This document shows positions 1 through 64,000 of a stretch of DNA of 64,000 nucleotides, piece after piece. The stretch lies in assembly GCF_018325905.1 (NCBI RefSeq), contig NZ_AP021901.1, forward strand, positions 4,898,001 through 4,962,000. The letters run 5' to 3'. The notes below the pieces were generated by a model. The model worked only from the letters and a program-made list of their open reading frames with translations. It had not been told where the DNA came from and did no database searches. Source of the stretch: Pseudomonas sp. St316. Lineage in GTDB: Bacteria > Pseudomonadota > Gammaproteobacteria > Pseudomonadales > Pseudomonadaceae. The position numbers were made by a program, and so were the translations under genes. The stretch's first letter is position 1, and every line of letters begins with the position of its first letter.

Positions 1-25
1 CCTCGTAAAGGGTGAACCGGATGCG

Positions 26-56
26 AAAAAAAAACGCGCCGGGTGAGCGGCGCGTT
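26..56 (-). terminator. Rho-independent terminator, minus strand
   Basis: An 8-bp G/C-rich inverted repeat (33-40 with 49-56, loop 41-48) is preceded on the plus strand by a run of nine A. On the minus strand this reads as a hairpin followed by a T run. It would end minus-strand transcription coming from bolA, whose stop lies about 170 bp away. Confidence 0.75.
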
Positions 57-148
57 GCGGATTCTAACAAAAACAAGGGGGTTGCAGACAGCGATTGCTG
101 TAGGCAACAGTGCTGTGAGGGTCACTTGGTCAGGGGCAAAGCCTGAAT

Positions 149-192
149 CTGTGGGAGCAAAGCTTTGCTCCCACAGCACCTTGCTCCCACAG
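149..192. repeat. REP-like palindrome, atypical variant
   Basis: Positions 149-176 form a perfect 28-bp palindrome built from CTGTGGGAGCAAAG and its reverse complement. A second partial copy of the right arm lies at 181-192. It shares GTGGGAGC with the REP family used elsewhere in the window but lacks the usual CGCGAT edge. It lies between bolA and its terminator. Confidence 0.6.
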
Positions 193-223
193 GCTCAAGG
201 TTTTGCCATCCACAGCAGCCCAA

Positions 224-523
224 TCAGTGCTTGCTGCCACCGGCACAGGTCGGCGAAGCCGGGGCCGCGTCGATCTGCGCCCATTCTTCGGGGGTGTAGG
301 TGTGCAGCGCCAACGCATGGAACTCACCCATCAGCTCGCCCAGCGTGCCGTAGACCTTCTGGTGGCGCTTGACGCGATTGAGCCCTTCGAACTGCTGGCT
401 GACCACTATGGCCTTGAAGTGGGTCTGCAGGCCACGGCTGTGCATGTGGCTTTCATCCAGCACTTGCAAGTGCTCGGGCTGCAAGAGCCCGAGTGTCGAT
501 TCGATGCGTTGTTGCATGCTCAT
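224..523 (-). CDS. BolA family protein
   Basis: This 99-residue protein matches the BolA/IbaG family in length. Its central block (residues about 22-80) contains SHMHSRG and later THFKAIVVSQQF and RHQKVYGTLGELM, the family signature of a histidine-containing, KH-like fold. BolA proteins work with monothiol glutaredoxins in iron-sulfur handling and in stress morphology control. The start at 523 has a GGAG six bases upstream. A DUF2059 gene lies 12 bp upstream on the same strand, so the two are probably co-transcribed. Which BolA paralogue this is cannot be decided from the window. Confidence 0.88.
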   Translation of the reverse strand: MSMQQRIESTLGLLQPEHLQVLDESHMHSRGLQTHFKAIVVSQQFEGLNRVKRHQKVYGTLGELMGEFHALALHTYTPEEWAQIDAAPASPTCAGGSKH

Positions 524-535
524 TCCGGGCTCCGC

Positions 536-1057
536 TTACGGCTTTTTCTTGGCAGGGGCAGCGGCTTTTGGCTCGAGCTCGGTCGTCATGTCCGCCAGCA
601 GCTTGTTGACCACCGGGACCGCGCTTTCAAGCTTGGCCTGGGTCAGTTGGGCCGATTGCTGGGTCAATTGCGGCATTTTTTCCAGGACTTTCTTGCCCAA
701 TGGCGACTGGTAGAACGCGACCAGGTCCTTGAGCTCCGATTCGCTGAAGTTGCTGGTGTAGAGCTTGACCATGTCCGGCTTGAGCTTGTTCCAGCCGATA
801 GCCTGGTCCAGCGCGGCGTTGGCCTTGGCCTGGTAGGTTTCCAGGGTGGCTTTTTTCGACTCAGGGGCCTTGGTCTGCTCAAAGCGCTGGGCAAACATCT
901 GCTGCACTTGCATGTATACCGGAGTGCCCAGTTTGTCAGCGTGCGCCAGGGTCAGGAACGCTTCGGCGCTGGCGTTGTGGCTGGCGGTATCGGCGAAAAC
1001 AGGGCCGCTGGCACACACCAGAGCAACTGCGGTACAGATGGCACGAAGACGGGTCAT
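536..1057 (-). CDS. DUF2059 domain periplasmic protein
   Basis: This protein of about 173 residues has a signal peptide ending near VFA-DTASH, so it is probably periplasmic. The rest resembles DUF2059, a helical domain with the motif LVAFYQSPLGKKVLEKMP that is widespread in Proteobacteria and has no established biochemical role. I chose the ATG at 1057 rather than one at 1072 because AAAGGA lies six bases before it; the upstream ATG overlaps that site. It ends in a lysine/proline-rich tail. It sits just upstream of bolA and diverges from fumC. Confidence 0.8.
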   Translation of the reverse strand: MTRLRAICTAVALVCASGPVFADTASHNASAEAFLTLAHADKLGTPVYMQVQQMFAQRFEQTKAPESKKATLETYQAKANAALDQAIGWNKLKPDMVKLYTSNFSESELKDLVAFYQSPLGKKVLEKMPQLTQQSAQLTQAKLESAVPVVNKLLADMTTELEPKAAAPAKKKP

Positions 1058-1259
1058 CGAGTTTCCTTTCATTACAGGCGAGGTAAAACCCCAAGGGCGA
1101 CCATTCTGCGCCTAAAAAACGCCAGGCCTCAACCCCGATGCTTGCCAGGTCCGATTGACGGGCCGAACCCGCTGCTTCTGGATTGAGGGATCATTGAGGG
1201 AACCGGTGCCGCCCATCTGGGCCTAAACTGCGCATTCAGCCCTTAAGGAGTTTGACCCG

Positions 1260-2654
1260 ATGAGCCGTATCGAAACCGACAGTCTTGGCCAGGTTGAAGT
1301 CCCGGACGACGCCTACTGGGGCGCCCAGACGCAGCGTTCCATGATCAACTTCGCCATTGGCGACGAACGCATGCCGCTGTCGGTATTGCACGCCCTGGCA
1401 CTGATCAAGAAAGCCGCCGCGCGGGTCAATGATCGCAATGGCGACCTGCCCGCCGACATCGCCCGCCTGATCGAACAGGCCGCCGACGAAGTGCTGGCCG
1501 GCCAGCATGACGACCAGTTTCCATTGATGGTCTGGCAGACCGGCAGCGGCACCCAGAGCAACATGAACGTCAACGAGGTGATTGCCGGGCGCGCCAACGA
1601 ACTGGCCGGCAACCCCCGCGGCGGCAAGAGCCCCGTACACCCCAACGACCACGTCAACCGCTCGCAGAGTTCCAACGACTGCTTCCCCACCGCGATGCAC
1701 ATTGCCGCCGCCCAGGCCGTCCACCAGCAATTGCTCCCGGCCATCAGCGAGCTGTCCGGCGGCCTGGCGGAACTGGCGGCACGCTACATGAAGCTGGTCA
1801 AGACCGGCCGTACCCACATGATGGATGCCACGCCAATCACCTTTGGCCAGGAACTGTCGGCATTCATTGCCCAACTCGATTACGCCGAACGGGCGATCCG
1901 CGCCACGCTACCGGCGGTCTGCGAACTGGCCCAGGGCGGCACCGCGGTCGGCACCGGGCTCAATTCACCCCATGGTTTCGGCGAAGCGGTTGCCGCTGAA
2001 TTGGCGGCGCTGTCGGGCCTGCCGTTCGTCACCGCGCCGAACAAGTTTGCCGCGCTGGCCGGCCATGAACCCCTGACGTCCCTGTCCGGCGCCCTGAAAA
2101 CCCTCGCCGTGACCTTGATGAAAATTGCCAACGACCTGCGCCTGCTGGGCTCCGGACCACGGGCCGGGTTCGCCGAGGTGAAACTGCCGGCCAACGAACC
2201 GGGCAGTTCCATCATGCCCGGCAAGGTCAACCCGACCCAGTGCGAAGCCTTATCGATGCTGGCCTGCCAGGTCATGGGCAACGACGTGACCATCGGTTTT
2301 GCCGCCAGCCAGGGGCATTTGCAGTTGAACGTGTTCAAACCGGTGATCATCCACAACCTGCTGCAATCGATTCGCCTGCTGGCCGACGGCTGCAGCAACT
2401 TCCAGCAGCACTGCATCGCCGGGCTCGAGCCAGATGCCGAGCAGATGGCCGCGCACCTGGAGCGTGGGTTGATGCTGGTGACTGCGTTGAACCCGCACAT
2501 CGGCTACGACAAGTCAGCCGAAATCGCCAAGAAAGCCTACGGCGAAGGGTTGACCCTGCGTGAGGCGGCGCTGCAACTGGGGTACCTGACCGATGAAGAG
2601 TTCGATGCCTGGGTAAGGCCGGAGAATATGCTGGAGGCCGGTAGCCAGGGCTGA
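1260..2654 (+). CDS. fumC: Class II fumarate hydratase
   Basis: This 464-residue protein has the full length of the iron-independent fumarase C. It interconverts fumarate and L-malate in the TCA cycle as a cytosolic homotetramer. The fumarase/aspartase signature [13 protein letters not shown] is present (around residues 317-329), as is [11 protein letters not shown] carrying the active-site histidine, and [13 protein letters not shown] near residue 100. AAGGAG lies eight bases before the ATG. The gene stands alone, with a REP doublet behind it. In many Pseudomonas the iron-free FumC is used when iron is short; no Fur box was verified here. Confidence 0.96.
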
Positions 2655-2677
2655 GTTTGCATCCCATGGAGATCAAA

Positions 2678-2766
2678 TGTGGGAGCGAGCGTGCTCGCGA
2701 TGGCGGTGTATCAGTCAACTCTTCATCGACTGTCAGGCCGCCATCGCGAGCAAGCTCGCTCCCACA
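2678..2766. repeat. REP doublet (inverted pair)
   Basis: Two inverted copies of the Pseudomonas REP core (TGTGGGAGCGAGC, then TGCTCGCGATGGCGG) face each other across a spacer of about 30 bp. They lie between the convergent fumC and DMT transporter genes. The arms can fold back on each other. Confidence 0.9.
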
Positions 2767-2786
2767 ATGGTTTGTGGCGTTCTGCT

Positions 2787-3752
2787 CTAAGGTCGTCCGA
2801 CAGCCAAACGCTCGCGCCGGGCCCTGAGCCCGGCGATCAGCGACGGGCCCAGGGCAACCAGCGCCGACCCCAGCACCACCAGCACCGCCCCGCCATACCC
2901 CAGCAGATTGATCTGCTCGGCATGGACATAATCAGGCCACCACCAAGCCGCCATCGCCACTGCGGCGAACGTCACCAGTGGCGTGATCGCCAGGGTGGCG
3001 CTGACCCGCGACGCCTCCCAATGGGCCAAGGCTTCGGCAAACGCGCCATAGGCAATCAGCGTGTTGAGGCAGCAGGCGAGCAACAGCCAGCCTTGCAACG
3101 GACTCAATTGCAGCGCCTCCAACGGATGCACCCAGGGCGTGAGCAGCAACGCGCAGAACAGGTAGATCACCATCATCACCTGCAACGAATTCCACACCGT
3201 CAACAATTGCTTCTGGCCCAGGGCATAAAACGTCCAGACCGTCGACGCCAGCAACACCATCAGCACCCCGGCGGTGTAGTCGCTCAGGGACGTCAGCAAC
3301 TCGACCAGGCGCTGGTTGAAAAACAGCGCAAAACCGATCAGCAACACCAGCAGGCCGATGCCCTGCCCCACGCTGAAGCGCTCCTTGAATACGAACAGGC
3401 TGGCGACCAGCAACATGATCGGCCCCATCTGCACCACCAATTGCGCGGTGCCGGGGCTCAGGCGATTCAGGCCCATCAGGTACAACACGTAGTTGCCCAC
3501 CAGCCCGAGCACCGCCATCGCCACCAGCCAGCCGCCGCGTGGGCCAAGGACCTTATGACTGGGCAGGCGCCGGGTGGCGGCCAGATAGATGAACAGCAAA
3601 CTGCCGGACACCAGCAAGCGAAACCAGGTCACGGTGACCGGGTCCATCACTTGCAGCACTTGCTTGAGCTTGATCGGCAGGATTCCCCAGAGCAGGGCAG
3701 TCAGCAGGGCGAGGAACAGGCCGTAAACCCAGCGACCGGACGATATGTGCAT
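2787..3752 (-). CDS. EamA-family DMT transporter
   Basis: This 321-residue, very hydrophobic protein has about ten predicted membrane helices in two EamA-like halves, the layout of the drug/metabolite transporter superfamily. The N-terminal helix begins directly after MHISSGRW and carries LLWGILPIKLKQV, typical of the first EamA repeat. The second half starts near residue 150 (LSDYTAGVLMVLLASTVW). Substrates of this family are diverse (amino acids, purines, drugs), and the sequence alone does not tell which. The gene is monocistronic and faces fumC convergently. Confidence 0.88.
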   Translation of the reverse strand: MHISSGRWVYGLFLALLTALLWGILPIKLKQVLQVMDPVTVTWFRLLVSGSLLFIYLAATRRLPSHKVLGPRGGWLVAMAVLGLVGNYVLYLMGLNRLSPGTAQLVVQMGPIMLLVASLFVFKERFSVGQGIGLLVLLIGFALFFNQRLVELLTSLSDYTAGVLMVLLASTVWTFYALGQKQLLTVWNSLQVMMVIYLFCALLLTPWVHPLEALQLSPLQGWLLLACCLNTLIAYGAFAEALAHWEASRVSATLAITPLVTFAAVAMAAWWWPDYVHAEQINLLGYGGAVLVVLGSALVALGPSLIAGLRARRERLAVGRP

Positions 3753-3939
3753 GCAACCCTCGGAGCCAAGACGTGAACGCGCATTCTAGGCCTGGATCGA
3801 TCGATGACACAGGGACAGTTAAACATTCGCCGTTGATGGGATTGTATGGGTCGCAGCCGTCGATCGGCTCGATAGGCGCAAATCAACGACACCACATATG
3901 CTCAACTGAAACGACCACGCAGCATCATGGAGACCCGAA

Positions 3940-4140
3940 ATGCCAGGAACGCGCGCCCAAGACACAGACGCTCCCAAGACGATTTTCCGCAGTGACCGGA
4001 TCTGCCGGGTAAACGGCGAGTTTTACTTCAATACGCGCGAAGGCACCCAGGAAGGTCCGTTCAAGAGCCGGGATGCTGCGGAGCGGGAAATAGCGGCGTA
4101 TATCCAGCGAATGCTGCATCTTACTCAGGTTGCCAGCTAG
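3940..4140 (+). CDS. Small DUF6316-like protein
   Basis: This 66-residue soluble protein has the core FRSDRICRVNGEFYFNTREG followed by TQEGPFKSRDAAEREI. It resembles small Pseudomonas proteins grouped as DUF6316, whose function is unknown. The pattern of a modified residue display followed by GPF resembles the GYF_2/DUF4339 fold, but this is only a visual similarity. A GGAG lies eight bases before the ATG. The gene has its own upstream region of about 190 bp and is followed by a REP of a second type. Confidence 0.7.
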   Translation: MPGTRAQDTDAPKTIFRSDRICRVNGEFYFNTREGTQEGPFKSRDAAEREIAAYIQRMLHLTQVAS

Positions 4141-4170
4141 TACGCCCACGGCTGGCGCAACACTCTTGTG

Positions 4171-4287
4171 TGTGGCGAGGGAGCTTGCTCCCGCGGGGTC
4201 GCGAAGCGGCCCCCCTCCCCATCGATAAACCGCCTCGACAGATTGACGACTGCTTCGCAGCCGAGCGGGAGCAACGCCCTCGCCACA
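4171..4287. repeat. REP-type inverted repeat, second family
   Basis: The left end TGTGGCGAGGGAGCTTGCTCCCGC and the right end GCGGGAGCAACGCCCTCGCCACA are inverted copies enclosing about 65 bp with GCGAAGC/GCTTCGC stems. The sequence differs from the GTGGGAGCGAGC family found elsewhere in the window. It lies between the convergent DUF6316 and thiolase genes. Confidence 0.8.
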
Positions 4288-4305
4288 AGAGCTCTTGCGG
4301 TTATC

Positions 4306-5484
4306 TCACCGCCTCGAACAACCCCGTAGCCCCATCCCCCCGCCCACGCACATGGTCACGACACCGTAGCGCAGGTTGCGTCGTTGAAGCTCGCGCACCA
4401 GATGCCCCACTTGCCGCGAGCCGGTCATGCCGAACGGATGGCCGATGGAGATCGAGCCGCCGTTGACGTTGTATTTCTCGGGATCGATTTCCAGCCGGTT
4501 GCGGCTGTACAGGCACTGGGAAGCAAAGGCCTCATTGAGTTCCCACAGGTCGATATCGGCGATCTGCAAGCCCTTGGCCTTGAGCAGCTTGGGCACTGAA
4601 AACACCGGGCCGATGCCCATCTCGTCCGGCTCGCAACCGGCCACGGTGAAACCGCGGAAAAACGCCTTGGGCTTGAGCCCCAGCGCCAGGGCTTTTTCCA
4701 GGCTCATCACCAAGGTCATCGAAGCCCCGTCGGACAACTGCGAGGAGTTGCCCGCCGTCACCGAACCGTCTTCGGCGAACACCGGTTTCAGGCCCGCCAG
4801 GCTTTCGTAGGTGGTGTCCGGGCGATTGCAATCGTCGCGATCGACCACACCGTCTAGGATCTGCACAGCGCCGGTGCTCTTGTCCTCGACCCGGTACTTG
4901 ACCGCCATCGGGATGATTTCGTCATCGAACAACCCGGCCGCCTGGGCCTTGGCGGTGCGTTGCTGGCTCTGCAAGGCGTAGCGGTCCTGCTCCTGGCGAC
5001 TGACCTGGTAACGGCGGGCGACGATCTCGGCCGTCTGCCCCATGGGGAAGTAGATCCCGGGCACCTGCTCCTTGAGCAGCGGGTTGATCAGGTTGTCGGT
5101 GTTGACGCTTTTCATCGTCAGGCTGATGGATTCCACGCCGCCCGCCACGATGATGTCGCTGCAACCGGAAGCGATCTGGTTGGCGGCGATGGCAATGGCT
5201 TGCAGGCCCGAGGAACAGAAGCGGTTGAGGGTCATGCCGGCGGTGCCGATGCCCAATCGCGAGAGCACCGCCACGTTGCGCCCGATGTTGTAGCCCTGGG
5301 CGCCTTCGTTGGACCCGGCCCCGACGATGCAGTCCTCGACACTGGCCGGGTTGATGTCGTTGCGCGCCAGCAAGGCATCGACACAATGGGCCGCCATGTC
5401 GTCCGGACGGGTCATGTTGAACTTGCCGCGAAAAGACTTGGCCAGGCCGGTCCGTACGCTGTCGACGATCACCACTTCACGCAT
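4306..5484 (-). CDS. Acetyl-CoA C-acyltransferase (thiolase), 3' end frameshifted
   Basis: This 392-residue thiolase carries the acylated cysteine in NRFCSSGLQ (Cys90), the catalytic histidine in SISIGHPFGMTG (His349) and the second cysteine in CVGGGMG (Cys379). It condenses or cleaves 3-ketoacyl-CoA, as in beta-oxidation or acetoacetyl-CoA metabolism; the exact chain length is unknown. After GGGMG the frame reads LRGCSRR and stops. The +1 frame instead encodes ATGLFEAVR and a stop at 4301, the usual thiolase C-terminus. A missing G (plus-strand C run 4330-4333) explains this. The restored length would be 394. All catalytic residues precede the shift. Confidence 0.88.
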   Translation of the reverse strand: MREVVIVDSVRTGLAKSFRGKFNMTRPDDMAAHCVDALLARNDINPASVEDCIVGAGSNEGAQGYNIGRNVAVLSRLGIGTAGMTLNRFCSSGLQAIAIAANQIASGCSDIIVAGGVESISLTMKSVNTDNLINPLLKEQVPGIYFPMGQTAEIVARRYQVSRQEQDRYALQSQQRTAKAQAAGLFDDEIIPMAVKYRVEDKSTGAVQILDGVVDRDDCNRPDTTYESLAGLKPVFAEDGSVTAGNSSQLSDGASMTLVMSLEKALALGLKPKAFFRGFTVAGCEPDEMGIGPVFSVPKLLKAKGLQIADIDLWELNEAFASQCLYSRNRLEIDPEKYNVNGGSISIGHPFGMTGSRQVGHLVRELQRRNLRYGVVTMCVGGGMGLRGCSRR

Positions 5485-5587
5485 GGCTGTACCTCATTGT
5501 TGTAGTCGGTTGAGAGTGAATCGAGCATAGATCCACTGCATAACCGACCGCGACAATCATTCACCCCGCGTATGCGCGCCCATCGCC

Positions 5588-7102
5588 CTAGCGCTTCTTC
5601 TTGCGAGCCTGCCTTGCGCTCCGTTCGAAAGCCGCTTCCAGCGCCTGGTTGAGGGTGCGCAACACCTTGACCCGCGCCCAGCGCTTGTCGTTGGCTTCCA
5701 CCAAGGTCCAAGGGGAAATCTCGGTGCTGGTGCGGTCCACCATGTCGCACACGGCAGCGCGGTAAGCGTCCCACTTGTCGCGGTTGCGCCAGTCATCCTC
5801 GGTGATCTTGAAGCGCTTGAACGGAATGTCCTCGCGCTCCTGGAAACGCTCCAACTGGGTTTCCTTGTCGATGGCCAGCCAGAACTTGACCACCACCACG
5901 CCAGCATCGGCGACCTGCTCCTCGAAGTCGTTGATTTCTCCGTAGGCTCGCAGCCAGTCGGCCTGGCTGCAAAACCCTTCGACCCGCTCCACCAGCACCC
6001 GGCCGTACCAGGAGCGGTCGAACATGGTGAACTTGCCCCGCGCGGGAATATGCCGCCAGAACCGCCACATGTAGGGGTGGGCGCGCTCTTCTTCAGTGGG
6101 CGCGGCAATCGGCACGATGCTGTACTGGCGTGGGTCCAGGGCTGCCGCGACCCGCCGGATCGCCCCACCCTTGCCCGCTGCGTCATTGCCTTCGAACACC
6201 GCCACCAAGGCATGCTGGCGCATGCGTTTGTCCCGCAGCAGACCGGCGAACCGCGCCTGTTCGGTGATCAACTGCTCTTCGTAGTCAGCCTTGTCCAAGC
6301 GACGGGTCATGTCCAGGCTGTCGAGCAGCGTGATCTGCCCGTCCAGCTCGGGCAGGGGCGCCAAGCTGACCTCTTGCGGCTTGGCCTTCGAACGGTCCAG
6401 GGCCTGGCGCAAGCCGTCGAGCAGGATCCGCCCGACGGTGAGGCTGCGATAACAGCTGTCCATGCCTTCGATCACATGCCACGGCGCGTAATCGCGACTG
6501 GTGCGGCGCAACACGCGCTCGCCGTATTTGACGAACTTGTCGTAGGTCTGGGACTGCTGCCAGTCCAGCGGGCTGATGCGCCAGCTGTGCAGCGGGTCAT
6601 CCTTGAGCCCCTTGAGTCGGGCCTTCATCTGCTTCTTGGACAGGTGGAACCAGAACTTGAAGATCAGCGTGCCTTCATCGCAAAGCATTTTTTCCAGGCG
6701 CTCGGCACCGGCAATCGCCTGGTCGAGCCGTGGGTCCTTGAACTCGCCATGGACCCGGCCTTGCAGCATCTGGCTGTACCAGTTGCCGAAGAAAATCCCC
6801 ATGCGTCCCTTGGCCGGCAGCATCCGCCAGTAGCGCCATGCCGGAGGCCGCGCCAGCTCCTCGTCGGTCTGTTGGTCGAAGGTGCGCACTTCGATCAGCC
6901 GCGGGTCCATCCACTCGTTGAGCAACTTCACCGTCTCGCCCTTGCCCGCGCCTTCGATGCCGTTGATCAGCACGATGACCGCAAACTGGCCCTGCTGTTG
7001 CAGCTCGAACTGCGCCTCCAGCAGCGCTTCACGCAGGGCCGGCACTTCGGCCTCAAAGGTGTCTTTATCGATGGCGTGACCGATTTCAGCGGATTCAAAC
7101 AT
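5588..7102 (-). CDS. pap: Polyphosphate:AMP phosphotransferase (PPK2 class II)
   Basis: This 504-residue protein consists of two fused PPK2 domains (about 10-240 and 270-500), the architecture of Pap. Pap transfers phosphate from polyphosphate to AMP to give ADP. The C-terminal domain has Walker A EGNDAAGKG (304-312) and FDRSWYGRVLVERV (361-374), the active lid motif. The N-terminal domain keeps INGIEGAGKGE (47-57) but has FFGNWYSQML where FDRSWY is expected, so it is probably inactive, as is typical of Pap. The open frame extends to 7474, but the ATG at 7102 has AAGGAG just upstream and starts the conserved part. Confidence 0.93.
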   Translation of the reverse strand: MFESAEIGHAIDKDTFEAEVPALREALLEAQFELQQQGQFAVIVLINGIEGAGKGETVKLLNEWMDPRLIEVRTFDQQTDEELARPPAWRYWRMLPAKGRMGIFFGNWYSQMLQGRVHGEFKDPRLDQAIAGAERLEKMLCDEGTLIFKFWFHLSKKQMKARLKGLKDDPLHSWRISPLDWQQSQTYDKFVKYGERVLRRTSRDYAPWHVIEGMDSCYRSLTVGRILLDGLRQALDRSKAKPQEVSLAPLPELDGQITLLDSLDMTRRLDKADYEEQLITEQARFAGLLRDKRMRQHALVAVFEGNDAAGKGGAIRRVAAALDPRQYSIVPIAAPTEEERAHPYMWRFWRHIPARGKFTMFDRSWYGRVLVERVEGFCSQADWLRAYGEINDFEEQVADAGVVVVKFWLAIDKETQLERFQEREDIPFKRFKITEDDWRNRDKWDAYRAAVCDMVDRTSTEISPWTLVEANDKRWARVKVLRTLNQALEAAFERSARQARKKKR

Positions 7103-7221
7103 GGGCAGCTCCTTCCGGGGATGGACCAAGACTAGCGGATTGGATGCGGTCCGTGCGCATGCACCGAAGCAATCGGCAATCGATCGGCTAGAATGGCCGC
7201 TCAGTTTTGACCGAGCCAGCC

Positions 7222-9204
7222 ATGACGCCCATCCAGCAACACGCCCAACTCGACTGGGATGATCAGGGTCGCCCGCGTTCGCGGGTGTTCGACGATGTGT
7301 ATTTTTCCGACCAATCGGGGCTGGAAGAAACCCGTTATGTGTTCCTTGAGCAGAACAACCTGGCCGAGCGTTTCGCGGCCCTGGCCGATAACGGGCGGCT
7401 GGTGATCGGCGAAACCGGATTTGGCACCGGCTTGAATTTCCTCTGCGCCTGGCAGTTGTTCGAGCAGTGCGCACCGACCGGGGCGCGGCTGCATTTCGTC
7501 AGTGTCGAAAAATATCCCTTGAGCCCCCAAGACCTGCGCCGGGCACTGGAACTGTGGCCGCAACTCAAACATCAAGCAGAGCAATTGCTTGAGCAGTACG
7601 TCGCGATTCACCAGGGTTTCCAGCGTCTGACTTTGGCCGGTGGGCGAGTGACACTGACGCTGTTGATCGGCGATGCCCTAGAGCAATTGCCACAGCTGGA
7701 CGGACAGATTGACGCCTGGTTCCTCGACGGTTTTGCGCCGGCCAGGAACCCCGAGATGTGGACCGCCGAGCTGTTCGCCGAACTGGCCCGGCTGGCCGCA
7801 CCCGACGCCACCCTCAGCACCTTCACCAGCACTGGTTGGGTGCGGCGATTGCTGAACGCGGCGGGCTTCAAGATGAAGCGCACGCCGGGCATTGGTCACA
7901 AGTGGGAAATCCTGCGCGGCGTGTTTCTTGGCTGGCCGGAGCAGACACCGGCGCCATCCCCGGCAAAACCCTGGTACGCCCGCCCCGCCGCGCTGACCGG
8001 CGAACGCCGGGCACTGGTGATCGGCGGCGGCCTGGCCGGTTGTGCCAGCGCCGCCAGCCTTGCCGCGCGTGGCTGGCAGGTGACGCTGCTGGAGCGTCAT
8101 GCCGGGTTGGCCGAGGAAGCGTCCGGCAACCCCCAAGGCGTGCTGTACCTCAAGCTGTCGGCCCACGGCACGGCGTTGTCGCAGATGATCCTCAGCGGCT
8201 TCGGCTACACCCGGCGCGTGCTGGAGCAACTGCAACGTGGCGTTGACTGGGACGCCTGCGGGGTCTTGCAACTGGCCTTCAACAGCAAGGAAGCCGAGCG
8301 TCAGGCGCAGCTGGCGGAGGCGTTCCCAAGGGATTTGCTGCACCCCCTCGATCAGTCCGAGGCGCAGGTGCGGTCTGGCATCGGCCTGGCCTGTGGTGGT
8401 CTGTTTTATCCCGAGGGCGGTTGGGTGCATCCGCCGGCGCTGTGTCACTGGCAGGCCTCAGGGCCGGCGATTGACGTGCAGCCCCATCATGAAGTGTTGT
8501 CACTGCGTCGCGTAGACGGCCAGTGGCAGGCATGGGATGGCGAACGATGCCTGGCCAGTGCGCCGGTGGCGATCCTCGCCAGCGCCGCCGAAATCAAACG
8601 TTTCGAACCGGCCGCCGACTTGCCGCTCAAGCGTATTCGCGGGCAAATCACCCGGTTGCCGCAAACCACCGGCAGTCAGAGCCTGGCGACCGTGGTGTGC
8701 GCCGAAGGCTATGTGGCCCCGCCGCGGCTGGGCGAGCACACCCTGGGCGCCAGTTTCGATTTCAACAGCGACGACCTGACGCCCACGGCCGCCGAGCACG
8801 CCGGCAACCTGCTGATGCTCGAAGAAATCTCCCAAGACCTGGTGGATCGCCTGGACGCTGGCAGCCTGGACCCGCAACACCTCGAAGGCCGTGCGGCGTT
8901 CCGTTGCACCAGTCCGGATTACCTGCCGATTGTCGGCCCACTGGCCGACCGCCAGGCCTTTACCGAGGCCTATGCGGCCCTCGGCAAGGACGCCCGCCAG
9001 GTGCCAGACACTCCCTGCCCGTGGCTCGATGGCCTGTATATCAACAGCGGCCACGGCTCCCGCGGCCTGATCACCGCCCCGCTGTCGGGCGAACTGATCG
9101 CCGCCTGGCTGGACAACGAACCCCTGCCACTGCCCCGCAGCGTGGCCGAAGCCTGCCATCCGAACCGGTTTGTGTTGCGGGCATTGATTCGGGGCAAGGC
9201 CTGA
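7222..9204 (+). CDS. mnmC: Bifunctional tRNA (mnm5s2U34) methyltransferase/FAD oxidoreductase
   Basis: This protein of about 660 residues has two enzymes fused. The N-terminal SAM methyltransferase carries GETGFGTGLNFL (62-73) and LDGFAPARNPEMW. The C-terminal FAD-dependent oxidase begins with VIGGGLAGCASAASLAARGW (about 265-285). MnmC removes the carboxymethyl group of cmnm5s2U34 and then methylates it, finishing the wobble uridine of several tRNAs. The ATG at 7222 was chosen; a TTG at 7207 adds five residues and cannot be excluded. No clear Shine-Dalgarno precedes either start. Confidence 0.95.
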   Translation: MTPIQQHAQLDWDDQGRPRSRVFDDVYFSDQSGLEETRYVFLEQNNLAERFAALADNGRLVIGETGFGTGLNFLCAWQLFEQCAPTGARLHFVSVEKYPLSPQDLRRALELWPQLKHQAEQLLEQYVAIHQGFQRLTLAGGRVTLTLLIGDALEQLPQLDGQIDAWFLDGFAPARNPEMWTAELFAELARLAAPDATLSTFTSTGWVRRLLNAAGFKMKRTPGIGHKWEILRGVFLGWPEQTPAPSPAKPWYARPAALTGERRALVIGGGLAGCASAASLAARGWQVTLLERHAGLAEEASGNPQGVLYLKLSAHGTALSQMILSGFGYTRRVLEQLQRGVDWDACGVLQLAFNSKEAERQAQLAEAFPRDLLHPLDQSEAQVRSGIGLACGGLFYPEGGWVHPPALCHWQASGPAIDVQPHHEVLSLRRVDGQWQAWDGERCLASAPVAILASAAEIKRFEPAADLPLKRIRGQITRLPQTTGSQSLATVVCAEGYVAPPRLGEHTLGASFDFNSDDLTPTAAEHAGNLLMLEEISQDLVDRLDAGSLDPQHLEGRAAFRCTSPDYLPIVGPLADRQAFTEAYAALGKDARQVPDTPCPWLDGLYINSGHGSRGLITAPLSGELIAAWLDNEPLPLPRSVAEACHPNRFVLRALIRGKA

Positions 9205-9231
9205 CACGCCTTTAATGGTCTACCCCAATCC

Positions 9232-9323
9232 CTGTGGGAGCGAGCTTGCTCGCGATAGCGTTGGGTCAGTGGGTATCTAAGGTGACTGACACGGCGCCAT
9301 CGCGAGCAAGCTCGCTCCCACAG
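9232..9323. repeat. REP doublet (inverted pair)
   Basis: CTGTGGGAGCGAGCTTGCTCGCGAT at the left and its inverted copy at the right flank about 40 bp, downstream of mnmC and upstream of the NAGGN cluster. It is likely the 3' boundary of the mnmC transcript. Confidence 0.92.
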
Positions 9324-9421
9324 ATTCTTCTTATTCCTGAGTCGTACGACAGCTCCAACCCCGCCGGCTTATAACGCATCGATCTAAAACTCACAGCAAT
9401 CCCTCCGGTCAGTTTCAGGGT

Positions 9422-9440
9422 ACCCGCCCTTTCAGCGGGT
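9422..9440. other. Short inverted repeat before the NAGGN operon
   Basis: ACCCGC (9422-9427) and GCGGGT (9435-9440) form a small hairpin with a 7-base loop, about 40 bp before the amidotransferase start. There is no T run, so it is not a typical terminator. It could be an operator or mRNA leader structure; no function can be assigned. Confidence 0.35.
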
Positions 9441-9480
9441 GCGCTTGACCCCTCCCCAACGGAAAAACCGGTAAGGACTT

Positions 9481-11253
9481 ATGTGCGGATTAGCTGGAGA
9501 GTTACGTTTCGATCAACAACCTGCGGACCTTGCGGCCGTAGAGCGAATCACCCATCACCTGGCCCCTCGCGGCCCTGACGCCTGGGGCTTTCATAGCCAG
9601 GGGCCCATTGCCTTGGGCCATCGGCGCCTGAAAATCATGGACCTATCGGACGGCTCGGCCCAGCCGATGATCGACAATCAGCTGGGCCTGTCCCTGGCCT
9701 TCAACGGCGCGATCTACAACTACCCGGAACTGCGCGGCGAGCTCGAAGGCCTGGGCTATAGCTTCTATTCAGGTGGCGACACCGAAGTGCTGCTCAAGGG
9801 TTACCACGCCTGGGGCGAAGCGCTGCTGCCCAAGCTCAACGGCATGTTCGCCTTCGCCATCTGGGAGCGCGATGCCAAACGCCTGTTCATCGCCCGCGAC
9901 CGCCTCGGCGTCAAGCCGCTGTACCTGTCGCGCACCGGCCAACGGCTACGTTTCGCCTCGGCGTTGCCGGCGCTGCTCAAGGGCGGCGATATCAACCCGA
10001 TGCTCGACCCGGTGGCCCTCAATCACTACCTGAATTTCCACGCGGTGGTCCCGGCGCCCCGCACCTTGCTGGCGGGTGTTGAAAAACTGCCGCCCGCCAC
10101 CTGGATGCGCATCGAAGCCGACGGCAGCACCGAGCAGAAAACCTGGTGGACCCTGCCCTACGGACCACGGGCCGACGAACAGCACCTGAACCTGGAAGAC
10201 TGGATCGAGCGCGTGCTCGACAGCACCCGTGAAGCGGTCGCCATTCGCCAACGCGCCGCCGTGGATGTCGGTGTGCTGCTGTCCGGTGGCGTGGATTCGA
10301 GCATGCTCGTGGGCCTGCTGCGGGAAGTCGGCGTAGAAGACCTGTCGACCTTCTCTATCGGTTTCCAGGATGCCGGCGGCGAGCGCGGTGATGAGTTCCA
10401 GTATTCGGATCTGATCGCCAAGCACTACGGCACCCGCCACCACCAACTGCGTATCGACGAAAAGGAGATCATCGAGCAACTGCCGGCAGCGTTCCGTGCC
10501 ATGAGCGAACCGATGGTCAGTCACGACTGCATCGCCTTCTACCTGCTCTCGCGGGAAGTGGCCAAGCACTGCAAAGTGGTGCAAAGCGGCCAGGGCGCCG
10601 ACGAGTTGTTCGCCGGTTATCACTGGTACCCGCAAGTCGATGGCGCCAGCGATCCATATGCAGCCTATCGCGCCGCGTTCTTCGACCGCAGCTACGAAGA
10701 ATACGCCGCCACCGTACAGCCCAAATGGCTGACGGCCAACGACGCGGCCGGTGACTTCGTCAAAGAACATTTCGCCCAGCCCGGCGCTGATGCGGCGGTA
10801 GACAAGGCCCTGCGCCTGGACAGCACCGTGATGCTGGTGGACGACCCGGTCAAGCGTGTCGACAACATGACCATGGCCTGGGGCCTGGAAGCGCGCACGC
10901 CCTTCCTCGACTATCGCCTGGTGGAGCTGTCGGCCCGGGTCCCGGCGAAGTTCAAGCTGCCCGATGGCGGCAAGCAGGTGCTCAAGGAAGCCGCCCGACG
11001 GGTGATCCCCGGCGAGGTGATCGACCGCAAGAAAGGCTATTTCCCGGTGCCAGGACTCAAGCACCTGGAAGGCAACACCCTGGCCTGGGTTCGCGAGCTG
11101 CTGCTGGACCCGAGCCAGGACCGCGGCCTGTTCAACCCGGCCATGCTCGACCGCCTGCTGACCGACCCCAACGGCCAGCTCACGCCATTGCGCGGCTCGC
11201 GACTGTGGCAACTGGCGGCGCTGAACCTGTGGCTCAGCGAGCAAGGAATCTGA
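9481..11253 (+). CDS. N-acetylglutaminylglutamine amidotransferase
   Basis: This 590-residue protein is related to asparagine synthetase B. Cys2 in MCGLAGELRF is the glutaminase nucleophile of a class II amidotransferase domain (1-220), and LLSGGVDSS (around 269) is the ATP-pyrophosphatase loop of the synthetase domain. With the next gene it is one of the three-gene set that makes N-acetylglutaminylglutamine amide (NAGGN), a dipeptide osmolyte of Pseudomonas and rhizobia; this enzyme amidates the dipeptide. TAAGGA precedes the ATG. The next gene starts 3 bp after the stop, so the pair is an operon, presumably osmotically induced. Confidence 0.92.
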   Translation: MCGLAGELRFDQQPADLAAVERITHHLAPRGPDAWGFHSQGPIALGHRRLKIMDLSDGSAQPMIDNQLGLSLAFNGAIYNYPELRGELEGLGYSFYSGGDTEVLLKGYHAWGEALLPKLNGMFAFAIWERDAKRLFIARDRLGVKPLYLSRTGQRLRFASALPALLKGGDINPMLDPVALNHYLNFHAVVPAPRTLLAGVEKLPPATWMRIEADGSTEQKTWWTLPYGPRADEQHLNLEDWIERVLDSTREAVAIRQRAAVDVGVLLSGGVDSSMLVGLLREVGVEDLSTFSIGFQDAGGERGDEFQYSDLIAKHYGTRHHQLRIDEKEIIEQLPAAFRAMSEPMVSHDCIAFYLLSREVAKHCKVVQSGQGADELFAGYHWYPQVDGASDPYAAYRAAFFDRSYEEYAATVQPKWLTANDAAGDFVKEHFAQPGADAAVDKALRLDSTVMLVDDPVKRVDNMTMAWGLEARTPFLDYRLVELSARVPAKFKLPDGGKQVLKEAARRVIPGEVIDRKKGYFPVPGLKHLEGNTLAWVRELLLDPSQDRGLFNPAMLDRLLTDPNGQLTPLRGSRLWQLAALNLWLSEQGI

Positions 11254-11256
11254 TCG

Positions 11257-13005
11257 ATGAAACCTCATGCAACGGTTCACAACCAACGCCTCTTGCGCGG
11301 CCAGGCGCCCTCCTACGAACGCCTGCAGGCGCGCCTGGCCGAAGACGGCAGCGAATTGGGCGCCGACCCGATCGCGGTGCATTGCGGCTGGGGCCGACTT
11401 TTGATCGGCCACACCTTCCCGGACCCGGCAAGCCTGGCCCAGGAACTGCTCAACGAACAACCCGGCGAACGCGACATTGCCTTGTACGTGGCTGCGCCCC
11501 AGCAAGTGCTGGGGTTGGAACCGGCACAACTGTTCCTCGACCCGTCCGACACCTTGCGCTTGTGGTTCAGCGACTATCGCCAGGCCACCCGAGTGTTTCG
11601 TGGGTTCCGCATTCGTCGCGCCCAAAGCGAGACCGACTGGCAGGCCATCAACCAGCTCTACCAGGCCCGGGGCATGCTGCCCATCGACCCGCTGCGACTG
11701 ACCCCACGGCATGAAGGCGGCCCGGTCTACTGGCTGGCCGAAGACGACGACACCGGCGCGGTGATCGGCAGCGTCATGGGCCTGAATCATCAGAAAGCCT
11801 TCAACGACCCGGAAAACGGCAGCAGCCTCTGGTGCCTGGCCGTCGACCCGCAATGCCCGCGGCCCGGTGTTGGCGAGGTGCTGGTGCGTCACCTCATCGA
11901 ACACTTCATGAGCCGTGGCTTGAGTTACCTGGACCTGTCGGTGCTACACGACAATCGCCTGGCGAAAAATCTCTACGCCAAACTCGGCTTTCGCAATCTC
12001 TCGACCTTCGCCATCAAACGCAAGAACGGCATCAACCAGCCGTTGTTCCTGGGGCCAGGCCCCGAGGCGCAGTTCAATCCTTATGCGCGAATCATTGTCG
12101 AGGAAGCTCATCGTCGCGGCATCGAGGTCCAGGTAGACGACGCCGAGGCCGGCTTGTTCACCCTGGTCCATGGCAGCCGCCGCGTCCGATGCCGCGAATC
12201 CTTGAGCGACCTGACCAGCGCCATCAGCATGACCCTGTGCCAGAACAAAAGCCTGACCCACAAGGTGCTGAAGAACGCCGGCCTGAACCTGCCGGCCCAA
12301 CAGTTGGTGGGCAATGCCGATGACAACCTGGCGTTTCTCGACGAGCACGAGCGGGTGGTGGTCAAGCCGCTTGACGGTGAACAGGGCCAAGGCGTGGCGG
12401 TGGACCTGCGCACCATCGAGGAGGTGCAGAGCGCCATCGAAGCGGCTCGGCAGTTCGATAGCCAGGTCTTGCTGGAAAGTTTCCACGAGGGGTTGGACCT
12501 GCGCATCCTGGTGATCGGCTTTGAAGTGGTGGCGGCGGCGATCCGGCGCCCGGCGGAGGTGATCGGCGACGGCCGGCACACCATCGGCGCGTTGATCGAA
12601 GCCCAGAGCCGCCGACGGCAAGCGGCCACGGGCGGCGAAAGTAAAATCCCGATGGATGCCGAGACCCTGCGCACGCTCAGCGCGGCGGGGTTCGACTACG
12701 ACAGCGTGCTACCCGCTGGAGAACACCTGTTCGTACGGCGTACGGCGAACCTTCATACCGGCGGCGTGCTGGAGGATGTCACCGCCATCCTGCATCCGAC
12801 CCTTGTCGATGCGGCGGTGCGCGCCGCACGGGCGCTGGACATCCCCATGGTCGGCCTCGACCTGCTGGTGCCGGCGGCCGATCAACCCGAGTACGTGTTC
12901 ATCGAAGCCAACGAACGCGCAGGCCTGGCCAACCACGAACCACAACCCACCGCCGAGCGCTTTGTGGATTTGTTGTTTCCCCATAGCCAGGCGGTGGCCT
13001 CGTAG
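11257..13005 (+). CDS. ngg: N-acetylglutaminylglutamine synthetase
   Basis: This 582-residue fusion has a GNAT acetyltransferase domain in the N-terminal half (about 110-260, with WCLAVDPQCPRPGVGEVLVR as the acetyl-CoA region). An ATP-grasp ligase domain follows (about 300-575, with VVVKPLDGEQGQGV and VFIEANERAGLANHEPQP). The arrangement fits a single enzyme that acetylates one glutamine and ligates it to another, giving N-acetylglutaminylglutamine, the substrate of the upstream amidotransferase. It follows the amidotransferase by 3 bp with AAGGA inside the previous gene's end. The C-terminal metal-binding ENA motif is intact. Confidence 0.92.
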   Translation: MKPHATVHNQRLLRGQAPSYERLQARLAEDGSELGADPIAVHCGWGRLLIGHTFPDPASLAQELLNEQPGERDIALYVAAPQQVLGLEPAQLFLDPSDTLRLWFSDYRQATRVFRGFRIRRAQSETDWQAINQLYQARGMLPIDPLRLTPRHEGGPVYWLAEDDDTGAVIGSVMGLNHQKAFNDPENGSSLWCLAVDPQCPRPGVGEVLVRHLIEHFMSRGLSYLDLSVLHDNRLAKNLYAKLGFRNLSTFAIKRKNGINQPLFLGPGPEAQFNPYARIIVEEAHRRGIEVQVDDAEAGLFTLVHGSRRVRCRESLSDLTSAISMTLCQNKSLTHKVLKNAGLNLPAQQLVGNADDNLAFLDEHERVVVKPLDGEQGQGVAVDLRTIEEVQSAIEAARQFDSQVLLESFHEGLDLRILVIGFEVVAAAIRRPAEVIGDGRHTIGALIEAQSRRRQAATGGESKIPMDAETLRTLSAAGFDYDSVLPAGEHLFVRRTANLHTGGVLEDVTAILHPTLVDAAVRAARALDIPMVGLDLLVPAADQPEYVFIEANERAGLANHEPQPTAERFVDLLFPHSQAVAS

Positions 13006-13022
13006 AGCTGTAGTGCCTGATC

Positions 13023-13129
13023 TGGCCCCATCGCGAGCAAGCTCGCTCCCACATGGGGTTTCTGCGGTTTACACATTCTGTGTTCACCGTAAGACCTCTG
13101 TGGGAGCGAGCTTGCTCGCGATGGGGCCA
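13023..13129. repeat. REP doublet (outward pair)
   Basis: TGGCCCCATCGCGAGCAAGC and its perfect inverted copy occupy the two ends (31-bp arms). Here the CGAT edges face outward, the reverse of the order at 2678. It sits inside the NAGGN cluster, between ngg and the M42 peptidase gene. Confidence 0.92.
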
Positions 13130-13203
13130 GTTCAGGCACCGCTATTCAACCGTCGGACACACTCATCGAAACCATCGATGCGCTCAACCCATCAGGAGTT
13201 TCC

Positions 13204-14393
13204 ATGATCAGCAAAATTCCCGAACCGAATCTCGAATACCTGCAAAAAGTCCTGCTGGAGATGCTCGCCATTCCCAGCCCTACCGGCTTCACCGACACCA
13301 TCGTGCGCTACGTCGCCGAGCGGCTCGAAGAGTTGGGCATCCCGTTTGAAATGACCCGCCGCGGCACCATCCGCGCCACCCTCAAGGGGCGCAAGAACAG
13401 CCCCGACCGGGCCGTGTCGGCGCACCTGGATACCATCGGCGCCTCGGTGCGGGCCATCAAGGACAACGGCCGCCTGACCCTGGCACCGGTGGGTTGCTGG
13501 TCCAGTCGGTTTGCCGAAGGCAGCCGGGTCAGCCTGTTTACCGACACCGGCGTGATTCGGGGCAGCGTGCTGCCCTTGATGGCATCCGGGCACGCGTTCA
13601 ATACCGCCGTCGATGAACTGCCCATCAGTTGGGACCACATTGAGCTGCGCCTGGACGCCTACTGCGCCACCCGCGCCGATTGCGAAACCCTGGGGGTGGG
13701 CATCGGCGATTACGTTGCCTTCGACCCCCTGCCGGAATTCACTGAAAGCGGCCACATCAGCGCCCGGCACCTGGACGACAAGGCCGGGGTCGCGGCGCTG
13801 CTGGCGGCGCTCAAGGCGATTGTCGACAGCGGCGAAGAACTGCTGATCGATTGTCACCCACTGTTCACCATCACCGAGGAAACCGGCAGTGGTGCGGCGG
13901 CGGCACTGCCCTGGGATGTCAGCGAATTCGTCGGCATCGACATCGCACCCGTCGCCCCAGGCCAGCACTCAAGCGAACATTCGGTCAGCGTGGCCATGCA
14001 GGACTCCGGGGGCCCTACGACTATCACCTGTCGCGGCATTTGCTGAAACTGGCCAAGGAGAACGAGGTACCGGCACGCCGCGACCTGTTCCGCTACTACT
14101 TCAGCGACGCTCATTCGGCCATCACCGCCGGCCACGATATCCGCACCGCCCTGCTCGCCTTCGGCTGCGACGCCACCCATGGCTACGAACGCACCCACAT
14201 CGACAGCCTGGCCGCCCTCAGCCGCCTGCTCGGCGCCTACATCCTCAGCCCGCCGGTGTTCGCCAGCGACGCGCAACCAGCCCAAGGCTCACTGGACCGC
14301 TTCAGTCATCAGATCGAACACGATACCCAGATGGAAAGTGATACCCGGGTGCCGTCGGTGGATAGCCTGGTGGGGCAGCGCTCCGATAGCTGA
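13204..14393 (+). pseudogene. NAGGN-system M42 family peptidase, frameshifted
   Basis: This is the third gene of the NAGGN trio, a zinc aminopeptidase of family M42. The first frame (280 residues) holds ligand motifs SAHLDTIG (His74, Asp76), HLDDKAG (Asp192), ITEETGSG (Glu225/226) and GIDIAP (Asp246), then runs into a stop at 14046. The next frame continues with the expected GGPYDYHLSRHLLKLAKEN, the last ligand in DAHSAITAG, and ends at 14393. One base missing from the GGGGGCCC run at 14008-14015 explains the split. Corrected length is about 396. An AGGAG precedes the ATG. It could be a real pseudogene or a sequencing error. Confidence 0.85.
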
Positions 14394-14420
14394 TCCAACA
14401 TTTCACTGCCTGGGCTATTG

Positions 14421-14500
14421 CCATCGCGAGCAGGCTCGCCCCCACATTGCTACTCCGTGCGACCCAAACCCTTGTGGGAGCGAGCCTGCTCGCGATGAGG
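14421..14500. repeat. REP doublet (outward pair, diverged)
   Basis: CCATCGCGAGCAGGCTCGCCCCCACA and the inverted TGTGGGAGCGAGCCTGCTCGCGATGAGG flank about 26 bp. It lies between the M42 peptidase gene and yheU. The left arm has one substitution in the GGGAGC core. Confidence 0.88.
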
Positions 14501-14584
14501 CCAGAACAGCCCCCACAAAACCCAAGGCTAGCCGCAACAGCCCATAGGCCGTAGCATCGCCCTATTGTCTAGCCGAGGTACCCC

Positions 14585-14812
14585 ATGCTCATCCCCCACG
14601 ATCAACTCGAAGTCGACACGCTCACCCGCCTGATCGAGGATTTCGTGACCCGCGACGGCACCGACAATGGTGACGACACGCCCCTGGAAACACGGGTTCT
14701 ACGGGTCAGGCAGGCCCTGACCAAAGGCCAGGCCTTGATCGTCTTCGACCCCGAAAGCGAACAGTGCCAACTGATGCTCAAGCACGACGTGCCCAAGCAC
14801 CTATTCGACTGA
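14585..14812 (+). CDS. YheU family protein (UPF0270)
   Basis: This 75-residue protein starts [20 protein letters not shown] and has [19 protein letters not shown], the conserved pattern of YheU/UPF0270, a small soluble family of unknown function found in gammaproteobacteria. A structural or regulatory role has not been established. It ends inside the 3' end of csrA, which lies on the other strand: the two coding regions overlap by 12 bp tail to tail. It is close to the NAGGN cluster but separated from it by a REP. Confidence 0.85.
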
Positions 14813-15001
14813 ACAGGCCTTGCGAATGGCATGGGCCTTTTTCTTCTGGATCTTGTCGTAGATTTCGGAGCGATGGACATCGACGTGCCGTGGCGCTTCC
14901 ACGCCAAAACGCACGGTGCCGCCGCTGACCGACAGCACACGGACGGAAATATCGTCACCGATGGAAATCAATTCACCTACAGCGCGGCTTAATACGAGCA
15001 T
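14801..15001 (-). CDS. CsrA/Rsm family translational regulator, divergent paralogue
   Basis: This 66-residue protein has the CsrA fold signature [18 protein letters not shown], then [16 protein letters not shown], with Leu4 and Arg44 (the RNA-contact position) kept. It differs from RsmA and RsmE: Ser5 replaces the usual Thr, Ala7 replaces the usual basic residue, and a basic tail [16 protein letters not shown] follows. It therefore looks like one of the extra Csr paralogues (RsmI-like) of fluorescens pseudomonads, which repress translation at GGA motifs. The ATG at 15001 follows AAGGACAAGAACC, whose GGA could serve autoregulation. An upstream frame extension to 15061 is not needed. Confidence 0.87.
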
Positions 15002-15151
15002 GGTTCTTGTCCTTAAGAGTGTCTGGACCCTGACCATGCCCGGCCTGTTTCCCGTTCTCAAGACACCCGCGAGAATTCAGTAAGGCCCTACAAGCAAAGC
15101 GCTTGTGCCTGACGGAAACTTCCTGCAAAACCCTGTCGGATTGCAGATATT

Positions 15152-15484
15152 TCAGGGTGCCGAGAGCCGCGGGCCGAATAGAATCACACTCGCCCCCAAC
15201 ACGCAGAGCGCCACGCCAATCCAGTCGGACCCCAGTGGCCGCACTCGCTCAACCACCGCCAGCCAGCCGATCGAGGCAATGATATAGAGGCCGCCATAGG
15301 CAGCGTAGGCACGCCCGGCGTACGTCGCTTCGACGCGAGTCAGCAACAGGGCGAACAATGTGAGGCTGAGCAACGCCGGGGCGATCCACCAGGCGCTCTT
15401 GCCCTGGCGCAACCACATCCAAAAGGCGTAGCAGCCCGCGATCTCAAACAGCGCGGCAAGAAAAAACCACAGGTAATTGAGCAT
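15152..15484 (-). CDS. YnfA family membrane protein (UPF0060)
   Basis: This 110-residue protein has four predicted membrane helices: [53 protein letters not shown] and a last one ending [10 protein letters not shown]. The motif [14 protein letters not shown] is the YnfA/UPF0060 signature. The family is structurally like small multidrug resistance (SMR) exporters, but its transported substrate is not settled. I chose the ATG at 15484; a longer frame to 15529 adds 15 non-conserved residues. The gene sits between csrA and an SDR on the same strand. Confidence 0.88.
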
Positions 15485-15541
15485 GCAGATGTCCATCAGG
15501 AAGACCGAATGGCGCCATCCTGAGGACATCGGGCATCCAGG

Positions 15542-16357
15542 TCAATTGGGGTTTTGCCGGGCCTTGGCGCGCATCTTGTCGGCCATGACGGTCATTTCGT
15601 CGTACAGCAATTGTGGGTTCTTCTGCTTGAGGGCCCACGCCATGCGTCCCTGTTCGTGGGGCAGGATCATGAACTGGCCCTGGGCGACCTGCTGGTAGAT
15701 GTAGTCGGCAATATCCGTGGCGCTGATCGGTGAACTTTCCAGCAACTTGCCGACCTGGGCTTTCATGGCCGGGGTCGGGCCACGGAAGGAGTCCAGCAGA
15801 TTGGTCTGGAAGAATGACGGGCACACCACGTGTACGCCAACTTCCTGTTGCGCCAGTTCCACCAGCAGGCTTTCCGACAGCGCCACGACACCCGCCTTGG
15901 CCACGTTGTAGTTACTCATGGCCGGGCCCTGCATCAGGGCTGCCATGGAGGCAATGTTGATGATCTTGCCACGGCTTTTTTCCAGCAGCGGCAGGAACGC
16001 CTTGCAGCCCTTGACCACGCCCATGAGATTGATCGCGATCTGCCAGTCCCAATCCTCCAGGGAGAGCTCACTGAAGAACCCGCCCGAGGCAACGCCGGCA
16101 TTGTTGACGATGATATCGATGCCGCCGAGCTTTTCTTCGCAAGCCTGGGCGAACGCGGTCAATTGGCTATAGTCGCGCACATCACAGCGCTGGATGAAGC
16201 CGTCACCACCGGCACCACGCACTCGCTTGAGGGTTTCCACGAGGCCCGGTTCGCTGACATCCGATAAGGCCAGATGCCAGCCCTCGCGGGCCCAGCGCAG
16301 CGCGATTTCGCGACCCAGGCCGGAGCCGGCGCCAGTGATCATCATGCGATTTTGCAT
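15542..16357 (-). CDS. SDR family oxidoreductase
   Basis: This 271-residue classical short-chain dehydrogenase carries the nucleotide loop ITGAGSGLGREIAL (7-20), NNAGVA near residue 90, the catalytic serine in INIASMAALM, and Y-x3-K in SNYNVAKAGV. Such enzymes oxidise or reduce alcohols and ketones with NAD(P). The substrate is unknown; the C-terminal extension of about 60 residues past the core (LLESSPISATDIADYIY) is shared by many Pseudomonas SDRs. The ATG at 16357 begins directly at the Rossmann strand; the upstream frame to 16450 is not conserved-looking. Confidence 0.9.
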   Translation of the reverse strand: MQNRMMITGAGSGLGREIALRWAREGWHLALSDVSEPGLVETLKRVRGAGGDGFIQRCDVRDYSQLTAFAQACEEKLGGIDIIVNNAGVASGGFFSELSLEDWDWQIAINLMGVVKGCKAFLPLLEKSRGKIINIASMAALMQGPAMSNYNVAKAGVVALSESLLVELAQQEVGVHVVCPSFFQTNLLDSFRGPTPAMKAQVGKLLESSPISATDIADYIYQQVAQGQFMILPHEQGRMAWALKQKNPQLLYDEMTVMADKMRAKARQNPN

Positions 16358-16586
16358 AGCAAACAGCCTTGTTCCGGGAGAGATAGGCCGAGTGTAGCGA
16401 AGGCGTACAGCGGACCCACGCTCCATCAGATTGCTGAATGGCGAGGGCAAACCGTAGGCGCTATAAAAACTTTGAATTTTTTACAGAGCGTTACGGTCGG
16501 ACTTATTAAGCCGCCCGGATTTAACGCATGCGCGCTGGCAGTTGAAAGTTGTATCACCCCAGAACTGACCAATAAGGAAACCTACA

Positions 16587-16739
16587 ATGGGCACAATTCT
16601 TATCATTATCCTGATCCTGCTGCTGATCGGTGGTCTTCCGGTCTTCCCGCACTCCAGAAGTTGGGGTTATGGGCCCTCCGGTATCATTGGTGTAGTGTTG
16701 GTGGTGCTGTTAGTCCTGCTATTACTGGGCAAGATATAA
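16587..16739 (+). CDS. Small DUF3309-type membrane protein
   Basis: A 50-codon frame encodes MGTILIIILILLLIGGLPVF, a hydrophilic turn HSRSWGYGPSG, and a second hydrophobic helix ending LLLGKI. Two helices separated by a WGYGPSG turn match DUF3309 proteins, short membrane proteins common in soil proteobacteria and of unknown function. AAGGA lies nine bases before the ATG, and a strong terminator begins 17 bp after the stop, so it is a complete monocistronic unit. It is divergent from the SDR gene. Confidence 0.85.
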   Translation: MGTILIIILILLLIGGLPVFPHSRSWGYGPSGIIGVVLVVLLVLLLLGKI

Positions 16740-16756
16740 ACCACTCAGTAAGCGCA

Positions 16757-16789
16757 AAAAAAAAGAGGCCTTAGCAGGCCTCTTTTTTA
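16757..16789. terminator. Bidirectional rho-independent terminator
   Basis: AAAAGAGGCC (61-70 of the 16700s) pairs with GGCCTCTTTT across the loop TTAGCA, with an A run before and a T run after. It can stop the DUF3309 transcript (plus) and the LTA synthase-like transcript (minus), whose genes converge here. Confidence 0.92.
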
Positions 16790-16802
16790 TATGCGCCGGT
16801 TA

Positions 16803-18896
16803 TCAGTCCGGCTTGCCGTCAACGACGCCAGCGGTGTTATCCAGCAGGCTCTTGGTGGCGGTTTGCAGGAACGATTCGAGCTTGAGTTTCATCTGCGCAG
16901 TGTCCGCTGCATCCGGGATGATTTCCGCACTCGGATTGGCACCCAGCTCATAGCGATACATCTTCGGCGCCATTTCCTTTTCCTTCGGCAGTACCAGGAT
17001 CTGATCGTCGCGGATGATCGCCGTGGTCTGTTCGCTGCCCGACGGCTTGATCACACCAAAACCGGGATCGCCTTGCGGCAGGTTCAACAGGTCACGGCCC
17101 CAGCACTGGTTGCGCACTTGCCCACCGATCCGGCCCATGATGGTCGGTACGATGTCGACTTGGGTGCCCACGGTGTGGTTACGCTGGCCGAACTTTTCCT
17201 GGACGCCCGGGCCGATCAGCAGCATCGGCACGTTGAAACGGCCCAGGTCCATCTCGGTGATCTGGCGTTCGTTGCCAAAACCATGGTCGCCGACCACCAC
17301 GAACAGGGTTTCCTTGAAGTACGGCTCCTTGCGGGCCTTCTCGAAGAACTGACCCAGTGCCCAGTCGGCGTAGCGCATGGCGGTCAAGTGTTCGTTCAGG
17401 CTACCGCGGTCGGTGACCCGCTCCACTGGCAACGGTGTCGGCAGGGCATACGGCGTGTGGTTGGACAGGGTTTGCAGCAAGGCATAGAACGGCTTGCCGT
17501 TTTCCCGTGCCTTGAGCTCGATCAGGCCACGGTCGAACATGTCCTGGTCAGACACGCCCCAGGTCGGGTCGGAGAACACCGGGTTCACGAAGTCGTTACG
17601 CCCAATGAAATTCGTCATGCCCTGGCTGCTGAAGAACCCCGACTGGTTGTCCCAGGCGAAATCACCGTTGTAGACATACACGTCGTCGTAGTCACGGGCG
17701 CTGAGCAACTGCGGCAGGCCTGACAGCTTATGGCTGCCTTCCGGCGTCTGCATCAGGTATTCGAAACCCGGCAGGTTCGGGAAGCACGCCATGGTGGCGA
17801 ACATGCCCTGGTGGGTATGGGTACCGTTGGAGAAGAAACGGTCGAACAGCAGGCCTTCCTTGGACAGCTTGTCCAGGTAAGGCGTGATGTTGCCCGGCGC
17901 GCCCAGGGCGCCCACCGAGTGACCGGCCATGCTTTCCATGAGGATCACGACCACGTTCTTGATCGGCAGGGTCTTGTCCGCCGGCGGCGTGTAGTCGCGG
18001 CGCACGGCGGCGGTCTCGGCGTCCACCAGCTTGTCGTCGGGCATGACCAGCATGTCGCGCACGGTCTGCTGTGCCAGCGGTTGCTCAAGGGTGGCTTTCC
18101 AGATGTTGTCGCGGTCTTCGGACATCCGGCTCTTGGCCGCGGCCACCAGCGACAAGGTGCCGTTGAGGCCCAGCTGGTTGGCGAAGTTGGAGTCGGTGGT
18201 GTAGACGTCGCCCCAACGCAGGGGCGGGCCCTGGCGCAGGGTGCCACGGGCGGCGACCACGGCCACCAGCAGGCAGACGATGAACACCGCCACGCGTCCG
18301 TACCACGGCGCGACCTGGCGTGTGCCGATGCTGCCGCCACTGAACGGCCCACGGGGACGGGTTGCCCGGTCGGCGCCCTTGAACGCCAAGGCCAGAATGA
18401 CGGTGCCGACGGCCCAGGCCAGCAGGTAGCGCACCACTGGGAAACCGTACCAGAGCATGCTCATCACGGTTTTCGGGTCTTCCTTTACATACTGGAAGAC
18501 CAGGCCGTTGAGGCGCTGGTGGAATTCACGGTAGAAATCCATCTCCATCAAGCCCAGGAACAACGCGATGCTGGAAGTGACGGTCAGCCAGAAACGAAAG
18601 AACCCACGGGCCGCCATGGCCCTTGCGCTGAACAACGCCAGCAACAGCGGGACGCAGAGGTAGACCACCAGGCGCAAGTCGAAACGCAGGCCGTTGACGA
18701 AGGCTTCAACGAAGGTCGAGGCCGGCGTGTCGAGGATCATTTCGCGGTTATAGACCAGCAGCGCCACGCGCAGCAGGCTGAACATGACCATCATCACCAG
18801 GGCACAAAGCAACGTGTAGGCCAGGTGCGATTTGACGGTCGGTTGCAGCAGGCGATGCGTAGTACGCTGCTGACTCAGGGCGTCCGGGATTGCCAT
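16803..18896 (-). CDS. LTA synthase family sulfatase-fold membrane protein
   Basis: This protein of about 697 residues has five N-terminal membrane helices (within residues about 20-210) and a periplasmic sulfatase-fold domain. Active-site features are VVILMESMAGHS (metal Glu), SNGTHTHQGMF with the likely nucleophilic threonine, and VVVGDHGFGN (Asp/His ligands). In Gram-negatives such proteins transfer phosphoglycerol or phosphoethanolamine to periplasmic or membrane sugars (OpgB-like) rather than making lipoteichoic acid; which one is unknown. The ATG at 18896 was chosen over the frame start at 19004. It seems monocistronic, with about 280 bp upstream. Confidence 0.88.
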   Translation of the reverse strand: MAIPDALSQQRTTHRLLQPTVKSHLAYTLLCALVMMVMFSLLRVALLVYNREMILDTPASTFVEAFVNGLRFDLRLVVYLCVPLLLALFSARAMAARGFFRFWLTVTSSIALFLGLMEMDFYREFHQRLNGLVFQYVKEDPKTVMSMLWYGFPVVRYLLAWAVGTVILALAFKGADRATRPRGPFSGGSIGTRQVAPWYGRVAVFIVCLLVAVVAARGTLRQGPPLRWGDVYTTDSNFANQLGLNGTLSLVAAAKSRMSEDRDNIWKATLEQPLAQQTVRDMLVMPDDKLVDAETAAVRRDYTPPADKTLPIKNVVVILMESMAGHSVGALGAPGNITPYLDKLSKEGLLFDRFFSNGTHTHQGMFATMACFPNLPGFEYLMQTPEGSHKLSGLPQLLSARDYDDVYVYNGDFAWDNQSGFFSSQGMTNFIGRNDFVNPVFSDPTWGVSDQDMFDRGLIELKARENGKPFYALLQTLSNHTPYALPTPLPVERVTDRGSLNEHLTAMRYADWALGQFFEKARKEPYFKETLFVVVGDHGFGNERQITEMDLGRFNVPMLLIGPGVQEKFGQRNHTVGTQVDIVPTIMGRIGGQVRNQCWGRDLLNLPQGDPGFGVIKPSGSEQTTAIIRDDQILVLPKEKEMAPKMYRYELGANPSAEIIPDAADTAQMKLKLESFLQTATKSLLDNTAGVVDGKPD

Positions 18897-19173
18897 GTCG
18901 TTTAAGGACCCTATTGGAGTTTGAGTGACAAAAAGAAACAACGGCGCGCCCTCTGTTGACCAAAGCCTGGCCTCGGGGCTTGCGCGAGTGCGCAAATGTT
19001 GCACGAACGGCTATGGCATTGCCATTAAATAACCGACGGCGATATGAGCGCGGGGGATTGTCCGCAAGATTTTGTGAAAATTTCGTTCAAAGAATATCCA
19101 GAAACACAAAAAGCCCAGCCGGTGGCAAGGGATTTATCTGTGGATGCCCCCCTGGCTCCAGGGGGCCGGTGCT
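18897..19173. other. Intergenic region, LTA synthase-like gene and lipoprotein gene
   Basis: No coding frame is convincing in these 277 bp. Near the lipoprotein 3' end there is a G/C-rich inverted repeat (CCCCCTGG/CCAGGGGG, about 19148-19165) without a T run, possibly a weak stop signal for the ccm-lipoprotein transcript. The remainder must hold the promoter of the minus-strand gene starting at 18896. I could not fix its -35/-10 boxes. Confidence 0.5.
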
Positions 19174-19581
19174 TTAGTGGAATTGACGCCCAAGCCCCGC
19201 CGGCACGCCTTCGATGGTGGTGTCTTCCCAGGGCCCATTCGGGCTGACGGAACGGCTCCAACCGTTGCTCCAGCGGTAATAGGTCCGCTGGCGATAGAAC
19301 GTGTTCGTCTGGTTGTCCAGCACATAGACCCCCAACTTGGCGTCCCAATGGCTGTTGCCGCCCGGCGGTGGGGCGAAGCTGGCGGAAGTACGCGGCAGCG
19401 GTTTGGCCGGTTTGTTCGGGATGACAGGCTTGCCCGGCGCTGTGGACGGGACCGGTTTGCTGGTCGGGGTCGACGATGGGATCGGTGGCAGCGGCGCCGA
19501 GGGCTCCGACGGACGCTGGACCGCACAAGCGCTCAGGCCCATGACGAGCGTGAGCAGGGTGATACGAGCGATGGCGGTCAT
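19174..19581 (-). CDS. Small lipoprotein, proline-rich
   Basis: This 135-residue protein begins MTAIARITLLTLVMGLSAC, a lipoprotein signal with the lipobox LSAC. A Pro/Ser/Thr/Lys-rich linker follows (about 22-70), then a C-terminal domain with GGNSHWDAKLGVYVL and TFYRQRTYYRWSNGWSRS, rich in Trp and Tyr. No family with known function is recognised. It starts 14 bp after the ccmI stop and may be read from the ccm operon, but no link to cytochrome c assembly is known. The ATG at 19581 was chosen because the signal peptide starts there. Confidence 0.82.
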   Translation of the reverse strand: MTAIARITLLTLVMGLSACAVQRPSEPSAPLPPIPSSTPTSKPVPSTAPGKPVIPNKPAKPLPRTSASFAPPPGGNSHWDAKLGVYVLDNQTNTFYRQRTYYRWSNGWSRSVSPNGPWEDTTIEGVPAGLGRQFH

Positions 19582-19595
19582 GGTGCGAATTCCTG

Positions 19596-20798
19596 TTATT
19601 TGTCCGGGCTGTCGATAGTCAGTTGTTGCGGCGCCGTGGTGCTGCTCGCCAGGGGCTGGCTGCGGCCGATCCACTCACCGGCGGTCGGCTGGCCGGCACG
19701 GGAGATGCGCGCCACCAGTTGGACTTCGGGGAAGTTCGACAGTTTCAACTGCGGCATCATTGCGTCCGCGTCACCCAGCTCGACCGTGACCGGCAGATCG
19801 GCGACCGTCAGGCGCTTGGCGGCCAGCGGAGCGGGAGGGCCGGAAACGGCGCGGGCGAAGATGAACACACTGTCGCCCGGCTGCACCTTGGCCTTGAGTG
19901 CCGGCGCCAGGTCGACGCGCACCTTGAGCAGTGCCGCAGCCTTGGCCACAGGAACCTGGGCGACCTTGCCGCCACTGGCTTGCAGCTTCTCGGTGGCACG
20001 GGTAATGCCGCCCTGCAGCGCTTCACGGGATTTGTCGCCTTCGGGCAGTTCCACCAGCAGTCGCCCCCAGTAATCGATCGCGTCCTGATAGCGTTCGCCC
20101 TCAAAAGCGGCGATGCCCAACAGGCCGAGGCTGGTGACTTCCTTCGGATCGAGCTTCAGCGCTTCGTCGGTCAGGGCCTGGAGCTTGTCCGACCATTTCT
20201 TGCCGTCGGCAAAATACTGCGCCTGGGCCCATTGGCCCAGCAGTTCGGGTTGGCGGCCGGCCACCGCCACAGTGCGCTCGAAGACCTTCGCCGCGTCCGC
20301 GGGCCGATCCTGCGCCATGTAGGTACGCCCGAGAAAATACAGGCCCTCGGCGTTATCCGGTTGCGCCGCCACCGCACGTTCCAGGCGCAGGGTCATCTCT
20401 TCCATCGACTGCGGCGCTTGGGCGAACTCACGGGTCAGCTCGACCTTGTCGCTGGCGCCGAAATGCAGGTACAGCGCCAGGCCCAACACTGGCACCAGCA
20501 CGGCGGCGAGCAACGGCAACGGCTTGCCCAACCGGGATTCGCGCGGCGTATCGGCGCCCTCGGTGTCAGCGAGCAGTTCACGGGCGGCTTCAGCGCGACC
20601 GGTGTCCAGTTGCGCCGCGTTAAGCACACCCTCCTCCCGCTCAACCTGCAACTCGGCGACGCGTTCCTGATACAGCGCCACGTTGAGCGCGGTACGGTCT
20701 TCCTCGCGTTGAGCGCGACGACCACGCAGTACAGGGATCAACAGAAAACTCAGGGCAACCAGAAGAAGCAGACCTGCGGCGAGCCAGAAATCAATCAT
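19596..20798 (-). CDS. ccmI: Cytochrome c biogenesis protein CcmI (CycH)
   Basis: This 400-residue protein has two N-terminal membrane helices ([20 protein letters not shown] and one near residue 95) and TPR-like repeats in the periplasmic part (about 130-290, with [20 protein letters not shown]). CcmI binds apocytochrome c and presents it to CcmH/CcmF for haem attachment. It is the last ccm gene of the operon and overlaps the ccmH end by 8 bp. The domain after about residue 300 resembles the C-terminal portion seen in long CcmI proteins. Confidence 0.93.
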
Positions 20799-21264
20799 GC
20801 TTGGTTTTATCCAACAGTTGGTCGAGGCGCTGGCGCTCATCGACAGAAAGCGTGTCCGGGGCGGCCGTGCGCTGGACCCGGCGGCGGCGCACGATCACTG
20901 CAATGACGACGAAACCACCGAACAACAGCCCGGCGGGGCCGAACCAGAGCAGCGCCGTCTTGGAGGACAGGGCGGGGTTGTAGCGCACGAACTCACCGTA
21001 GCGATCGACCATGAAATCGATGATCTGCTGGTTGTCCTTGCCCTCGCCGAGCATGCGGAAGATTTCCTTGCGCAGGTCGGCGGCAATCGGCGCGTTGGAG
21101 TCGGCGATGTCCTGGTTCTGGCACTTGGGGCAACGCAGTTCCTTGGTCAGTTCGCGAAACCGCTCGCGCTCGCCGTCGTTGGCGAATTCGTAGGCATCAA
21201 TGGCGGCGTGGGCCACACCGGCCAGGCTCAGGCCGAGGATGGCGGCCGCTAACCAGCGCTTCAT
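20791..21264 (-). CDS. ccmH: Cytochrome c maturation protein CcmH
   Basis: This 157-residue protein has a signal peptide (to about residue 20), the redox pair in LRCPKCQNQ (Cys near 44 and 47), and a membrane helix near residues 105-127. CcmH reduces or holds the apocytochrome CxxCH thiols for haem ligation together with CcmF, CcmG and CcmI. Its ATG shares ATGA with the ccmG stop. The family signature [10 protein letters not shown] is present. Confidence 0.96.
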
Positions 21265-21797
21265 GGCTTGGCCTCGTCCACCAGTGCCTGATACTTGGCG
21301 GCCAGTTTCTCGCGCCAGACCTGCTCGTCGATCACGCCGACGAACTTGTCGCGGATAACGCCCTTGGCATCGATGAAGAACGTTTCCGGCGCGCCGTAGA
21401 CACCCAGGTTCAGGCCCAGGGAGCCGTCTTCGTCACGAATGTCCAGTTGATACGGATTGTGGAACTCGGTCAGCCACTTCAGCGCGTCGGCTTTGACGTC
21501 CTTGTAATTGACGCCGTAGATCACCACGCCGTTCTGGGCCAGCTTGTTCAACACCGGATGCTCGACCCGGCAGGAGATGCACCAGGTGCCCCATACGTTG
21601 ACCAGCGCCGGCTTGCCCAGCAGGTCGGCACGGGTCAGGGTCTTGTCACCTTGCACCGAGGGCAGGGAAAACTCCGGGAACGGCTTGCCGATCATCGCCG
21701 AGGGCAACTCGGTCGGATTCAGGTACAGCCCTCGGTACAAAAACACCGCCATCAGCAGGAACAGCGCCAACGGCACCAACATCAACCAACGCTTCAT
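21261..21797 (-). CDS. ccmG: Thiol:disulfide interchange protein CcmG/DsbE
   Basis: This 178-residue protein is anchored by an N-terminal helix (LMLVPLALFLLMAVFLYRGLY) and has a periplasmic thioredoxin fold with WGTWCISCRVEHP (WCxxC) at about residues 72-84 and the cis-proline region YGAPETFFIDAKG. It reduces disulfides of apocytochrome c using electrons passed through CcdA/DsbD. It overlaps ccmF and ccmH by 4 bp on each side, typical of ccm operons. Confidence 0.96.
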   Translation of the reverse strand: MKRWLMLVPLALFLLMAVFLYRGLYLNPTELPSAMIGKPFPEFSLPSVQGDKTLTRADLLGKPALVNVWGTWCISCRVEHPVLNKLAQNGVVIYGVNYKDVKADALKWLTEFHNPYQLDIRDEDGSLGLNLGVYGAPETFFIDAKGVIRDKFVGVIDEQVWREKLAAKYQALVDEAKP

Positions 21798-23782
21798 GCC
21801 GTGGCTCCCGTCACGCCCAGGGCTTCACGCACCCGGGTTTTCACTTTGACTCGATAACGCCGATCCAGCGCCGCCAGCACCCCACCCAGGCCAGTGAGCA
21901 AGCCACCGAACCAGATCCAGCGCACGAACGGCTTGACATGGACCCGCACCGCCCACGCGCCGTCGCCCAGGGACTCGCCCAGCGCCACATAGAGATCGCG
22001 GGTGAAACCGGCATCGATGCCGGCTTCGGTCATGACCGAGTTCTGCACGGTATAGAGACGTTTTTCCGGGTGCAGCACGGTGATTTCCTGGCCGTCGCGA
22101 ATGACTCGTACGGTGCCTTTGTCGGACGTGAAGTTCGGGCCCTCGAAATGTTTGGCGCCCTCGAAAACGAACTGATACCCGGCCAGCTCCATGGACTCAC
22201 CCGGCGCCAGGCGCAGGTCGCGCTCGGCGCTGTTCTGGCTGGACAGCACCACGCCCAGGGCGCAGACGGCGATGCCCAGGTGGGCGACCTGCATACCCCA
22301 GTAACTGCGGGTCAGGGTCGGCAGGCCTTTGATCAGGCCTTTGTGTCGGGTCTTGTCGAAAATGTCGCGTACCCCCGCCAGTAACACCCAGGCCGCCAGC
22401 ACGAACGTCGCCAGTACCGCCCAGTTGAAGTCGCCATACGCCACGCCGGCCACCACGGCCAGGGCCGCCGTACCCAGCAGCACCGGGGTCAACATGCCCA
22501 GCAGCCACTTGACCGGAGTGTCTTTCCAGCGCACCAGCATGCCGATGGCCATCACCACCATCAGGATCGCCATCAGCGGGATGAACAACGCGTTGAAGTA
22601 CGGCGGGCCGACCGACAGCTTGGCGCCGGACAACGCATCGAGCACCAGTGGGTACAACGTCCCCAGCAGGATCATCGACGCGGCCACCACCAGCACCAGG
22701 TTATTGCCCAGCAACAGGGTTTCCCGCGACCAGAGGTTGAAGCCGACCTGGCTCTTGACCACCGGCGCACGCAGGGCGAACAGCGTCAGCGAACCACCGA
22801 CCACGAACAACAGGAACATCAGGATGAACACGCCTCGCTCAGGGTCCGAGGCGAAGGCATGCACCGAGGTCAACACGCCGGAGCGCACCAGGAACGTCCC
22901 CAGCAGGCTCAGCGAGAACGCCGCGATGGCCAGCAGCACGGTCCAACTCTTGAACACACCGCGTTTTTCCGTGACGGCCAGGGAGTGGATCAGCGCCGTG
23001 CCCACCAACCAGGGCATGAACGAGGCGTTTTCCACCGGATCCCAGAACCACCAGCCGCCCCAGCCGAGCTCGTAGTAGGCCCACCACGAGCCGAGGGTGA
23101 TGCCGATGCCGAGGAAGGCCCAGGCAACGATGGTCCACGGACGCGACCAGCGTGCCCACGCAGCATCGAGGCGTCCACCGAGCAAAGCGGCGATGGCGAA
23201 GGAGAAGGCGACGGAGAAGCCGACGTAGCCCATGTAGAGCATCGGCGGATGAACGATCAGGCCGATGTCTTGCAACAACGGGTTGAGGTCGCGGCCATCC
23301 GTCGGCATCTGTGGCAGGATGCGCTCGAACGGGTTGGAGGTGACGATCAAAAACAGCAGGAAACCGGTGCTGATCATGCCCATCACCGCCAGCACCCGGG
23401 CCAGCATCACCTGGGGCAACTGCCGGGAGAACACCGAGACGGCGAAAGTCCAGCCGGCAAGGATCAACGCCCAGAGCAACAGCGATCCCTCATGGGCGCC
23501 CCACACCGCGCTGAACTTGTAGTACCAGGGCAAGGCGCTGTTGGAGTTGCTGGCGACGTATTCCACGGAGAAATCGTCGGTCATGAACGCATAGGTCAAG
23601 CAGCCGAAGGCGAACAGCATAAAAGCAAACTGCCCCCACGCCGCTGGCTGGGCCAGGCTCATCCACAAACGGTCGCCGCGCCAGGCTCCCAGCAACGGCA
23701 CCACGGCTTGCACCAGGGCAAAGCACAGGGCCAGGATCATCGCCAGGTGGCCCAATTCGGGAATAAAGATGCCGGTAGTCAT
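21794..23782 (-). CDS. ccmF: Haem lyase CcmF
   Basis: This 662-residue polytopic membrane protein has the tryptophan-rich signature WGGWWFWDPVENASFMPW (around residues 227-244) and histidines such as LIVHPPMLYMGY for haem axial ligation. CcmF receives haem from holo-CcmE and attaches it to apocytochrome c. About 14-15 membrane helices are visible as hydrophobic stretches. The start at 23782 is 3 bp from the ccmE stop. Confidence 0.97.
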   Translation of the reverse strand: MTTGIFIPELGHLAMILALCFALVQAVVPLLGAWRGDRLWMSLAQPAAWGQFAFMLFAFGCLTYAFMTDDFSVEYVASNSNSALPWYYKFSAVWGAHEGSLLLWALILAGWTFAVSVFSRQLPQVMLARVLAVMGMISTGFLLFLIVTSNPFERILPQMPTDGRDLNPLLQDIGLIVHPPMLYMGYVGFSVAFSFAIAALLGGRLDAAWARWSRPWTIVAWAFLGIGITLGSWWAYYELGWGGWWFWDPVENASFMPWLVGTALIHSLAVTEKRGVFKSWTVLLAIAAFSLSLLGTFLVRSGVLTSVHAFASDPERGVFILMFLLFVVGGSLTLFALRAPVVKSQVGFNLWSRETLLLGNNLVLVVAASMILLGTLYPLVLDALSGAKLSVGPPYFNALFIPLMAILMVVMAIGMLVRWKDTPVKWLLGMLTPVLLGTAALAVVAGVAYGDFNWAVLATFVLAAWVLLAGVRDIFDKTRHKGLIKGLPTLTRSYWGMQVAHLGIAVCALGVVLSSQNSAERDLRLAPGESMELAGYQFVFEGAKHFEGPNFTSDKGTVRVIRDGQEITVLHPEKRLYTVQNSVMTEAGIDAGFTRDLYVALGESLGDGAWAVRVHVKPFVRWIWFGGLLTGLGGVLAALDRRYRVKVKTRVREALGVTGATA

Positions 23783-23785
23783 CGA

Positions 23786-24241
23786 TCAACCCTCCTTCAC
23801 GGGAGCGGGTGCCGACTGGCCGCTGTCTTTCAGAGCCTTGGTCACTTCCGGCGGCATGTATTTTTCGTCGTGCTTGGCCAGCACTTCATCAGCCACCACC
23901 ACGCCGTCGGCGTTGATCTTGCCCAGGGCGACGATGCCCTGCCCTTCGCGGAACAGGTCCGGGAGGATGCCGCGATAGGTAATGGTCACGGTCTTGTTGA
24001 AGTCGGTGACATTGAACTTCACGTCCAGGGAATCCCCGGAGCGCTCCAGCGAGCCTTTTTCCACCATGCCGCCGGCGCGGATGCGGGTGTCCTTGGGTGC
24101 TTCGCCGCTGGCGATCTGGGTCGGGGTGTAGAACAGGTTGATGTTCTGCTTCAAGGCGCTCAGAGCCAGGGCGACCGCGGCACCGACACCCACCAGGATC
24201 GCAAGAATGATGACAAGACGTTTTTTGCGCAGCGGATTCAC
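23786..24241 (-). CDS. ccmE: Haem chaperone CcmE
   Basis: This 151-residue protein has an N-terminal membrane anchor ([22 protein letters not shown]) and an OB-fold periplasmic domain. [14 protein letters not shown] contains the histidine that binds haem covalently (HxxxY motif). It accepts haem from CcmABCD and delivers it to CcmF. The C-terminal tail is charged and proline-rich. Its ATG overlaps the ccmD stop by 4 bp. Confidence 0.97.
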
Positions 24242-24414
24242 TGACCGTTCTCCCGGCGCAGACGACGCGCCTCTTGTTGCAGATACCGCTTGCGGGCCAG
24301 GATCGGCACCGCCACGTTGAGGGCCAGCACCACCAGGCAGATGCCATAGGCTGACCAGACATACAGGCCATGATGGCCCATGGCGAGGAAATCGCCGAAT
24401 GAAGCGAAACTCAT
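24238..24414 (-). CDS. ccmD: Haem exporter protein CcmD
   Basis: This 58-residue single-span membrane protein starts [20 protein letters not shown] and continues with [20 protein letters not shown] and a basic tail. CcmD helps release holo-CcmE from the CcmABC complex. The open frame extends to 24630, but only the part from the ATG at 24414 is CcmD-like. It overlaps the ccmC stop by 4 bp. Confidence 0.95.
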
Positions 24415-25166
24415 CGAGCGGCCTCCAGGCTGTTCTGTACTTCGGCCTTGACCCAACTGGCCCGGGACTCGCGCTTGAGCACTTCCAGGCGCATGCGCAG
24501 CAACAGGACCGCGCCGAAGAAACAGTAGAAACCCAACACGGTCAGCAACAGCGGCAGCCACATTTCGACGGGCATCGCCGGTTTTTCGGTCAGGGTGAAG
24601 GTTGCGCCCTGGTGCAGGGTGTTCCACCACTCCACCGAGTACTTGATGATCGGGATGTTGATCACGCCGACAATCGCCAGTACCGCGCAGGCCTTGGCGG
24701 CACTGTCACGATTGCTGATGGCGTTGCCCAGCGCAATAAGACCGAAGTACAGGAACAGCAGGATCAGCATCGACGTCAGTCGTGCATCCCAGACCCACCA
24801 CGAACCCCAGGTCGGCTTGCCCCAGATGGCCCCGGTGACCAGTGCCACGGCGGTCATCCAGGCACCGATGGGCGCGGCGCATTGCAGGGCCACGTCGGCC
24901 AGCTTCATCTTCCACACCAGCCCGACCACACCGCACACCGCCAGCATCACGTAGACGGACTGGGCCAGCATCGCCGTGGGCACGTGGATGTAGATGATGC
25001 GGAAGCTGTTGCCTTGCTGATAGTCCGGCGGCGCGAAGGCCAGGCCCCAGACCACGCCAGAACCAATCAGCAACAGCGCCGCGATGCTCAACCATGGGAG
25101 CAGTTTGCCACTGATGCCGTAGAACCACTTGGGTGAGCCGAGCTTGTGAAACCAGGTCCAGTTCAT
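24411..25166 (-). CDS. ccmC: Haem export protein CcmC
   Basis: This 251-residue protein has six membrane helices and the WWD haem-binding signature [13 protein letters not shown] (about residues 121-133). CcmC loads haem on CcmE. The ATG at 25166 (MNWTWFHKL) is preferred over one at 25181. Upstream to ccmB there is a gap of about 94 bp, the largest in the operon; I see no clear structure in it. Confidence 0.96.
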
Positions 25167-25260
25167 TGCTGTTTCCATCACGGTTGCGGCTCGCCGTCAC
25201 GAACCGCCGGGGCAGCCTTTACTTCCAAAGAAGTGGTCAGTTTTTGACCAGGCCTCGTTA

Positions 25261-25929
25261 TTATTCGCCGACGCTGATCTTCAGGCCAGCGGCTATTGCA
25301 AAGGGTGTCAGGGTTATCGCCAGGGCGGTCAGGCTCCCAAGCCACAGCAGATAACCGGTCGCGGGCATGCCTTGCAACGCCGCTTGCAAGGCACCACTGC
25401 CCAGGATCAGGACCGGGATATACAACGGCAGGATCAGCAGCGCCAGCAACAGGCCGCCGCGCTTCAACCCAACCGTCAACGCCGCGCCCACCGCACCGAG
25501 CAGGCTCAGCACCGGCGTGCCCAGCAGCAGCGATACCAATAGCACCGGCATGCATGCACCGGGCAGCCCCAGCATCATCGCCAGCAGTGGCGAGAGCAAT
25601 ACCAGTGCCAGCCCGGAAAAAACCCAGTGTGCCAGTACCTTGGCCAAAACCAGAAGGGCCAGGGGGTGCGACGAAAGGACCCACTGTTCCAGTGAACCGT
25701 CTTCGAAATCACTGCGGAAAAGCCCGTCCAGCGAGAGCAGGACCGATAAAAGCGCGGCGACCCAGACCAGCCCCGGAGACAAGGTTTGCAACAATTGAGT
25801 CTCCGGCCCGACCGCCAACGGGAACAATGCAATGACAATGGCGAAGAACACCAGTGGATTGGCCAATTCGGCCGGACGACGGAACAGCAAGCGCGCCTCG
25901 CGGGCAAGCAACAGGCCAAACACACTCAT
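25261..25929 (-). CDS. ccmB: Haem exporter permease CcmB
   Basis: This 222-residue protein has six hydrophobic helices and the conserved block [14 protein letters not shown] near residue 75, diagnostic of CcmB. It is the permease paired with the CcmA ATPase; the CcmABCD complex frees CcmE-bound haem. Its ATG overlaps the ccmA stop by 4 bp. Confidence 0.96.
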
Positions 25930-26561
25930 ACGGCCCAGTTCCCCAGATCAATGTTGCGATAACCGGCCGGCATCCGCGCCAGCGTATGGTGGGTGGTCAA
26001 GAGCACCATGCCGCCGTTTTCACAGTGCCGGGCCAGATGCTCCTCGAGCTGCGCGACGCCCTGCTTGTCCAGGGCGGTGAACGGCTCATCGAGAATCCAC
26101 AACGGGGGGCTGTCCAGGTACAGCCGGGCCAGGGCCACTCGGCGTTGTTGACCGGCAGACAAGGTGTGGCTCGGCACGTCTTCGAAACCGCGCAACCCTA
26201 CCGCCGCCAACGCCTGCCAGATCGCCTCGCGCCCTACCGGCGTATGCAATGCGCAGAGCCAACTGAGGTTCTCTTCGGGGGTCAGCAAATCCTTGATGCC
26301 GGCGGCATGGCCGATCCAGAGCAGGTTGCGAGCCAGTTCGCTGCGCTGGCTGTGCAAGGGCTGACCATTGAGCAAAACCTGGCCTGCGGTGGGTTGCATC
26401 AACCCGGCCAGCAGGCGCAGCAGGCTGGTCTTGCCGCTGCCGTTGGGACCACTGATTTGCACCATATCGCCACGCGAGAGTCTCAATTCGAGATTTTCGA
26501 AAAGCAGTCGCAAGTCTCGCTCACAGGCGAGGCCGACGGTTTGCAGGAGAGGACTGGTCAA
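25926..26561 (-). CDS. ccmA: Cytochrome c biogenesis ATP-binding protein CcmA
   Basis: This 211-residue ABC ATPase has Walker [11 protein letters not shown] (about 38-47), the signature [13 protein letters not shown] and Walker [13 protein letters not shown]. It powers the CcmABCD complex. It is the first ccm gene, so the promoter must lie in the roughly 200-bp region shared with the divergent fliK-like gene. The operon order ccmABCDEFGHI is complete. Confidence 0.97.
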
Positions 26562-26759
26562 GGGATCGCGGGCCTTATACGGTTCAAGTCGGCGGTGCAG
26601 TGGCCGTTAAAGAGGTGCAGCATAGATGCTTTGACGGCCTGTTCCACAGAGCTGCGTCAAACAATTGCGAGGTTTTCGCCACGCCCTGAAAGACGGCCGG
26701 CATTATACATGCCCTAACCTACTCTCAAGAGCGCTTATTTCCCCAAGGTAAGACCGCAA

Positions 26760-28331
26760 ATGACAGGCGACATGAACATCCTGCCGCTGCCCCAGGCCAC
26801 GGCAACGACGCGTACGCCGGTGGTCAATGGCGAGCTGCTCAAACTGCTGGTGCCGACCGAAGGCCTGATCAGCTCGGGCCAGACCGCCCGGGCCGAAGTG
26901 CTGTCGCTCAAGCAGGCCGACCAGACTTTCCAACTGCTGCTCAAGGTCACCCTGGAGAGCGGCCGCCAGACCACCGTGCAGGCCACCAGCACCCAGCCAC
27001 TCCCCCAGGGCACCAGCCTGGCCGTGACCCAGCCGTCCGCCAGCAATCTGGCGATTGCCGTGCAGCAGGCCGTGGCCTCCAGCGTCGCCACCTTGACGCG
27101 CATCGACACGGCGCAGATGCCGGTCGGCACGTTGCTGCAAGGCAAAGTGCTGACCAGCCAGGCGTTGCCATCATTGCCCGGGCAGCCGGCGGTCTATCGG
27201 TCGCTGGTGAGCCTGCTCAACACCGCCCAGGCTGGCAGTACCCTGGACATCGACAGCCCCCAACCGCTGCGTATCGGCACGCTCTTGAGCGCCCAGGTGC
27301 AAGATACCCAGACGCTGAAATTCGTTCCGCTGAGCAACCGCCAGGAGCAACTGGCGGTGAGCCAGCAACTGGTCACCCAAGTGAGTCGCCAGGGCTCGCT
27401 GGACAGCCTGATCACCGCCCTGCAAAACCTGCCGGCCACTGACGACACCGGCACCGAGCTGCGCGCCGCGGTGACTCGCTTGCTGGCTGGCCTGCCGGAT
27501 GTCCAGCAACTGAGCACACCCAAGGGGTTGGCCCAAGCCATGGTCGCCAGCGGGGTATTCCTGGAAAGCAAGTTGCTCGCCGGGCAACCACCGGGCCTGA
27601 CGCCGGACATGAAAGGCGACCTGCTGAAACTGATCGCCCAACTGACACCGGCCCTGCCCGCCTCCACCAACCTCAGCGCCATCATTGCCGCCAATACGTT
27701 GGCCCAAGTCCTGCCGAGCTTCGTACGCAGCGCCCTGGGGATGCTCGGCCAGGTCAGCGCCAAGCCGCAACCCACCAGCTTCCCCCTGCCCTCGCGCCAG
27801 ATGAAAGGCCAGGACGAAGAAGGCGACCTCGAACACCTGCTGCGCCTGGCCGCTGCCGCCGTGTCACGCCTGCAAAGCCATCAATTGTCGAGTCTGGAGC
27901 AGACCGGCCTGACCGATGACGGTCGGTTGATGAGCACTTGGCAATTGGAAATCCCGATGCGCAACCTGCAGGACATCGTGCCGTTGCAGGTCAAGTTCCA
28001 GCGCGAGGAAACCCCGCCCCGGGAGGAACCAAACGAGCGCCGGGAAGAACGCGAGCCAAAACAGCAGCTCTGGCGGGTGGAATTGGCGTTCGACATGGAG
28101 CCGCTCGGCCCACTGCAGGTTCAGGCGCAGTTGCTCAGCGGCAGCCTGTCCAGCCAGTTGTGGGCAGAACGGCCTTACACCGCGAGCCTGATTGAAAGCA
28201 ACCTGACAGCATTGCGTGAACGCCTGGTGACCTGTGGCCTGAACGTCGGCGAACTGGACTGCCACCTCGGCACCCCGCCCCAAGGCCCCAAGACTCGCTT
28301 GGAACAACGCTGGGTGGACGAAACCGCATGA
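26760..28331 (+). CDS. FliK-like hook-length control domain protein, second copy
   Basis: This 523-residue protein has a long Gln/Thr/Ala-rich N-terminal part and a C-terminal globular domain (about 430-510; WRVELAFDMEPLGPLQVQAQ and SNLTALRERLVTCGLNVGEL) like the FliK C-terminal (Flg_hook) domain that touches FlhB. The true flagellar FliK lies at 49137-50510, so this is a paralogue. It shares 4 bp (ATGA) with the next gene, an FlhB C-terminal homologue, which suggests they act together. Its N-terminal half shows no similarity to FliK that I can see. AAGG precedes the ATG. Confidence 0.78.
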   Translation: MTGDMNILPLPQATATTRTPVVNGELLKLLVPTEGLISSGQTARAEVLSLKQADQTFQLLLKVTLESGRQTTVQATSTQPLPQGTSLAVTQPSASNLAIAVQQAVASSVATLTRIDTAQMPVGTLLQGKVLTSQALPSLPGQPAVYRSLVSLLNTAQAGSTLDIDSPQPLRIGTLLSAQVQDTQTLKFVPLSNRQEQLAVSQQLVTQVSRQGSLDSLITALQNLPATDDTGTELRAAVTRLLAGLPDVQQLSTPKGLAQAMVASGVFLESKLLAGQPPGLTPDMKGDLLKLIAQLTPALPASTNLSAIIAANTLAQVLPSFVRSALGMLGQVSAKPQPTSFPLPSRQMKGQDEEGDLEHLLRLAAAAVSRLQSHQLSSLEQTGLTDDGRLMSTWQLEIPMRNLQDIVPLQVKFQREETPPREEPNERREEREPKQQLWRVELAFDMEPLGPLQVQAQLLSGSLSSQLWAERPYTASLIESNLTALRERLVTCGLNVGELDCHLGTPPQGPKTRLEQRWVDETA

Positions 28332-28657
28332 CAACCCACACCGAACCCCGCCAGGCCATCGCCCTCAAATACGACGGCCACCACGCCCCGACCCTCACCG
28401 CCAAGGGCGACGAAGCCCTGGCCGAGGAAATCCTGCGGATCGCCCGGGACAGCGAAGTACCGATCTATGAAAATGCCGAGCTGGTGAAGCTCCTGGCGCG
28501 GATGGAGTTGGGAGACAGCATCCCGGAAGAGCTGTACCGCACGATTGCCGAGATCATCGCGTTTGCCTGGAACCTCAAGGGCAAATTCCCCCAGGGCTAC
28601 GACCCGAATGCGCCGAGTGTCGAAAAGGATGTGACCGAGCGCGGCGATGACTACTGA
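28328..28657 (+). CDS. Stand-alone FlhB C-terminal-like protein (FhlB-type)
   Basis: This 109-residue protein aligns with the cytoplasmic fragment of FlhB just after its NPTH cleavage site. Its RQAIALKYDGHHAPTLTAKG matches HYAVALKYD...APVLLAKG of FlhB (43489 gene, residues 273-294), followed by the same helices (EEILRIARDSEVPIYENAEL). It has no membrane helices and no NPTH. It resembles FhlB/YlqH of Bacillus, which can stand in for FlhB-C. Here it is coupled to a FliK-like gene, so a role in type III export switching is plausible but not shown. Confidence 0.85.
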   Translation: MTTHTEPRQAIALKYDGHHAPTLTAKGDEALAEEILRIARDSEVPIYENAELVKLLARMELGDSIPEELYRTIAEIIAFAWNLKGKFPQGYDPNAPSVEKDVTERGDDY

Positions 28658-28711
28658 TCAACGCGGCGGTGCCCGGGCTGGAACGACCAATCTGTGAGCG
28701 CCAGAAAAACC

Positions 28712-28801
28712 TGTGGGAGCGAGCTTGCTCGCGATGACGGATTCACATTCAACATCGCTATTGACTGTCACACCGCTATCGCGAGCACGCTCACTCCCAC
28801 A
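28712..28801. repeat. REP doublet (inverted pair)
   Basis: TGTGGGAGCGAGCTTGCTCGCGATGACGG and a less exact inverted copy (with GAGCACGCTCACTCCCACA) flank about 40 bp between the convergent FhlB-type gene and DUF2802 gene. Confidence 0.9.
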
Positions 28802-28822
28802 TTGGATTGGGGGTGAAGACGA

Positions 28823-29218
28823 TCAGTTGCCCTTATGCAACTTGCTCATCAACTCCGCCTCGGCCTGGGTCAGGCCGCAGGCTTGGGTCAGTTCGTCGAT
28901 GCTGGCCCCCATGCCCACCAGGCGGGCGGCCTGGGCGAAGGACAGGCTGGAGGGGTCGCGCTGTTCCAGTTGGGCGAGCTTGTCCGGCAACGGCGCGACC
29001 ACGGCACGCAGCTCATGGAGCGCTTCGCCCATGCGCACGGTGCCGTTCTGGTAATCGTCGACCCGCTTGGCCAGGTCCTTGATGCGCTGGTCGCGCAGCG
29101 CATCGCCCTGGGCCTGCTGAGCGGCGATCTGCCGCTGGCCACGTATGTACGACAAGAACATCGCCAGCGTGCCTGCCCAGAAAAGGAACAGGACAATGAC
29201 TGCTACCTCAAGAATCAA
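28823..29218 (-). CDS. DUF2802 domain protein
   Basis: This 131-residue protein has an N-terminal membrane helix (LEVAVIVLFLFWAGTLAMFLSYI), a coiled-coil-like middle, and a C-terminal DUF2802 domain (about 90-131; AARLVGMGASIDELTQACGLTQ), a helix-turn-helix-like motif. It begins at the base after the cheW stop. It is the last gene of the chemotaxis-motility operon, as in P. aeruginosa. Its function is unknown. Confidence 0.85.
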   Translation of the reverse strand: MILEVAVIVLFLFWAGTLAMFLSYIRGQRQIAAQQAQGDALRDQRIKDLAKRVDDYQNGTVRMGEALHELRAVVAPLPDKLAQLEQRDPSSLSFAQAARLVGMGASIDELTQACGLTQAEAELMSKLHKGN

Positions 29219-29704
29219 TCAGATACTCTCCAGTTCCGACCACTCTTCTTCGCTCATCATCTTGTCCAGTTCAACCAGAATCAACAACTCGTTGTTCTTG
29301 TTGCACACGCCCTGAATGAACTTGGCGGACTCTTCGTTACCCACGTTCGGCGCCGTCTCGATTTCCGACTGGCGCAGGTAAACCACTTCGGCGACGCTGT
29401 CGACCATGATGCCAACCACTTGCTTGTCGGCTTCGATGATGACGATCCGGGTGTTGTCGCTGATCTCGGCATTCATCAGGCCGAAGCGCTGGCGGGTATC
29501 GATCACCGTGACCACGTTGCCACGCAGGTTGATGATGCCCAGCACGTAGCTCGGTGCACCCGGTACCGGGGCGATCTCGGTATAGCGCAGCACTTCCTGA
29601 ACGCGCATCACGTTGATGCCGTAGGTTTCGTTATCGAGCTTGAAGGTTACCCATTGCAGAATCGGATCTTCAGAACCCTTTTGAGACGACGCCTTATCAT
29701 TCAT
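29219..29704 (-). CDS. cheW: Chemotaxis coupling protein CheW
   Basis: This 161-residue protein has a single CheW domain (from about 15), with VTFKLDNETYGINVMRVQEV, PGAPSYVLGIINLRGNVVTV and a conserved C-terminal helix. CheW links chemoreceptors to CheA and stimulates its kinase activity. The acidic C-terminal tail EEEWSELESI is typical of Pseudomonas CheW. It follows the ParP-like CheW-domain gene by 72 bp. Confidence 0.96.
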   Translation of the reverse strand: MNDKASSQKGSEDPILQWVTFKLDNETYGINVMRVQEVLRYTEIAPVPGAPSYVLGIINLRGNVVTVIDTRQRFGLMNAEISDNTRIVIIEADKQVVGIMVDSVAEVVYLRQSEIETAPNVGNEESAKFIQGVCNKNNELLILVELDKMMSEEEWSELESI

Positions 29705-29776
29705 ACCCTGACCCCTCGAAAAACCGCCTGTGGCGGCGTGTATTCTGTCCGGCGACGCTGCGCGCCACCGGTTGTC

Positions 29777-30652
29777 TTATTTCGGTTTCTGGACCGGCTT
29801 CTTGCTGCCGCCCAGGTGTTTTGCCCCGCCGCTGGCGATCAGCTCCGCCAGCTCGGAAACGTCCAGCAAGGCGCACATATGCTCGATCACCGTACCGGCC
29901 AGCCATGGCCGTTGCCCTCGATGGCTGCGCCACTTGATCTCGTTCGGGTCCAGGCGCAGCGAACGGCTGACCTGATGCACCGCCAAACCCCACTCGTAAC
30001 CCTGCACTGAAATCACGTACTGCAAGCCTTGGCGAAAGTCATCGCGATAACGGTCTGGCATGACCCAGCGCGCCGTATCCAGTACCTTCAGGTTGCCGGC
30101 CTGGCTCGGCAGGATCCCGAGGAACCATTCCGGCTGGCCAAACAACGGCGTCAATTCCTGCCCGGCCAGGGAATAAATCGATCCCAGGCATACCAGCGGC
30201 ACCGCCAGGGTCAACCCGGCCACATCGAACAACAAACACTCGAACGGCTCGGCAGCCCAAGCCGGACGGTCGTCGCCCGGCACCGGTGGCGGCGGGTTGC
30301 TCGGCGGCAGGTGGATTTCCACCACCGGCGTCACCAGGCCCTGCAGCAACGGGGCAACGGTCGAGACCGGCGCCAGGATCGGCGCAGGCGCGTCCATGAC
30401 CGCAACCTGGGGCTTGATAAACGGAGCCTCGACCGCTGCAGCCATTACTGATTGCTGTGCATCACGGGCCTGCTCCTCGAGCACGGCCGCCTGAAATTCA
30501 TCCAGCACACCCTTGGCTTCGACAGGCTCGGGCAACGCCTCGATCACGCTTGGCTCTGGTGGCAATTCTTCGGTCGCTTCCTGCAACAGCCCATCCAGAT
30601 AGGATTGCAGGGCCATTTGCGGACGCGAGGTTGTCTTTATCGGGCGGCTCAT
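29777..30652 (-). CDS. CheW-domain protein, ParP-like
   Basis: This 291-residue protein has a proline-rich N-terminal region (1-150) with MSRPIKTTSRPQMALQSYLDGLL and a CheW-like domain in the C-terminal half (about 155-280; EPFECLLFDVAGLTLAVPLVCLG). This layout, directly downstream of a ParA-like ATPase gene, matches ParP of Vibrio, which stabilises polar chemoreceptor arrays by binding CheA. The ATG at 30652 is 15 bp after a FliA-type promoter (30678-30705). Localisation was not tested. Confidence 0.8.
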   Translation of the reverse strand: MSRPIKTTSRPQMALQSYLDGLLQEATEELPPEPSVIEALPEPVEAKGVLDEFQAAVLEEQARDAQQSVMAAAVEAPFIKPQVAVMDAPAPILAPVSTVAPLLQGLVTPVVEIHLPPSNPPPPVPGDDRPAWAAEPFECLLFDVAGLTLAVPLVCLGSIYSLAGQELTPLFGQPEWFLGILPSQAGNLKVLDTARWVMPDRYRDDFRQGLQYVISVQGYEWGLAVHQVSRSLRLDPNEIKWRSHRGQRPWLAGTVIEHMCALLDVSELAELIASGGAKHLGGSKKPVQKPK

Positions 30653-30677
30653 AGGAACAGTGCGCCACTTGAAGAGG

Positions 30678-30705
30678 TTATCGGCATGAATGCGGTAGGA
30701 CTTGA
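30678..30705 (-). promoter_or_regulatory. Predicted FliA (sigma-28) promoter
   Basis: On the minus strand TCAAG (30705-30701) is followed after 15 bases by GCCGATAA (30685-30678), a match to the Pseudomonas FliA consensus TCAAG-N15-GCCGATA. The predicted start site lies about 15 bp ahead of the ATG at 30652. It would drive the ParP-like gene, cheW and DUF2802 late in flagellar assembly. Confidence 0.75.
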
Positions 30706-30748
30706 GCGTTCGCAAGCGAACACAATGCCAGTGGAAAGCCTCGTCACC

Positions 30749-31540
30749 TTAAGCCACCTGCTGTGGAACGAGCTGCTGGGCCAGCAGATGCTTGAGCAGC
30801 GCCCGATACGCCAGCACGCCACGACTCTTGCCATCGAACTGCGAAGGGGTCACGCCGGCACGGCTGGCGTCCCGCAGGCGGGTATCGACGGGGATATAGC
30901 CCTGCCAGATGTCATCCGGGTACATGTCCCGCAACACGCGCAGGGTCCCCAAGGACGCCTGGGTGCGACGATCGAACAAGGTCGGCACGATGTTGAAAGC
31001 CAGCGACTGCTTACGCGAGCGGTTGACCATCGCCAGTGTATTGACCATCCGCTCCAGGCCCTTGACGGCCAAGTGTTCGGTCTGCACCGGGATCACCAAC
31101 TGCTGGCTGGCGGCCAAGGCATTGACCATCAGCAACCCCAACAATGGCGGGCTATCGATGATCGCGTAATCGAAATCCTGCCACAGCTGCGCCAGACTCT
31201 TGGCGATCACCAGGCCTAACCCGCTCTGCCCCGGCGACTGTCGCTCCAGGGTGGCAAGGGCGGTGCTCGATGGCAGCAGGGAAATCCGCTCGTCGCTGGT
31301 GGACAACAGCAACTGCCCCGGCAGGCCCTCGGGCACCACGCCCTTGTGCAGGAACAGGTCGTAGTTGCTGTGCTCCAGGCTGTCCGGATCGTAACCGAAA
31401 TAGCTGGTCATCGAGCCATGGGGGTCCAGGTCGACGATGACCACGCGCTTGCCCGCCTCGGCCAGCAACCCGGCTAAAGCGATGGAAGATGTGGTCTTGC
31501 CCACACCACCTTTTTGATTGGCGACTGCCCAGACTCTCAT
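30749..31540 (-). CDS. ParA-family ATPase, ParC-like
   Basis: This 263-residue MinD/ParA ATPase has the deviant Walker A NQKGGVGKTTSS near residue 8, and YAIIDSPPLLG (Walker B region) near 130. Located between motD and a ParP-like gene, it matches ParC of Vibrio and its Pseudomonas counterpart, which places chemotaxis clusters at the pole rather than segregating chromosomes. The ATG at 31540 (MRVWAVA) begins at the Walker strand. It is not the plasmid-type ParA, since no parB lies nearby. Confidence 0.88.
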   Translation of the reverse strand: MRVWAVANQKGGVGKTTSSIALAGLLAEAGKRVVIVDLDPHGSMTSYFGYDPDSLEHSNYDLFLHKGVVPEGLPGQLLLSTSDERISLLPSSTALATLERQSPGQSGLGLVIAKSLAQLWQDFDYAIIDSPPLLGLLMVNALAASQQLVIPVQTEHLAVKGLERMVNTLAMVNRSRKQSLAFNIVPTLFDRRTQASLGTLRVLRDMYPDDIWQGYIPVDTRLRDASRAGVTPSQFDGKSRGVLAYRALLKHLLAQQLVPQQVA

Positions 31541-31589
31541 TCGGATCGTTCCTCCCGGCCGAAACAGGCTCGACCGAGAAATAGCTCGG

Positions 31590-32474
31590 TTATAAAGCGG
31601 GTGACGGAGAATTGACGGCACTCTGTCTTCCCGGCGACTTGACCGGAGCCGGTGCAGTTTGTGTGCCAGCCCGCTTCAATGCCGCATCCGGCGTTGCATT
31701 GGCCGTACCGGTACCGGTCAGGCTGCGACGCACATCGAGGTTGCGCGACACCACCAGCACCACCCGGCGGTTGCGCGCACGCCCCTCGGCCGTGGCGTTG
31801 TTGGCGACAGGCTGGAACTCGCCGTAGCCCACCGAGGCCAGGCGACCGGGGTTCACACCCTGCATCGCCAGCATGCGCACGATGCTCGCCGAACGGGCCG
31901 AGGACAGTTCCCAGTTGGTCGGGTATTGCGCAGTGCGGATCGGCTGGTCGTCGGTGAAGCCTTCGACATGGATAGGATTGTCAAAGGGCCTCAGGATCGC
32001 CGCCACCTTGTCGATGATATTGAAGGCCATGTCGCTGGGCATCGCATCGCCGCTGCCGAACAGCAGGCTGGAATTGAGCTCGATCTCGACCCACAACTCG
32101 TTGCCGCGCACGGTCATCTGGTTGGAGCTGATCAAGTCACCGAACGCGGCGCTGATGTCGTTGGCGATGCTTTTCAACGGGTCGTTGCCGCCGGCGATAC
32201 CGGCATCGACCTGTTCGCTGTCCTTGATCAAGGGTTTGGCTGGCGTAGTGGTCTTGGGCCGCTCATCACCGATAGGGATCGGCTTGAGGGCGCGGTCGGA
32301 ATCGGTAAAGACACCGATCAAGGCCTCGGAAATGACTTTGTACTTGCCTTCGTTGACCGACGAAATCGAATACATGACCACGAAAAAAGCGAACAGCAGC
32401 GTGATGAAGTCGGCGTAGGAAACCAGCCAGCGTTCATGGTTGACGTGTTCTTCACGATGCCTGCGACGTGCCAT
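31590..32474 (-). CDS. motD: Flagellar motor protein MotD
   Basis: This 294-residue MotB-type protein has one N-terminal helix with the proton-channel aspartate in SYADFITLLFAFFVV, a plug/linker, and an OmpA-like peptidoglycan-binding domain (about 135-250; VEGFTDDQPIRTAQYPTNWE, SSARSASIVRML, GYGEFQPVANN). The proline/alanine-rich C-terminal tail is long. With MotC it forms the second stator of Pseudomonas, separate from MotAB. It starts 15 bp after motC ends. Confidence 0.94.
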   Translation of the reverse strand: MARRRHREEHVNHERWLVSYADFITLLFAFFVVMYSISSVNEGKYKVISEALIGVFTDSDRALKPIPIGDERPKTTTPAKPLIKDSEQVDAGIAGGNDPLKSIANDISAAFGDLISSNQMTVRGNELWVEIELNSSLLFGSGDAMPSDMAFNIIDKVAAILRPFDNPIHVEGFTDDQPIRTAQYPTNWELSSARSASIVRMLAMQGVNPGRLASVGYGEFQPVANNATAEGRARNRRVVLVVSRNLDVRRSLTGTGTANATPDAALKRAGTQTAPAPVKSPGRQSAVNSPSPAL

Positions 32475-32489
32475 CTTCCATATCTCCCA

Positions 32490-33230
32490 TCAGTCCATGA
32501 AGCCCTGGAGCTTCAACTCAATGGAGCGCGGGTTTTCACCTTCGGCGATCGACAGGATCCCTTCCAGCAGCATTTCACGATAGCGCGACTGGCGCAACGC
32601 GATGGACTTGAGCTTGGCCGCGATCGGCAGCAGCACCAGGTTGGCACTCGCCACGCCGTAGATCGTGGCGACGAACGCCACGGCGATGCCGCTGCCCAGT
32701 TGCGATGGATCGGCCAGGTTGCCCATCACATGGATCAGGCCCATCACCGCACCGATGATGCCGATGGTCGGTGCATAGCCGCCCATGCTTTCGAATACCT
32801 TGGCCGCTTCGATGTCGCGGCTTTCCTGGGTGTAGAAATCCACTTCCAGGATGCTGCGGATGGCTTCCGGCTCGGCGCCGTCCACCAGCAATTGCAGGCC
32901 TTTGCGTGAGTAGCTGTCGGGCTCGGCATCGGCCACCCCTTCCAGCCCCAGCAGGCCTTCCTTGCGAGCGGTCAGGCTCCAGTTCACCACTCGATCGATA
33001 CCACCGGCGAGGTCGACACGGGGCGGGAACAGAATCCAGATCAGCACTTGCATGGCGCGTTTGAACGCGCTCATGGGCGACTGCAACAGCGCCGCGCCAA
33101 TGGTGCCACCGAGCACGATCAACGCCGCCGGGCCGTTGGCCAGCGCGCCCAGATGACCGCCTTCCAGATAGTTGCCGCCAATGATGGCGACGAACGCCAT
33201 GACGATGCCGATCAGGCTGAGCACATCCAT
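32490..33230 (-). CDS. motC: Flagellar motor protein MotC
   Basis: This 246-residue MotA-type stator protein has four membrane helices and the conserved ESMGGYAPTIGIIGAVMGLIH block near residue 140-160. Its ATG shares a base with the cheB stop (TAATG), so it is translationally coupled. MotCD are the stator pair used for swarming in Pseudomonas. Confidence 0.95.
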   Translation of the reverse strand: MDVLSLIGIVMAFVAIIGGNYLEGGHLGALANGPAALIVLGGTIGAALLQSPMSAFKRAMQVLIWILFPPRVDLAGGIDRVVNWSLTARKEGLLGLEGVADAEPDSYSRKGLQLLVDGAEPEAIRSILEVDFYTQESRDIEAAKVFESMGGYAPTIGIIGAVMGLIHVMGNLADPSQLGSGIAVAFVATIYGVASANLVLLPIAAKLKSIALRQSRYREMLLEGILSIAEGENPRSIELKLQGFMD

Positions 33231-34366
33231 TACATGCAGGCCTCGACCAGGTGTCTACCAATGTCGTCCAATCCGTACACCGCGTCGGCAAGATCAGCCT
33301 TTACGATGGCCATTGGCATGCCATAGATCACACAGCTCGCTTCGTCCTGGGCCCAGATGGCGCTGCCGCCCTGCTTGAGCAGGCGCGCGCCCTCACGACC
33401 GTCGGCGCCCATGCCGGTGAGCACCACCGCCAGAACTTTGTCACCGTAGGACTTGGCCGCGGAACCGAAGGTAATGTCCACGCAAGGCTTGTAGTTCAGA
33501 CGCTCGTCGCCCGGCAGGATTTTCACCGCGCCGCGGCCATCGATCATCATCTGCTTGCCACCTGGCGCCAACAACGCCAGGCCTGGACGCAGGATGTCGC
33601 CATCCTCGGCTTCCTTGACGCTGATGTTGCACAGCTTGTCCAAGCGCTCGGCAAACGCCTTGGTGAACGCTGCGGGCATGTGCTGGATCAGCACAATGGG
33701 GGCCGGGAAGTTGGCCGGCAACTGGGTCAGGACCCGTTGCAGCGCCACCGGGCCACCCGTGGACGTACCGATAGCGACCAGCTTGTAGGCTTTGCGCTTG
33801 GGCGCCGGCGACGATGCGTTGGCGGCGGGCGCCGGACGAGCAGGAGCCGGTGCCGGAGCACTGCGTACCGGTGCCGGATTGAAGCTGCTCGACGACGTCG
33901 GCGCCGGGCTTGGCGCCACGACTGGAGCGGGTGCAGGTGCGGGTGCGCTGTAGGCACCGACACGCCGGTTGCTGCGGGAAATACTGTGGACCTTTTCGCA
34001 CAGCAACTGCCGGACCTTGTCCGGGTTGCGCGAAATGTCTTCGAAATTCTTCGGCAGGAAATCCACCGCCCCGGCGTCCAACGCATCGAGGGTCACCCGG
34101 GCGCCTTCATGGGTCAGGGACGAGAACATCAATACTGGCGTCGGGCAGCGCTGCATGATATGCCGCACCGCCGTGATGCCATCCATCATCGGCATCTCGT
34201 AGTCCATGGTGATCACGTCCGGCTTGAGTGCCAGGGCCTGATCGATCGCCTCTTTGCCATTGGTCGCTGTACCGACGACCTGAATACTCGTGTCCGCCGA
34301 AAGAATTTCCGAGACGCGGCGGCGGAAAAACCCCGAATCGTCCACCACCAGGACTTTAACTACCAT
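33230..34366 (-). CDS. cheB: Protein-glutamate methylesterase CheB
   Basis: This 378-residue protein has an N-terminal receiver domain (Asp in [11 protein letters not shown]), an alanine/proline-rich linker (about 140-195) and a C-terminal methylesterase domain with catalytic triad motifs GTSTGGP (Ser), LIQHMPA (His) and GMGADG (Asp). It removes methyl groups from chemoreceptors. The ATG at 34366 is preceded by GGAG; the longer frame to 34402 is not needed. The linker is unusually long and low complexity, as in other Pseudomonas CheB1. Confidence 0.96.
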
Positions 34367-34414
34367 AAACACTCCGTTAGACGAGGCGCGGCCCTTGGCC
34401 ACGCCCCTCCAGAA

Positions 34415-36673
34415 TCAAATACGCCGGGCGGCGTAACGCTTGAGCATGCTTGGCACATCGAGAATCAACGCGATGCGGCCGTCGCCGGTGATGGTGGCGC
34501 CGGACATGCCCGGGGTGCCCTGGAGCATCTTGCCCAACGGCTTGATGACCACTTCTTCCTGGCCCACCAACTGGTCGACGACGAAACCAATCCGCTGGGT
34601 GCCCACCGAAAGGATCACCACATGGCCCTCGCCCTGCTCTACGTGAGCGGCGGAGCTGACCAGCCAGCGCTTGAGGTAGAACAGTGGCAGTGCCTTGTCC
34701 CGTACGATCACCACTTCCTGGCCGTCCACCACGTTGGTGCGCGACAGGTCGAGGTGGAAGATCTCGTTGACGTTGACCAGCGGGAAGGCGAAGGCCTGGT
34801 TGCCCAGCATCACCATCAGGGTCGGCATGATCGCCAGGGTCAATGGGACCTTGATGACAATCTTCGAGCCCTGGCCCTTGGTCGAGTAGATATTGATCGA
34901 ACCGTTGAGCTGGGAAATCTTGGTTTTCACCACGTCCATGCCCACGCCACGGCCCGACACGTCGGAAATCTCGGTCTTGGTCGAGAAACCCGGGGCGAAG
35001 ATCAGGTTGTAGCACTCGGTGTCGCTCAGGCGGTCGGCGGCATCCTTGTCCATCACACCGCGCTTCACCGCGATGGAACGCAACACGTTCGGATCCATGC
35101 CTTTGCCGTCGTCGGAGATCGACAGCAAGATGTGGTCGCCCTCTTGCTCGGCGGCCAGGATCACCTTGCCGCCGCGGACCTTGCCTGAAGCTTCGCGCTC
35201 TTCCGGCGACTCGATGCCGTGGTCGACCGCGTTGCGCACCAAGTGGACCAGCGGGTCGGCCAGGGCCTCGACAAGGTTCTTGTCGAGGTCGGTCTCTTCA
35301 CCCACCAGTTCCAGGTTGATTTCTTTCTTGAGCTGACGAGCCAGGTCGCGAACCAGACGCGGGAAGCGCCCGAAGACTTTCTTGATCGGCTGCATGCGGG
35401 TCTTCATGACCGCGGTCTGCAGGTCCGCCGTGACCACGTCCAGGTTCGACACGGCCTTGGACATGGCTTCGTCCTGGCTGTTGAGGCCCAGGCGCACCAG
35501 ACGGTTACGCACCAGCACCAGTTCGCCGACCATGTTCATGATCTCGTCCAGGCGTGCGGTATCGACCCGGACGGTGGTCTCGGCTTCGCTGGCCGGTTTT
35601 TCCGCAGGCGCAGCCGCGGCCGCGCGGGCTGGTGCCGGCGCCGCAGCAGCGGCAGGCTTGGCGGGTTCGGCCTTGGGTTCCGGTGCCTTGGCAGCGGGTT
35701 TGGGCACTGCCTTGGCCGCCGGTGCAGCCGCCGTGGCGGTGGCAGGCGCAGCAGAAGCGGTACCCACTTCGCTGAACTTGCCCTTGCCATGCAGCTCGTC
35801 GAGCAGTGATTCGAATTCGTTGTCGCTGATCAAGTCGCCACCTGCGACAGCGGCAGCGGGCTTGGCCGGTGTCGGCGCCGAAGCGATGGCTGAATCCAGC
35901 GCGTCAACGGCAAAGGTGCCCTTGCCATGCAACTGATCGAGCAAGGCTTCGAATTCGTCGTCGGTGATGTCCGAGCTGTCGCCCGCCGCTTTCGGGGCGG
36001 CCGGGGCCGCCGGCGGGACCGCGGCATCAGGCGCGAACTGGCCCTTGCCATGGAGCTGGTCGAGCAGTGACTCGAACTCGGCATCGGTGATTTCATCGCT
36101 GGCAGCCCCAACGGCGGCCGGCGCAGCGGGTGCAGCCGGAGCGACCGGTGCCTCGGCCTGAGCCTTGACGGTATTGAGGGAGTCCAGCAGTTGTTCGAAT
36201 TCATTATCAGTGATGTCGCCCGATGCCTCGGCGACCGGCTCTTCAACCGCAGCCTCGGCAACCGGAGCCGCTTCATCAGCCGATTGCGGCTCGGCCAGAC
36301 GCGACAGCGCAGCGAGCAGCTCGGGGGTGGCGGCGGTGATCGGCGAGCGCTCGCGCACTTCACTGAACATGCTGTTGACCGCATCCAGCGCTTCAAGCAC
36401 CACGTCCATCAACTCCGAATCAACGCGACGCTCACCCTTGCGCAGGATGTCGAACACGTTTTCGGCAATGTGACAGCACTCCACCAGCTCGTTGAGCTGG
36501 AGGAAGCCGGCGCCTCCTTTTACAGTGTGGAAACCGCGAAAGATTGCGTTGAGCAGATCCGCATCATCCGGCCGGCTTTCCAGCTCGACCAATTGCTCGG
36601 ACAGTTGCTCAAGAATCTCGCCAGCCTCAACCAGGAAATCCTGAAGGATCTCTTCATCGGCGCCGAAGCTCAT
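34415..36673 (-). CDS. cheA: Chemotaxis histidine kinase CheA
   Basis: This 752-residue kinase has an Hpt/P1 domain with phospho-accepting His49 in RGFHTVKGGAGF. A long low-complexity linker follows (130-390) with four repeats of an ITDxEFExLLDxLHGKG peptide. The dimerisation domain (VRVDTARLDEIMNMVGELVL), the ATPase domain (LVHLVRNAVDHGIE; DDGKGMD; GRGVGMDVVK) and a CheW-like P5 domain complete it. It phosphorylates CheY and CheB in the polar array. No obvious P2 fold is visible in the linker. It follows cheZ by 31 bp. Confidence 0.96.
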   Translation of the reverse strand: MSFGADEEILQDFLVEAGEILEQLSEQLVELESRPDDADLLNAIFRGFHTVKGGAGFLQLNELVECCHIAENVFDILRKGERRVDSELMDVVLEALDAVNSMFSEVRERSPITAATPELLAALSRLAEPQSADEAAPVAEAAVEEPVAEASGDITDNEFEQLLDSLNTVKAQAEAPVAPAAPAAPAAVGAASDEITDAEFESLLDQLHGKGQFAPDAAVPPAAPAAPKAAGDSSDITDDEFEALLDQLHGKGTFAVDALDSAIASAPTPAKPAAAVAGGDLISDNEFESLLDELHGKGKFSEVGTASAAPATATAAAPAAKAVPKPAAKAPEPKAEPAKPAAAAAPAPARAAAAAPAEKPASEAETTVRVDTARLDEIMNMVGELVLVRNRLVRLGLNSQDEAMSKAVSNLDVVTADLQTAVMKTRMQPIKKVFGRFPRLVRDLARQLKKEINLELVGEETDLDKNLVEALADPLVHLVRNAVDHGIESPEEREASGKVRGGKVILAAEQEGDHILLSISDDGKGMDPNVLRSIAVKRGVMDKDAADRLSDTECYNLIFAPGFSTKTEISDVSGRGVGMDVVKTKISQLNGSINIYSTKGQGSKIVIKVPLTLAIMPTLMVMLGNQAFAFPLVNVNEIFHLDLSRTNVVDGQEVVIVRDKALPLFYLKRWLVSSAAHVEQGEGHVVILSVGTQRIGFVVDQLVGQEEVVIKPLGKMLQGTPGMSGATITGDGRIALILDVPSMLKRYAARRI
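35774..36220 (-). repeat. Four peptide repeats in the CheA linker
   Basis: In CheA the peptide appears at residues 152-167 (GDITDNEFEQLLDSLN), 193-213 (DEITDAEFESLLDQLHGKG and two more residues), 235-254 (DITDDEFEALLDQLHGKG) and 280-300 (DLISDNEFESLLDELHGKG). Spacing is about 41-46 residues, with Ala/Pro linkers between. The first copy lacks LHGKG. The DNA copies are similar too, around 35780-35836, 35920-35970 and 36040-36095. Confidence 0.9.
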
Positions 36674-36704
36674 TAATGGGGTGCTCCTAAAACAGGGCTA
36701 AAAC

Positions 36705-37490
36705 TCAGAATCCAAGGCTGGACAGCAAATCGTCCACATCGTCCTGACCGGACACAACGTCTTCTCTTTTATCGGCATGAATTTGCGGACCTTCACCCTG
36801 AGAGAGATGTTTTTGTGGATCTTTTTCAGCAAGCATCGCTTCACGGTCGTGTTCGATGCCCGCAAAGCGGTCGACCTGGCTGGCCATCAACACCAGTTTG
36901 AGCAAATTGCTTTCCACTTCGGTGACCAGCTGGGTCACGCGCTTGATCACCTGGCCGGTCAGGTCCTGATAGTCCTGGGCAAGCAAGATGTCGTTGAGGT
37001 TGCTGGCGACGGCGCGGTTCTCGGTGCTGCTGCGTGTCAGGAAACCGTCGACCCGGCGGGCCAGCTCCCGAAACTCTTCGGCGCCGACTTCGCGCCGCAT
37101 GAACCGACCCCAGTCGGTGCTCAAGGCCTGGGCTTCTTCGCTCAGGCCATTGACCAGCGGCGTTGCGCTTTCCACCAGGTCCATGGTGCGGTTGGCCGCA
37201 GCCTCGGTCAGCTTGACCACATAACCCAGACGCTCGGTGGCATCGGTGATCTGCGAGACTTCCTCGGCCTGCGGCATATGCGGGTCGATCTGGAAATTGA
37301 CAATCGCGCTGTGCAATTCACGCGTGAGCTTGCCCACTTCCTGATACAGACCGCGATCACGGGTCTGGTTGAGCTCATGGATCATTTGAACCGCATCGCC
37401 AAAGCGACCTTTTTCAAGGCTGTCGACCAGTTCGCGGGCATGTTTTTTCAGGGTCGATTCGAAATCGCCCATTGAAGATTCGTTGTCCAT
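36705..37490 (-). CDS. cheZ: CheY-P phosphatase CheZ
   Basis: This 261-residue helical protein contains LLAQDYQDLTGQVIKRVTQL near residue 160, with the catalytic Asp/Gln pair of CheZ, and a C-terminal CheY-binding tail (ending QDDVDDLLSSLGF). It dephosphorylates CheY. It is between cheY (18 bp) and cheA (31 bp). Confidence 0.95.
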   Translation of the reverse strand: MDNESSMGDFESTLKKHARELVDSLEKGRFGDAVQMIHELNQTRDRGLYQEVGKLTRELHSAIVNFQIDPHMPQAEEVSQITDATERLGYVVKLTEAAANRTMDLVESATPLVNGLSEEAQALSTDWGRFMRREVGAEEFRELARRVDGFLTRSSTENRAVASNLNDILLAQDYQDLTGQVIKRVTQLVTEVESNLLKLVLMASQVDRFAGIEHDREAMLAEKDPQKHLSQGEGPQIHADKREDVVSGQDDVDDLLSSLGF

Positions 37491-37508
37491 AGCTCCCCCG
37501 TGGCGCCG

Positions 37509-37880
37509 TTAACCGATGCGTTCGAAGATTTTTTCGATCTTCTCTTTCAACGCCTGGGCCGTGAAGGGTTTGACCACATAGCCGTTTACACCGGCCTGGG
37601 CCGCTTCGATGATCTGCTCGCGCTTGGCTTCGGCGGTCACCATCAGCACCGGAAGGTGCTTGAGTTTTTCGTCGGCACGCACCTGGCGCAACAGGTCGAT
37701 ACCGGTCATGCCCGGCATGTTCCAGTCGGTGACCAGAAAATCGAAGTTGCCACTGTGCAACATCGGAAGCGCAGTGGTTCCGTCATCTGCTTCGGCCGTG
37801 TTGGTGAACCCAAGGTCACGCAACAGGTTTTTTATGATCCGCCGCATCGTTGAGAAGTCATCAACGATGAGGATTTTCAT
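37509..37880 (-). CDS. cheY: Chemotaxis response regulator CheY
   Basis: This 123-residue single receiver domain starts [20 protein letters not shown] and has the phospho-acceptor Asp in [12 protein letters not shown], then [10 protein letters not shown] and [10 protein letters not shown] (Thr and Lys switch residues). Phosphorylated CheY binds FliM and FliN. The ATG at 37880 fits the usual CheY length; the frame to 37904 adds eight residues. A region of about 167 bp upstream separates it from fliA. Confidence 0.97.
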
Positions 37881-38047
37881 GTTCTTGTCCAATTCGACCT
37901 CCAAGCAGTCTTAAACGCGCCCAGCACCTGGACGCGCCATTTCAATCAATCCGGCACAACACTCGACAACGGTCTGGAGCACAACGGATGGAGACTGGCG
38001 CAGTACCTGCCAGGCCAGCCTCGTTCGCAGTGTCCCCACACTGCCTG

Positions 38048-38791
38048 TCAACGCGCTCGCCACTCCCCCAAACGCCCCCGCAAACGGGCCGCGCACTGGC
38101 TGTGTAACTGGCTGACCCGCGATTCGCTGACCCCCAGGACCTCACCGATTTCCTTGAGGTTCAGCTCTTCGTCGTAGTACAGCGCCAAGACCAGCCGCTC
38201 ACGCTCCGGCAAATTGGCAATCGCATCCGCCAGCGCGCTCTGGAAACGTTCATCTTCCAGATCACGCGACGGCTCCATGTGAGCACTCGCGTTATCCTCG
38301 TGCAGCCCTTCATGTTCGCCGTCCTGCAACAGGTCGTCGAAACTGAACAGGCGGCTGCCCAAGGTATCGTTCAAAATCCCGTAATAATCGTCGAGACTCA
38401 ATTGGAGTTCGGCCGCAACCTCGTGATCTTTAGCGTCACGCCCGGTTTTAGCTTCAATTGCCCGAATTGCATCACTGACCATGCGGGTATTGCGGTGTAC
38501 CGAACGTGGCGCCCAATCGCCCTTGCGGACTTCATCGAGCATGGCTCCGCGAATGCGAATACCGGCATACGTCTCGAAACTCGCGCCCTTGCTCGCGTCG
38601 TATTTGTTCGACACTTCGAGCAGGCCGATCATGCCCGCCTGGATCAAGTCTTCGACCTGGACACTGGCCGGCAACCGCGCCAGCAAGTGATAGGCGATAC
38701 GCTTGACCAGTGGCGCGTAACGCTCGATCAATTCGTATTGGGCGTCCCGTGCCGATTTTTTGTAGAGATGGTTGTAACCGCTGGCTGTCAT
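38048..38791 (-). CDS. fliA: RNA polymerase sigma factor FliA (sigma-28)
   Basis: This 247-residue sigma factor has region 2 (LVKRIAYHLLARLP, DLIQAGMIGLLEVSNKYD, SFETYAGIRIRGAMLDEVR), region 3 and region 4 (LPERERLVLALYYDEELNLKEIGEVLGVSES). It transcribes late flagellar genes such as flagellin and some che genes, and is held by FlgM until hook completion. The ATG at 38791 overlaps the fleN stop. The longer frame (to 38914) runs back through fleN. Confidence 0.96.
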   Translation of the reverse strand: MTASGYNHLYKKSARDAQYELIERYAPLVKRIAYHLLARLPASVQVEDLIQAGMIGLLEVSNKYDASKGASFETYAGIRIRGAMLDEVRKGDWAPRSVHRNTRMVSDAIRAIEAKTGRDAKDHEVAAELQLSLDDYYGILNDTLGSRLFSFDDLLQDGEHEGLHEDNASAHMEPSRDLEDERFQSALADAIANLPERERLVLALYYDEELNLKEIGEVLGVSESRVSQLHSQCAARLRGRLGEWRAR

Positions 38792-39618
38792 AGCACGGGC
38801 CCTGCTGTTTGTTGCACAAGACGCTCGACGAAAAATTCCAGATGCCCGCGCGGGTTTGCCGGCAACGGCCAGGTATCGACCTTCTGGGCGATCGCCTTGA
38901 ACGCCAGCGCGCATTTGGAACGTGGAAAGGCTTCATAAACGGCACGTTGCTTCTGGACAGCCTTGCGTACGCTTTCGTCGTAGGGCACGGCGCCGACGTA
39001 TTGCAGGGCAACATCCAGGAAGCGATCCGTGACCTTTGTCAACTTGGCGAACAGGTTGCGTCCTTCCTGGGGGCTCTGGGCCATATTGGCCAGGACGCGG
39101 AAGCGGTTCATGCCATAGTCGCGGTTAAGCAGCTTGATCAAGGCATAGGCGTCGGTGATGGACGTCGGTTCGTCGCAGACCACCAGCAGCACTTCCTGGG
39201 CAGCGCGTACGAAACTGACGACCGAGTCGCCTATACCGGCCGCGGTGTCGATCACCAGCACATCGAGGTTGTCGCCGATGTCGCTGAAAGCCTGGATCAG
39301 GCCGGCGTGTTGGGCCGGCGTCAGGTGGACCATGCTCTGGGTGCCGGAGGCGGCCGGCACGATACGAATCCCGCCCGGCCCCTGTAACAGCACGTCGCGC
39401 AGTTCGCAGCGGCCTTCGATCACGTCCGCCAGGGTGCGTTTGGGTGTAAGCCCCAGTAGCACGTCGACGTTCGCCAGGCCCAGGTCGGCGTCCAGCAGCA
39501 TGACCCGTCGGCCAAGCTCTGCCAGAGCCAGGGACAAGTTCACTGACACGTTAGTCTTCCCGACGCCACCTTTGCCGCCGGTCACCGCGATCACCTGTAC
39601 GGGATGCATGCTGCCCAT
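38788..39618 (-). CDS. fleN: Flagellar number regulator FleN (FlhG)
   Basis: This 276-residue MinD-type ATPase has the deviant Walker A TGGKGGVGKTNVSVNLSLAL near residue 14-33 and VLVIDTAAGIGDSV near 125. In Pseudomonas it binds FleQ and antagonises it, so that only one polar flagellum is made. It overlaps fliA by 4 bp and follows flhF by about 116 bp. The frame start at 39618 (MGSMHPVQ) contains two possible starts, Met1 and Met4. Confidence 0.96.
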   Translation of the reverse strand: MGSMHPVQVIAVTGGKGGVGKTNVSVNLSLALAELGRRVMLLDADLGLANVDVLLGLTPKRTLADVIEGRCELRDVLLQGPGGIRIVPAASGTQSMVHLTPAQHAGLIQAFSDIGDNLDVLVIDTAAGIGDSVVSFVRAAQEVLLVVCDEPTSITDAYALIKLLNRDYGMNRFRVLANMAQSPQEGRNLFAKLTKVTDRFLDVALQYVGAVPYDESVRKAVQKQRAVYEAFPRSKCALAFKAIAQKVDTWPLPANPRGHLEFFVERLVQQTAGPVL

Positions 39619-39734
39619 GTTCGTTCTTTACCTTGTCTTACTTAGACGGAGGCCACATTACTGGCTGCGCGTTCGCATACGGAACAATGCCTGGCAGACC
39701 ATCGATGTAGGTACAAAAAATATTCATGATTACC

Positions 39735-41084
39735 TCAGCCGACCTGCTTGGTCGGGCTGTGGTAGATATCAGCGAACATATCAGCCATGGCTTCTTCGCT
39801 GGGTTCTTCCTGCATTTGCACACTCACGGCACGACTGACCAGTTGATGACGACGCGGCAGATGCAAATCATCCGGGATCCGCGGCCCGTCAGTCAGGTAG
39901 GCCACCGGTAATTCATGACCGATCGCCAGGCTCAACACCTCGCCCAGGCTTGCCGTTTCGTCCAGCTTAGTCAGGATGCAGCCGGCCAGCCCGCAGCGTT
40001 TATAGCTGTGGTATGCGGCGGTTAGAACCTGTTTCTGGCTGGTGGTTGCCAACACTAGATAATTTTTTGACTTGATGCCGCGTCCGGCCAGGCTTTCGAG
40101 CTGCATGCGCAGGGCCGGATCGCTGGCTTGCAGGCCGGCGGTATCGATCAGTACGACGCGCTTGCGCAGCAACGGTTCCAATGCCTGGGCCAGGGACTGG
40201 CCCGGATCCACATGGGTCACCGACACATTGAGGATCCGTCCCAGGGTCTTGAGTTGCTCCTGGGCACCGATGCGGAAACTGTCCATGCTCACCAGGGCGA
40301 TGCTCTGGGCGCCGTACTTGAGTACGTAGCGGGCGGCGAGCTTGGCCAGGGTGGTGGTCTTGCCCATGCCGGCAGGACCGACCATGGCAATCACCCCACC
40401 CTCTTCCAGTGGCTCGACTTCCGGCGTGGCGATCATCCGCGCCAGGTGCGCCAGCAACATGCGCCAGGCCTGGCGAGGCTCTTCGATACCATTGATCAGC
40501 GCCAGCAGGTCCCGGGACAACGGGCCGGACAGGCCGATGCGTTGCAGGCGACGCCACAGGTTGGCCTGGGCCGGACGGCTGCCTTGCAGCTGATTCCAGG
40601 CCAGGGAGCCGAGCTGGACTTCCATCAGCTCGCGCAGGCTGTTGAGTTCAAAGCGCATCGAGTCCAGGGCGCGCGGATCGATACCCCGGGCAGGCGCTGC
40701 GGGCGCCGGCTCAGGACGACGCGGTTCGGCGTGGGCCTGCTCGATCAGCGGTTCGGCGGCGGTCAACGGCAGGCCGGCCGTCAGCGGCTGACCAGCGAAC
40801 AATTGACGATTGGTGCCTGCCGCGCCCTCGCCTTCGCTGCTGCGCAGGCTCAGTTCGGCCTGGGCGCTGGCGATGCGCGATTGGGTCTTGCGCAGCTCGT
40901 CTTCGAGTTCCATGTTCGGAACCCGTGGAGCCAGCGCCGACAACTTGTAATCCAGAGCGGCGGTCAGTTCGACACCGCCAGCGATCCGGCGATTACCGAT
41001 GATGGCCGCTTCAGCGCCCAGCTCGTCACGAACCAGCTTCATGGCCTGACGCATATCGGCGGCGAAAAAACGCTTCACTTGCAT
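39735..41084 (-). CDS. flhF: Flagellar GTPase FlhF
   Basis: This 449-residue SRP-type GTPase has an N-terminal basic B domain (MQVKRFFAADMRQAMKLVRD), a linker, and a C-terminal NG domain with GTP motif VGPAGMGKTTTLAKLAARY (about 230-250), VLIDTAGLQ and TKLDETASLG. FlhF sets the polar site where the flagellum is built and works with FleN. It follows flhA by 11 bp and probably is read from the flhA promoter. Confidence 0.96.
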   Translation of the reverse strand: MQVKRFFAADMRQAMKLVRDELGAEAAIIGNRRIAGGVELTAALDYKLSALAPRVPNMELEDELRKTQSRIASAQAELSLRSSEGEGAAGTNRQLFAGQPLTAGLPLTAAEPLIEQAHAEPRRPEPAPAAPARGIDPRALDSMRFELNSLRELMEVQLGSLAWNQLQGSRPAQANLWRRLQRIGLSGPLSRDLLALINGIEEPRQAWRMLLAHLARMIATPEVEPLEEGGVIAMVGPAGMGKTTTLAKLAARYVLKYGAQSIALVSMDSFRIGAQEQLKTLGRILNVSVTHVDPGQSLAQALEPLLRKRVVLIDTAGLQASDPALRMQLESLAGRGIKSKNYLVLATTSQKQVLTAAYHSYKRCGLAGCILTKLDETASLGEVLSLAIGHELPVAYLTDGPRIPDDLHLPRRHQLVSRAVSVQMQEEPSEEAMADMFADIYHSPTKQVG

Positions 41085-41095
41085 AAACCACTACC

Positions 41096-43225
41096 TCAGC
41101 CGTTGGGCCCTACTGTCGCAACGATGGTCACTTGCTTGTTGTCCGGTATTTCCTGGTACGCCAGCACATGCAGCCCCGGGACCGCGAGGCGACCGAATCG
41201 CGAGAGCATCGCGCGAATCGGACCGGCCACCAGCAGGATCACCGGTTGGCCTTGCATCTCTTGCCGCTGGGCTGCTTCGATCAGCGAACGCTGCAGCTTC
41301 TCGGCCATGCTTGGCTCCAGCAGAACACCCTCTTCCGAGCCTTGTCCTGCCTTCTGCAGACTATTGAGCAATATCTGTTCCAACCTTGGCTCCAAGGTGA
41401 TCACAGGCAGCTCAGACTCAGTGCCTACAATGCTTTGGACGATTGCGCGGGACACGCCGACCCGAACCGCAGCCACCAGGGCGGCGGTATCTTGACTCTT
41501 GGAAGCGTTGTTGGCGATAGCCTCGGCAATACTGCGTATGTCGCGCACGGGCACCTGTTCGGCCAACAGCGCCTGCAGCACCTTTAGCAACTGCGACAAC
41601 GAAACCACGCCCGGCACCAGCTCTTCAGCCAGCTTCGGCGAGCCTTTGGCCAGTACTTGCAGGAGTTGCTGGACTTCTTCGTGGCCGATCAGCTCGCTGG
41701 AGTGCTTGTACAGGATCTGGTTCAAGTGGGTCGCCACCACCGTACTGGCGTCCACCACGGTATAACCGAGGGACTGGGCCTGGGCCCGTTGGCTGATTTC
41801 GATCCACACCGCTTCCAGGCCAAAAGCCGGATCCTTGGCGGTGATGCCGTTGAGGCTCCCGTAGACCTGGCCGGGGTTGATCGCCAATTCGCGGTCGGGA
41901 TAGATCTCGGCTTCGGCCAGGATCACCCCCATCAACGTCAGGCGATAGGCGCTCGGCGCCAGGTCGAGGTTGTCGCGAATGTGCACGGTGGGCATCAGGA
42001 AGCCCAGGTCCTGGGAAAGCTTCTTGCGCACCCCCTTGATCCGCGCCAGCAATTGACCACCCTGGTTGCGGTCGACCAACGGAATCAGGCGGTAGCCGAC
42101 TTCCAGGCCAATCATGTCGATCGGGGTCACGTCGTCCCAGCCCAGCTCCTTGGTTTCCATGGCGCGGGCCGGAGACGGCAGCAGTTCCTGCTGGCGCTTG
42201 ACCTCTTGCAAGGCCTGGACTTTCTGCACGTTCTGCTTCTTCCAGAACAGGTAGGCACCGCCTGCCGCCATGGCCGCCATGCTCAGGAAGGAAATGTGCG
42301 GCATCCCCGGCACCAGGCCCATCACCGCCATCAGGCCAGCAGCCACGGCCAGCGCCTTGGGCGAGGCGAACATTTGCCGGCCGATCTGCTTGCCCATGTC
42401 TTCGGAGCCCGAAGCGCGGGTCACCATGATCGCGGCCGCTGTGGATAACAACAGTGATGGCAATTGCGCCACCAAACCGTCACCAATGGTCAACAAGGCG
42501 TAGACCCTGCCGGCGTCGCCAAACGACATGTTGTGCTGGAAGATACCGACGGCCATGCCGCCGATCAGGTTGATGAACAGAATCAGCAAACCGGCGATGG
42601 CGTCACCGCGTACGAATTTGCTGGCACCGTCCATGGAACCGTAGAACTCGGCTTCCTGGGCCACTTCCAAGCGACGCAGCTTGGCCTGGCTCTGGTCGAT
42701 CAGGCCAGCGTTGAGGTCAGCGTCGATCGCCATCTGTTTGCCGGGCATCGCATCGAGGGTGAAACGCGCGCTCACCTCGGAAATCCGCCCGGCACCCTTG
42801 GTCACCACGACGAAGTTGATGATCATCAAGATGGCGAAGACCACGATACCGACCACGTAGTTACCGCCAATCACCACCTCACCGAAGGCCTGGATCACCT
42901 TGCCGGCGGCGGCGTGACCGTCCTGACCGTGAAGCATGACCACCCGGGTGGACGCCACGTTCAGCGCCAGGCGCAACAGCGTGGCCACCAGCAGGATGGT
43001 GGGGAATACGGCGAAATCCAGCGGCCGCAAGGCGTAGACGCACACCAGCAGCACGACGATCGACAGGGCGATGTTGAACGTGAAGAACACGTCCAGCAGG
43101 AACGGCGGCACCGGCAGCATCATCATGGCGAGCATGACCAGCAGCAACAGCGGCACGCCCAGATTACCCCGGCTGAGGTCTACGACATTGCTGCGCGCGG
43201 TGCTGAGTAACTGAGAGCGATCCAC
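41096..43225 (-). CDS. flhA: Flagellar export gate protein FlhA
   Basis: This 709-residue protein has about eight membrane helices in the N-terminal half and the FHIPEP region (DAMPGKQMAIDADLNAGLI), then a cytoplasmic nonamer-forming C-domain. It is the export gate that docks chaperone-substrate complexes. A GTG at 43225 (codes for MDRSQLLSTARSN) gives the usual 709-residue length and follows GGAACGGGGA; the open frame starting at 43303 adds 26 residues of no family similarity. A sigma-54-like site lies at 43287-43302. Confidence 0.96.
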   Translation of the reverse strand: MDRSQLLSTARSNVVDLSRGNLGVPLLLLVMLAMMMLPVPPFLLDVFFTFNIALSIVVLLVCVYALRPLDFAVFPTILLVATLLRLALNVASTRVVMLHGQDGHAAAGKVIQAFGEVVIGGNYVVGIVVFAILMIINFVVVTKGAGRISEVSARFTLDAMPGKQMAIDADLNAGLIDQSQAKLRRLEVAQEAEFYGSMDGASKFVRGDAIAGLLILFINLIGGMAVGIFQHNMSFGDAGRVYALLTIGDGLVAQLPSLLLSTAAAIMVTRASGSEDMGKQIGRQMFASPKALAVAAGLMAVMGLVPGMPHISFLSMAAMAAGGAYLFWKKQNVQKVQALQEVKRQQELLPSPARAMETKELGWDDVTPIDMIGLEVGYRLIPLVDRNQGGQLLARIKGVRKKLSQDLGFLMPTVHIRDNLDLAPSAYRLTLMGVILAEAEIYPDRELAINPGQVYGSLNGITAKDPAFGLEAVWIEISQRAQAQSLGYTVVDASTVVATHLNQILYKHSSELIGHEEVQQLLQVLAKGSPKLAEELVPGVVSLSQLLKVLQALLAEQVPVRDIRSIAEAIANNASKSQDTAALVAAVRVGVSRAIVQSIVGTESELPVITLEPRLEQILLNSLQKAGQGSEEGVLLEPSMAEKLQRSLIEAAQRQEMQGQPVILLVAGPIRAMLSRFGRLAVPGLHVLAYQEIPDNKQVTIVATVGPNG

Positions 43226-43286
43226 CAATATTCCCCGTTCCTGTGAAGCAAACTTTTGACGCCCAAAGGGGGCGCAGACGGGGTAT

Positions 43287-43302
43287 TGCAAGAAGCCTTC
43301 CA
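43287..43302 (-). promoter_or_regulatory. Predicted sigma-54 promoter of flhA
   Basis: Minus-strand TGGAAGGCTTCTTGCA has the invariant GG and GC with ten bases between them, a -24/-12 match. It is 62 bp before the GTG start of flhA. The match is weaker in the CACG stretch than at the other four sites. Confidence 0.6.
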
Positions 43303-43373
43303 ACTTTTGTCGAGGGCTGATTTGAGCGGGTTATGGGATTGGTCGACAGCATTCGGGCCAGCCACCGGAACCC

Positions 43374-43458
43374 GTGGGAGCGAGCTTGCTCGCGATGCGC
43401 CGACACATTCAACCTCATCGACCCAGGCAGACCGCTATCGCGAGCAAGCTCGCACACA
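43374..43458. repeat. REP doublet (inverted pair)
   Basis: GTGGGAGCGAGCTTGCTCGCGATGCG and an inverted copy ending GCAAGCTCGCACACA (one change in the GGGAGC core) flank about 40 bp, between flhB and flhA. It breaks the flagellar gene string and fits an flhB 3' end. Confidence 0.88.
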
Positions 43459-43488
43459 GGCCCGGTGGTTGGGGGTGTGCACGCTTGC

Positions 43489-44625
43489 TCAGGAATCGCG
43501 GCGCAAATCCGGCGGGATCGGCAAGTCCTTGAGTGGCTCGGGGCGCTTGCCCTTGCCAGCGCGGTGCTGGCGGATCTGGTAGACGTAGGCCAATACCTGG
43601 GCCACGGCCAGGTACAGGCCGCCAGGGATCTCCTGATCGAGTTCGGTGGAGTAGTAGATCGATCGCGCCAGGGCCGGGGATTCGAGCAGCATCACCTCAT
43701 TGGCCACGGCGATCTCACGGATCTTCAGCGCCAGGAAGTCACTGCCCTTGGCCAGCAACACCGGAGCGTTGCCTTTTTCGGGGTCGTACTTGAGCGCCAC
43801 GGCATAGTGGGTCGGGTTGGTGATGACCACATCGGCGTCGGGGATCGCCGCCATCATCCGCCGCTGGGAGACCTCACGCTGCAACTGACGGATCCGCTGC
43901 TTGACCTCCGGCTTGCCCTCCGAGTCCTTGTGCTCGTCGCGCACTTCCTGCTTGGTCATCATCAGCTTCTGCTTGCTCTGGTACAGCTGGATCGGCACGT
44001 CGATGGCAGCGATCAGAATCAGGCCGCAAGCCATCCACAAGGTGCTCCAGCTCACCAACTGCACGCTGTGAATAATCGCCTGTTCCAGCGGCTCGTGAGC
44101 AATGCGCAGCAGATCGTCGATGTCGGACTGCAACACCGTCAGCGCGACGAACAGAACCAGCAGGAATTTGCCAAACGCCTTGAGCAATTCCATCAGCGCC
44201 GTGGTGGAAAACATGCGCTTGATGCCGGCGGCCGGGTTCATCCGGCTGAATTTAGGGGCCAGGCTGCCGGCGGCGAACAACCAACCGCCCAGGGAAATCG
44301 GGCCGATCACAGCGGCCAGCAGCAAGCAGATCAGAACCGGCTGCACCGCCAGGATCGCGATCTTGCCCGAGTGCAGTAGATGCTGGGACATGGCGTCCGT
44401 GGAGAGCAGCACCTCACGGGGCAAGGAGAAATTCAGGCGCATGATTTCCAGCAAGTCCAGGGCCAACCCGCCGCCATAAACCAGCAACCCGCCCGCCCCC
44501 GCCAGCATCACCGCCAGCGTGTTGAGTTCCTTGGAACGGGCAGTCTCACCCTTTTCCCGGGATTCGCGCAGGCGCTTTTCCGTGGGGTCTTCTGTCTTGT
44601 CCTGACCACTCTCGCTCTCGGCCAT
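43489..44625 (-). CDS. flhB: Flagellar export switch protein FlhB
   Basis: This 378-residue protein has four membrane helices (about 30-210) and a cytoplasmic C-domain with NPTHYAVAL at residues 270-278, where autocleavage between Asn270 and Pro271 switches export from hook to filament. It ends in a proline/charge-rich tail typical of FlhB. It starts 3 bp after fliR ends. Confidence 0.96.
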   Translation of the reverse strand: MAESESGQDKTEDPTEKRLRESREKGETARSKELNTLAVMLAGAGGLLVYGGGLALDLLEIMRLNFSLPREVLLSTDAMSQHLLHSGKIAILAVQPVLICLLLAAVIGPISLGGWLFAAGSLAPKFSRMNPAAGIKRMFSTTALMELLKAFGKFLLVLFVALTVLQSDIDDLLRIAHEPLEQAIIHSVQLVSWSTLWMACGLILIAAIDVPIQLYQSKQKLMMTKQEVRDEHKDSEGKPEVKQRIRQLQREVSQRRMMAAIPDADVVITNPTHYAVALKYDPEKGNAPVLLAKGSDFLALKIREIAVANEVMLLESPALARSIYYSTELDQEIPGGLYLAVAQVLAYVYQIRQHRAGKGKRPEPLKDLPIPPDLRRDS

Positions 44626-44628
44626 GGT

Positions 44629-45411
44629 TCAGCGTGCCTGTGCCATGTCGCGTAAAAGCTGCAAGGCCTCGGTGGCCAGCGGCTGGTACTGGTTGAGGAT
44701 ATCCCCCAGGCTGACCCAGAAAATCACCATGCCCAGCACGAGGGTCAGCGGGAAACCAATGGAGAAAATGTTCAATTGCGGCGCCGCGCGGGTCATCACG
44801 CCAAAGGCGATGTTGACCACCAGCAACGCGGTGATCGCCGGCAATACCAGCACCATCGCCGCGCCCAGGACCCAGCCGAGCTTCCCGGCTATTTCCCAGA
44901 AATGGTTGACCAGCAACGCACTGCCCACCGGCAGGGTGGTAAAGCTTTCGGTCACGACCTCGAACACCACCAGATGCCCGTTCATCCCAAGGAACAACAG
45001 CGTGACCAGCATCGTCAGGAACTGACCGATCACCGCCGTCGTCACGCCATTGGTGGGGTCGACCATGGACGCGAAGGCCATGCCCATCTGGATCGAAATG
45101 ATTTGCCCGGCCACCACGAAGGCCTGGAAGAACAGTTGCAGCGAGAACCCCAGCAAGGCACCGATGAGAATTTGCTCGGCCACCAGCATCAGCGCACTGA
45201 GGTCCAGGGCATTGACCGGCGGCATCGGTGGGAGCCCGGGCGCGATGACCACCGTGATCGCCAGGGCGAAATACAAACGCACACGCCGCGGCACCAGGGT
45301 CGTGCCGAAGACCGGCATGCTCATCAGCACCGCGGTGACGCGAAACAGCGGCAGGACGAACGATGCCACCCAGGAACTGATCTGGGTGTCCGTCAGCGCG
45401 AGCATCGACAT
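44629..45411 (-). CDS. fliR: Flagellar export protein FliR
   Basis: This 260-residue protein has six hydrophobic helices and the FliR features LLRVTAVLMSMPVFGTTLVP and ALLGFSLQLFFQAFVVAGQI. It forms the FliPQR export gate with FliP and FliQ. It sits in the order fliQ, fliR, flhB with gaps of only 3-4 bp. Confidence 0.95.
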   Translation of the reverse strand: MSMLALTDTQISSWVASFVLPLFRVTAVLMSMPVFGTTLVPRRVRLYFALAITVVIAPGLPPMPPVNALDLSALMLVAEQILIGALLGFSLQLFFQAFVVAGQIISIQMGMAFASMVDPTNGVTTAVIGQFLTMLVTLLFLGMNGHLVVFEVVTESFTTLPVGSALLVNHFWEIAGKLGWVLGAAMVLVLPAITALLVVNIAFGVMTRAAPQLNIFSIGFPLTLVLGMVIFWVSLGDILNQYQPLATEALQLLRDMAQAR

Positions 45412-45415
45412 GGGG

Positions 45416-45685
45416 TCAGCCGATCAACTGCGGAATACTGCCGTACAACTGCAGGATGTATTCCATGAAGGTTTGTACCATCCAGGGGCCGGCGACAATC
45501 AACGTCACCAGCATCACCAGCAGGCGCGGCAGGAAGCTCAAGGTCTGTTCGTTGATCTGGGTCGCGGCCTGGAACATCGCCACCAGCAACCCTACCAGCA
45601 GGCTGGGGATCACCAGGATGGCAACCATCGTGGTCGTCAGCCAGAGCGCTTCACGGAACAGGTCTACCGCTACTTCAGGCGTCAT
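45416..45685 (-). CDS. fliQ: Flagellar export protein FliQ
   Basis: This 89-residue protein has two membrane helices and the conserved start MTPEVAVDLFREALWLTTTM, then LVGLLVAMFQAATQINEQTL. It forms part of the FliPQR core gate. Confidence 0.97.
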   Translation of the reverse strand: MTPEVAVDLFREALWLTTTMVAILVIPSLLVGLLVAMFQAATQINEQTLSFLPRLLVMLVTLIVAGPWMVQTFMEYILQLYGSIPQLIG

Positions 45686-45708
45686 ATCGTCCTACCCGCA
45701 CAAAAGGC

Positions 45709-46458
45709 CTAAACACCACCGAAACTGCCTGCCAGGGTGCCGATAATTAGCGCCCAGCCATCCACCAGCACAAAAAGCATGATCTTGAACGGCAGGGAAA
45801 TGATCAGCGGCGAGAGCATCATCATGCCCATGGCCATCAGCACGCTGGCGACCACCAGGTCAATGATCAGGAACGGGATGAAAATCATGAAGCCGATCTG
45901 GAAAGCGGTCTTGAGCTCGGACGTCACGAACGCCGGCACCAGGATGGTCAAGGGCGCCTGATCGGCACTGGGGATATCGGTGCGCTTGGACAAGCGCATG
46001 AACAACTCCAGGTCGCTGCTGCGCGTCTGCGCCAGCATGAAATCCTTGATCGGCACTTGCGCCTTGGCCACGGCATCCTGGGCGCTGAGTTTTTCCGCCA
46101 GGTAAGGTTGCAGCGCATCCTGATTCACCCGGTCGAACACCGGGGCCATGATGAACATGGTCAGGAACAGCGCCATGCCGGTGAGGATCTGGTTCGAGGG
46201 CGTCTGTTGCAGGCCCAAGGCCTGGCGCAGGATCGAAAAGACAATGATGATCCGGGTGAAGCTGGTCATCAGCATGACGAACGCCGGGATGAAACTCAGC
46301 GCGGTCATGATCAGCAGGATCTGCAGGCTGACCGAGTATTCCTGGGCCCCTTCGGCGTTGGTTCCAAGGGTGATCGCCGGGATCGACAGCGGATCGGCGG
46401 CGAACGCCAACGGTGCGGCCAGCATCAGGGCCAATGCCAACAGAATGCGCAACGGCAT
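45709..46458 (-). CDS. fliP: Flagellar export protein FliP
   Basis: This 249-residue protein has a cleavable signal ([14 protein letters not shown]) and four membrane helices. Signature blocks include [20 protein letters not shown] and [20 protein letters not shown]. FliP is the largest gate-ring subunit of the export apparatus. Its stop shares one base with the fliO start, read in order fliO, fliP. Confidence 0.96.
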
Positions 46459-46895
46459 TACTTTTTATCCTTCTGGTCTTTACCCAACAGTTCCATGAGG
46501 CGCTGGGCAAACTCGGGGCTGGCCTGCTCGGCGGAAGGCACCTGCACCGGCTCCTTGAGGACGTGCAAGGCGGTGATAGTGCCCGGGCTCAGGCCCAGCA
46601 GGATCTGCTCGTTGCCGACCTGCACCAGCACCAGTCGGTCACGCGGCCCGAGCGCGCGTGAACCGACGATGTCGATGACCTGCCCCTTGCCAGCCGGCCC
46701 CGCCTGCTGCACGCGCCGCAACAGCCAGGCGAGAAAGAAGATCAAGCCCAGCACCAGCAGCAAGCCGAGCACCAATTGCGCCAATTGCCCGGCGACACCA
46801 CTGCCTGCTACCGGCGCGGCGGCGGCCGTGGCAACCGGTTCGGCGGCCAGTACGCTCAATGGCAGCATCGCGGCTGCTGCGAAGAAACCTTTCAC
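46458..46895 (-). CDS. fliO: Flagellar protein FliO
   Basis: This 145-residue protein has a signal-like start, one main membrane helix ([22 protein letters not shown]) and a cytoplasmic FliO domain ([29 protein letters not shown]). FliO stabilises FliP during gate assembly. It is the expected gene between fliN and fliP. Confidence 0.94.
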
Positions 46896-47354
46896 TCAGC
46901 GCAGCTTCTTGATGCGTTCGCTCGGACTGATCACGTCCGTCAGGCGAATACCGAACTTCTCGTTGACCACCACCACTTCGCCATGGGCAATCAAGGTGCC
47001 GTTGACCAGCACATCGAGCGGCTCGCCGGCCAGGCGGTCCAGCTCGATCACCGAGCCCTGGTTGAGCTGCAGCAGGTTGCGGATGTTGATGTCGGTGCTG
47101 CCCACTTCCATGGAGATCGACACCGGGATATCGAGGATCACATCCAGGTTCGGGCCATCGAGCGTCACCGGTTCATGACTCTTCGGCACGCTGCCAAATT
47201 CTTCCATCTGCAGGCGGCTGGATGCATGGGCGCCAGTGTCAGCCGCCAGCAAGGCGTCGATGTCGGCTTGCCCGGCATCGCCGGTTTCTTCCAGGGCCGC
47301 AGCCCATTCGTCGGCCAGCGCCTGGTCATCCTGGGTATTCATATCGTCAGCCAT
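46896..47354 (-). CDS. fliN: Flagellar motor switch protein FliN
   Basis: This protein of about 152 residues has an acidic N-terminal extension and the SpoA domain (about 70-150), with VLDIPVSISMEVGSTDINIRN and ELDRLAGEPLDVLVNGTLIA. FliN forms the lower C ring with FliM and takes part in export docking. GAGGA favours the second of two adjacent ATG codons (47354) by spacing; 47357 is also possible. Confidence 0.95.
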   Translation of the reverse strand: MADDMNTQDDQALADEWAAALEETGDAGQADIDALLAADTGAHASSRLQMEEFGSVPKSHEPVTLDGPNLDVILDIPVSISMEVGSTDINIRNLLQLNQGSVIELDRLAGEPLDVLVNGTLIAHGEVVVVNEKFGIRLTDVISPSERIKKLR

Positions 47355-47426
47355 CATTTGTCCTCGGCGGGCAAAAATTCAGTTAGAAGCAAAAATCCGT
47401 TACAAACTTAAGGGGTTCGACACCGC

Positions 47427-48395
47427 TCAGCGGCGTTCGATCGGCTCGATCACCTGCAACGCCAGGTTGCCTTTGTGAGAGCCCATCTTGACCTTGAAGG
47501 CCGGCACACCATTGGCACGCATGATCATGTCTTCCGGCATCTCGACGGGGATGATGTCCCCCGGTTGCATGTGCAGGATGTCCCGCAGACGCAGTTGGCG
47601 CCGAGCGACTGTCGCGCCGACCGGCACGTCGACATCCAGCACGTCCTGGCGCAAAGCGTTGATCCAGCGCTCGTCCTGATCGTCGAGGTCCGACTGGAAA
47701 CCGGCGTCGAGCATTTCACGCACCGGCTCGATCATCGAGTACGGCATGGTCACGTGCAGGTCGCCGCCACCGCCATCGAGCTCGATGTGGAAGGTCGAGA
47801 CCACAATGGCCTCGCTCGGGCCGACGATGTTGGCCATGGCCGGGTTCACTTCCGAGTTGATGTACTCGAAGTTCACTTCCATGATCGCCTGCCAGGCTTC
47901 CTTCAAGTCGACGAAGGCCTGCTCCAGCACCATGCGCACCACCCGCAGCTCGGTCGGGGTGAATTCCCGCCCTTCGATCTTGGCGTGACGACCGTCGCCA
48001 CCGAAGAAGTTGTCCACCAGCTTGAACACCAACTTGGCGTCAAGGATGAACAACGCGGTGCCCCGCAACGGCTTGATCTTCACCAGGTTGAGGCTGGTGG
48101 GCACGTACAGCGAGTGCACGTACTCACCAAACTTCATCACCTGCACGCCACCGACGGCCACGTCGGCCGAACGGCGCAGCATGTTGAACATGCTGATGCG
48201 GGTGTAGCGGGCGAAACGCTCGTTGATCATTTCCAGGGTCGGCATGCGTCCGCGAACGATGCGATCCTGGCTGGTCAGGTCGTAGCTTTTGACGCTGCCC
48301 GGTTCAGCAGCGTTTTCGGTCTGCACCAAGCCGTCGTCGACACCATGCAACAGCGCATCGATTTCGTCCTGGGACAGCAGGTCCTGCACGGCCAT
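47427..48395 (-). CDS. fliM: Flagellar motor switch protein FliM
   Basis: This 322-residue protein starts with the CheY-binding segment DLLSQDEIDALLHGVDDG, then the CheC-like middle domain (GEYVHSLYVPTSLNLVKIKP) and a C-terminal SpoA domain (VDVPVGATVARRQLRLRDIL). CheY-P binding to FliM changes rotation. It lies 9 bp after fliL. Confidence 0.97.
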   Translation of the reverse strand: MAVQDLLSQDEIDALLHGVDDGLVQTENAAEPGSVKSYDLTSQDRIVRGRMPTLEMINERFARYTRISMFNMLRRSADVAVGGVQVMKFGEYVHSLYVPTSLNLVKIKPLRGTALFILDAKLVFKLVDNFFGGDGRHAKIEGREFTPTELRVVRMVLEQAFVDLKEAWQAIMEVNFEYINSEVNPAMANIVGPSEAIVVSTFHIELDGGGGDLHVTMPYSMIEPVREMLDAGFQSDLDDQDERWINALRQDVLDVDVPVGATVARRQLRLRDILHMQPGDIIPVEMPEDMIMRANGVPAFKVKMGSHKGNLALQVIEPIERR

Positions 48396-48404
48396 GTCGT
48401 GTTC

Positions 48405-48908
48405 CTACTGCAATACGAAGTTAGTGAAGAGCAACTGTTCGATCACCACTTTGCCGAGCTCTTTCTGAGCCACTTCCTGCACGCTGGCCGTGGCTTTCTG
48501 GCGCAGCATTTCCTGACCGACGGGCGTGGCCAGGGTGTCGAAATTCTGTCCGGAAAACAGCATCACCAGATTATTGCGGATCAGTGGCATGTGCACCCGC
48601 AGTGCTTCCAGGTCAGCCTGGTTGCGACCCAGCAAGGTAATACTGACCTGCATGTAGCGTTGGCGACCATTTTGGGTGTAGTTGGCGACGAAGGCTGGCG
48701 CCATCGGTTCGAAAATCGCCGGCTGCTTGCCCACTGGCGCGGCTTCGGCCGCCACCGCCGGCTTGCTTTGAGCGCTGTGCATGAAATACCAGGTCGCCCC
48801 CACCGAAACGCCGATCGCCAGGAGCAAACCCACCACGATCACGATGATCAGCTTGAGTTTGCCTTTGGTTGCAGGGTCTTTTACAGCTGCTGCTTCACTC
48901 TTCGCCAT
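48405..48908 (-). CDS. fliL: Flagellar basal body protein FliL
   Basis: This 167-residue protein has a single helix (KLIIVIVVGLLLAIGVSVGATWY) and a periplasmic FliL domain ending LGKVVIEQLLFTNFVLQ. FliL surrounds and supports the stator. It is the first gene of the fliLMNOPQR-flhB operon, and a near-consensus sigma-54 site lies 52 bp upstream at 48960-48975. Confidence 0.95.
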   Translation of the reverse strand: MAKSEAAAVKDPATKGKLKLIIVIVVGLLLAIGVSVGATWYFMHSAQSKPAVAAEAAPVGKQPAIFEPMAPAFVANYTQNGRQRYMQVSITLLGRNQADLEALRVHMPLIRNNLVMLFSGQNFDTLATPVGQEMLRQKATASVQEVAQKELGKVVIEQLLFTNFVLQ

Positions 48909-48959
48909 GCCAATAATCCGTCACTAATCGGGGTTTTCACTGTTGCACGGCAAGGCTGG

Positions 48960-48975
48960 AGCAAGTGTTATGCCA
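48960..48975 (-). promoter_or_regulatory. Predicted sigma-54 promoter of fliL
   Basis: Minus-strand TGGCATAACACTTGCT keeps the -24 GG and -12 GC with ten bases between and TTGC at -12. It would drive the fliL operon under FleQ, as known in P. aeruginosa class II genes. Confidence 0.8.
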
Positions 48976-49032
48976 GAAGTGTCGGTACTCAGGATGACGG
49001 ACAGATGCGATCTTCGGAACCCCATAAAACAA

Positions 49033-49121
49033 TGTGGGAGTGAGCCTGCTCGCGATAGCGGAGTGTCAGTCACCCAGTCGGGTACTGATCCACAGCTATC
49101 GCGAGCAAGCTCGCTCCCACA
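49033..49121. repeat. REP doublet (inverted pair)
   Basis: TGTGGGAGTGAGCCTGCTCGCGATAGCGG (two changes from the common core) and an inverted copy ending AAGCTCGCTCCCACA flank about 40 bp. It lies between the fliK stop and the fliL promoter. Confidence 0.9.
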
Positions 49122-49136
49122 GAGGGTGTTGAGGCG

Positions 49137-50510
49137 TCAGGCGTAGTAGTCGACCGCGCTGGAGCCGATGACGCTGGTAGTACTGGCCGCCACTTCAGCA
49201 ACGCTGGCCGGCAGGTGTTCATCCACCGAGTCCACTCGCCCACCAGACGCCGTCGTGCGCCCGGCCTGGGCTTGTTGCTGGGCCTGCTGACCCTGGTTCT
49301 GCGAACCACGGGACTGATCGGATACGCTGACGTCGACCTGGCCCATGCCCTGTTGGGCAAAATTGTCCCGCAGGCGATGCAACTGCCCCTCGAGGGCTTC
49401 GCGAACGCCGGGGTGGGCGCTCATGAACGTGACCTGGGTCTGCTGGTCCGGCACCATGTTCACCCGGATATCCAGACGCCCGAGTTCGGCGGGTTGCAAC
49501 TGGATATCGGCCGCCTTGAGATTGACGCTGGACAGGTACATCACCCGGTTGACCACCTCTTCGGTCCAACCGCTCTGATTCATCGCGATAGGTTGGTTGA
49601 CCGGCACCGCGTTGGCGGTCTTTGGCGTAGCGGCCTGGGTCAGTGCGGCCAGGCGGTTGGCGAAATCGTCCACGCGAGTGTCACCGGAAGCGGCGCCCAG
49701 GTCCTTGAGACCTTCGCTGATCAAGCCACCAAATGCCTTATCACCGCCCTGGCTGCCGGGCTCGGTACTGTTCTGGTCGGCCTGCACGTTGAGCATGCTC
49801 GCCATGCCGGCGGCGAAGGTCTGCGCCGAAGTCGGCTCACCGTCGGGCGACGCCGGGGCAGCACTCTTGGGCTGGGCCTGGCTGGTGGCGGAAACATGAC
49901 CGCCCTGCTCCATCGCCAACCGCAAGGCGGGCAATGCGTCGAGCGGGTCGGCTTCAGGGTCAAAGGTTGAATCGACCTCCGGAACCACCGCAGCCTGGGC
50001 CGGCGTGACCAGCGGGGCAACCGGTGCCGCGACGGCCGTGGTGACCTGAACCTCGGTCGTGACCACAGGCGCAGGTTCCGGTGCGATTGTCGCCACCGGC
50101 ACCGTCATGTCAGGCAGCAATCCTGGATCAAGGCTCGGATCGACGGGTGCGGCATCCGCCACCGGCGTTTCAACCGAGTCGGCGCTGTCGTCACTGGCGG
50201 TCTCGTCGTCGGCGCTGGCCGGTTTGTCCGCGGGCAAGGGTTTGCCGCTATCGGCAACCGTCGGCTCCGAGGCGGCAGGCGTTTGGTTGCCGGTGTCTTT
50301 TTTGACGGTGTTGTTGGAAGCGTTTTCGCGCGCCGATTTCACCGGCGGCTCAGGGGCCGCAGCTGCCTTGGCAGGCGCCTGCTTGGCGAAGACTTGAGCG
50401 AAGCTGGAAGCTCTATCCCCGAGATCCGGAGCCGCTGCCGGTGAATTGACGGCGGCCTTGGGCTTGGCCTGGACAGAGGCCTGAAGCAGTGTATTGGGGG
50501 TAACGGGCAT
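49137..50510 (-). CDS. fliK: Flagellar hook-length control protein FliK
   Basis: This 457-residue protein has a long, Ala/Pro/Thr-rich N-terminal ruler region (about 1-330) and the globular C-terminal domain with LQLQPAELGRLDIRVNMVPD and VTFMSAHPGVREALEGQLHRL. A Gln/Gly-rich stretch precedes the last 35 residues. FliK measures hook length and triggers FlhB switching. A sigma-54 site is predicted 51 bp upstream (50561-50576). Confidence 0.94.
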   Translation of the reverse strand: MPVTPNTLLQASVQAKPKAAVNSPAAAPDLGDRASSFAQVFAKQAPAKAAAAPEPPVKSARENASNNTVKKDTGNQTPAASEPTVADSGKPLPADKPASADDETASDDSADSVETPVADAAPVDPSLDPGLLPDMTVPVATIAPEPAPVVTTEVQVTTAVAAPVAPLVTPAQAAVVPEVDSTFDPEADPLDALPALRLAMEQGGHVSATSQAQPKSAAPASPDGEPTSAQTFAAGMASMLNVQADQNSTEPGSQGGDKAFGGLISEGLKDLGAASGDTRVDDFANRLAALTQAATPKTANAVPVNQPIAMNQSGWTEEVVNRVMYLSSVNLKAADIQLQPAELGRLDIRVNMVPDQQTQVTFMSAHPGVREALEGQLHRLRDNFAQQGMGQVDVSVSDQSRGSQNQGQQAQQQAQAGRTTASGGRVDSVDEHLPASVAEVAASTTSVIGSSAVDYYA

Positions 50511-50560
50511 AAAAAGGTCTCCGCTGCACTGGAATCATAGGTACAGTCGAGACTAGGCAA

Positions 50561-50576
50561 TGCAAGGCACGGGCCA
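50561..50576 (-). promoter_or_regulatory. Predicted sigma-54 promoter of fliK
   Basis: Minus-strand TGGCCCGTGCCTTGCA keeps -24 GG and -12 GC with ten bases between. It lies between hptB and fliK and fits FleQ/FleR-dependent expression of fliK. Confidence 0.75.
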
Positions 50577-50598
50577 ACGTCTGTCCAACCATCAAATT

Positions 50599-50943
50599 TC
50601 AGCAGTGAAAGCCTTCACGCTCTTGCGTGCAAAGCTTGCGAACATGAGCAAATTCGCTGTCGATTTCGTTGACCAGTTTCTCGATACCACCCAATGACGG
50701 CTGCTTGGCACGCTGCTCCAGTTCGCCACACAGCTCGGCCAGGCGGATAGCGCCCATGTTACTGCTGCTGCCCTTGAAGCTGTGGGCCGTGGCGCTCAGT
50801 TTTTCAGCGTCCCGTGCCTCATGCAGCACGCGCAAGCGAGCCTCCGAGTCATTGAGAAAAGTATCCAGCAACTCCAGATACCCCTCCTCCATGACTTCCT
50901 TCAACGTGCTGAGCACGTCGCGGTCCAGATGAATCTCGTTCAC
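50599..50943 (-). CDS. hptB: Histidine phosphotransfer protein HptB
   Basis: This 114-residue four-helix Hpt domain has the phospho-acceptor His54 in ATAHSFKGSSSNMGA. In P. aeruginosa HptB receives phosphate from hybrid kinases (RetS, PA1611 and others) and passes it to HsbR, which is the neighbouring gene there as here. The gene is 31 bp after hsbR, so it probably belongs to the same operon. Confidence 0.88.
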   Translation of the reverse strand: MNEIHLDRDVLSTLKEVMEEGYLELLDTFLNDSEARLRVLHEARDAEKLSATAHSFKGSSSNMGAIRLAELCGELEQRAKQPSLGGIEKLVNEIDSEFAHVRKLCTQEREGFHC

Positions 50944-50974
50944 TTGTTCGCTCCCTGATCAAGAATGGCTCCGA

Positions 50975-52681
50975 TTATGCCGGAGCCTCCCAGAAAAACT
51001 CCACACGCGCACTACGACCATCGTCTGACCAACTGGCTTGTTGGCTCAACTGACGTACCAGGCTCACGCCGCGCCCCGACAACCGATCACTGTCCACGGG
51101 CCGCGCCAGCACCTTGGCGACATCAAAGCCCTCGCCACTGTCCTCGACCTCTATGGCCAGGCGACCACCCTCGCCGCTCGGCGAGACATGCAAGTGCACC
51201 CGCACGTAGCCGTCGCTCAGTTCATCCAGGCGCGTATTACGCTCTCTGTAATAGCGGGCAAAACCCGCCGCGTCACGTTTGAGGCTCGAGTCGAGTCCCA
51301 GCACCCCGTGATCCAGAGCATTGGAATACAGCTCCGACATGACACTGTAAAGGGCGCCACTTTGCACCCTGAGCCCATGGACCTCAAATAACAATTGCAG
51401 CAAGTAGGGCATCGGATTGAAGCGTTTGAGCGTCTGCGCCCGGAACTCGAAGCTCACCGACCAATCCAGCGGGCTGGACTGGCCGCTATCGGAATAGACC
51501 GGCGGCGGCGGGTTGAGTTGCGTCGGCGCGACCAACCGTATCTCGACCATACTGAAGTCGTCCCGGGCCTCGCCGCGAAAGTCCCGCAAGGCCTGCTGAA
51601 TATCTTCGAAAAGAAGATCGGGCTCACGGTTGGCTGCAAACACCTGCTGCAACCCCTCCACGCCAAACGGCCGATCGTGGTCGTCACTGGTTTCGATTAC
51701 GCCGTCGGACAACAGGAACACCCGGTCCCCCAGCGACATGGCGTGCACTTCGGTGCGGTCATCGAATAGCTGGGGCGAGAGCACACCCAACGGCAGGTGC
51801 CGCGCCGGCAACGGCGTGCGCACGCCGCTGAGGCTGTCGTGCAGATAACCTTCGGGCATGCCGCCATTCCAGACTTCCACCGTGCACCGCTGGAAGCTCA
51901 GGCACAGCAACGTCGCGCAACAGAACATGTCCACTGGCAGGATGCGTTTGAGCTTGGCATTCATTTCCCGCAGGATCTGCGCCAGGCCGTAGCCCTTGGC
52001 GGTCATCCCGTAGAACACCTCCGCCAGCGGCATCGCACCGACCGCCGCCGGTAAACCGTGGCCGGTGAAATCCCCTAGCAGGACGTGCATATCACCGGCC
52101 GGATTGAACGCCGCCAGCAGCAGATCACCGTTGAACAAGGCATAAGGCGATTGCAGGTAACGGATGTTCGGCGCGCTCAGGCAGCCGGAGTGGGCGATCT
52201 TGTCAAATACAGCCTTGGCGACCCGTTGCTCGTTGAGCAGGTAGTCATGGTGCCGGGCGATCTGGTCGCGCTGCTCCACCACCGTGGCCTGCAACCGACG
52301 CAAGCGGTCCATGGCCTTGATCTTGGCCGCCAGGATCACTTGGTTGTAGGGTTTGGCCAGGAAATCGTCGCCGCCCGCCTCCAGGCAACGGGCCAAGGCT
52401 TCGCTCTCCGTCAACGAGGTGAGGAAAATGATCGGGACCAACTGGTCCCCGGCCAACTGCTTGATTTTCTGCGCTGCTTCAAAGCCGTCCATCACCGGCA
52501 TCATCGCGTCCATCAGCACCAGGTGCGGACGCTGCGCCAGATAGACCTCGACCGCTTCGGCGCCATCGGCCGCAGTGAGCACGTGATGCCCCTGGCGGCG
52601 GACGATGGTCGACAACAGCAGTCGATCAGCGGCACTGTCTTCGGCAATCAGGACCGTCAGCGGCTCCGACGACGATTGCAT
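50975..52681 (-). CDS. hsbR: Response regulator/PP2C phosphatase/HATPase protein HsbR
   Basis: This protein of about 568 residues has three domains. The receiver domain carries Asp in LVLMDAMMPVMDG (1-130), the PP2C-type phosphatase has LLGDFTGHGLPAAVGA (about 190-390), and the C-terminal HATPase-type kinase domain has SELYSNALDHGVLG and VEDSGEGFD. In P. aeruginosa HsbR phosphorylates or dephosphorylates HsbA according to HptB input. An ATG at 52681 lies 5 bp after the hsbA stop; a TTG start at 52690 adds three residues. The domain order and neighbours match. Confidence 0.88.
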   Translation of the reverse strand: MQSSSEPLTVLIAEDSAADRLLLSTIVRRQGHHVLTAADGAEAVEVYLAQRPHLVLMDAMMPVMDGFEAAQKIKQLAGDQLVPIIFLTSLTESEALARCLEAGGDDFLAKPYNQVILAAKIKAMDRLRRLQATVVEQRDQIARHHDYLLNEQRVAKAVFDKIAHSGCLSAPNIRYLQSPYALFNGDLLLAAFNPAGDMHVLLGDFTGHGLPAAVGAMPLAEVFYGMTAKGYGLAQILREMNAKLKRILPVDMFCCATLLCLSFQRCTVEVWNGGMPEGYLHDSLSGVRTPLPARHLPLGVLSPQLFDDRTEVHAMSLGDRVFLLSDGVIETSDDHDRPFGVEGLQQVFAANREPDLLFEDIQQALRDFRGEARDDFSMVEIRLVAPTQLNPPPPVYSDSGQSSPLDWSVSFEFRAQTLKRFNPMPYLLQLLFEVHGLRVQSGALYSVMSELYSNALDHGVLGLDSSLKRDAAGFARYYRERNTRLDELSDGYVRVHLHVSPSGEGGRLAIEVEDSGEGFDVAKVLARPVDSDRLSGRGVSLVRQLSQQASWSDDGRSARVEFFWEAPA

Positions 52682-52686
52682 GGCGA

Positions 52687-52992
52687 TCAACTGATGTCGA
52701 ACAGCTTGTCGAAATTGGAGATCGCGAGGATTTTCTTGACGTCATTGCTGCTGTTGACAACGCGGATATCCGAGGCATCGCCACCGGCATGATCGCGCAA
52801 CAGCAAGAGCATGCCCAAGGCGGAACTGTCGAGATAGGTGGCTTCTTTCAAATCCACCACGATGGAGTCGGGTTTCCTATTGAGCCGTTCATAGGACTCA
52901 CGAAACTCCTGATGCCGCCCGAAATCGAATCGACCTTTGATCGAGATCGTCAGCTTGTGCCCATCGGGGGATACTTCGGTAACGACTGACAT
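52687..52992 (-). CDS. hsbA: Anti-sigma factor antagonist HsbA (STAS)
   Basis: This 101-residue STAS protein has VVDLKEATYLDSSALGMLLL with the phosphorylatable Ser56/Ser57, and SIKGRFDFGRHQEFRESYER. It resembles HsbA of P. aeruginosa, which binds FlgM (freeing FliA) when unphosphorylated and HsbD when phosphorylated, linking the flagellum to c-di-GMP. AGGA lies nine bases before the ATG at 52992; the longer frame to 53079 is not conserved. Confidence 0.88.
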   Translation of the reverse strand: MSVVTEVSPDGHKLTISIKGRFDFGRHQEFRESYERLNRKPDSIVVDLKEATYLDSSALGMLLLLRDHAGGDASDIRVVNSSNDVKKILAISNFDKLFDIS

Positions 52993-53094
52993 GATCGGCT
53001 TCCTTGTCATGGACATACGTGTACAAGGTTTAGCATCTGGTAAAGGTCTGAGCAAGGTTTTGTCTGATTCAGCCGACAAAATCCTGGTTTCGCA

Positions 53095-53544
53095 TCAATA
53101 GGGATTTTGTCGCGGCAGGCGCTGGGACAACTCATCGAGCAGTTTCTGTTCGCGCTTGTCTTCCAGTTGCCGCGCCTCATCGATATAGCGCTGCACCAGT
53201 TTGCGCAACCCTTCGACCCGGGCAAACGCCTCTTGCCAGCTCTGGCGGGCCTTCTCCAGGTTGTTCTGGTGCCAGACCAGGCTCTGGCGCTGCTGGTCGA
53301 TAGCGGTACCCAACTGCGCAAGGAACCCTTGGTACCCCAACAACCACTGCCCGGAAACCCCGTGAGCGCCACGGGCGATCCACTGTTCCTGATATTCGAG
53401 TCGAAAGTTTTCGAGGTCGGCCAGTTTGCTTTCCGCGACTTTGACCTGGCCCTGGAAATACGCCAGTCGCTGGACGGCCGTCTTCTCAGCCTTTTCCGCC
53501 ATGTCCACCACGGGCGCCAGGCGTGCCGCACGACTCGTGGCCAT
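53095..53544 (-). CDS. fliJ: Flagellar export protein FliJ
   Basis: This 149-residue protein is a coiled coil throughout (QRLAYFQGQVKVAESKLADLE, NNLEKARQSWQEAFARVEGL), as in FliJ, which sits in the FliI ring stalk and escorts chaperones. It starts 6 bp after the fliI stop. Confidence 0.94.
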   Translation of the reverse strand: MATSRAARLAPVVDMAEKAEKTAVQRLAYFQGQVKVAESKLADLENFRLEYQEQWIARGAHGVSGQWLLGYQGFLAQLGTAIDQQRQSLVWHQNNLEKARQSWQEAFARVEGLRKLVQRYIDEARQLEDKREQKLLDELSQRLPRQNPY

Positions 53545-53550
53545 GGCCGG

Positions 53551-54909
53551 TTACGTGCCTGAGACCGGGGCGAAAATAGTCTGCAGGTGCGCTTCGCTGG
53601 CGCCCATGCCGATGTTGTCGTTCAGGCCCTGGCGCAGGTAGACGGCCATGGCCGGGTAAAGACTGATGGCGGTGTCGGTCTCGCGGTCACCGCCAGGCAC
53701 ATAGGCGCCGACGCTGATCAGGTCGCGGCTTTGCTGGTAGCGCGACCAGTACTGCTTGAACTGCTGGGCCCGCTTCATATGCTCGGCACTGATCACCGAC
53801 GGCATGACCCGGCTGATGGACGCCTCGATGTCGATAGCCGGGTAATGCCCTTCTTCGGCCAGGCGCCTGGACAGCACGATGTGCCCGTCGAGTACGCCCC
53901 GCGCGGAGTCAGCGATGGGATCCTGCTGGTCATCGCCTTCGGACAGCACGGTATAGAACGCGGTGATCGAACCGCCGCCCTTTTCCGCATTGCCGGCGCG
54001 CTCCACCAGTTTCGGCAGCTTGGCGAATACCGAAGGTGGATAACCCTTGGTGGCCGGCGGCTCGCCGATGGCCAGGGCGATTTCCCGCTGGGCCTGGGCG
54101 AAACGGGTCAGCGAATCCATCAACAGCAGGACGTTCTTGCCCTTGTCGCGGAAGTATTCGGCGATGCGCGTGCAATACATGGCGGCCCGCAGCCGCATCA
54201 ACGGCGCATCGTCCGCTGGCGAAGCCACCACCACCGAACGCTTGAGCCCTTCCTCACCGAGGATGTGCTCGATGAACTCCTTCACCTCACGACCCCGCTC
54301 GCCGATCAGCCCCACCACAATGATGTCGGCTTCGGTGAAACGGGTCATCATACCCAGCAGCACACTCTTGCCCACCCCGGTACCGGCAAAAAGGCCCAGG
54401 CGCTGGCCGCGCCCGACCGTCAATAAACCGTTGATGCAGCGGATGCCCACGTCCAGCGGTACGCTGATGGGGTCGCGTTTGAGCGGGTTGATCGTCGGGC
54501 CGTCCATCGGCACCCAGTCTTCAGCCTTCATGCCGCCCTTGCCGTCCAAGGCCCGTCCGGCCCCGTCCAGCACGCGCCCGAGCATGCTCATGCCCATGGG
54601 CAGGCGGCCGTTGTCGGCCAGGGGCACCACGCGCGCACCGGGAGCGATGCCGGCGACGCTGCCCACGGGCATCAAGAAAACCTTGCTGCCGGAAAAGCCC
54701 ATGACCTCGGCTTCGACCTGCACCGGATGATAGCTGTCGTCGTTGATCACCATGCAGCGGCTGCCCATGGCGGCACGCAGGCCTTCGGCCTCAAGGGTCA
54801 GGCCGACCATGCGCAACAGGCGCCCTTCCAGGATCGGTTGGCCGGCCAGTTCGCTGGCCTCGGCGTAGCTGCCCAGGCGTTTGCCAAAGCTGGTTCGCTC
54901 AAGGCGCAT
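53551..54909 (-). CDS. fliI: Flagellar export ATPase FliI
   Basis: This 452-residue ATPase has Walker [18 protein letters not shown] (about 170-186), ERGREVKEF and [19 protein letters not shown] (Walker B), as in F1-beta-like type III ATPases. It powers unfolding and entry of export substrates. The ATG at 54909 begins the conserved [12 protein letters not shown] and overlaps the fliH end by 11 bp. Confidence 0.97.
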
Positions 54910-55744
54910 CGCGGCTGTCCAGTGCAGAGGCGTCCAGTTCAGGTACATCCAAGCCGGTATCGGCCGACGCGGCATCGGCACCGGCCCCGGGTTCGTCCGG
55001 CAACTCCAGGCTCAGGTCGGCAGCGGCCGGGTGCAGGGCCTGCTCGTGCAACTGGTCGAACAATTTGGCCATGATCTGGCTGATGCGGGTTTCAACGGTT
55101 GCGTCGATGCGGCTGTGTTCGGTTTCCACACGGCAACCGCCCGGCAACAGCGCCGCGTCCTCGACGATTCGCCAGGTTTCTTCATGGCGCTCGCGCAGGG
55201 CCTTGACCAGCTCGAAGTCCTGGGGATTGATATACAACCGCACGTTACCCACGCCCAAAGGCAACAACTTGAGCGCTTCACGCATGACATGTTCGATCTG
55301 GCTCGAATCGATGGCCAGTTCGCGCTGGATCACTTGTTTGGCGATATGTTGCACCAGTCCCACCAGGGACTTCTCGATCTGGGTGTCCTGCTCGGCGATG
55401 GGGTCGAACAGGTTGAGCATCAGCGATTCCAACGCACGGAGCTTGGCCGTCAGCGCCACGTCGGCTTCCTGGCGGACCTTGAGCGTGGTGCTGTGGAAGC
55501 CTTCCTTTTCACCCACGGCAAAGCCTTCATTGTAGGCTTCCTGACGAATGCTCTCGACTTCCTCGAGGGTCAGTGGCTGGACTTCATCCAGCGGCACTTC
55601 CTCCGGCTCCGGCAGTTCTTCCACCGGCTCCGGCTCAGGCTCGGGCACGTGGGGGTCGAAGCTGGGCAGCGACCAGACGTCGAAACCACCGACGTCACGG
55701 GCGCGGATCAGGTCGCTGGGTGCTTCATCAATCTTGGCAGACAT
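54899..55744 (-). CDS. fliH: Flagellar assembly protein FliH
   Basis: This 281-residue protein has a proline/glutamate-rich N-terminal part ([20 protein letters not shown]) followed by a long helix and a globular FliH domain with [20 protein letters not shown] and [20 protein letters not shown]. It links FliI to FliN. It starts 7 bp after fliG ends and overlaps fliI. Confidence 0.95.
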
Positions 55745-55751
55745 AACGACC

Positions 55752-56771
55752 TTAGATCATCTCTTCGCCGCCCTTGCCACCGAGAACGATCTCCCCGGCT
55801 TCGGCCATGCGGCGGGCGATGGTGAGGATTTCCTTCTGTGCGGTTTCCACGTCGCTGACGCGCACCGGGCCCTTGGCCTCGAGATCGTCGCGCAACAGTT
55901 CGGCCGCCCGTTTGGACATGTTCTTGAAGATCTTTTCCTTGACGCCTTCGTCCGAGCCCTTGAGGGCCAGCACCAGCACGTCGGAGGACACTTCGCGCAA
56001 CAGCGCCTGGATGCCACGATCGTCGACATCGGACAGGTTGTTGAACACGAACATGAGGTCTTCGATCTGACCGGACAGGTCTTCGTCGAACTCGCGGATC
56101 GAGTCCATCAACTGACCTTCGATCGAACTGTCGAGGAAGTTCATGATGTCCGCCGCGCGCTTGATGCCACCCAGGGTGGTGCGCGAGGCATTGGAGTTGC
56201 CCGAGAACTGCTTCTCGAGAATCTGGTTCAATTCTTTCAGGGCCGCCGGCTGCACGGTGTTGAGCGAAGACACCCGCAGGATGATGTCCAAGCGCACCTT
56301 GTGGTCGAAGTTGCCCAGCACTTCACCGGCCTGATCCGGGTCGAGGTAAGCCACCACGATCGCCTGGATCTGCGGGTGCTCGTAACGGATCACGTCGGCA
56401 ACCGCCCGCGGCTCCATCCATTTGAGGCTGTCCAGGCCGCTGGTGTTGCCACCCAGCAGGATCCGGTCGATGAGGCCGTTGGCCTTGTCCTCGCCCAGGG
56501 CCTGGGTGAGCATCTTGCGCACGTAGTCATCGGAACCAACGCCCAGGCTAGTCTGATCGCCGACGATGTCGACGAACTCGCTCATCACCTGCTCGACCTG
56601 CTCACGGTGCACGTTGCCCATCTGGGCCATGGCCACGCCCACGCGCTGGACCTCCTTGGGCCCCATGTGGCGCAGCACTTGGGCAGCATCGGTGGAGCCC
56701 AGCGACAGCAGCAGGATCGCGGCTTTGTCGACCCGGGACAGTTTGGCAACAGCGGCTCGATTATCACTCAT
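55752..56771 (-). CDS. fliG: Flagellar motor switch protein FliG
   Basis: This 339-residue protein has the three-part FliG fold: VDKAAILLLSLGSTDAAQVL in the N-domain, RYEHPQIQAIVVAYLDPDQA (EHPQ motif) in the middle and GGKGGEEMI at the end. Charged C-terminal residues contact the stator and drive rotation. It overlaps the fliF end by 8 bp. Confidence 0.97.
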   Translation of the reverse strand: MSDNRAAVAKLSRVDKAAILLLSLGSTDAAQVLRHMGPKEVQRVGVAMAQMGNVHREQVEQVMSEFVDIVGDQTSLGVGSDDYVRKMLTQALGEDKANGLIDRILLGGNTSGLDSLKWMEPRAVADVIRYEHPQIQAIVVAYLDPDQAGEVLGNFDHKVRLDIILRVSSLNTVQPAALKELNQILEKQFSGNSNASRTTLGGIKRAADIMNFLDSSIEGQLMDSIREFDEDLSGQIEDLMFVFNNLSDVDDRGIQALLREVSSDVLVLALKGSDEGVKEKIFKNMSKRAAELLRDDLEAKGPVRVSDVETAQKEILTIARRMAEAGEIVLGGKGGEEMI

Positions 56772-58548
56772 CTGCGTTAATCCACTCTTTCACGACCTGG
56801 GCCACACGACCCGGGTCTTCTGCCACCAGACTCTTGATGGCGTTCAATTGAGCGTCATAGCCTTCGCTCGGGCTTGGCAGCAGGATGCTCTGCGGCCCGC
56901 CGAGGCTGACACGATCGTTGGCCAATTCGCCATCCAGGCCGCCCATGCCTCCGAGCTCGACATCACCGAAAGCTGCCAATTGCTTGTTCTTGCCGCCGCC
57001 GGTGATGTTGTTGAGCACCGGACGCAGCACGCCAAACACCAGTATCAGGATGAACAGCACGCCCAATACCTGCTTGACCACATCCCAGAACCAGGGTTGC
57101 GAATAAAACGGAATATCGGCGACCACTTCACCGCGCTCCAGGGAGAACGGTACGTTGATCACGCTGACGCTGTCGCCGCGGCTGGCGTCGAAACCGACGG
57201 CGTCCTGCACCAAGCGAGTGAAGCGCGCCAATTCGTCGGCGCTCCACGGCGCACGACTGGTTTCGCCGCTGGCCGCATTGACCTTGACCTGATCGTCCAC
57301 CACCACGGCGACCGACAGGCGATTCAAACGACCCTGTTGTTGCTTGGTGTGACTGATGGAGCGGTCAAGCTCGAAGTTCTTGGTCGACTGCTGACGCTTG
57401 TCGGCCGGGTACGGCGCCAGCATCGGCTGGCCGGTGGCCGGGTCCATGATCTGCTGGCCGTTGGCATCGATCAGCGGCTGGCCTGGCTGCACCATGCCGG
57501 CGGCCGCCGTGGCGCCACCGGTGGTCTGCGGCGCGCTGGCTGGCGACGGCGGCTGGTTGCTCAGGGCACCCGGTACGCCTTGCGGGCCATTGCTGGCGGT
57601 ACGTTGTTCATTGACCGACTGCTCGCTGCGCAGCGCCGGTTGATCGGGGTTGAACTGCTCGGAAGTGGACTCGACGGCACTGAAGTCGACATCCGCCGAC
57701 ACTTCGGCTTTATAGCGATCGTTACCCAGGATCGGTTGCAGGATGTTGTGGACCCGCTGGGTCAGCATGCCTTCCATGCGACGGCTGTAATCGAATTGCT
57801 TGCCGGCCATGGTCAGTTCGGAGTTTTCCGCCTGATCGGACAGCAGGTTGCCTTTCTGGTCGACCACGGTGATCTGCGATTTGCTCAGCTCAGGTACGCT
57901 GGTCGCCACCAGATTGATGATGGCAAGGACCTGACCTGGCTCCAGCGAACGGCCCGAATACAGCTCGACCAGCACCGAGGCACTGGGCTTGCGCTCATCG
58001 CGCACGAACACCGAGCTTTTCGGAATCGCCAGGTGCACGCGGGCGCCCTTGACGTTGTTCAGGCTGGAAATAGTCCGCGCCAGCTCACCTTCCAGGCCGC
58101 GACGATAACGGGTCGCTTCCATGAACTGGCTGGTGCCCAGGCCCTGGTCCTTGTCGAGGATCTCGAAACCGATGTTGCCATCCTTGGGCGCCACGCCGGC
58201 AGCGGCCAGCTTGAGACGGGCACGGGCGACGTCATCGGCCTTGACCAGCAAGGCGCCGGAATTGGGTTCTACGGTATAGGTAATGTCAGCGGCAGCCAGG
58301 GTCTCCATGACCTGCTTGGCATCCATGCCCTCCAGGCTACCGTACAAAGGACGGTAGTCCGGCTGCTGGGACCACAGCACCACAGCAAACCCGATCGCCA
58401 CGCTGGCTGCCAGGCCGACCAACAGGCCTACCTGACGCAGCATGGTCATCTCGGAGAGATTTTCCAGGAAGGACAGGCCGAACAACGGCGGTTTGCCGTC
58501 TACCGGAGTGGCCTTGGCTGGAACGTTATCAACGGCTGCTTCTGCCAT
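56764..58548 (-). CDS. fliF: Flagellar MS-ring protein FliF
   Basis: This 594-residue protein has two membrane helices (about 35-60 and 450-475) flanking the periplasmic ring domains, with EVSADVDFSAVESTSEQFNP and ATRYRRGLEGELARTISSLN. The C-terminal tail ending VAQVVKEWINADE binds FliG. It forms the MS ring. It starts 15 bp after fliE. Confidence 0.97.
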   Translation of the reverse strand: MAEAAVDNVPAKATPVDGKPPLFGLSFLENLSEMTMLRQVGLLVGLAASVAIGFAVVLWSQQPDYRPLYGSLEGMDAKQVMETLAAADITYTVEPNSGALLVKADDVARARLKLAAAGVAPKDGNIGFEILDKDQGLGTSQFMEATRYRRGLEGELARTISSLNNVKGARVHLAIPKSSVFVRDERKPSASVLVELYSGRSLEPGQVLAIINLVATSVPELSKSQITVVDQKGNLLSDQAENSELTMAGKQFDYSRRMEGMLTQRVHNILQPILGNDRYKAEVSADVDFSAVESTSEQFNPDQPALRSEQSVNEQRTASNGPQGVPGALSNQPPSPASAPQTTGGATAAAGMVQPGQPLIDANGQQIMDPATGQPMLAPYPADKRQQSTKNFELDRSISHTKQQQGRLNRLSVAVVVDDQVKVNAASGETSRAPWSADELARFTRLVQDAVGFDASRGDSVSVINVPFSLERGEVVADIPFYSQPWFWDVVKQVLGVLFILILVFGVLRPVLNNITGGGKNKQLAAFGDVELGGMGGLDGELANDRVSLGGPQSILLPSPSEGYDAQLNAIKSLVAEDPGRVAQVVKEWINADE

Positions 58549-58563
58549 GACTCAATAATTTCC

Positions 58564-58890
58564 TTAAACCGGCATCTGCATGATGTCTTGGTAGGCTTGA
58601 ACCAGTTTGTTACGAACCTGGGTCAACGCCTGAAACGAGACACTGGCTTTCTGCGAGGAGATCATTACATCCGTCAGGTCGACACCACTTTTGCCAATCT
58701 CGAAAGCACTGGCCAACTGGTTCGATGCCTGCTGGGTATCGTTCACTTTATTGACGGCCTGACCGAGCATGTCGGAAAAGCTGCTGCCACCCACTTGGGG
58801 GACCGCGACCGATTTAGGCTGGGCCATGGCGTCCATTTGCATGGACCGCATGTCCAACATCAACCGATTAAATTCAATACCTTGGCTCAT
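58564..58890 (-). CDS. fliE: Flagellar basal body protein FliE
   Basis: This 108-residue protein has the FliE region [20 protein letters not shown] and [20 protein letters not shown]. FliE joins the MS ring to the rod. It is the first gene of fliEFGHIJ-hsb-hptB, with a strong sigma-54 site 61 bp upstream (58952-58967). Confidence 0.96.
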
Positions 58891-58951
58891 GGTCTACTCT
58901 CTCTGGCGGCCCGCATTTTTTTGACACTTACTCAGCGGGTACTCAGGTATT

Positions 58952-58967
58952 AGCAACAAGGGTGCCA
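58952..58967 (-). promoter_or_regulatory. Predicted sigma-54 promoter of fliE
   Basis: Minus-strand TGGCACCCTTGTTGCT matches TGGCACG-N4-TTGCW with one change. It lies 62 bp before fliE and fits FleQ/RpoN control of the fliE operon. Confidence 0.88.
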
Positions 58968-59007
58968 GCTCCATGGCGATAGAAAACAAATGCGCGCACA
59001 ACGCCAT

Positions 59008-59095
59008 TGTGGGAGCGAGCTTGCTCGCGATGCCCCATCACATCTGACCTCGACTCGACTGACCCACCGCTATCGCGAGCAAGCTCGCTCCCACA
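59008..59095. repeat. REP doublet (inverted pair)
   Basis: TGTGGGAGCGAGCTTGCTCGCGATGCC and an inverted copy flank about 40 bp between fleR and the fliE promoter. It probably marks the fleSR 3' end. Confidence 0.92.
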
Positions 59096-59113
59096 GGGGT
59101 TTTTGGTGCTTAT

Positions 59114-60508
59114 TCAACTGGCGAACAGGTAAGCCTCGACATCCATACCGGCGTCGCGCATCTGCGCCAGCTTGTAGCGCAGGGTGCGCGGACTGATCCC
59201 CAGGCGTTCGGCGGCCTCCTTGCGACGACCGCGCTCGGCGCGCAGGGTGTCGATGATCATCTGGAATTCGCGACGACGCAGGTCGTCGCCCAAGGCGCCG
59301 GCCGACTCGCCTTCCACCTCCACCGAGGGCGCGAAGGCCGCTGCTGGTACCGGCGACAGTGCAGGCAATGGCGCGCAGGCCACTGGGCCCGCCAGACAGA
59401 AATCCTCCGGCTGGATCAAGCCGCCCTGTTGCAGAATCAAGGCCCGCTGGATGGCATTATCGAGCTCTCGGACATTGCCCGGCCACGGGTAGGCGATCAG
59501 GCAAGCCCGAGCGTCGGCTGAAAGCCGGGCAGCGGCATGCTTCATTTTATTGACGTGTTTGTTCAGCAGACGCTCGGCCAGCGGCAGGATATCGGCGGTG
59601 CGCTCGCGCAACGGACGCCAGGCCAGCGGGAAGACCGACAAGCGGTAATAGAGGTCTTCACGGAAACGCCCCGCCGCCACTTCGCCGGCCAGGTCGCGGT
59701 TGGTGGTTGCCACCACGCGGATATCCAGACTGATGGGCTTGCGCCCACCGACCCGCTCCACTTCCCGCTCCTGCAATACCCGCAACAGCTTGGCCTGCAG
59801 GCCCAGCGGCATTTCGGAAATTTCATCGAGCAGGATCGTGCCACCGTCGGCTTGCTCGAACTTGCCAGCCTGGGCCGCAATGGCCCCCGTGAACGAGCCC
59901 TTCTCATGACCGAACAGTGTCGCCTCGAGCATGTTGTCGGGAATCGCCGCGCAATTGATGGCAATGAACGGTTCGCTGGCGCGCCGGGACTGTTGGTGGA
60001 TATAACGCGCCAGCACTTCCTTGCCCGTACCGGACTCGCCGGAAATCAACACAGTTGAATCGCTGCGCGCCACCCGCGCGGCCAATTCCAACAGTTGCGC
60101 ACTGGCCGGCTCGATGGCCACCGGACCTTCGCCCTCGACCGCGAGACTGCCCAAGGCATGGCGCGCGACCAGGTCCAGCAGTGCTTTTGGCTCGAACGGC
60201 TTGACCAGGTAATCCGCTGCACCCTGGCGCATGGCATCCACCGCTCGCTCGACGGCGCCGTGGGCGGTCATCAGCAAGACCGGCAGTTGCGGCTGACGTG
60301 CGCGCAACAGGCCGAGCAATTGATGACCGTCCATGCCCGGCATATTGACGTCGCTGACCACCAGGCTGAACGCTTCGCGGTCCACGGCAAGCAGCGCCTC
60401 TTCCGCCGAACCGACAGCGGCGTAGTCATGCCCAGCCAAGACCAGCGTATCGGCCAGCGCCTCGCGCAGGGCCCGGTCATCCTCAACCAGCAACACCTTG
60501 ATCGCCAT
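59114..60508 (-). CDS. fleR: Two-component response regulator FleR
   Basis: This 464-residue NtrC-type regulator has a receiver domain (Asp53 in [12 protein letters not shown]), an AAA+ domain with [29 protein letters not shown] and a Fis-type HTH at the end ([20 protein letters not shown]). It activates sigma-54 promoters of later flagellar genes when phosphorylated by FleS. The loop is GSFTGA rather than the canonical GAFTGA. The ATG at 60508 starts the receiver. Confidence 0.96.
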
Positions 60509-60513
60509 TGCTT

Positions 60514-61722
60514 TCACTCCACCCCTGGCGCATTGGAAAACAGCGGCAAGCACACCGTCGCACAGGTGCCACGGCCCCGCCGCGAGCGCAGTCGCAATTC
60601 TCCCTGATGGGCACGCGCCACAGCCTTGACCACGGTCAGGCCCAGGCCGGTGCCAGTGGTCTTGGTGGTGAAGAATGGCTCGCCCAAGCGCGCCAGCACG
60701 ACCGGCTCGATACCACTGCCGTTGTCGCTGACACACAGGCGCAAAGTGTGATCACGTGTATATAAATGCACTTTCAGCCGGACGTCGTCGCCGCTGGCCT
60801 GGATCGCGTTTTCGATGAGGTTCAATACCGCGCCCACCAACGTGTCACGATTACACAACACCTCACCGACGTGGCTGTCGCACTGCCAGCGGATCGGCAG
60901 CTCCTGCACATGGGTCAACGCCGCGGCTTGCAACGATTGCAGCAAGGCCTTGGGGGTGACACGGTCGGTCAACGGCAGCTCGCCGCGCGCGAATACCAGC
61001 ATGTCGCGCACCTGGTGCTCCAGTTCGTGCAGGCGCTCTTTCAAGCGTCCGGCGAACCGTTGCTGGGTCTCCATCGGCAATTGCTGTTCTGTCAAATGAC
61101 TGGCATAGAGCAGCGCGGCAGAAAGCGGCGTACGAATCTGATGGGCCAGCGACGCTACCATCCGCCCCAGGGAAGACAGGCGTTCATGGCGAGCCAACTG
61201 ATCTTGCAGGTGCCGGGTTTCAGTCAGGTCGTTGAGCAACACCAATTGCCCAGGCTCAGCATCCAGCGAGCGCGTCGAGATAGAAAGGCGCCGACCATCC
61301 TTGAGGGATACCTCATGACCGTCGTCTTCACGGGGCGCAAAGCAGCGGGCGATGACATGCCGCCACAGCTCACCTTCCAGTGGCAGACCGAGCAACTCGC
61401 AAGCCGCCGGGTTGGCTTCGCGCACACGGCCGTGGGCGTCGATGACGATAACGCCACCGGGCAACAGATCGAGGAGGTTTTGCAGACGATTAGCCAGGCG
61501 TTCCTTTTCCGCCAGCTCCTGCATGCGCTGGGCGCTGACTACGGCCAGCTCACCCTTGAGCTCGGTGACCCGGGCTTCGAGCAGGCTATAGGAATCAGTC
61601 AGTTGGCTGGACACCTGGTTAAACAGCGAAAATGCCTGCTCAAGTCCAAGCCGGCTTGCCTGCTCGACGGACGGCATGTGTCCCGGCTCGGGGACAGGAG
61701 ACATCTGGGCAGCTTGGGTCAT
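60514..61722 (-). CDS. fleS: Sensor histidine kinase FleS
   Basis: This 402-residue cytoplasmic kinase has a PAS domain (about 75-170), HisKA with phospho-acceptor His194 in SLAHQIRTPL, and an HATPase domain (LIENAIQAS, DNGSGIE, TGTGLGLTVVKAV). It has no membrane helix, so its signal is internal. It phosphorylates FleR. fleR starts 5 bp after its stop. Confidence 0.95.
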   Translation of the reverse strand: MTQAAQMSPVPEPGHMPSVEQASRLGLEQAFSLFNQVSSQLTDSYSLLEARVTELKGELAVVSAQRMQELAEKERLANRLQNLLDLLPGGVIVIDAHGRVREANPAACELLGLPLEGELWRHVIARCFAPREDDGHEVSLKDGRRLSISTRSLDAEPGQLVLLNDLTETRHLQDQLARHERLSSLGRMVASLAHQIRTPLSAALLYASHLTEQQLPMETQQRFAGRLKERLHELEHQVRDMLVFARGELPLTDRVTPKALLQSLQAAALTHVQELPIRWQCDSHVGEVLCNRDTLVGAVLNLIENAIQASGDDVRLKVHLYTRDHTLRLCVSDNGSGIEPVVLARLGEPFFTTKTTGTGLGLTVVKAVARAHQGELRLRSRRGRGTCATVCLPLFSNAPGVE

Positions 61723-61775
61723 CGGGCTCTCTCGCTTGGCTGACCGTCAGTTAAACGGAACGTTGCGAGGGCTAT

Positions 61776-61791
61776 AGCAATACCCGTGCCG
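61776..61791 (-). promoter_or_regulatory. Predicted sigma-54 promoter of fleSR
   Basis: Minus-strand CGGCACGGGTATTGCT is nearly the full consensus (GGCACG-N4-TTGCT). It is 53 bp before fleS and directly adjoins the fleQ terminator. It matches the known FleQ-dependent control of fleSR. Confidence 0.9.
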
Positions 61792-61820
61792 AAAAAAAAC
61801 CGCCTGAAAATCAGGCGGTT
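61791..61820 (-). terminator. Rho-independent terminator of fleQ
   Basis: ACCGCCTGA and TCAGGCGGT form a 9-bp stem with loop AAA, and the plus-strand A run becomes a T run on the minus strand. It lies 12 bp after the fleQ stop. Confidence 0.93.
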
Positions 61821-61832
61821 GGAAAACAGGCG

Positions 61833-63308
61833 TCAATCATCCGCCTGTTCATCTCCTTCGCGACGGCTCATGCCGTACTTGCGCATCTTCTCCACCAGGG
61901 TGGTGCGACGGATGCGCAGGCGTTCTGCCGCGCGGGCCACGATACCGTTGGCATCGTCCAGCGCCTGCTGGATCAGCCCTTGCTCCAGGCCTCCCAGGTA
62001 ATCCTTGAGATCCAGGCCTTCGGGCGGCAACAAGGCATTGGCGGTGAAGTCTGGCGTATGGCCATTGATTGCCACACGCTCCTCCAGGTCGCTGCGCAGG
62101 CTGTCGACCATTTGCTCGTCTTCGTCGTCGACGTAGCGGAATTTCTTCGGCAGTTCGTTCACACCGATCACCCCGTACGGGTGCATGATCGCCATGCGCT
62201 CCACCAGGTTGGCCAGCTCACGGACGTTGCCCGGCCAGCCATGGCGGCACAGGGACATGATCGCCGCCGAGTTGAAACGGATCGAACCGCGCTTTTCGTG
62301 CTCCATGCGCGAAATCAGTTCGTTCATCAACAACGGAATGTCTTCGACGCGCTCACGCAGTGGCGCCATTTCGATCGGGAACACGTTGAGGCGGTAATAG
62401 AGGTCTTCGCGGAAACTGCCGACCTCGATCATGCTCTCAAGGTTCTTGTGCGTAGCGGCAATGATTCGCACATCGACACTCTGGGTCTTGTTGCTGCCCA
62501 CGCGTTCGAAGGTGCGCTCTTGCAGGACCCGCAGCAGCTTGACCTGCATCGGCAGCGGCATGTCGCCGATTTCGTCGAGAAACAGCGTACCGCCATTGGC
62601 CAGTTCAAAACGCCCGGCGCGGCTGGTGATCGCGCCAGTAAAGGCACCCTTCTCATGGCCAAACAGCTCGCTCTCCAGCAACTCGGCCGGGATCGCGCCA
62701 CAGTTGACCGGCACGAACGGCGCTTCGCGGCGCTTGGAGTGGTAATGCAGGTTGCGCGCGACCACTTCCTTGCCGGTGCCCGATTCGCCCAGGATCAGCA
62801 CGCTGGCGTCGGTATCGGCGACCTGCTGCATCATCTGGCGCACGTGCTGGATCGCCCGGCTGGTGCCGACAAGGCTACGGAAAAGGTTGGGTTCGCGATG
62901 CCTGCCGCGCTCACGGGCCTGGTCGTACATCTCGCGATAAACCTGCGCGCGATGCAACGAATCAAGCAGCTTGCTGTAGCTGGGCGGCATTTCGAGCGTG
63001 GAAAGTACCCGTCGGCGCTGGTCGTCAGGCAAGTCAAGGGAAGAATTTTCGCCCATTAACAAAACCGGAAGGAACTCATCCCAGGTTGAGAGTGTCTTTA
63101 GCAAGCCCAAAAGCGTTGCGGGAGCATTCACGGTCCCGATAAGGACACAAATGACTTCACGACTGGACGACAAAGAGCCGACGGCCTGCTGCCAGTCATG
63201 GCTTCCGCAGGGTAAATTTTCTTCGCCAAGAAAATTCAGGATCACCGCCAGGTCGCGGCGGCGGACGCTATCGTCATCGATCAGGAGAATTTTGGTTTCA
63301 CGCCACAT
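61833..63308 (-). CDS. fleQ: Flagellar master regulator FleQ
   Basis: This 491-residue sigma-54 activator has a degenerate receiver-like N-domain (no Asp at the usual site, VICVLIGTV), an AAA+ domain with Walker [11 protein letters not shown] (174-183) and the GAFTGA loop (221-226), and a Fis-type HTH at the end ([20 protein letters not shown]). FleQ starts the flagellar cascade and responds to c-di-GMP and FleN. It is monocistronic, with a terminator 12 bp downstream and about 170 bp upstream. Confidence 0.97.
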
Positions 63309-63477
63309 GCAATAGCAACTTCCCTAGTCAACCCAATGCCCGAAATTAGGGGGCAAGCTAGACGCTTGCAGACTTGTCATGCCTGTAGACGCCTTTAATC
63401 TGTAAACAGCTACTAGTTAAGTCAAAAAACCGTGCACAGTCAAATTTATGGCGCAACGGGCTCGGATTAACTGAGCA
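63309..63477. other. fleQ upstream region
   Basis: These 169 bp lie between fliT and fleQ and contain no coding frame. An A/T-rich stretch around 63410-63450 could hold a sigma-70 promoter, with a weak -35 (TTGACT) on the minus strand; I could not fix the -10. In P. aeruginosa fleQ is sigma-70 transcribed. Confidence 0.4.
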
Positions 63478-63774
63478 TTAACCGAACAGATGGTAAACCT
63501 TTGCCGCGTTCTGTGCTTGATGGATCTGTTGCATCTCGTCGACGATCGCCTGACGCTCTCCTGTCGCCGCCTCCAGCAATTGCCGGTACACCCCTAGCAA
63601 TTCCTCAAGATTTGTCCGCAACGCCGCCTCATCCACCTGGGACTCGCCCAGGACGTCTTCCATGCAGGAACGGCAAGCCAGGTCCAACTGACCAATGGCT
63701 TCCCAGTTACGCTCGGCCAAGGCATCGACTAAGGCGTCACGGGTTTGTTCGATTCGCTGCAGGACAAGACTCAT
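63478..63774 (-). CDS. fliT: Flagellar export chaperone FliT
   Basis: This 98-residue helical protein lies just after fliS and before fleQ, as fliT does in Pseudomonas. Sequence features such as LVDALAERNWEAIGQLDLAC and EEAATGERQAIVDEMQQI-type helices fit a FliT-like chaperone of the filament cap FliD. Similarity is only moderate, so position supports the call. It starts 11 bp after fliS ends. Confidence 0.75.
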   Translation of the reverse strand: MSLVLQRIEQTRDALVDALAERNWEAIGQLDLACRSCMEDVLGESQVDEAALRTNLEELLGVYRQLLEAATGERQAIVDEMQQIHQAQNAAKVYHLFG

Positions 63775-63785
63775 GAGAGCACTCC

Positions 63786-64000
63786 TTAGAATTGCGGACC
63801 AGGCGTGGCGATGGCGTCCCAGCCTTCCTTGACCGTGCGAAGCAGATCGGCGACTTCGTCGAGAATCTTCGGATCGGCCTTGACGTTGGCTTCGGCCAAC
63901 CGTTTCATCATATAAGCGTAAAGAGCATCCAACTCAGCGACCGACTCGGCCTGGTTTTCCAGGTCCAGGCCTTCGCGCAAACCACCGACGATGCCGATGG
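63786..64000 (-). CDS. fliS: Flagellar export chaperone FliS (partial, 3' part)
   Basis: The reading frame enters from the right edge of the window and ends at 63786. The visible C-terminal part has IGIVGGLREGLDLENQAESV, ELDALYAYMMKRLAEAN and ends DAIATPGPQF, as in FliS, the flagellin chaperone. The N-terminus lies outside. The frame also has a TTG within the gene at 63980; this is not its start. Confidence 0.9.
   Translation of the reverse strand, partial: IGIVGGLREGLDLENQAESVAELDALYAYMMKRLAEANVKADPKILDEVADLLRTVKEGWDAIATPGPQF

Follow-up and report, generated by a model that had tools for sequence, protein, structure and literature searches.

P2 is a folded CheA domain located between P1 and P3. 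In the CheA encoded in the window, i.e. the whole stretch of 64,000 nucleotides analysed here, this position is taken by four spaced copies of a short acidic peptide, raising the question of what these peptides are and which protein they might hold. The features bearing on this question all lie on the minus strand; F6 is used as a class name in the sense of the accessible text of PMC7184735.

34415..36673, minus strand: cheA, F6-type histidine kinase of 752 aa (open reading frame and domain matches), with P1 (Hpt) at residues 8-100, the repeat linker at about 110-366, P3 at 366-425, P4 at 472-612 and P5 at 619-746
36173..36214, minus strand: repeat copy 1, ITDNEFEQLLDSLN, CheA residues 154-167, the type without LHGKG, ending in DSLN
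36041..36091, minus strand: repeat copy 2, ITDAEFESLLDQLHGKG, CheA residues 195-211, ending in LHGKG
35918..35968, minus strand: repeat copy 3, ITDDEFEALLDQLHGKG, CheA residues 236-252, ending in LHGKG
35780..35830, minus strand: repeat copy 4, ISDNEFESLLDELHGKG, CheA residues 282-298, ending in LHGKG
37509..37886, minus strand: cheY, proposed ligand of the repeats (Response_reg, 5.8e-32), whose relatives carry F6-type residues on the P2/FliM face
36708..36746, minus strand: CheZ C-terminal peptide, QDDVDDLLSSLGF, compared with the repeats, poor profile similarity
48348..48383, minus strand: FliM N-terminal peptide, DLLSQDEIDALL, a known CheY-P binding motif, compared with the repeats
29777..30652, minus strand: ParP-like protein, rival candidate ligand of the repeats, with a conserved N-terminal ALxxYLDxLL, a linker and a C-terminal CheW-type domain
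30749..31540, minus strand: ParC-like ParA-type ATPase

Four copies of [IL][ST]DxEFExLLDxL, the last three continuing into LHGKG, lie between P1 and P3 of CheA and are separated by Ala/Pro-rich spacers. This agrees with the initial annotation, which had described four copies in the place of a P2 domain, LHGKG in all but the first of them and Ala/Pro linkers in between: its residue ranges deviate by no more than a few residues, 35774-36220 covers all copies, and no P2 was detected between P1 and P3. The ParP-like gene that it had assigned to the cheA operon was likewise found there together with the ParC-like gene, the gene order being cheY-cheZ-cheA-cheB-motC-motD-parC-parP-cheW, where cheB, motC, motD, parC and parP are the names that we presume to apply. 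The repeats are internal (residues 154-298), unlike the N-terminal docking peptide of FliM and the C-terminal peptide of CheZ, the latter being a recognised kind of CheY-binding peptide. Their cores have a mean net charge of -6.2 per 17 residues as compared to -1.2 for the spacers, and the repeat is also visible in the cheA DNA as families of 98-nt and 33-nt direct repeats, the four copies being spaced by 123-138 nt. In a six-frame scan of the 64 kb with a profile built from 96 repeats found in other species, the window's own CheA being excluded, the four copies scored 41-67 bits, whereas no other of the 71,648 segments exceeded 5.2. A search of the whole genome with the repeat profile returned the four copies with E values from 2.8e-11 to 1.5e-5, followed by a match with an E value of 1.05, i.e. 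no other significant match.

The repeats were counted in many Pseudomonas CheAs, as the initial annotation had suggested, and three or four copies were found in all of 110 Pseudomonas-type loci. These loci comprise this genome with its 29 best further matches (about 17 further F6-type matches lie outside this set of 30) and the best 80 of 578 loci retrieved with a pattern set containing two repeat peptides, so that both sets favour close relatives. At the counting threshold 102 loci have four copies and 8 have three, and the linkers of seven of these eight show a degenerate first copy. For a broader sample 114 genomes of the class were drawn, 42 of which, including this one, have a CheA match with E ≤ 1e-110; 40 loci were taken, five of them without a recognised linker boundary, leaving 35 for analysis (four of the 40 were omitted from alignment A4, and G070 was added to the set later). 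The motif is present in 34 of the 35 loci, with one copy in 3, two in 10, three in 16, four in 4 and eight in 1, although these counts are not independent of the counting profile, which was trained on class-level repeats found by pattern (100 segments). The only zero, L165, contains degenerate copies below threshold. No position beyond the linker reached the threshold of the repeat profile in the class-level and Pseudomonas-type CheAs. A further set of twelve F6-type CheAs, drawn mostly at the level of the phylum, have two to four copies each; one of the twelve, the CheA of Vibrio fortis (L221), has three, all with HG. The Glu, Phe, Leu, Leu and Asp positions of the repeat are near-invariant across the class, and its cross-species conservation points to selection.

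Among the matches listed, 225 of 240 CheA homologues have four copies and 15 have five. Two entries labelled P. aeruginosa (745 and 747 residues) carry four copies and two others with this label (799 and 808 residues) carry five, the latter showing units of 46 and 55 residues in exact tandem. Copy number thus changes by tandem duplication.

In the window CheA no Pfam model for P2 or the CheY-binding domain matched at E ≤ 1, and for 37 F6 CheAs P2 (PF07194) and CheY-binding (PF09078) are absent among the 25 of 51 families listed. As the Pfam models are insensitive, the CheY-binding model matching 4 of 20 F7 CheAs and the P2 model one of them, weakly, we relied on profile matches to the PDB and on a P2 HMM of our own. 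A profile of the 37 F6 CheAs aligns to residues 6-145 only of PDB entry 2LP4 (E. coli P1-P2), corresponding to P1, and a profile of 20 F7-type CheAs belonging to the same family aligns to residues 1-222, corresponding to P1 and P2. Our P2 HMM, built from the P1-P3 block of the same 20 F7-type CheAs, gave a best E value of 0.076 among 41 F6-type CheAs and did not find P2 in the V. fortis CheA. Conversely, the repeat motif occurs in none of the 20 F7-type CheAs, the best profile score being -12. Among a further 42 CheAs from 40 loci, hand-picked among the matches listed, 12 have only the motif, 11 only P2, 19 neither and none both. Loci L225 and L227 each encode a motif CheA and a P2 CheA that start about 7 kb apart. 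The motif array stands in for P2, as in none of the CheAs tested does the motif coexist with a detectable P2. Divergent P2 domains may be hidden in the 19 CheAs that have neither element.

According to the available text of a 2023 survey (PMC10782961), about half of all CheAs are without P2, and AlphaFold models show an extended unstructured stretch in its place. The same text suggests that P2 is dispensable and states that E. coli CheA without P2 still transfers phosphate, if slowly; the word 'repeat' does not appear in its main text as accessible. The excerpts, among the matches listed, of papers on P2-less CheA or on FliM- or CheZ-type CheY-binding motifs in CheA do not describe the repeats either. 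More generally, the literature matches listed contain no description of LHGKG repeats in CheA, within a scope that covers few subscription papers.

AlphaFold2 runs (L128; 12 and 39 rows) modelled each full repeat as a helix of 11-13 residues with a pLDDT of about 75-84, the spacers having values of about 30-65, which fits helical beads on a string. In a comparison by pLDDT, not coordinates, of a CheY-CheA read-through chain with CheA alone, the repeats reached about 80-81 with CheY in the chain and about 75-84 without it, i.e. much alike, which does not discriminate between docked and free repeats.

The repeat core ITDDEFEALL resembles the N-terminus of FliM encoded in the window, LLSQDEIDALL, and according to the accessible part of PMC9126983 EIDALL is the conserved CheY-P site of FliM/FliY. 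Our first lead to FliM came from a pattern scan with a pattern written after the repeats were known, and because that pattern was post hoc we ranked all segments of the 64 kb with profiles trained on other species' repeats, the own CheA excluded. With cores of 12 and 15 columns, widths of our choice, the FliM N-terminus was the best segment outside CheA (77,238 and 75,561 segments, respectively); on all 22 columns it ranked fifth, and third with BLOSUM scoring. The CheZ C-terminus ranked between 407th and 2975th. FliM was not among the whole-genome matches of the repeat profile at E ≤ 10 (20 columns, 100 candidates scored), and neither the repeat peptide nor the repeat profile matched a FliM or CheZ peptide among PDB sequences. 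In the F6 genomes 29 of 30 FliM loci read (L/I)L(S/T)Q(D/E)E(I/V)DALL at the N-terminus, that of the 30th not being recovered by the pattern used. Nothing in FliM corresponds to LHGKG at the same offset. The resemblance is short, and the acidic helix capped by Ser/Thr-x-x-Glu may be a generic element.

The accessible text of PMC7184735 compares F6 CheYs with CheYs that moved to an F7 CheA and gives R92K, Q94N and V103A at P2-facing sites, mapped on the E. coli CheY-P2 complex, as well as K117E, a charge reversal in the FliM-binding helix of CheY. The full set R92, Q94, V103 and K117 is found in 109 of the 110 Pseudomonas-type CheYs and in 27 of the 37 class-level ones. As F6 CheAs have no detectable P2, another element may contact the P2 face of CheY, and the motif array, whose acidic cores are complementary in charge to R92 and K117, is a candidate. 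FliM alone is a possible reason for the retention of the four residues in F6 CheY. Where CheY departs from this combination (10 of 34 F6 cases), the repeats are neither fewer (p = 0.37) nor weaker (p = 0.12).

The LID is a ParP-binding region defined experimentally in the linker of Vibrio CheA. The three motifs are the best conserved linker parts between the P1-proximal stretch and P3 in 118 Vibrio-type CheAs, most of which share more than 87% identity with the query; EELDxATKPA, which follows the third motif, is also conserved, as is the transition to P3. As judged from this pattern the LID probably includes or adjoins the repeat motifs. EELDxATKPA, being outside the repeats, is a separate LID candidate.

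The initial annotation had proposed that the repeats may be multivalent docking sites for the ParP-like protein, which would tune array size, and that their absence from relatives keeping ParP/ParC would speak against this; the motif is present in all 27 ParP-positive class-level genomes with an analysable linker and in 9 of 9 in a later draw. No ParP-grade match was obtained in 8 of 41 genomes (G059, G068, G080, G083, G084, G114, G146, G169), a set from which G070 is excluded, since it belongs to family f13, in which a divergent ParP-like gene lies next to parC in L227; counting this family as ParP-less by score was rejected for the same reason. Copy number averages 3.0 with ParP (n = 27) vs 1.6 without (n = 8; Mann-Whitney p = 0.002, uncorrected for phylogeny). 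Six of the eight genomes are also without che-type ParC: their best ParA scores 183-201 bits, and in two genomes with a true ParC (379 and 443 bits) it is the second ParA that has a comparable score (185 and 195 bits). Five of these six retain the motif (4, 2, 1, 2 and 1 copies) and the sixth has no copy at threshold, with cheA being located at a contig end in G084 and G146 and completeness amounting to 88% for G146 and 91% for G059. The five loci that retain the motif although neither ParP nor che-type ParC was found (L145, L147, L149, L159, L163) each have at least one copy of the HG/YG type. In G059 (L149) the operon cheA-cheB-motC-motD-cheW is intact with parC and parP absent, and CheA has four copies, three of them of the HG type. 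Both genomes with ParC and without ParP contain the motif as well (2 and 1 copies). Hence, the proposal of a ParP dock gains from the conservation of the Vibrio linkers, the association of copy number with ParP and the shared operon, but ParP as the sole or ancestral partner does not agree with the motif being kept in five of six genomes lacking ParP and che-type ParC.

The linker is a conserved tandem array of candidate docking peptides and neither a P2 domain nor an artefact. Pfam SHOCT (PF09851) scores 27.5 bits on the window CheA, just above its cut-off of 27, and matches 32 of 37 F6 CheAs at E ≤ 1, so that the stretch might be taken for a SHOCT domain, or else for low-complexity sequence matched by chance. 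SHOCT is a short C-terminal domain, however, and the match in the window CheA is internal, covers only positions 14-27 of 28 and contains no single significant stretch, while the class-wide conservation excludes low complexity; both readings were rejected, and it is hardly conceivable that either is right. Slightly less remote, but still very improbable, are generic low-affinity stickers on a disordered linker that have no specific ligand and act in self-association, in array condensation or as spacers. Their sticker-spacer layout and the exact tandem duplications that vary copy number in the P. aeruginosa-labelled entries would suit such a role, but the near-invariant positions of the core and the lack of overlap with P2 point to a specific partner. 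This partner is probably the messenger protein CheY, the polar-anchor protein ParP, or both. Labour might be divided between two types of copies, the P1-proximal copy without LHGKG docking CheY and the LHGKG copies binding ParP, CheB or CheW. The two types are indeed ordered: HG is missing from the first copy in 97 of 102 four-copy CheAs of the Pseudomonas type and in 17 of 21 class-level CheAs with at least three copies, and it is found on the middle and last copies in 306 of 306 and 45 of 51 cases, respectively. Yet HG-type copies persist without ParP, both types have an identical core and all three V. fortis copies are of the HG type, making such a division unlikely.

A stronger competitor, although we doubt it too, is that the repeats are the LID or its core, i.e. 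multivalent docks for the AIF/CheW-like domain of ParP, a protein that anchors arrays at the pole via ParC, with CheY docking being absent or incidental. In its favour, the literature restricts this CheA domain to CheAs with ParC and ParP (PMC5706961, accessible text) and places it between P2 and P3 (PMC7534058, accessible text), the motifs are, with EELDxATKPA, the best conserved parts of the Vibrio-type linkers, and copies are more numerous with ParP, whose gene shares the operon with parC. Against it stand the motif-bearing genomes without ParP and che-type ParC, and the LID might be the EELDxATKPA stretch instead. We favour docking of CheY, perhaps together with CheB, by the linker repeats over ParP alone and over split duties, and put its chances at about even, because the array occupies the position of P2, its core is FliM-like and F6-specific CheY residues lie on the P2/FliM face; the persistence of the motif without ParP and ParC and the charge complementarity to CheY add to this. 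Several observations speak against CheY docking: FliM is missed in the genome-wide search, CheZ is a poor match, departures of CheY from the four residues go along with no change of the repeats, and copy number is linked to ParP. Moreover, LID-ParP binding in Vibrio is experimental and the conserved parts of that linker are largely these motifs, P2-less E. coli CheA still carries out phosphotransfer, LHGKG is unmatched in FliM and AlphaFold2 confidence does not change with CheY.

Each copy is predicted to be an acidic amphipathic helix of about 12 residues with a Ser/Thr-x-x-Glu cap (T-D-D-E) on a disordered Ala/Pro tether, all copies but the first continuing as LHGxG in most species. If CheY is the ligand, the array would do the job of P2 in F6 CheA. 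Each FliM-like copy would bind the α4-β5-α5 face of CheY and perhaps also CheB, keeping several CheYs beside the phosphorylated P1. Binding would be multivalent and weak per site, and CheY-P would pass from the array to FliM, whose binding face on CheY is the same. Where ParC and ParP are present, some or the same copies are probably also part of the ParP-contacting LID. In its widest form, to which we give somewhat less than even chances, gammaproteobacterial F6 CheAs would recruit CheY via an array that mimics FliM instead of a folded P2, a multivalent holding pen scaled by duplication (from 3 to 5 copies in Pseudomonas-type CheAs, and up to 8 in the class) that competes with the motor for one and the same face of CheY.

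In Pseudomonas and Vibrio, the CheA class encoded in the flagellar chemotaxis operon thus has a conserved peptide array in the P2 position, offering a cheaply testable answer to the question of how P2-less kinases may hold CheY. It may unify the roles of the CheA linker as CheY dock and as ParP-binding LID, and the natural copy-number variants are a ready-made valency series.

Compared with known systems, the repeats share with SHOCT a similar half-motif, ITxEEFExxLL, but match the second half of that model only and do so internally, SHOCT itself being C-terminal. Their likeness to the CheZ C-terminal peptide is poor by profile. With the LID of Vibrio they have the protein class and the linker in common, V. 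fortis CheA containing three motif copies; the LID, compared here by its description rather than by its boundaries, is said to occur only with ParC/ParP, whereas the motif occurs also without them. The N-terminal EIDALL peptide of FliM is likewise a short acidic capped helix with an S/T-x-x-E-[IF]-[DE]-x-L-L core, from which the CheA repeats differ by being internal and in tandem, by having Phe for Ile and by the LHGKG extension, CheY binding being a proposal in their case. Like P2 or the CheY-binding domain, finally, the array lies between P1 and P3, and the task proposed for both is the recruitment of CheY and CheB; P2 is folded, however, and the linker studied here, which matches no P2 model, instead presents repeated predicted short helices on a low-confidence tether.

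The CheA proteins that carry the short acidic repeats [IL][ST]DxEFExLLDxL in the linker between P1 and P3 differ in the number of copies. A class-level relative (L142, 9050-12253) encodes a CheA with eight copies in a linker of 591 residues, and among the CheA entries labelled P. aeruginosa two (P0168 and P0174) contain five copies, whereas two others (P0230 and P0237) contain four. The difference between the latter pairs is an exact tandem duplication, with units of 55 or 46 residues. Many repeat-bearing CheAs are assigned the Pfam domain SHOCT (PF09851) through a match of half the model to the repeats (those of the window's CheA lie at 35774-36220); this label is likely to be misleading. Vibrio-type linkers (L221 from Vibrio fortis and P0242-P0361) exhibit, beside three motifs, a strongly conserved short stretch, EELDxATKPA, just past the third copy, which possibly constitutes a separate contact for ParP.

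Two further loci, L225 and L227, each harbor two CheAs whose starts are about 7 kb apart, one member of each pair having repeats but no P2 and the other P2 but no repeats. In L227 there is also a ParC-like gene, along with a ParP-like one that is divergent.

The ParP-like product of 29777-30652 (-) and 20 relatives share the N-terminal motif ALxxYLDxLLxEVPE, followed by a variable linker, with Tyr18 and Leu22 being invariant in all 21 sequences. This motif may be the peptide that contacts ParC, one that would itself be a short helix. In the che operons of the loci L143 and L162, cheW directly follows parC, with no parP in between. According to a 2025 paper (PMC12410967) P. aeruginosa lacks ParC/ParP-related genes, whereas the operon of Pseudomonas sp. 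St316 contains both parC and parP (29777-31540).
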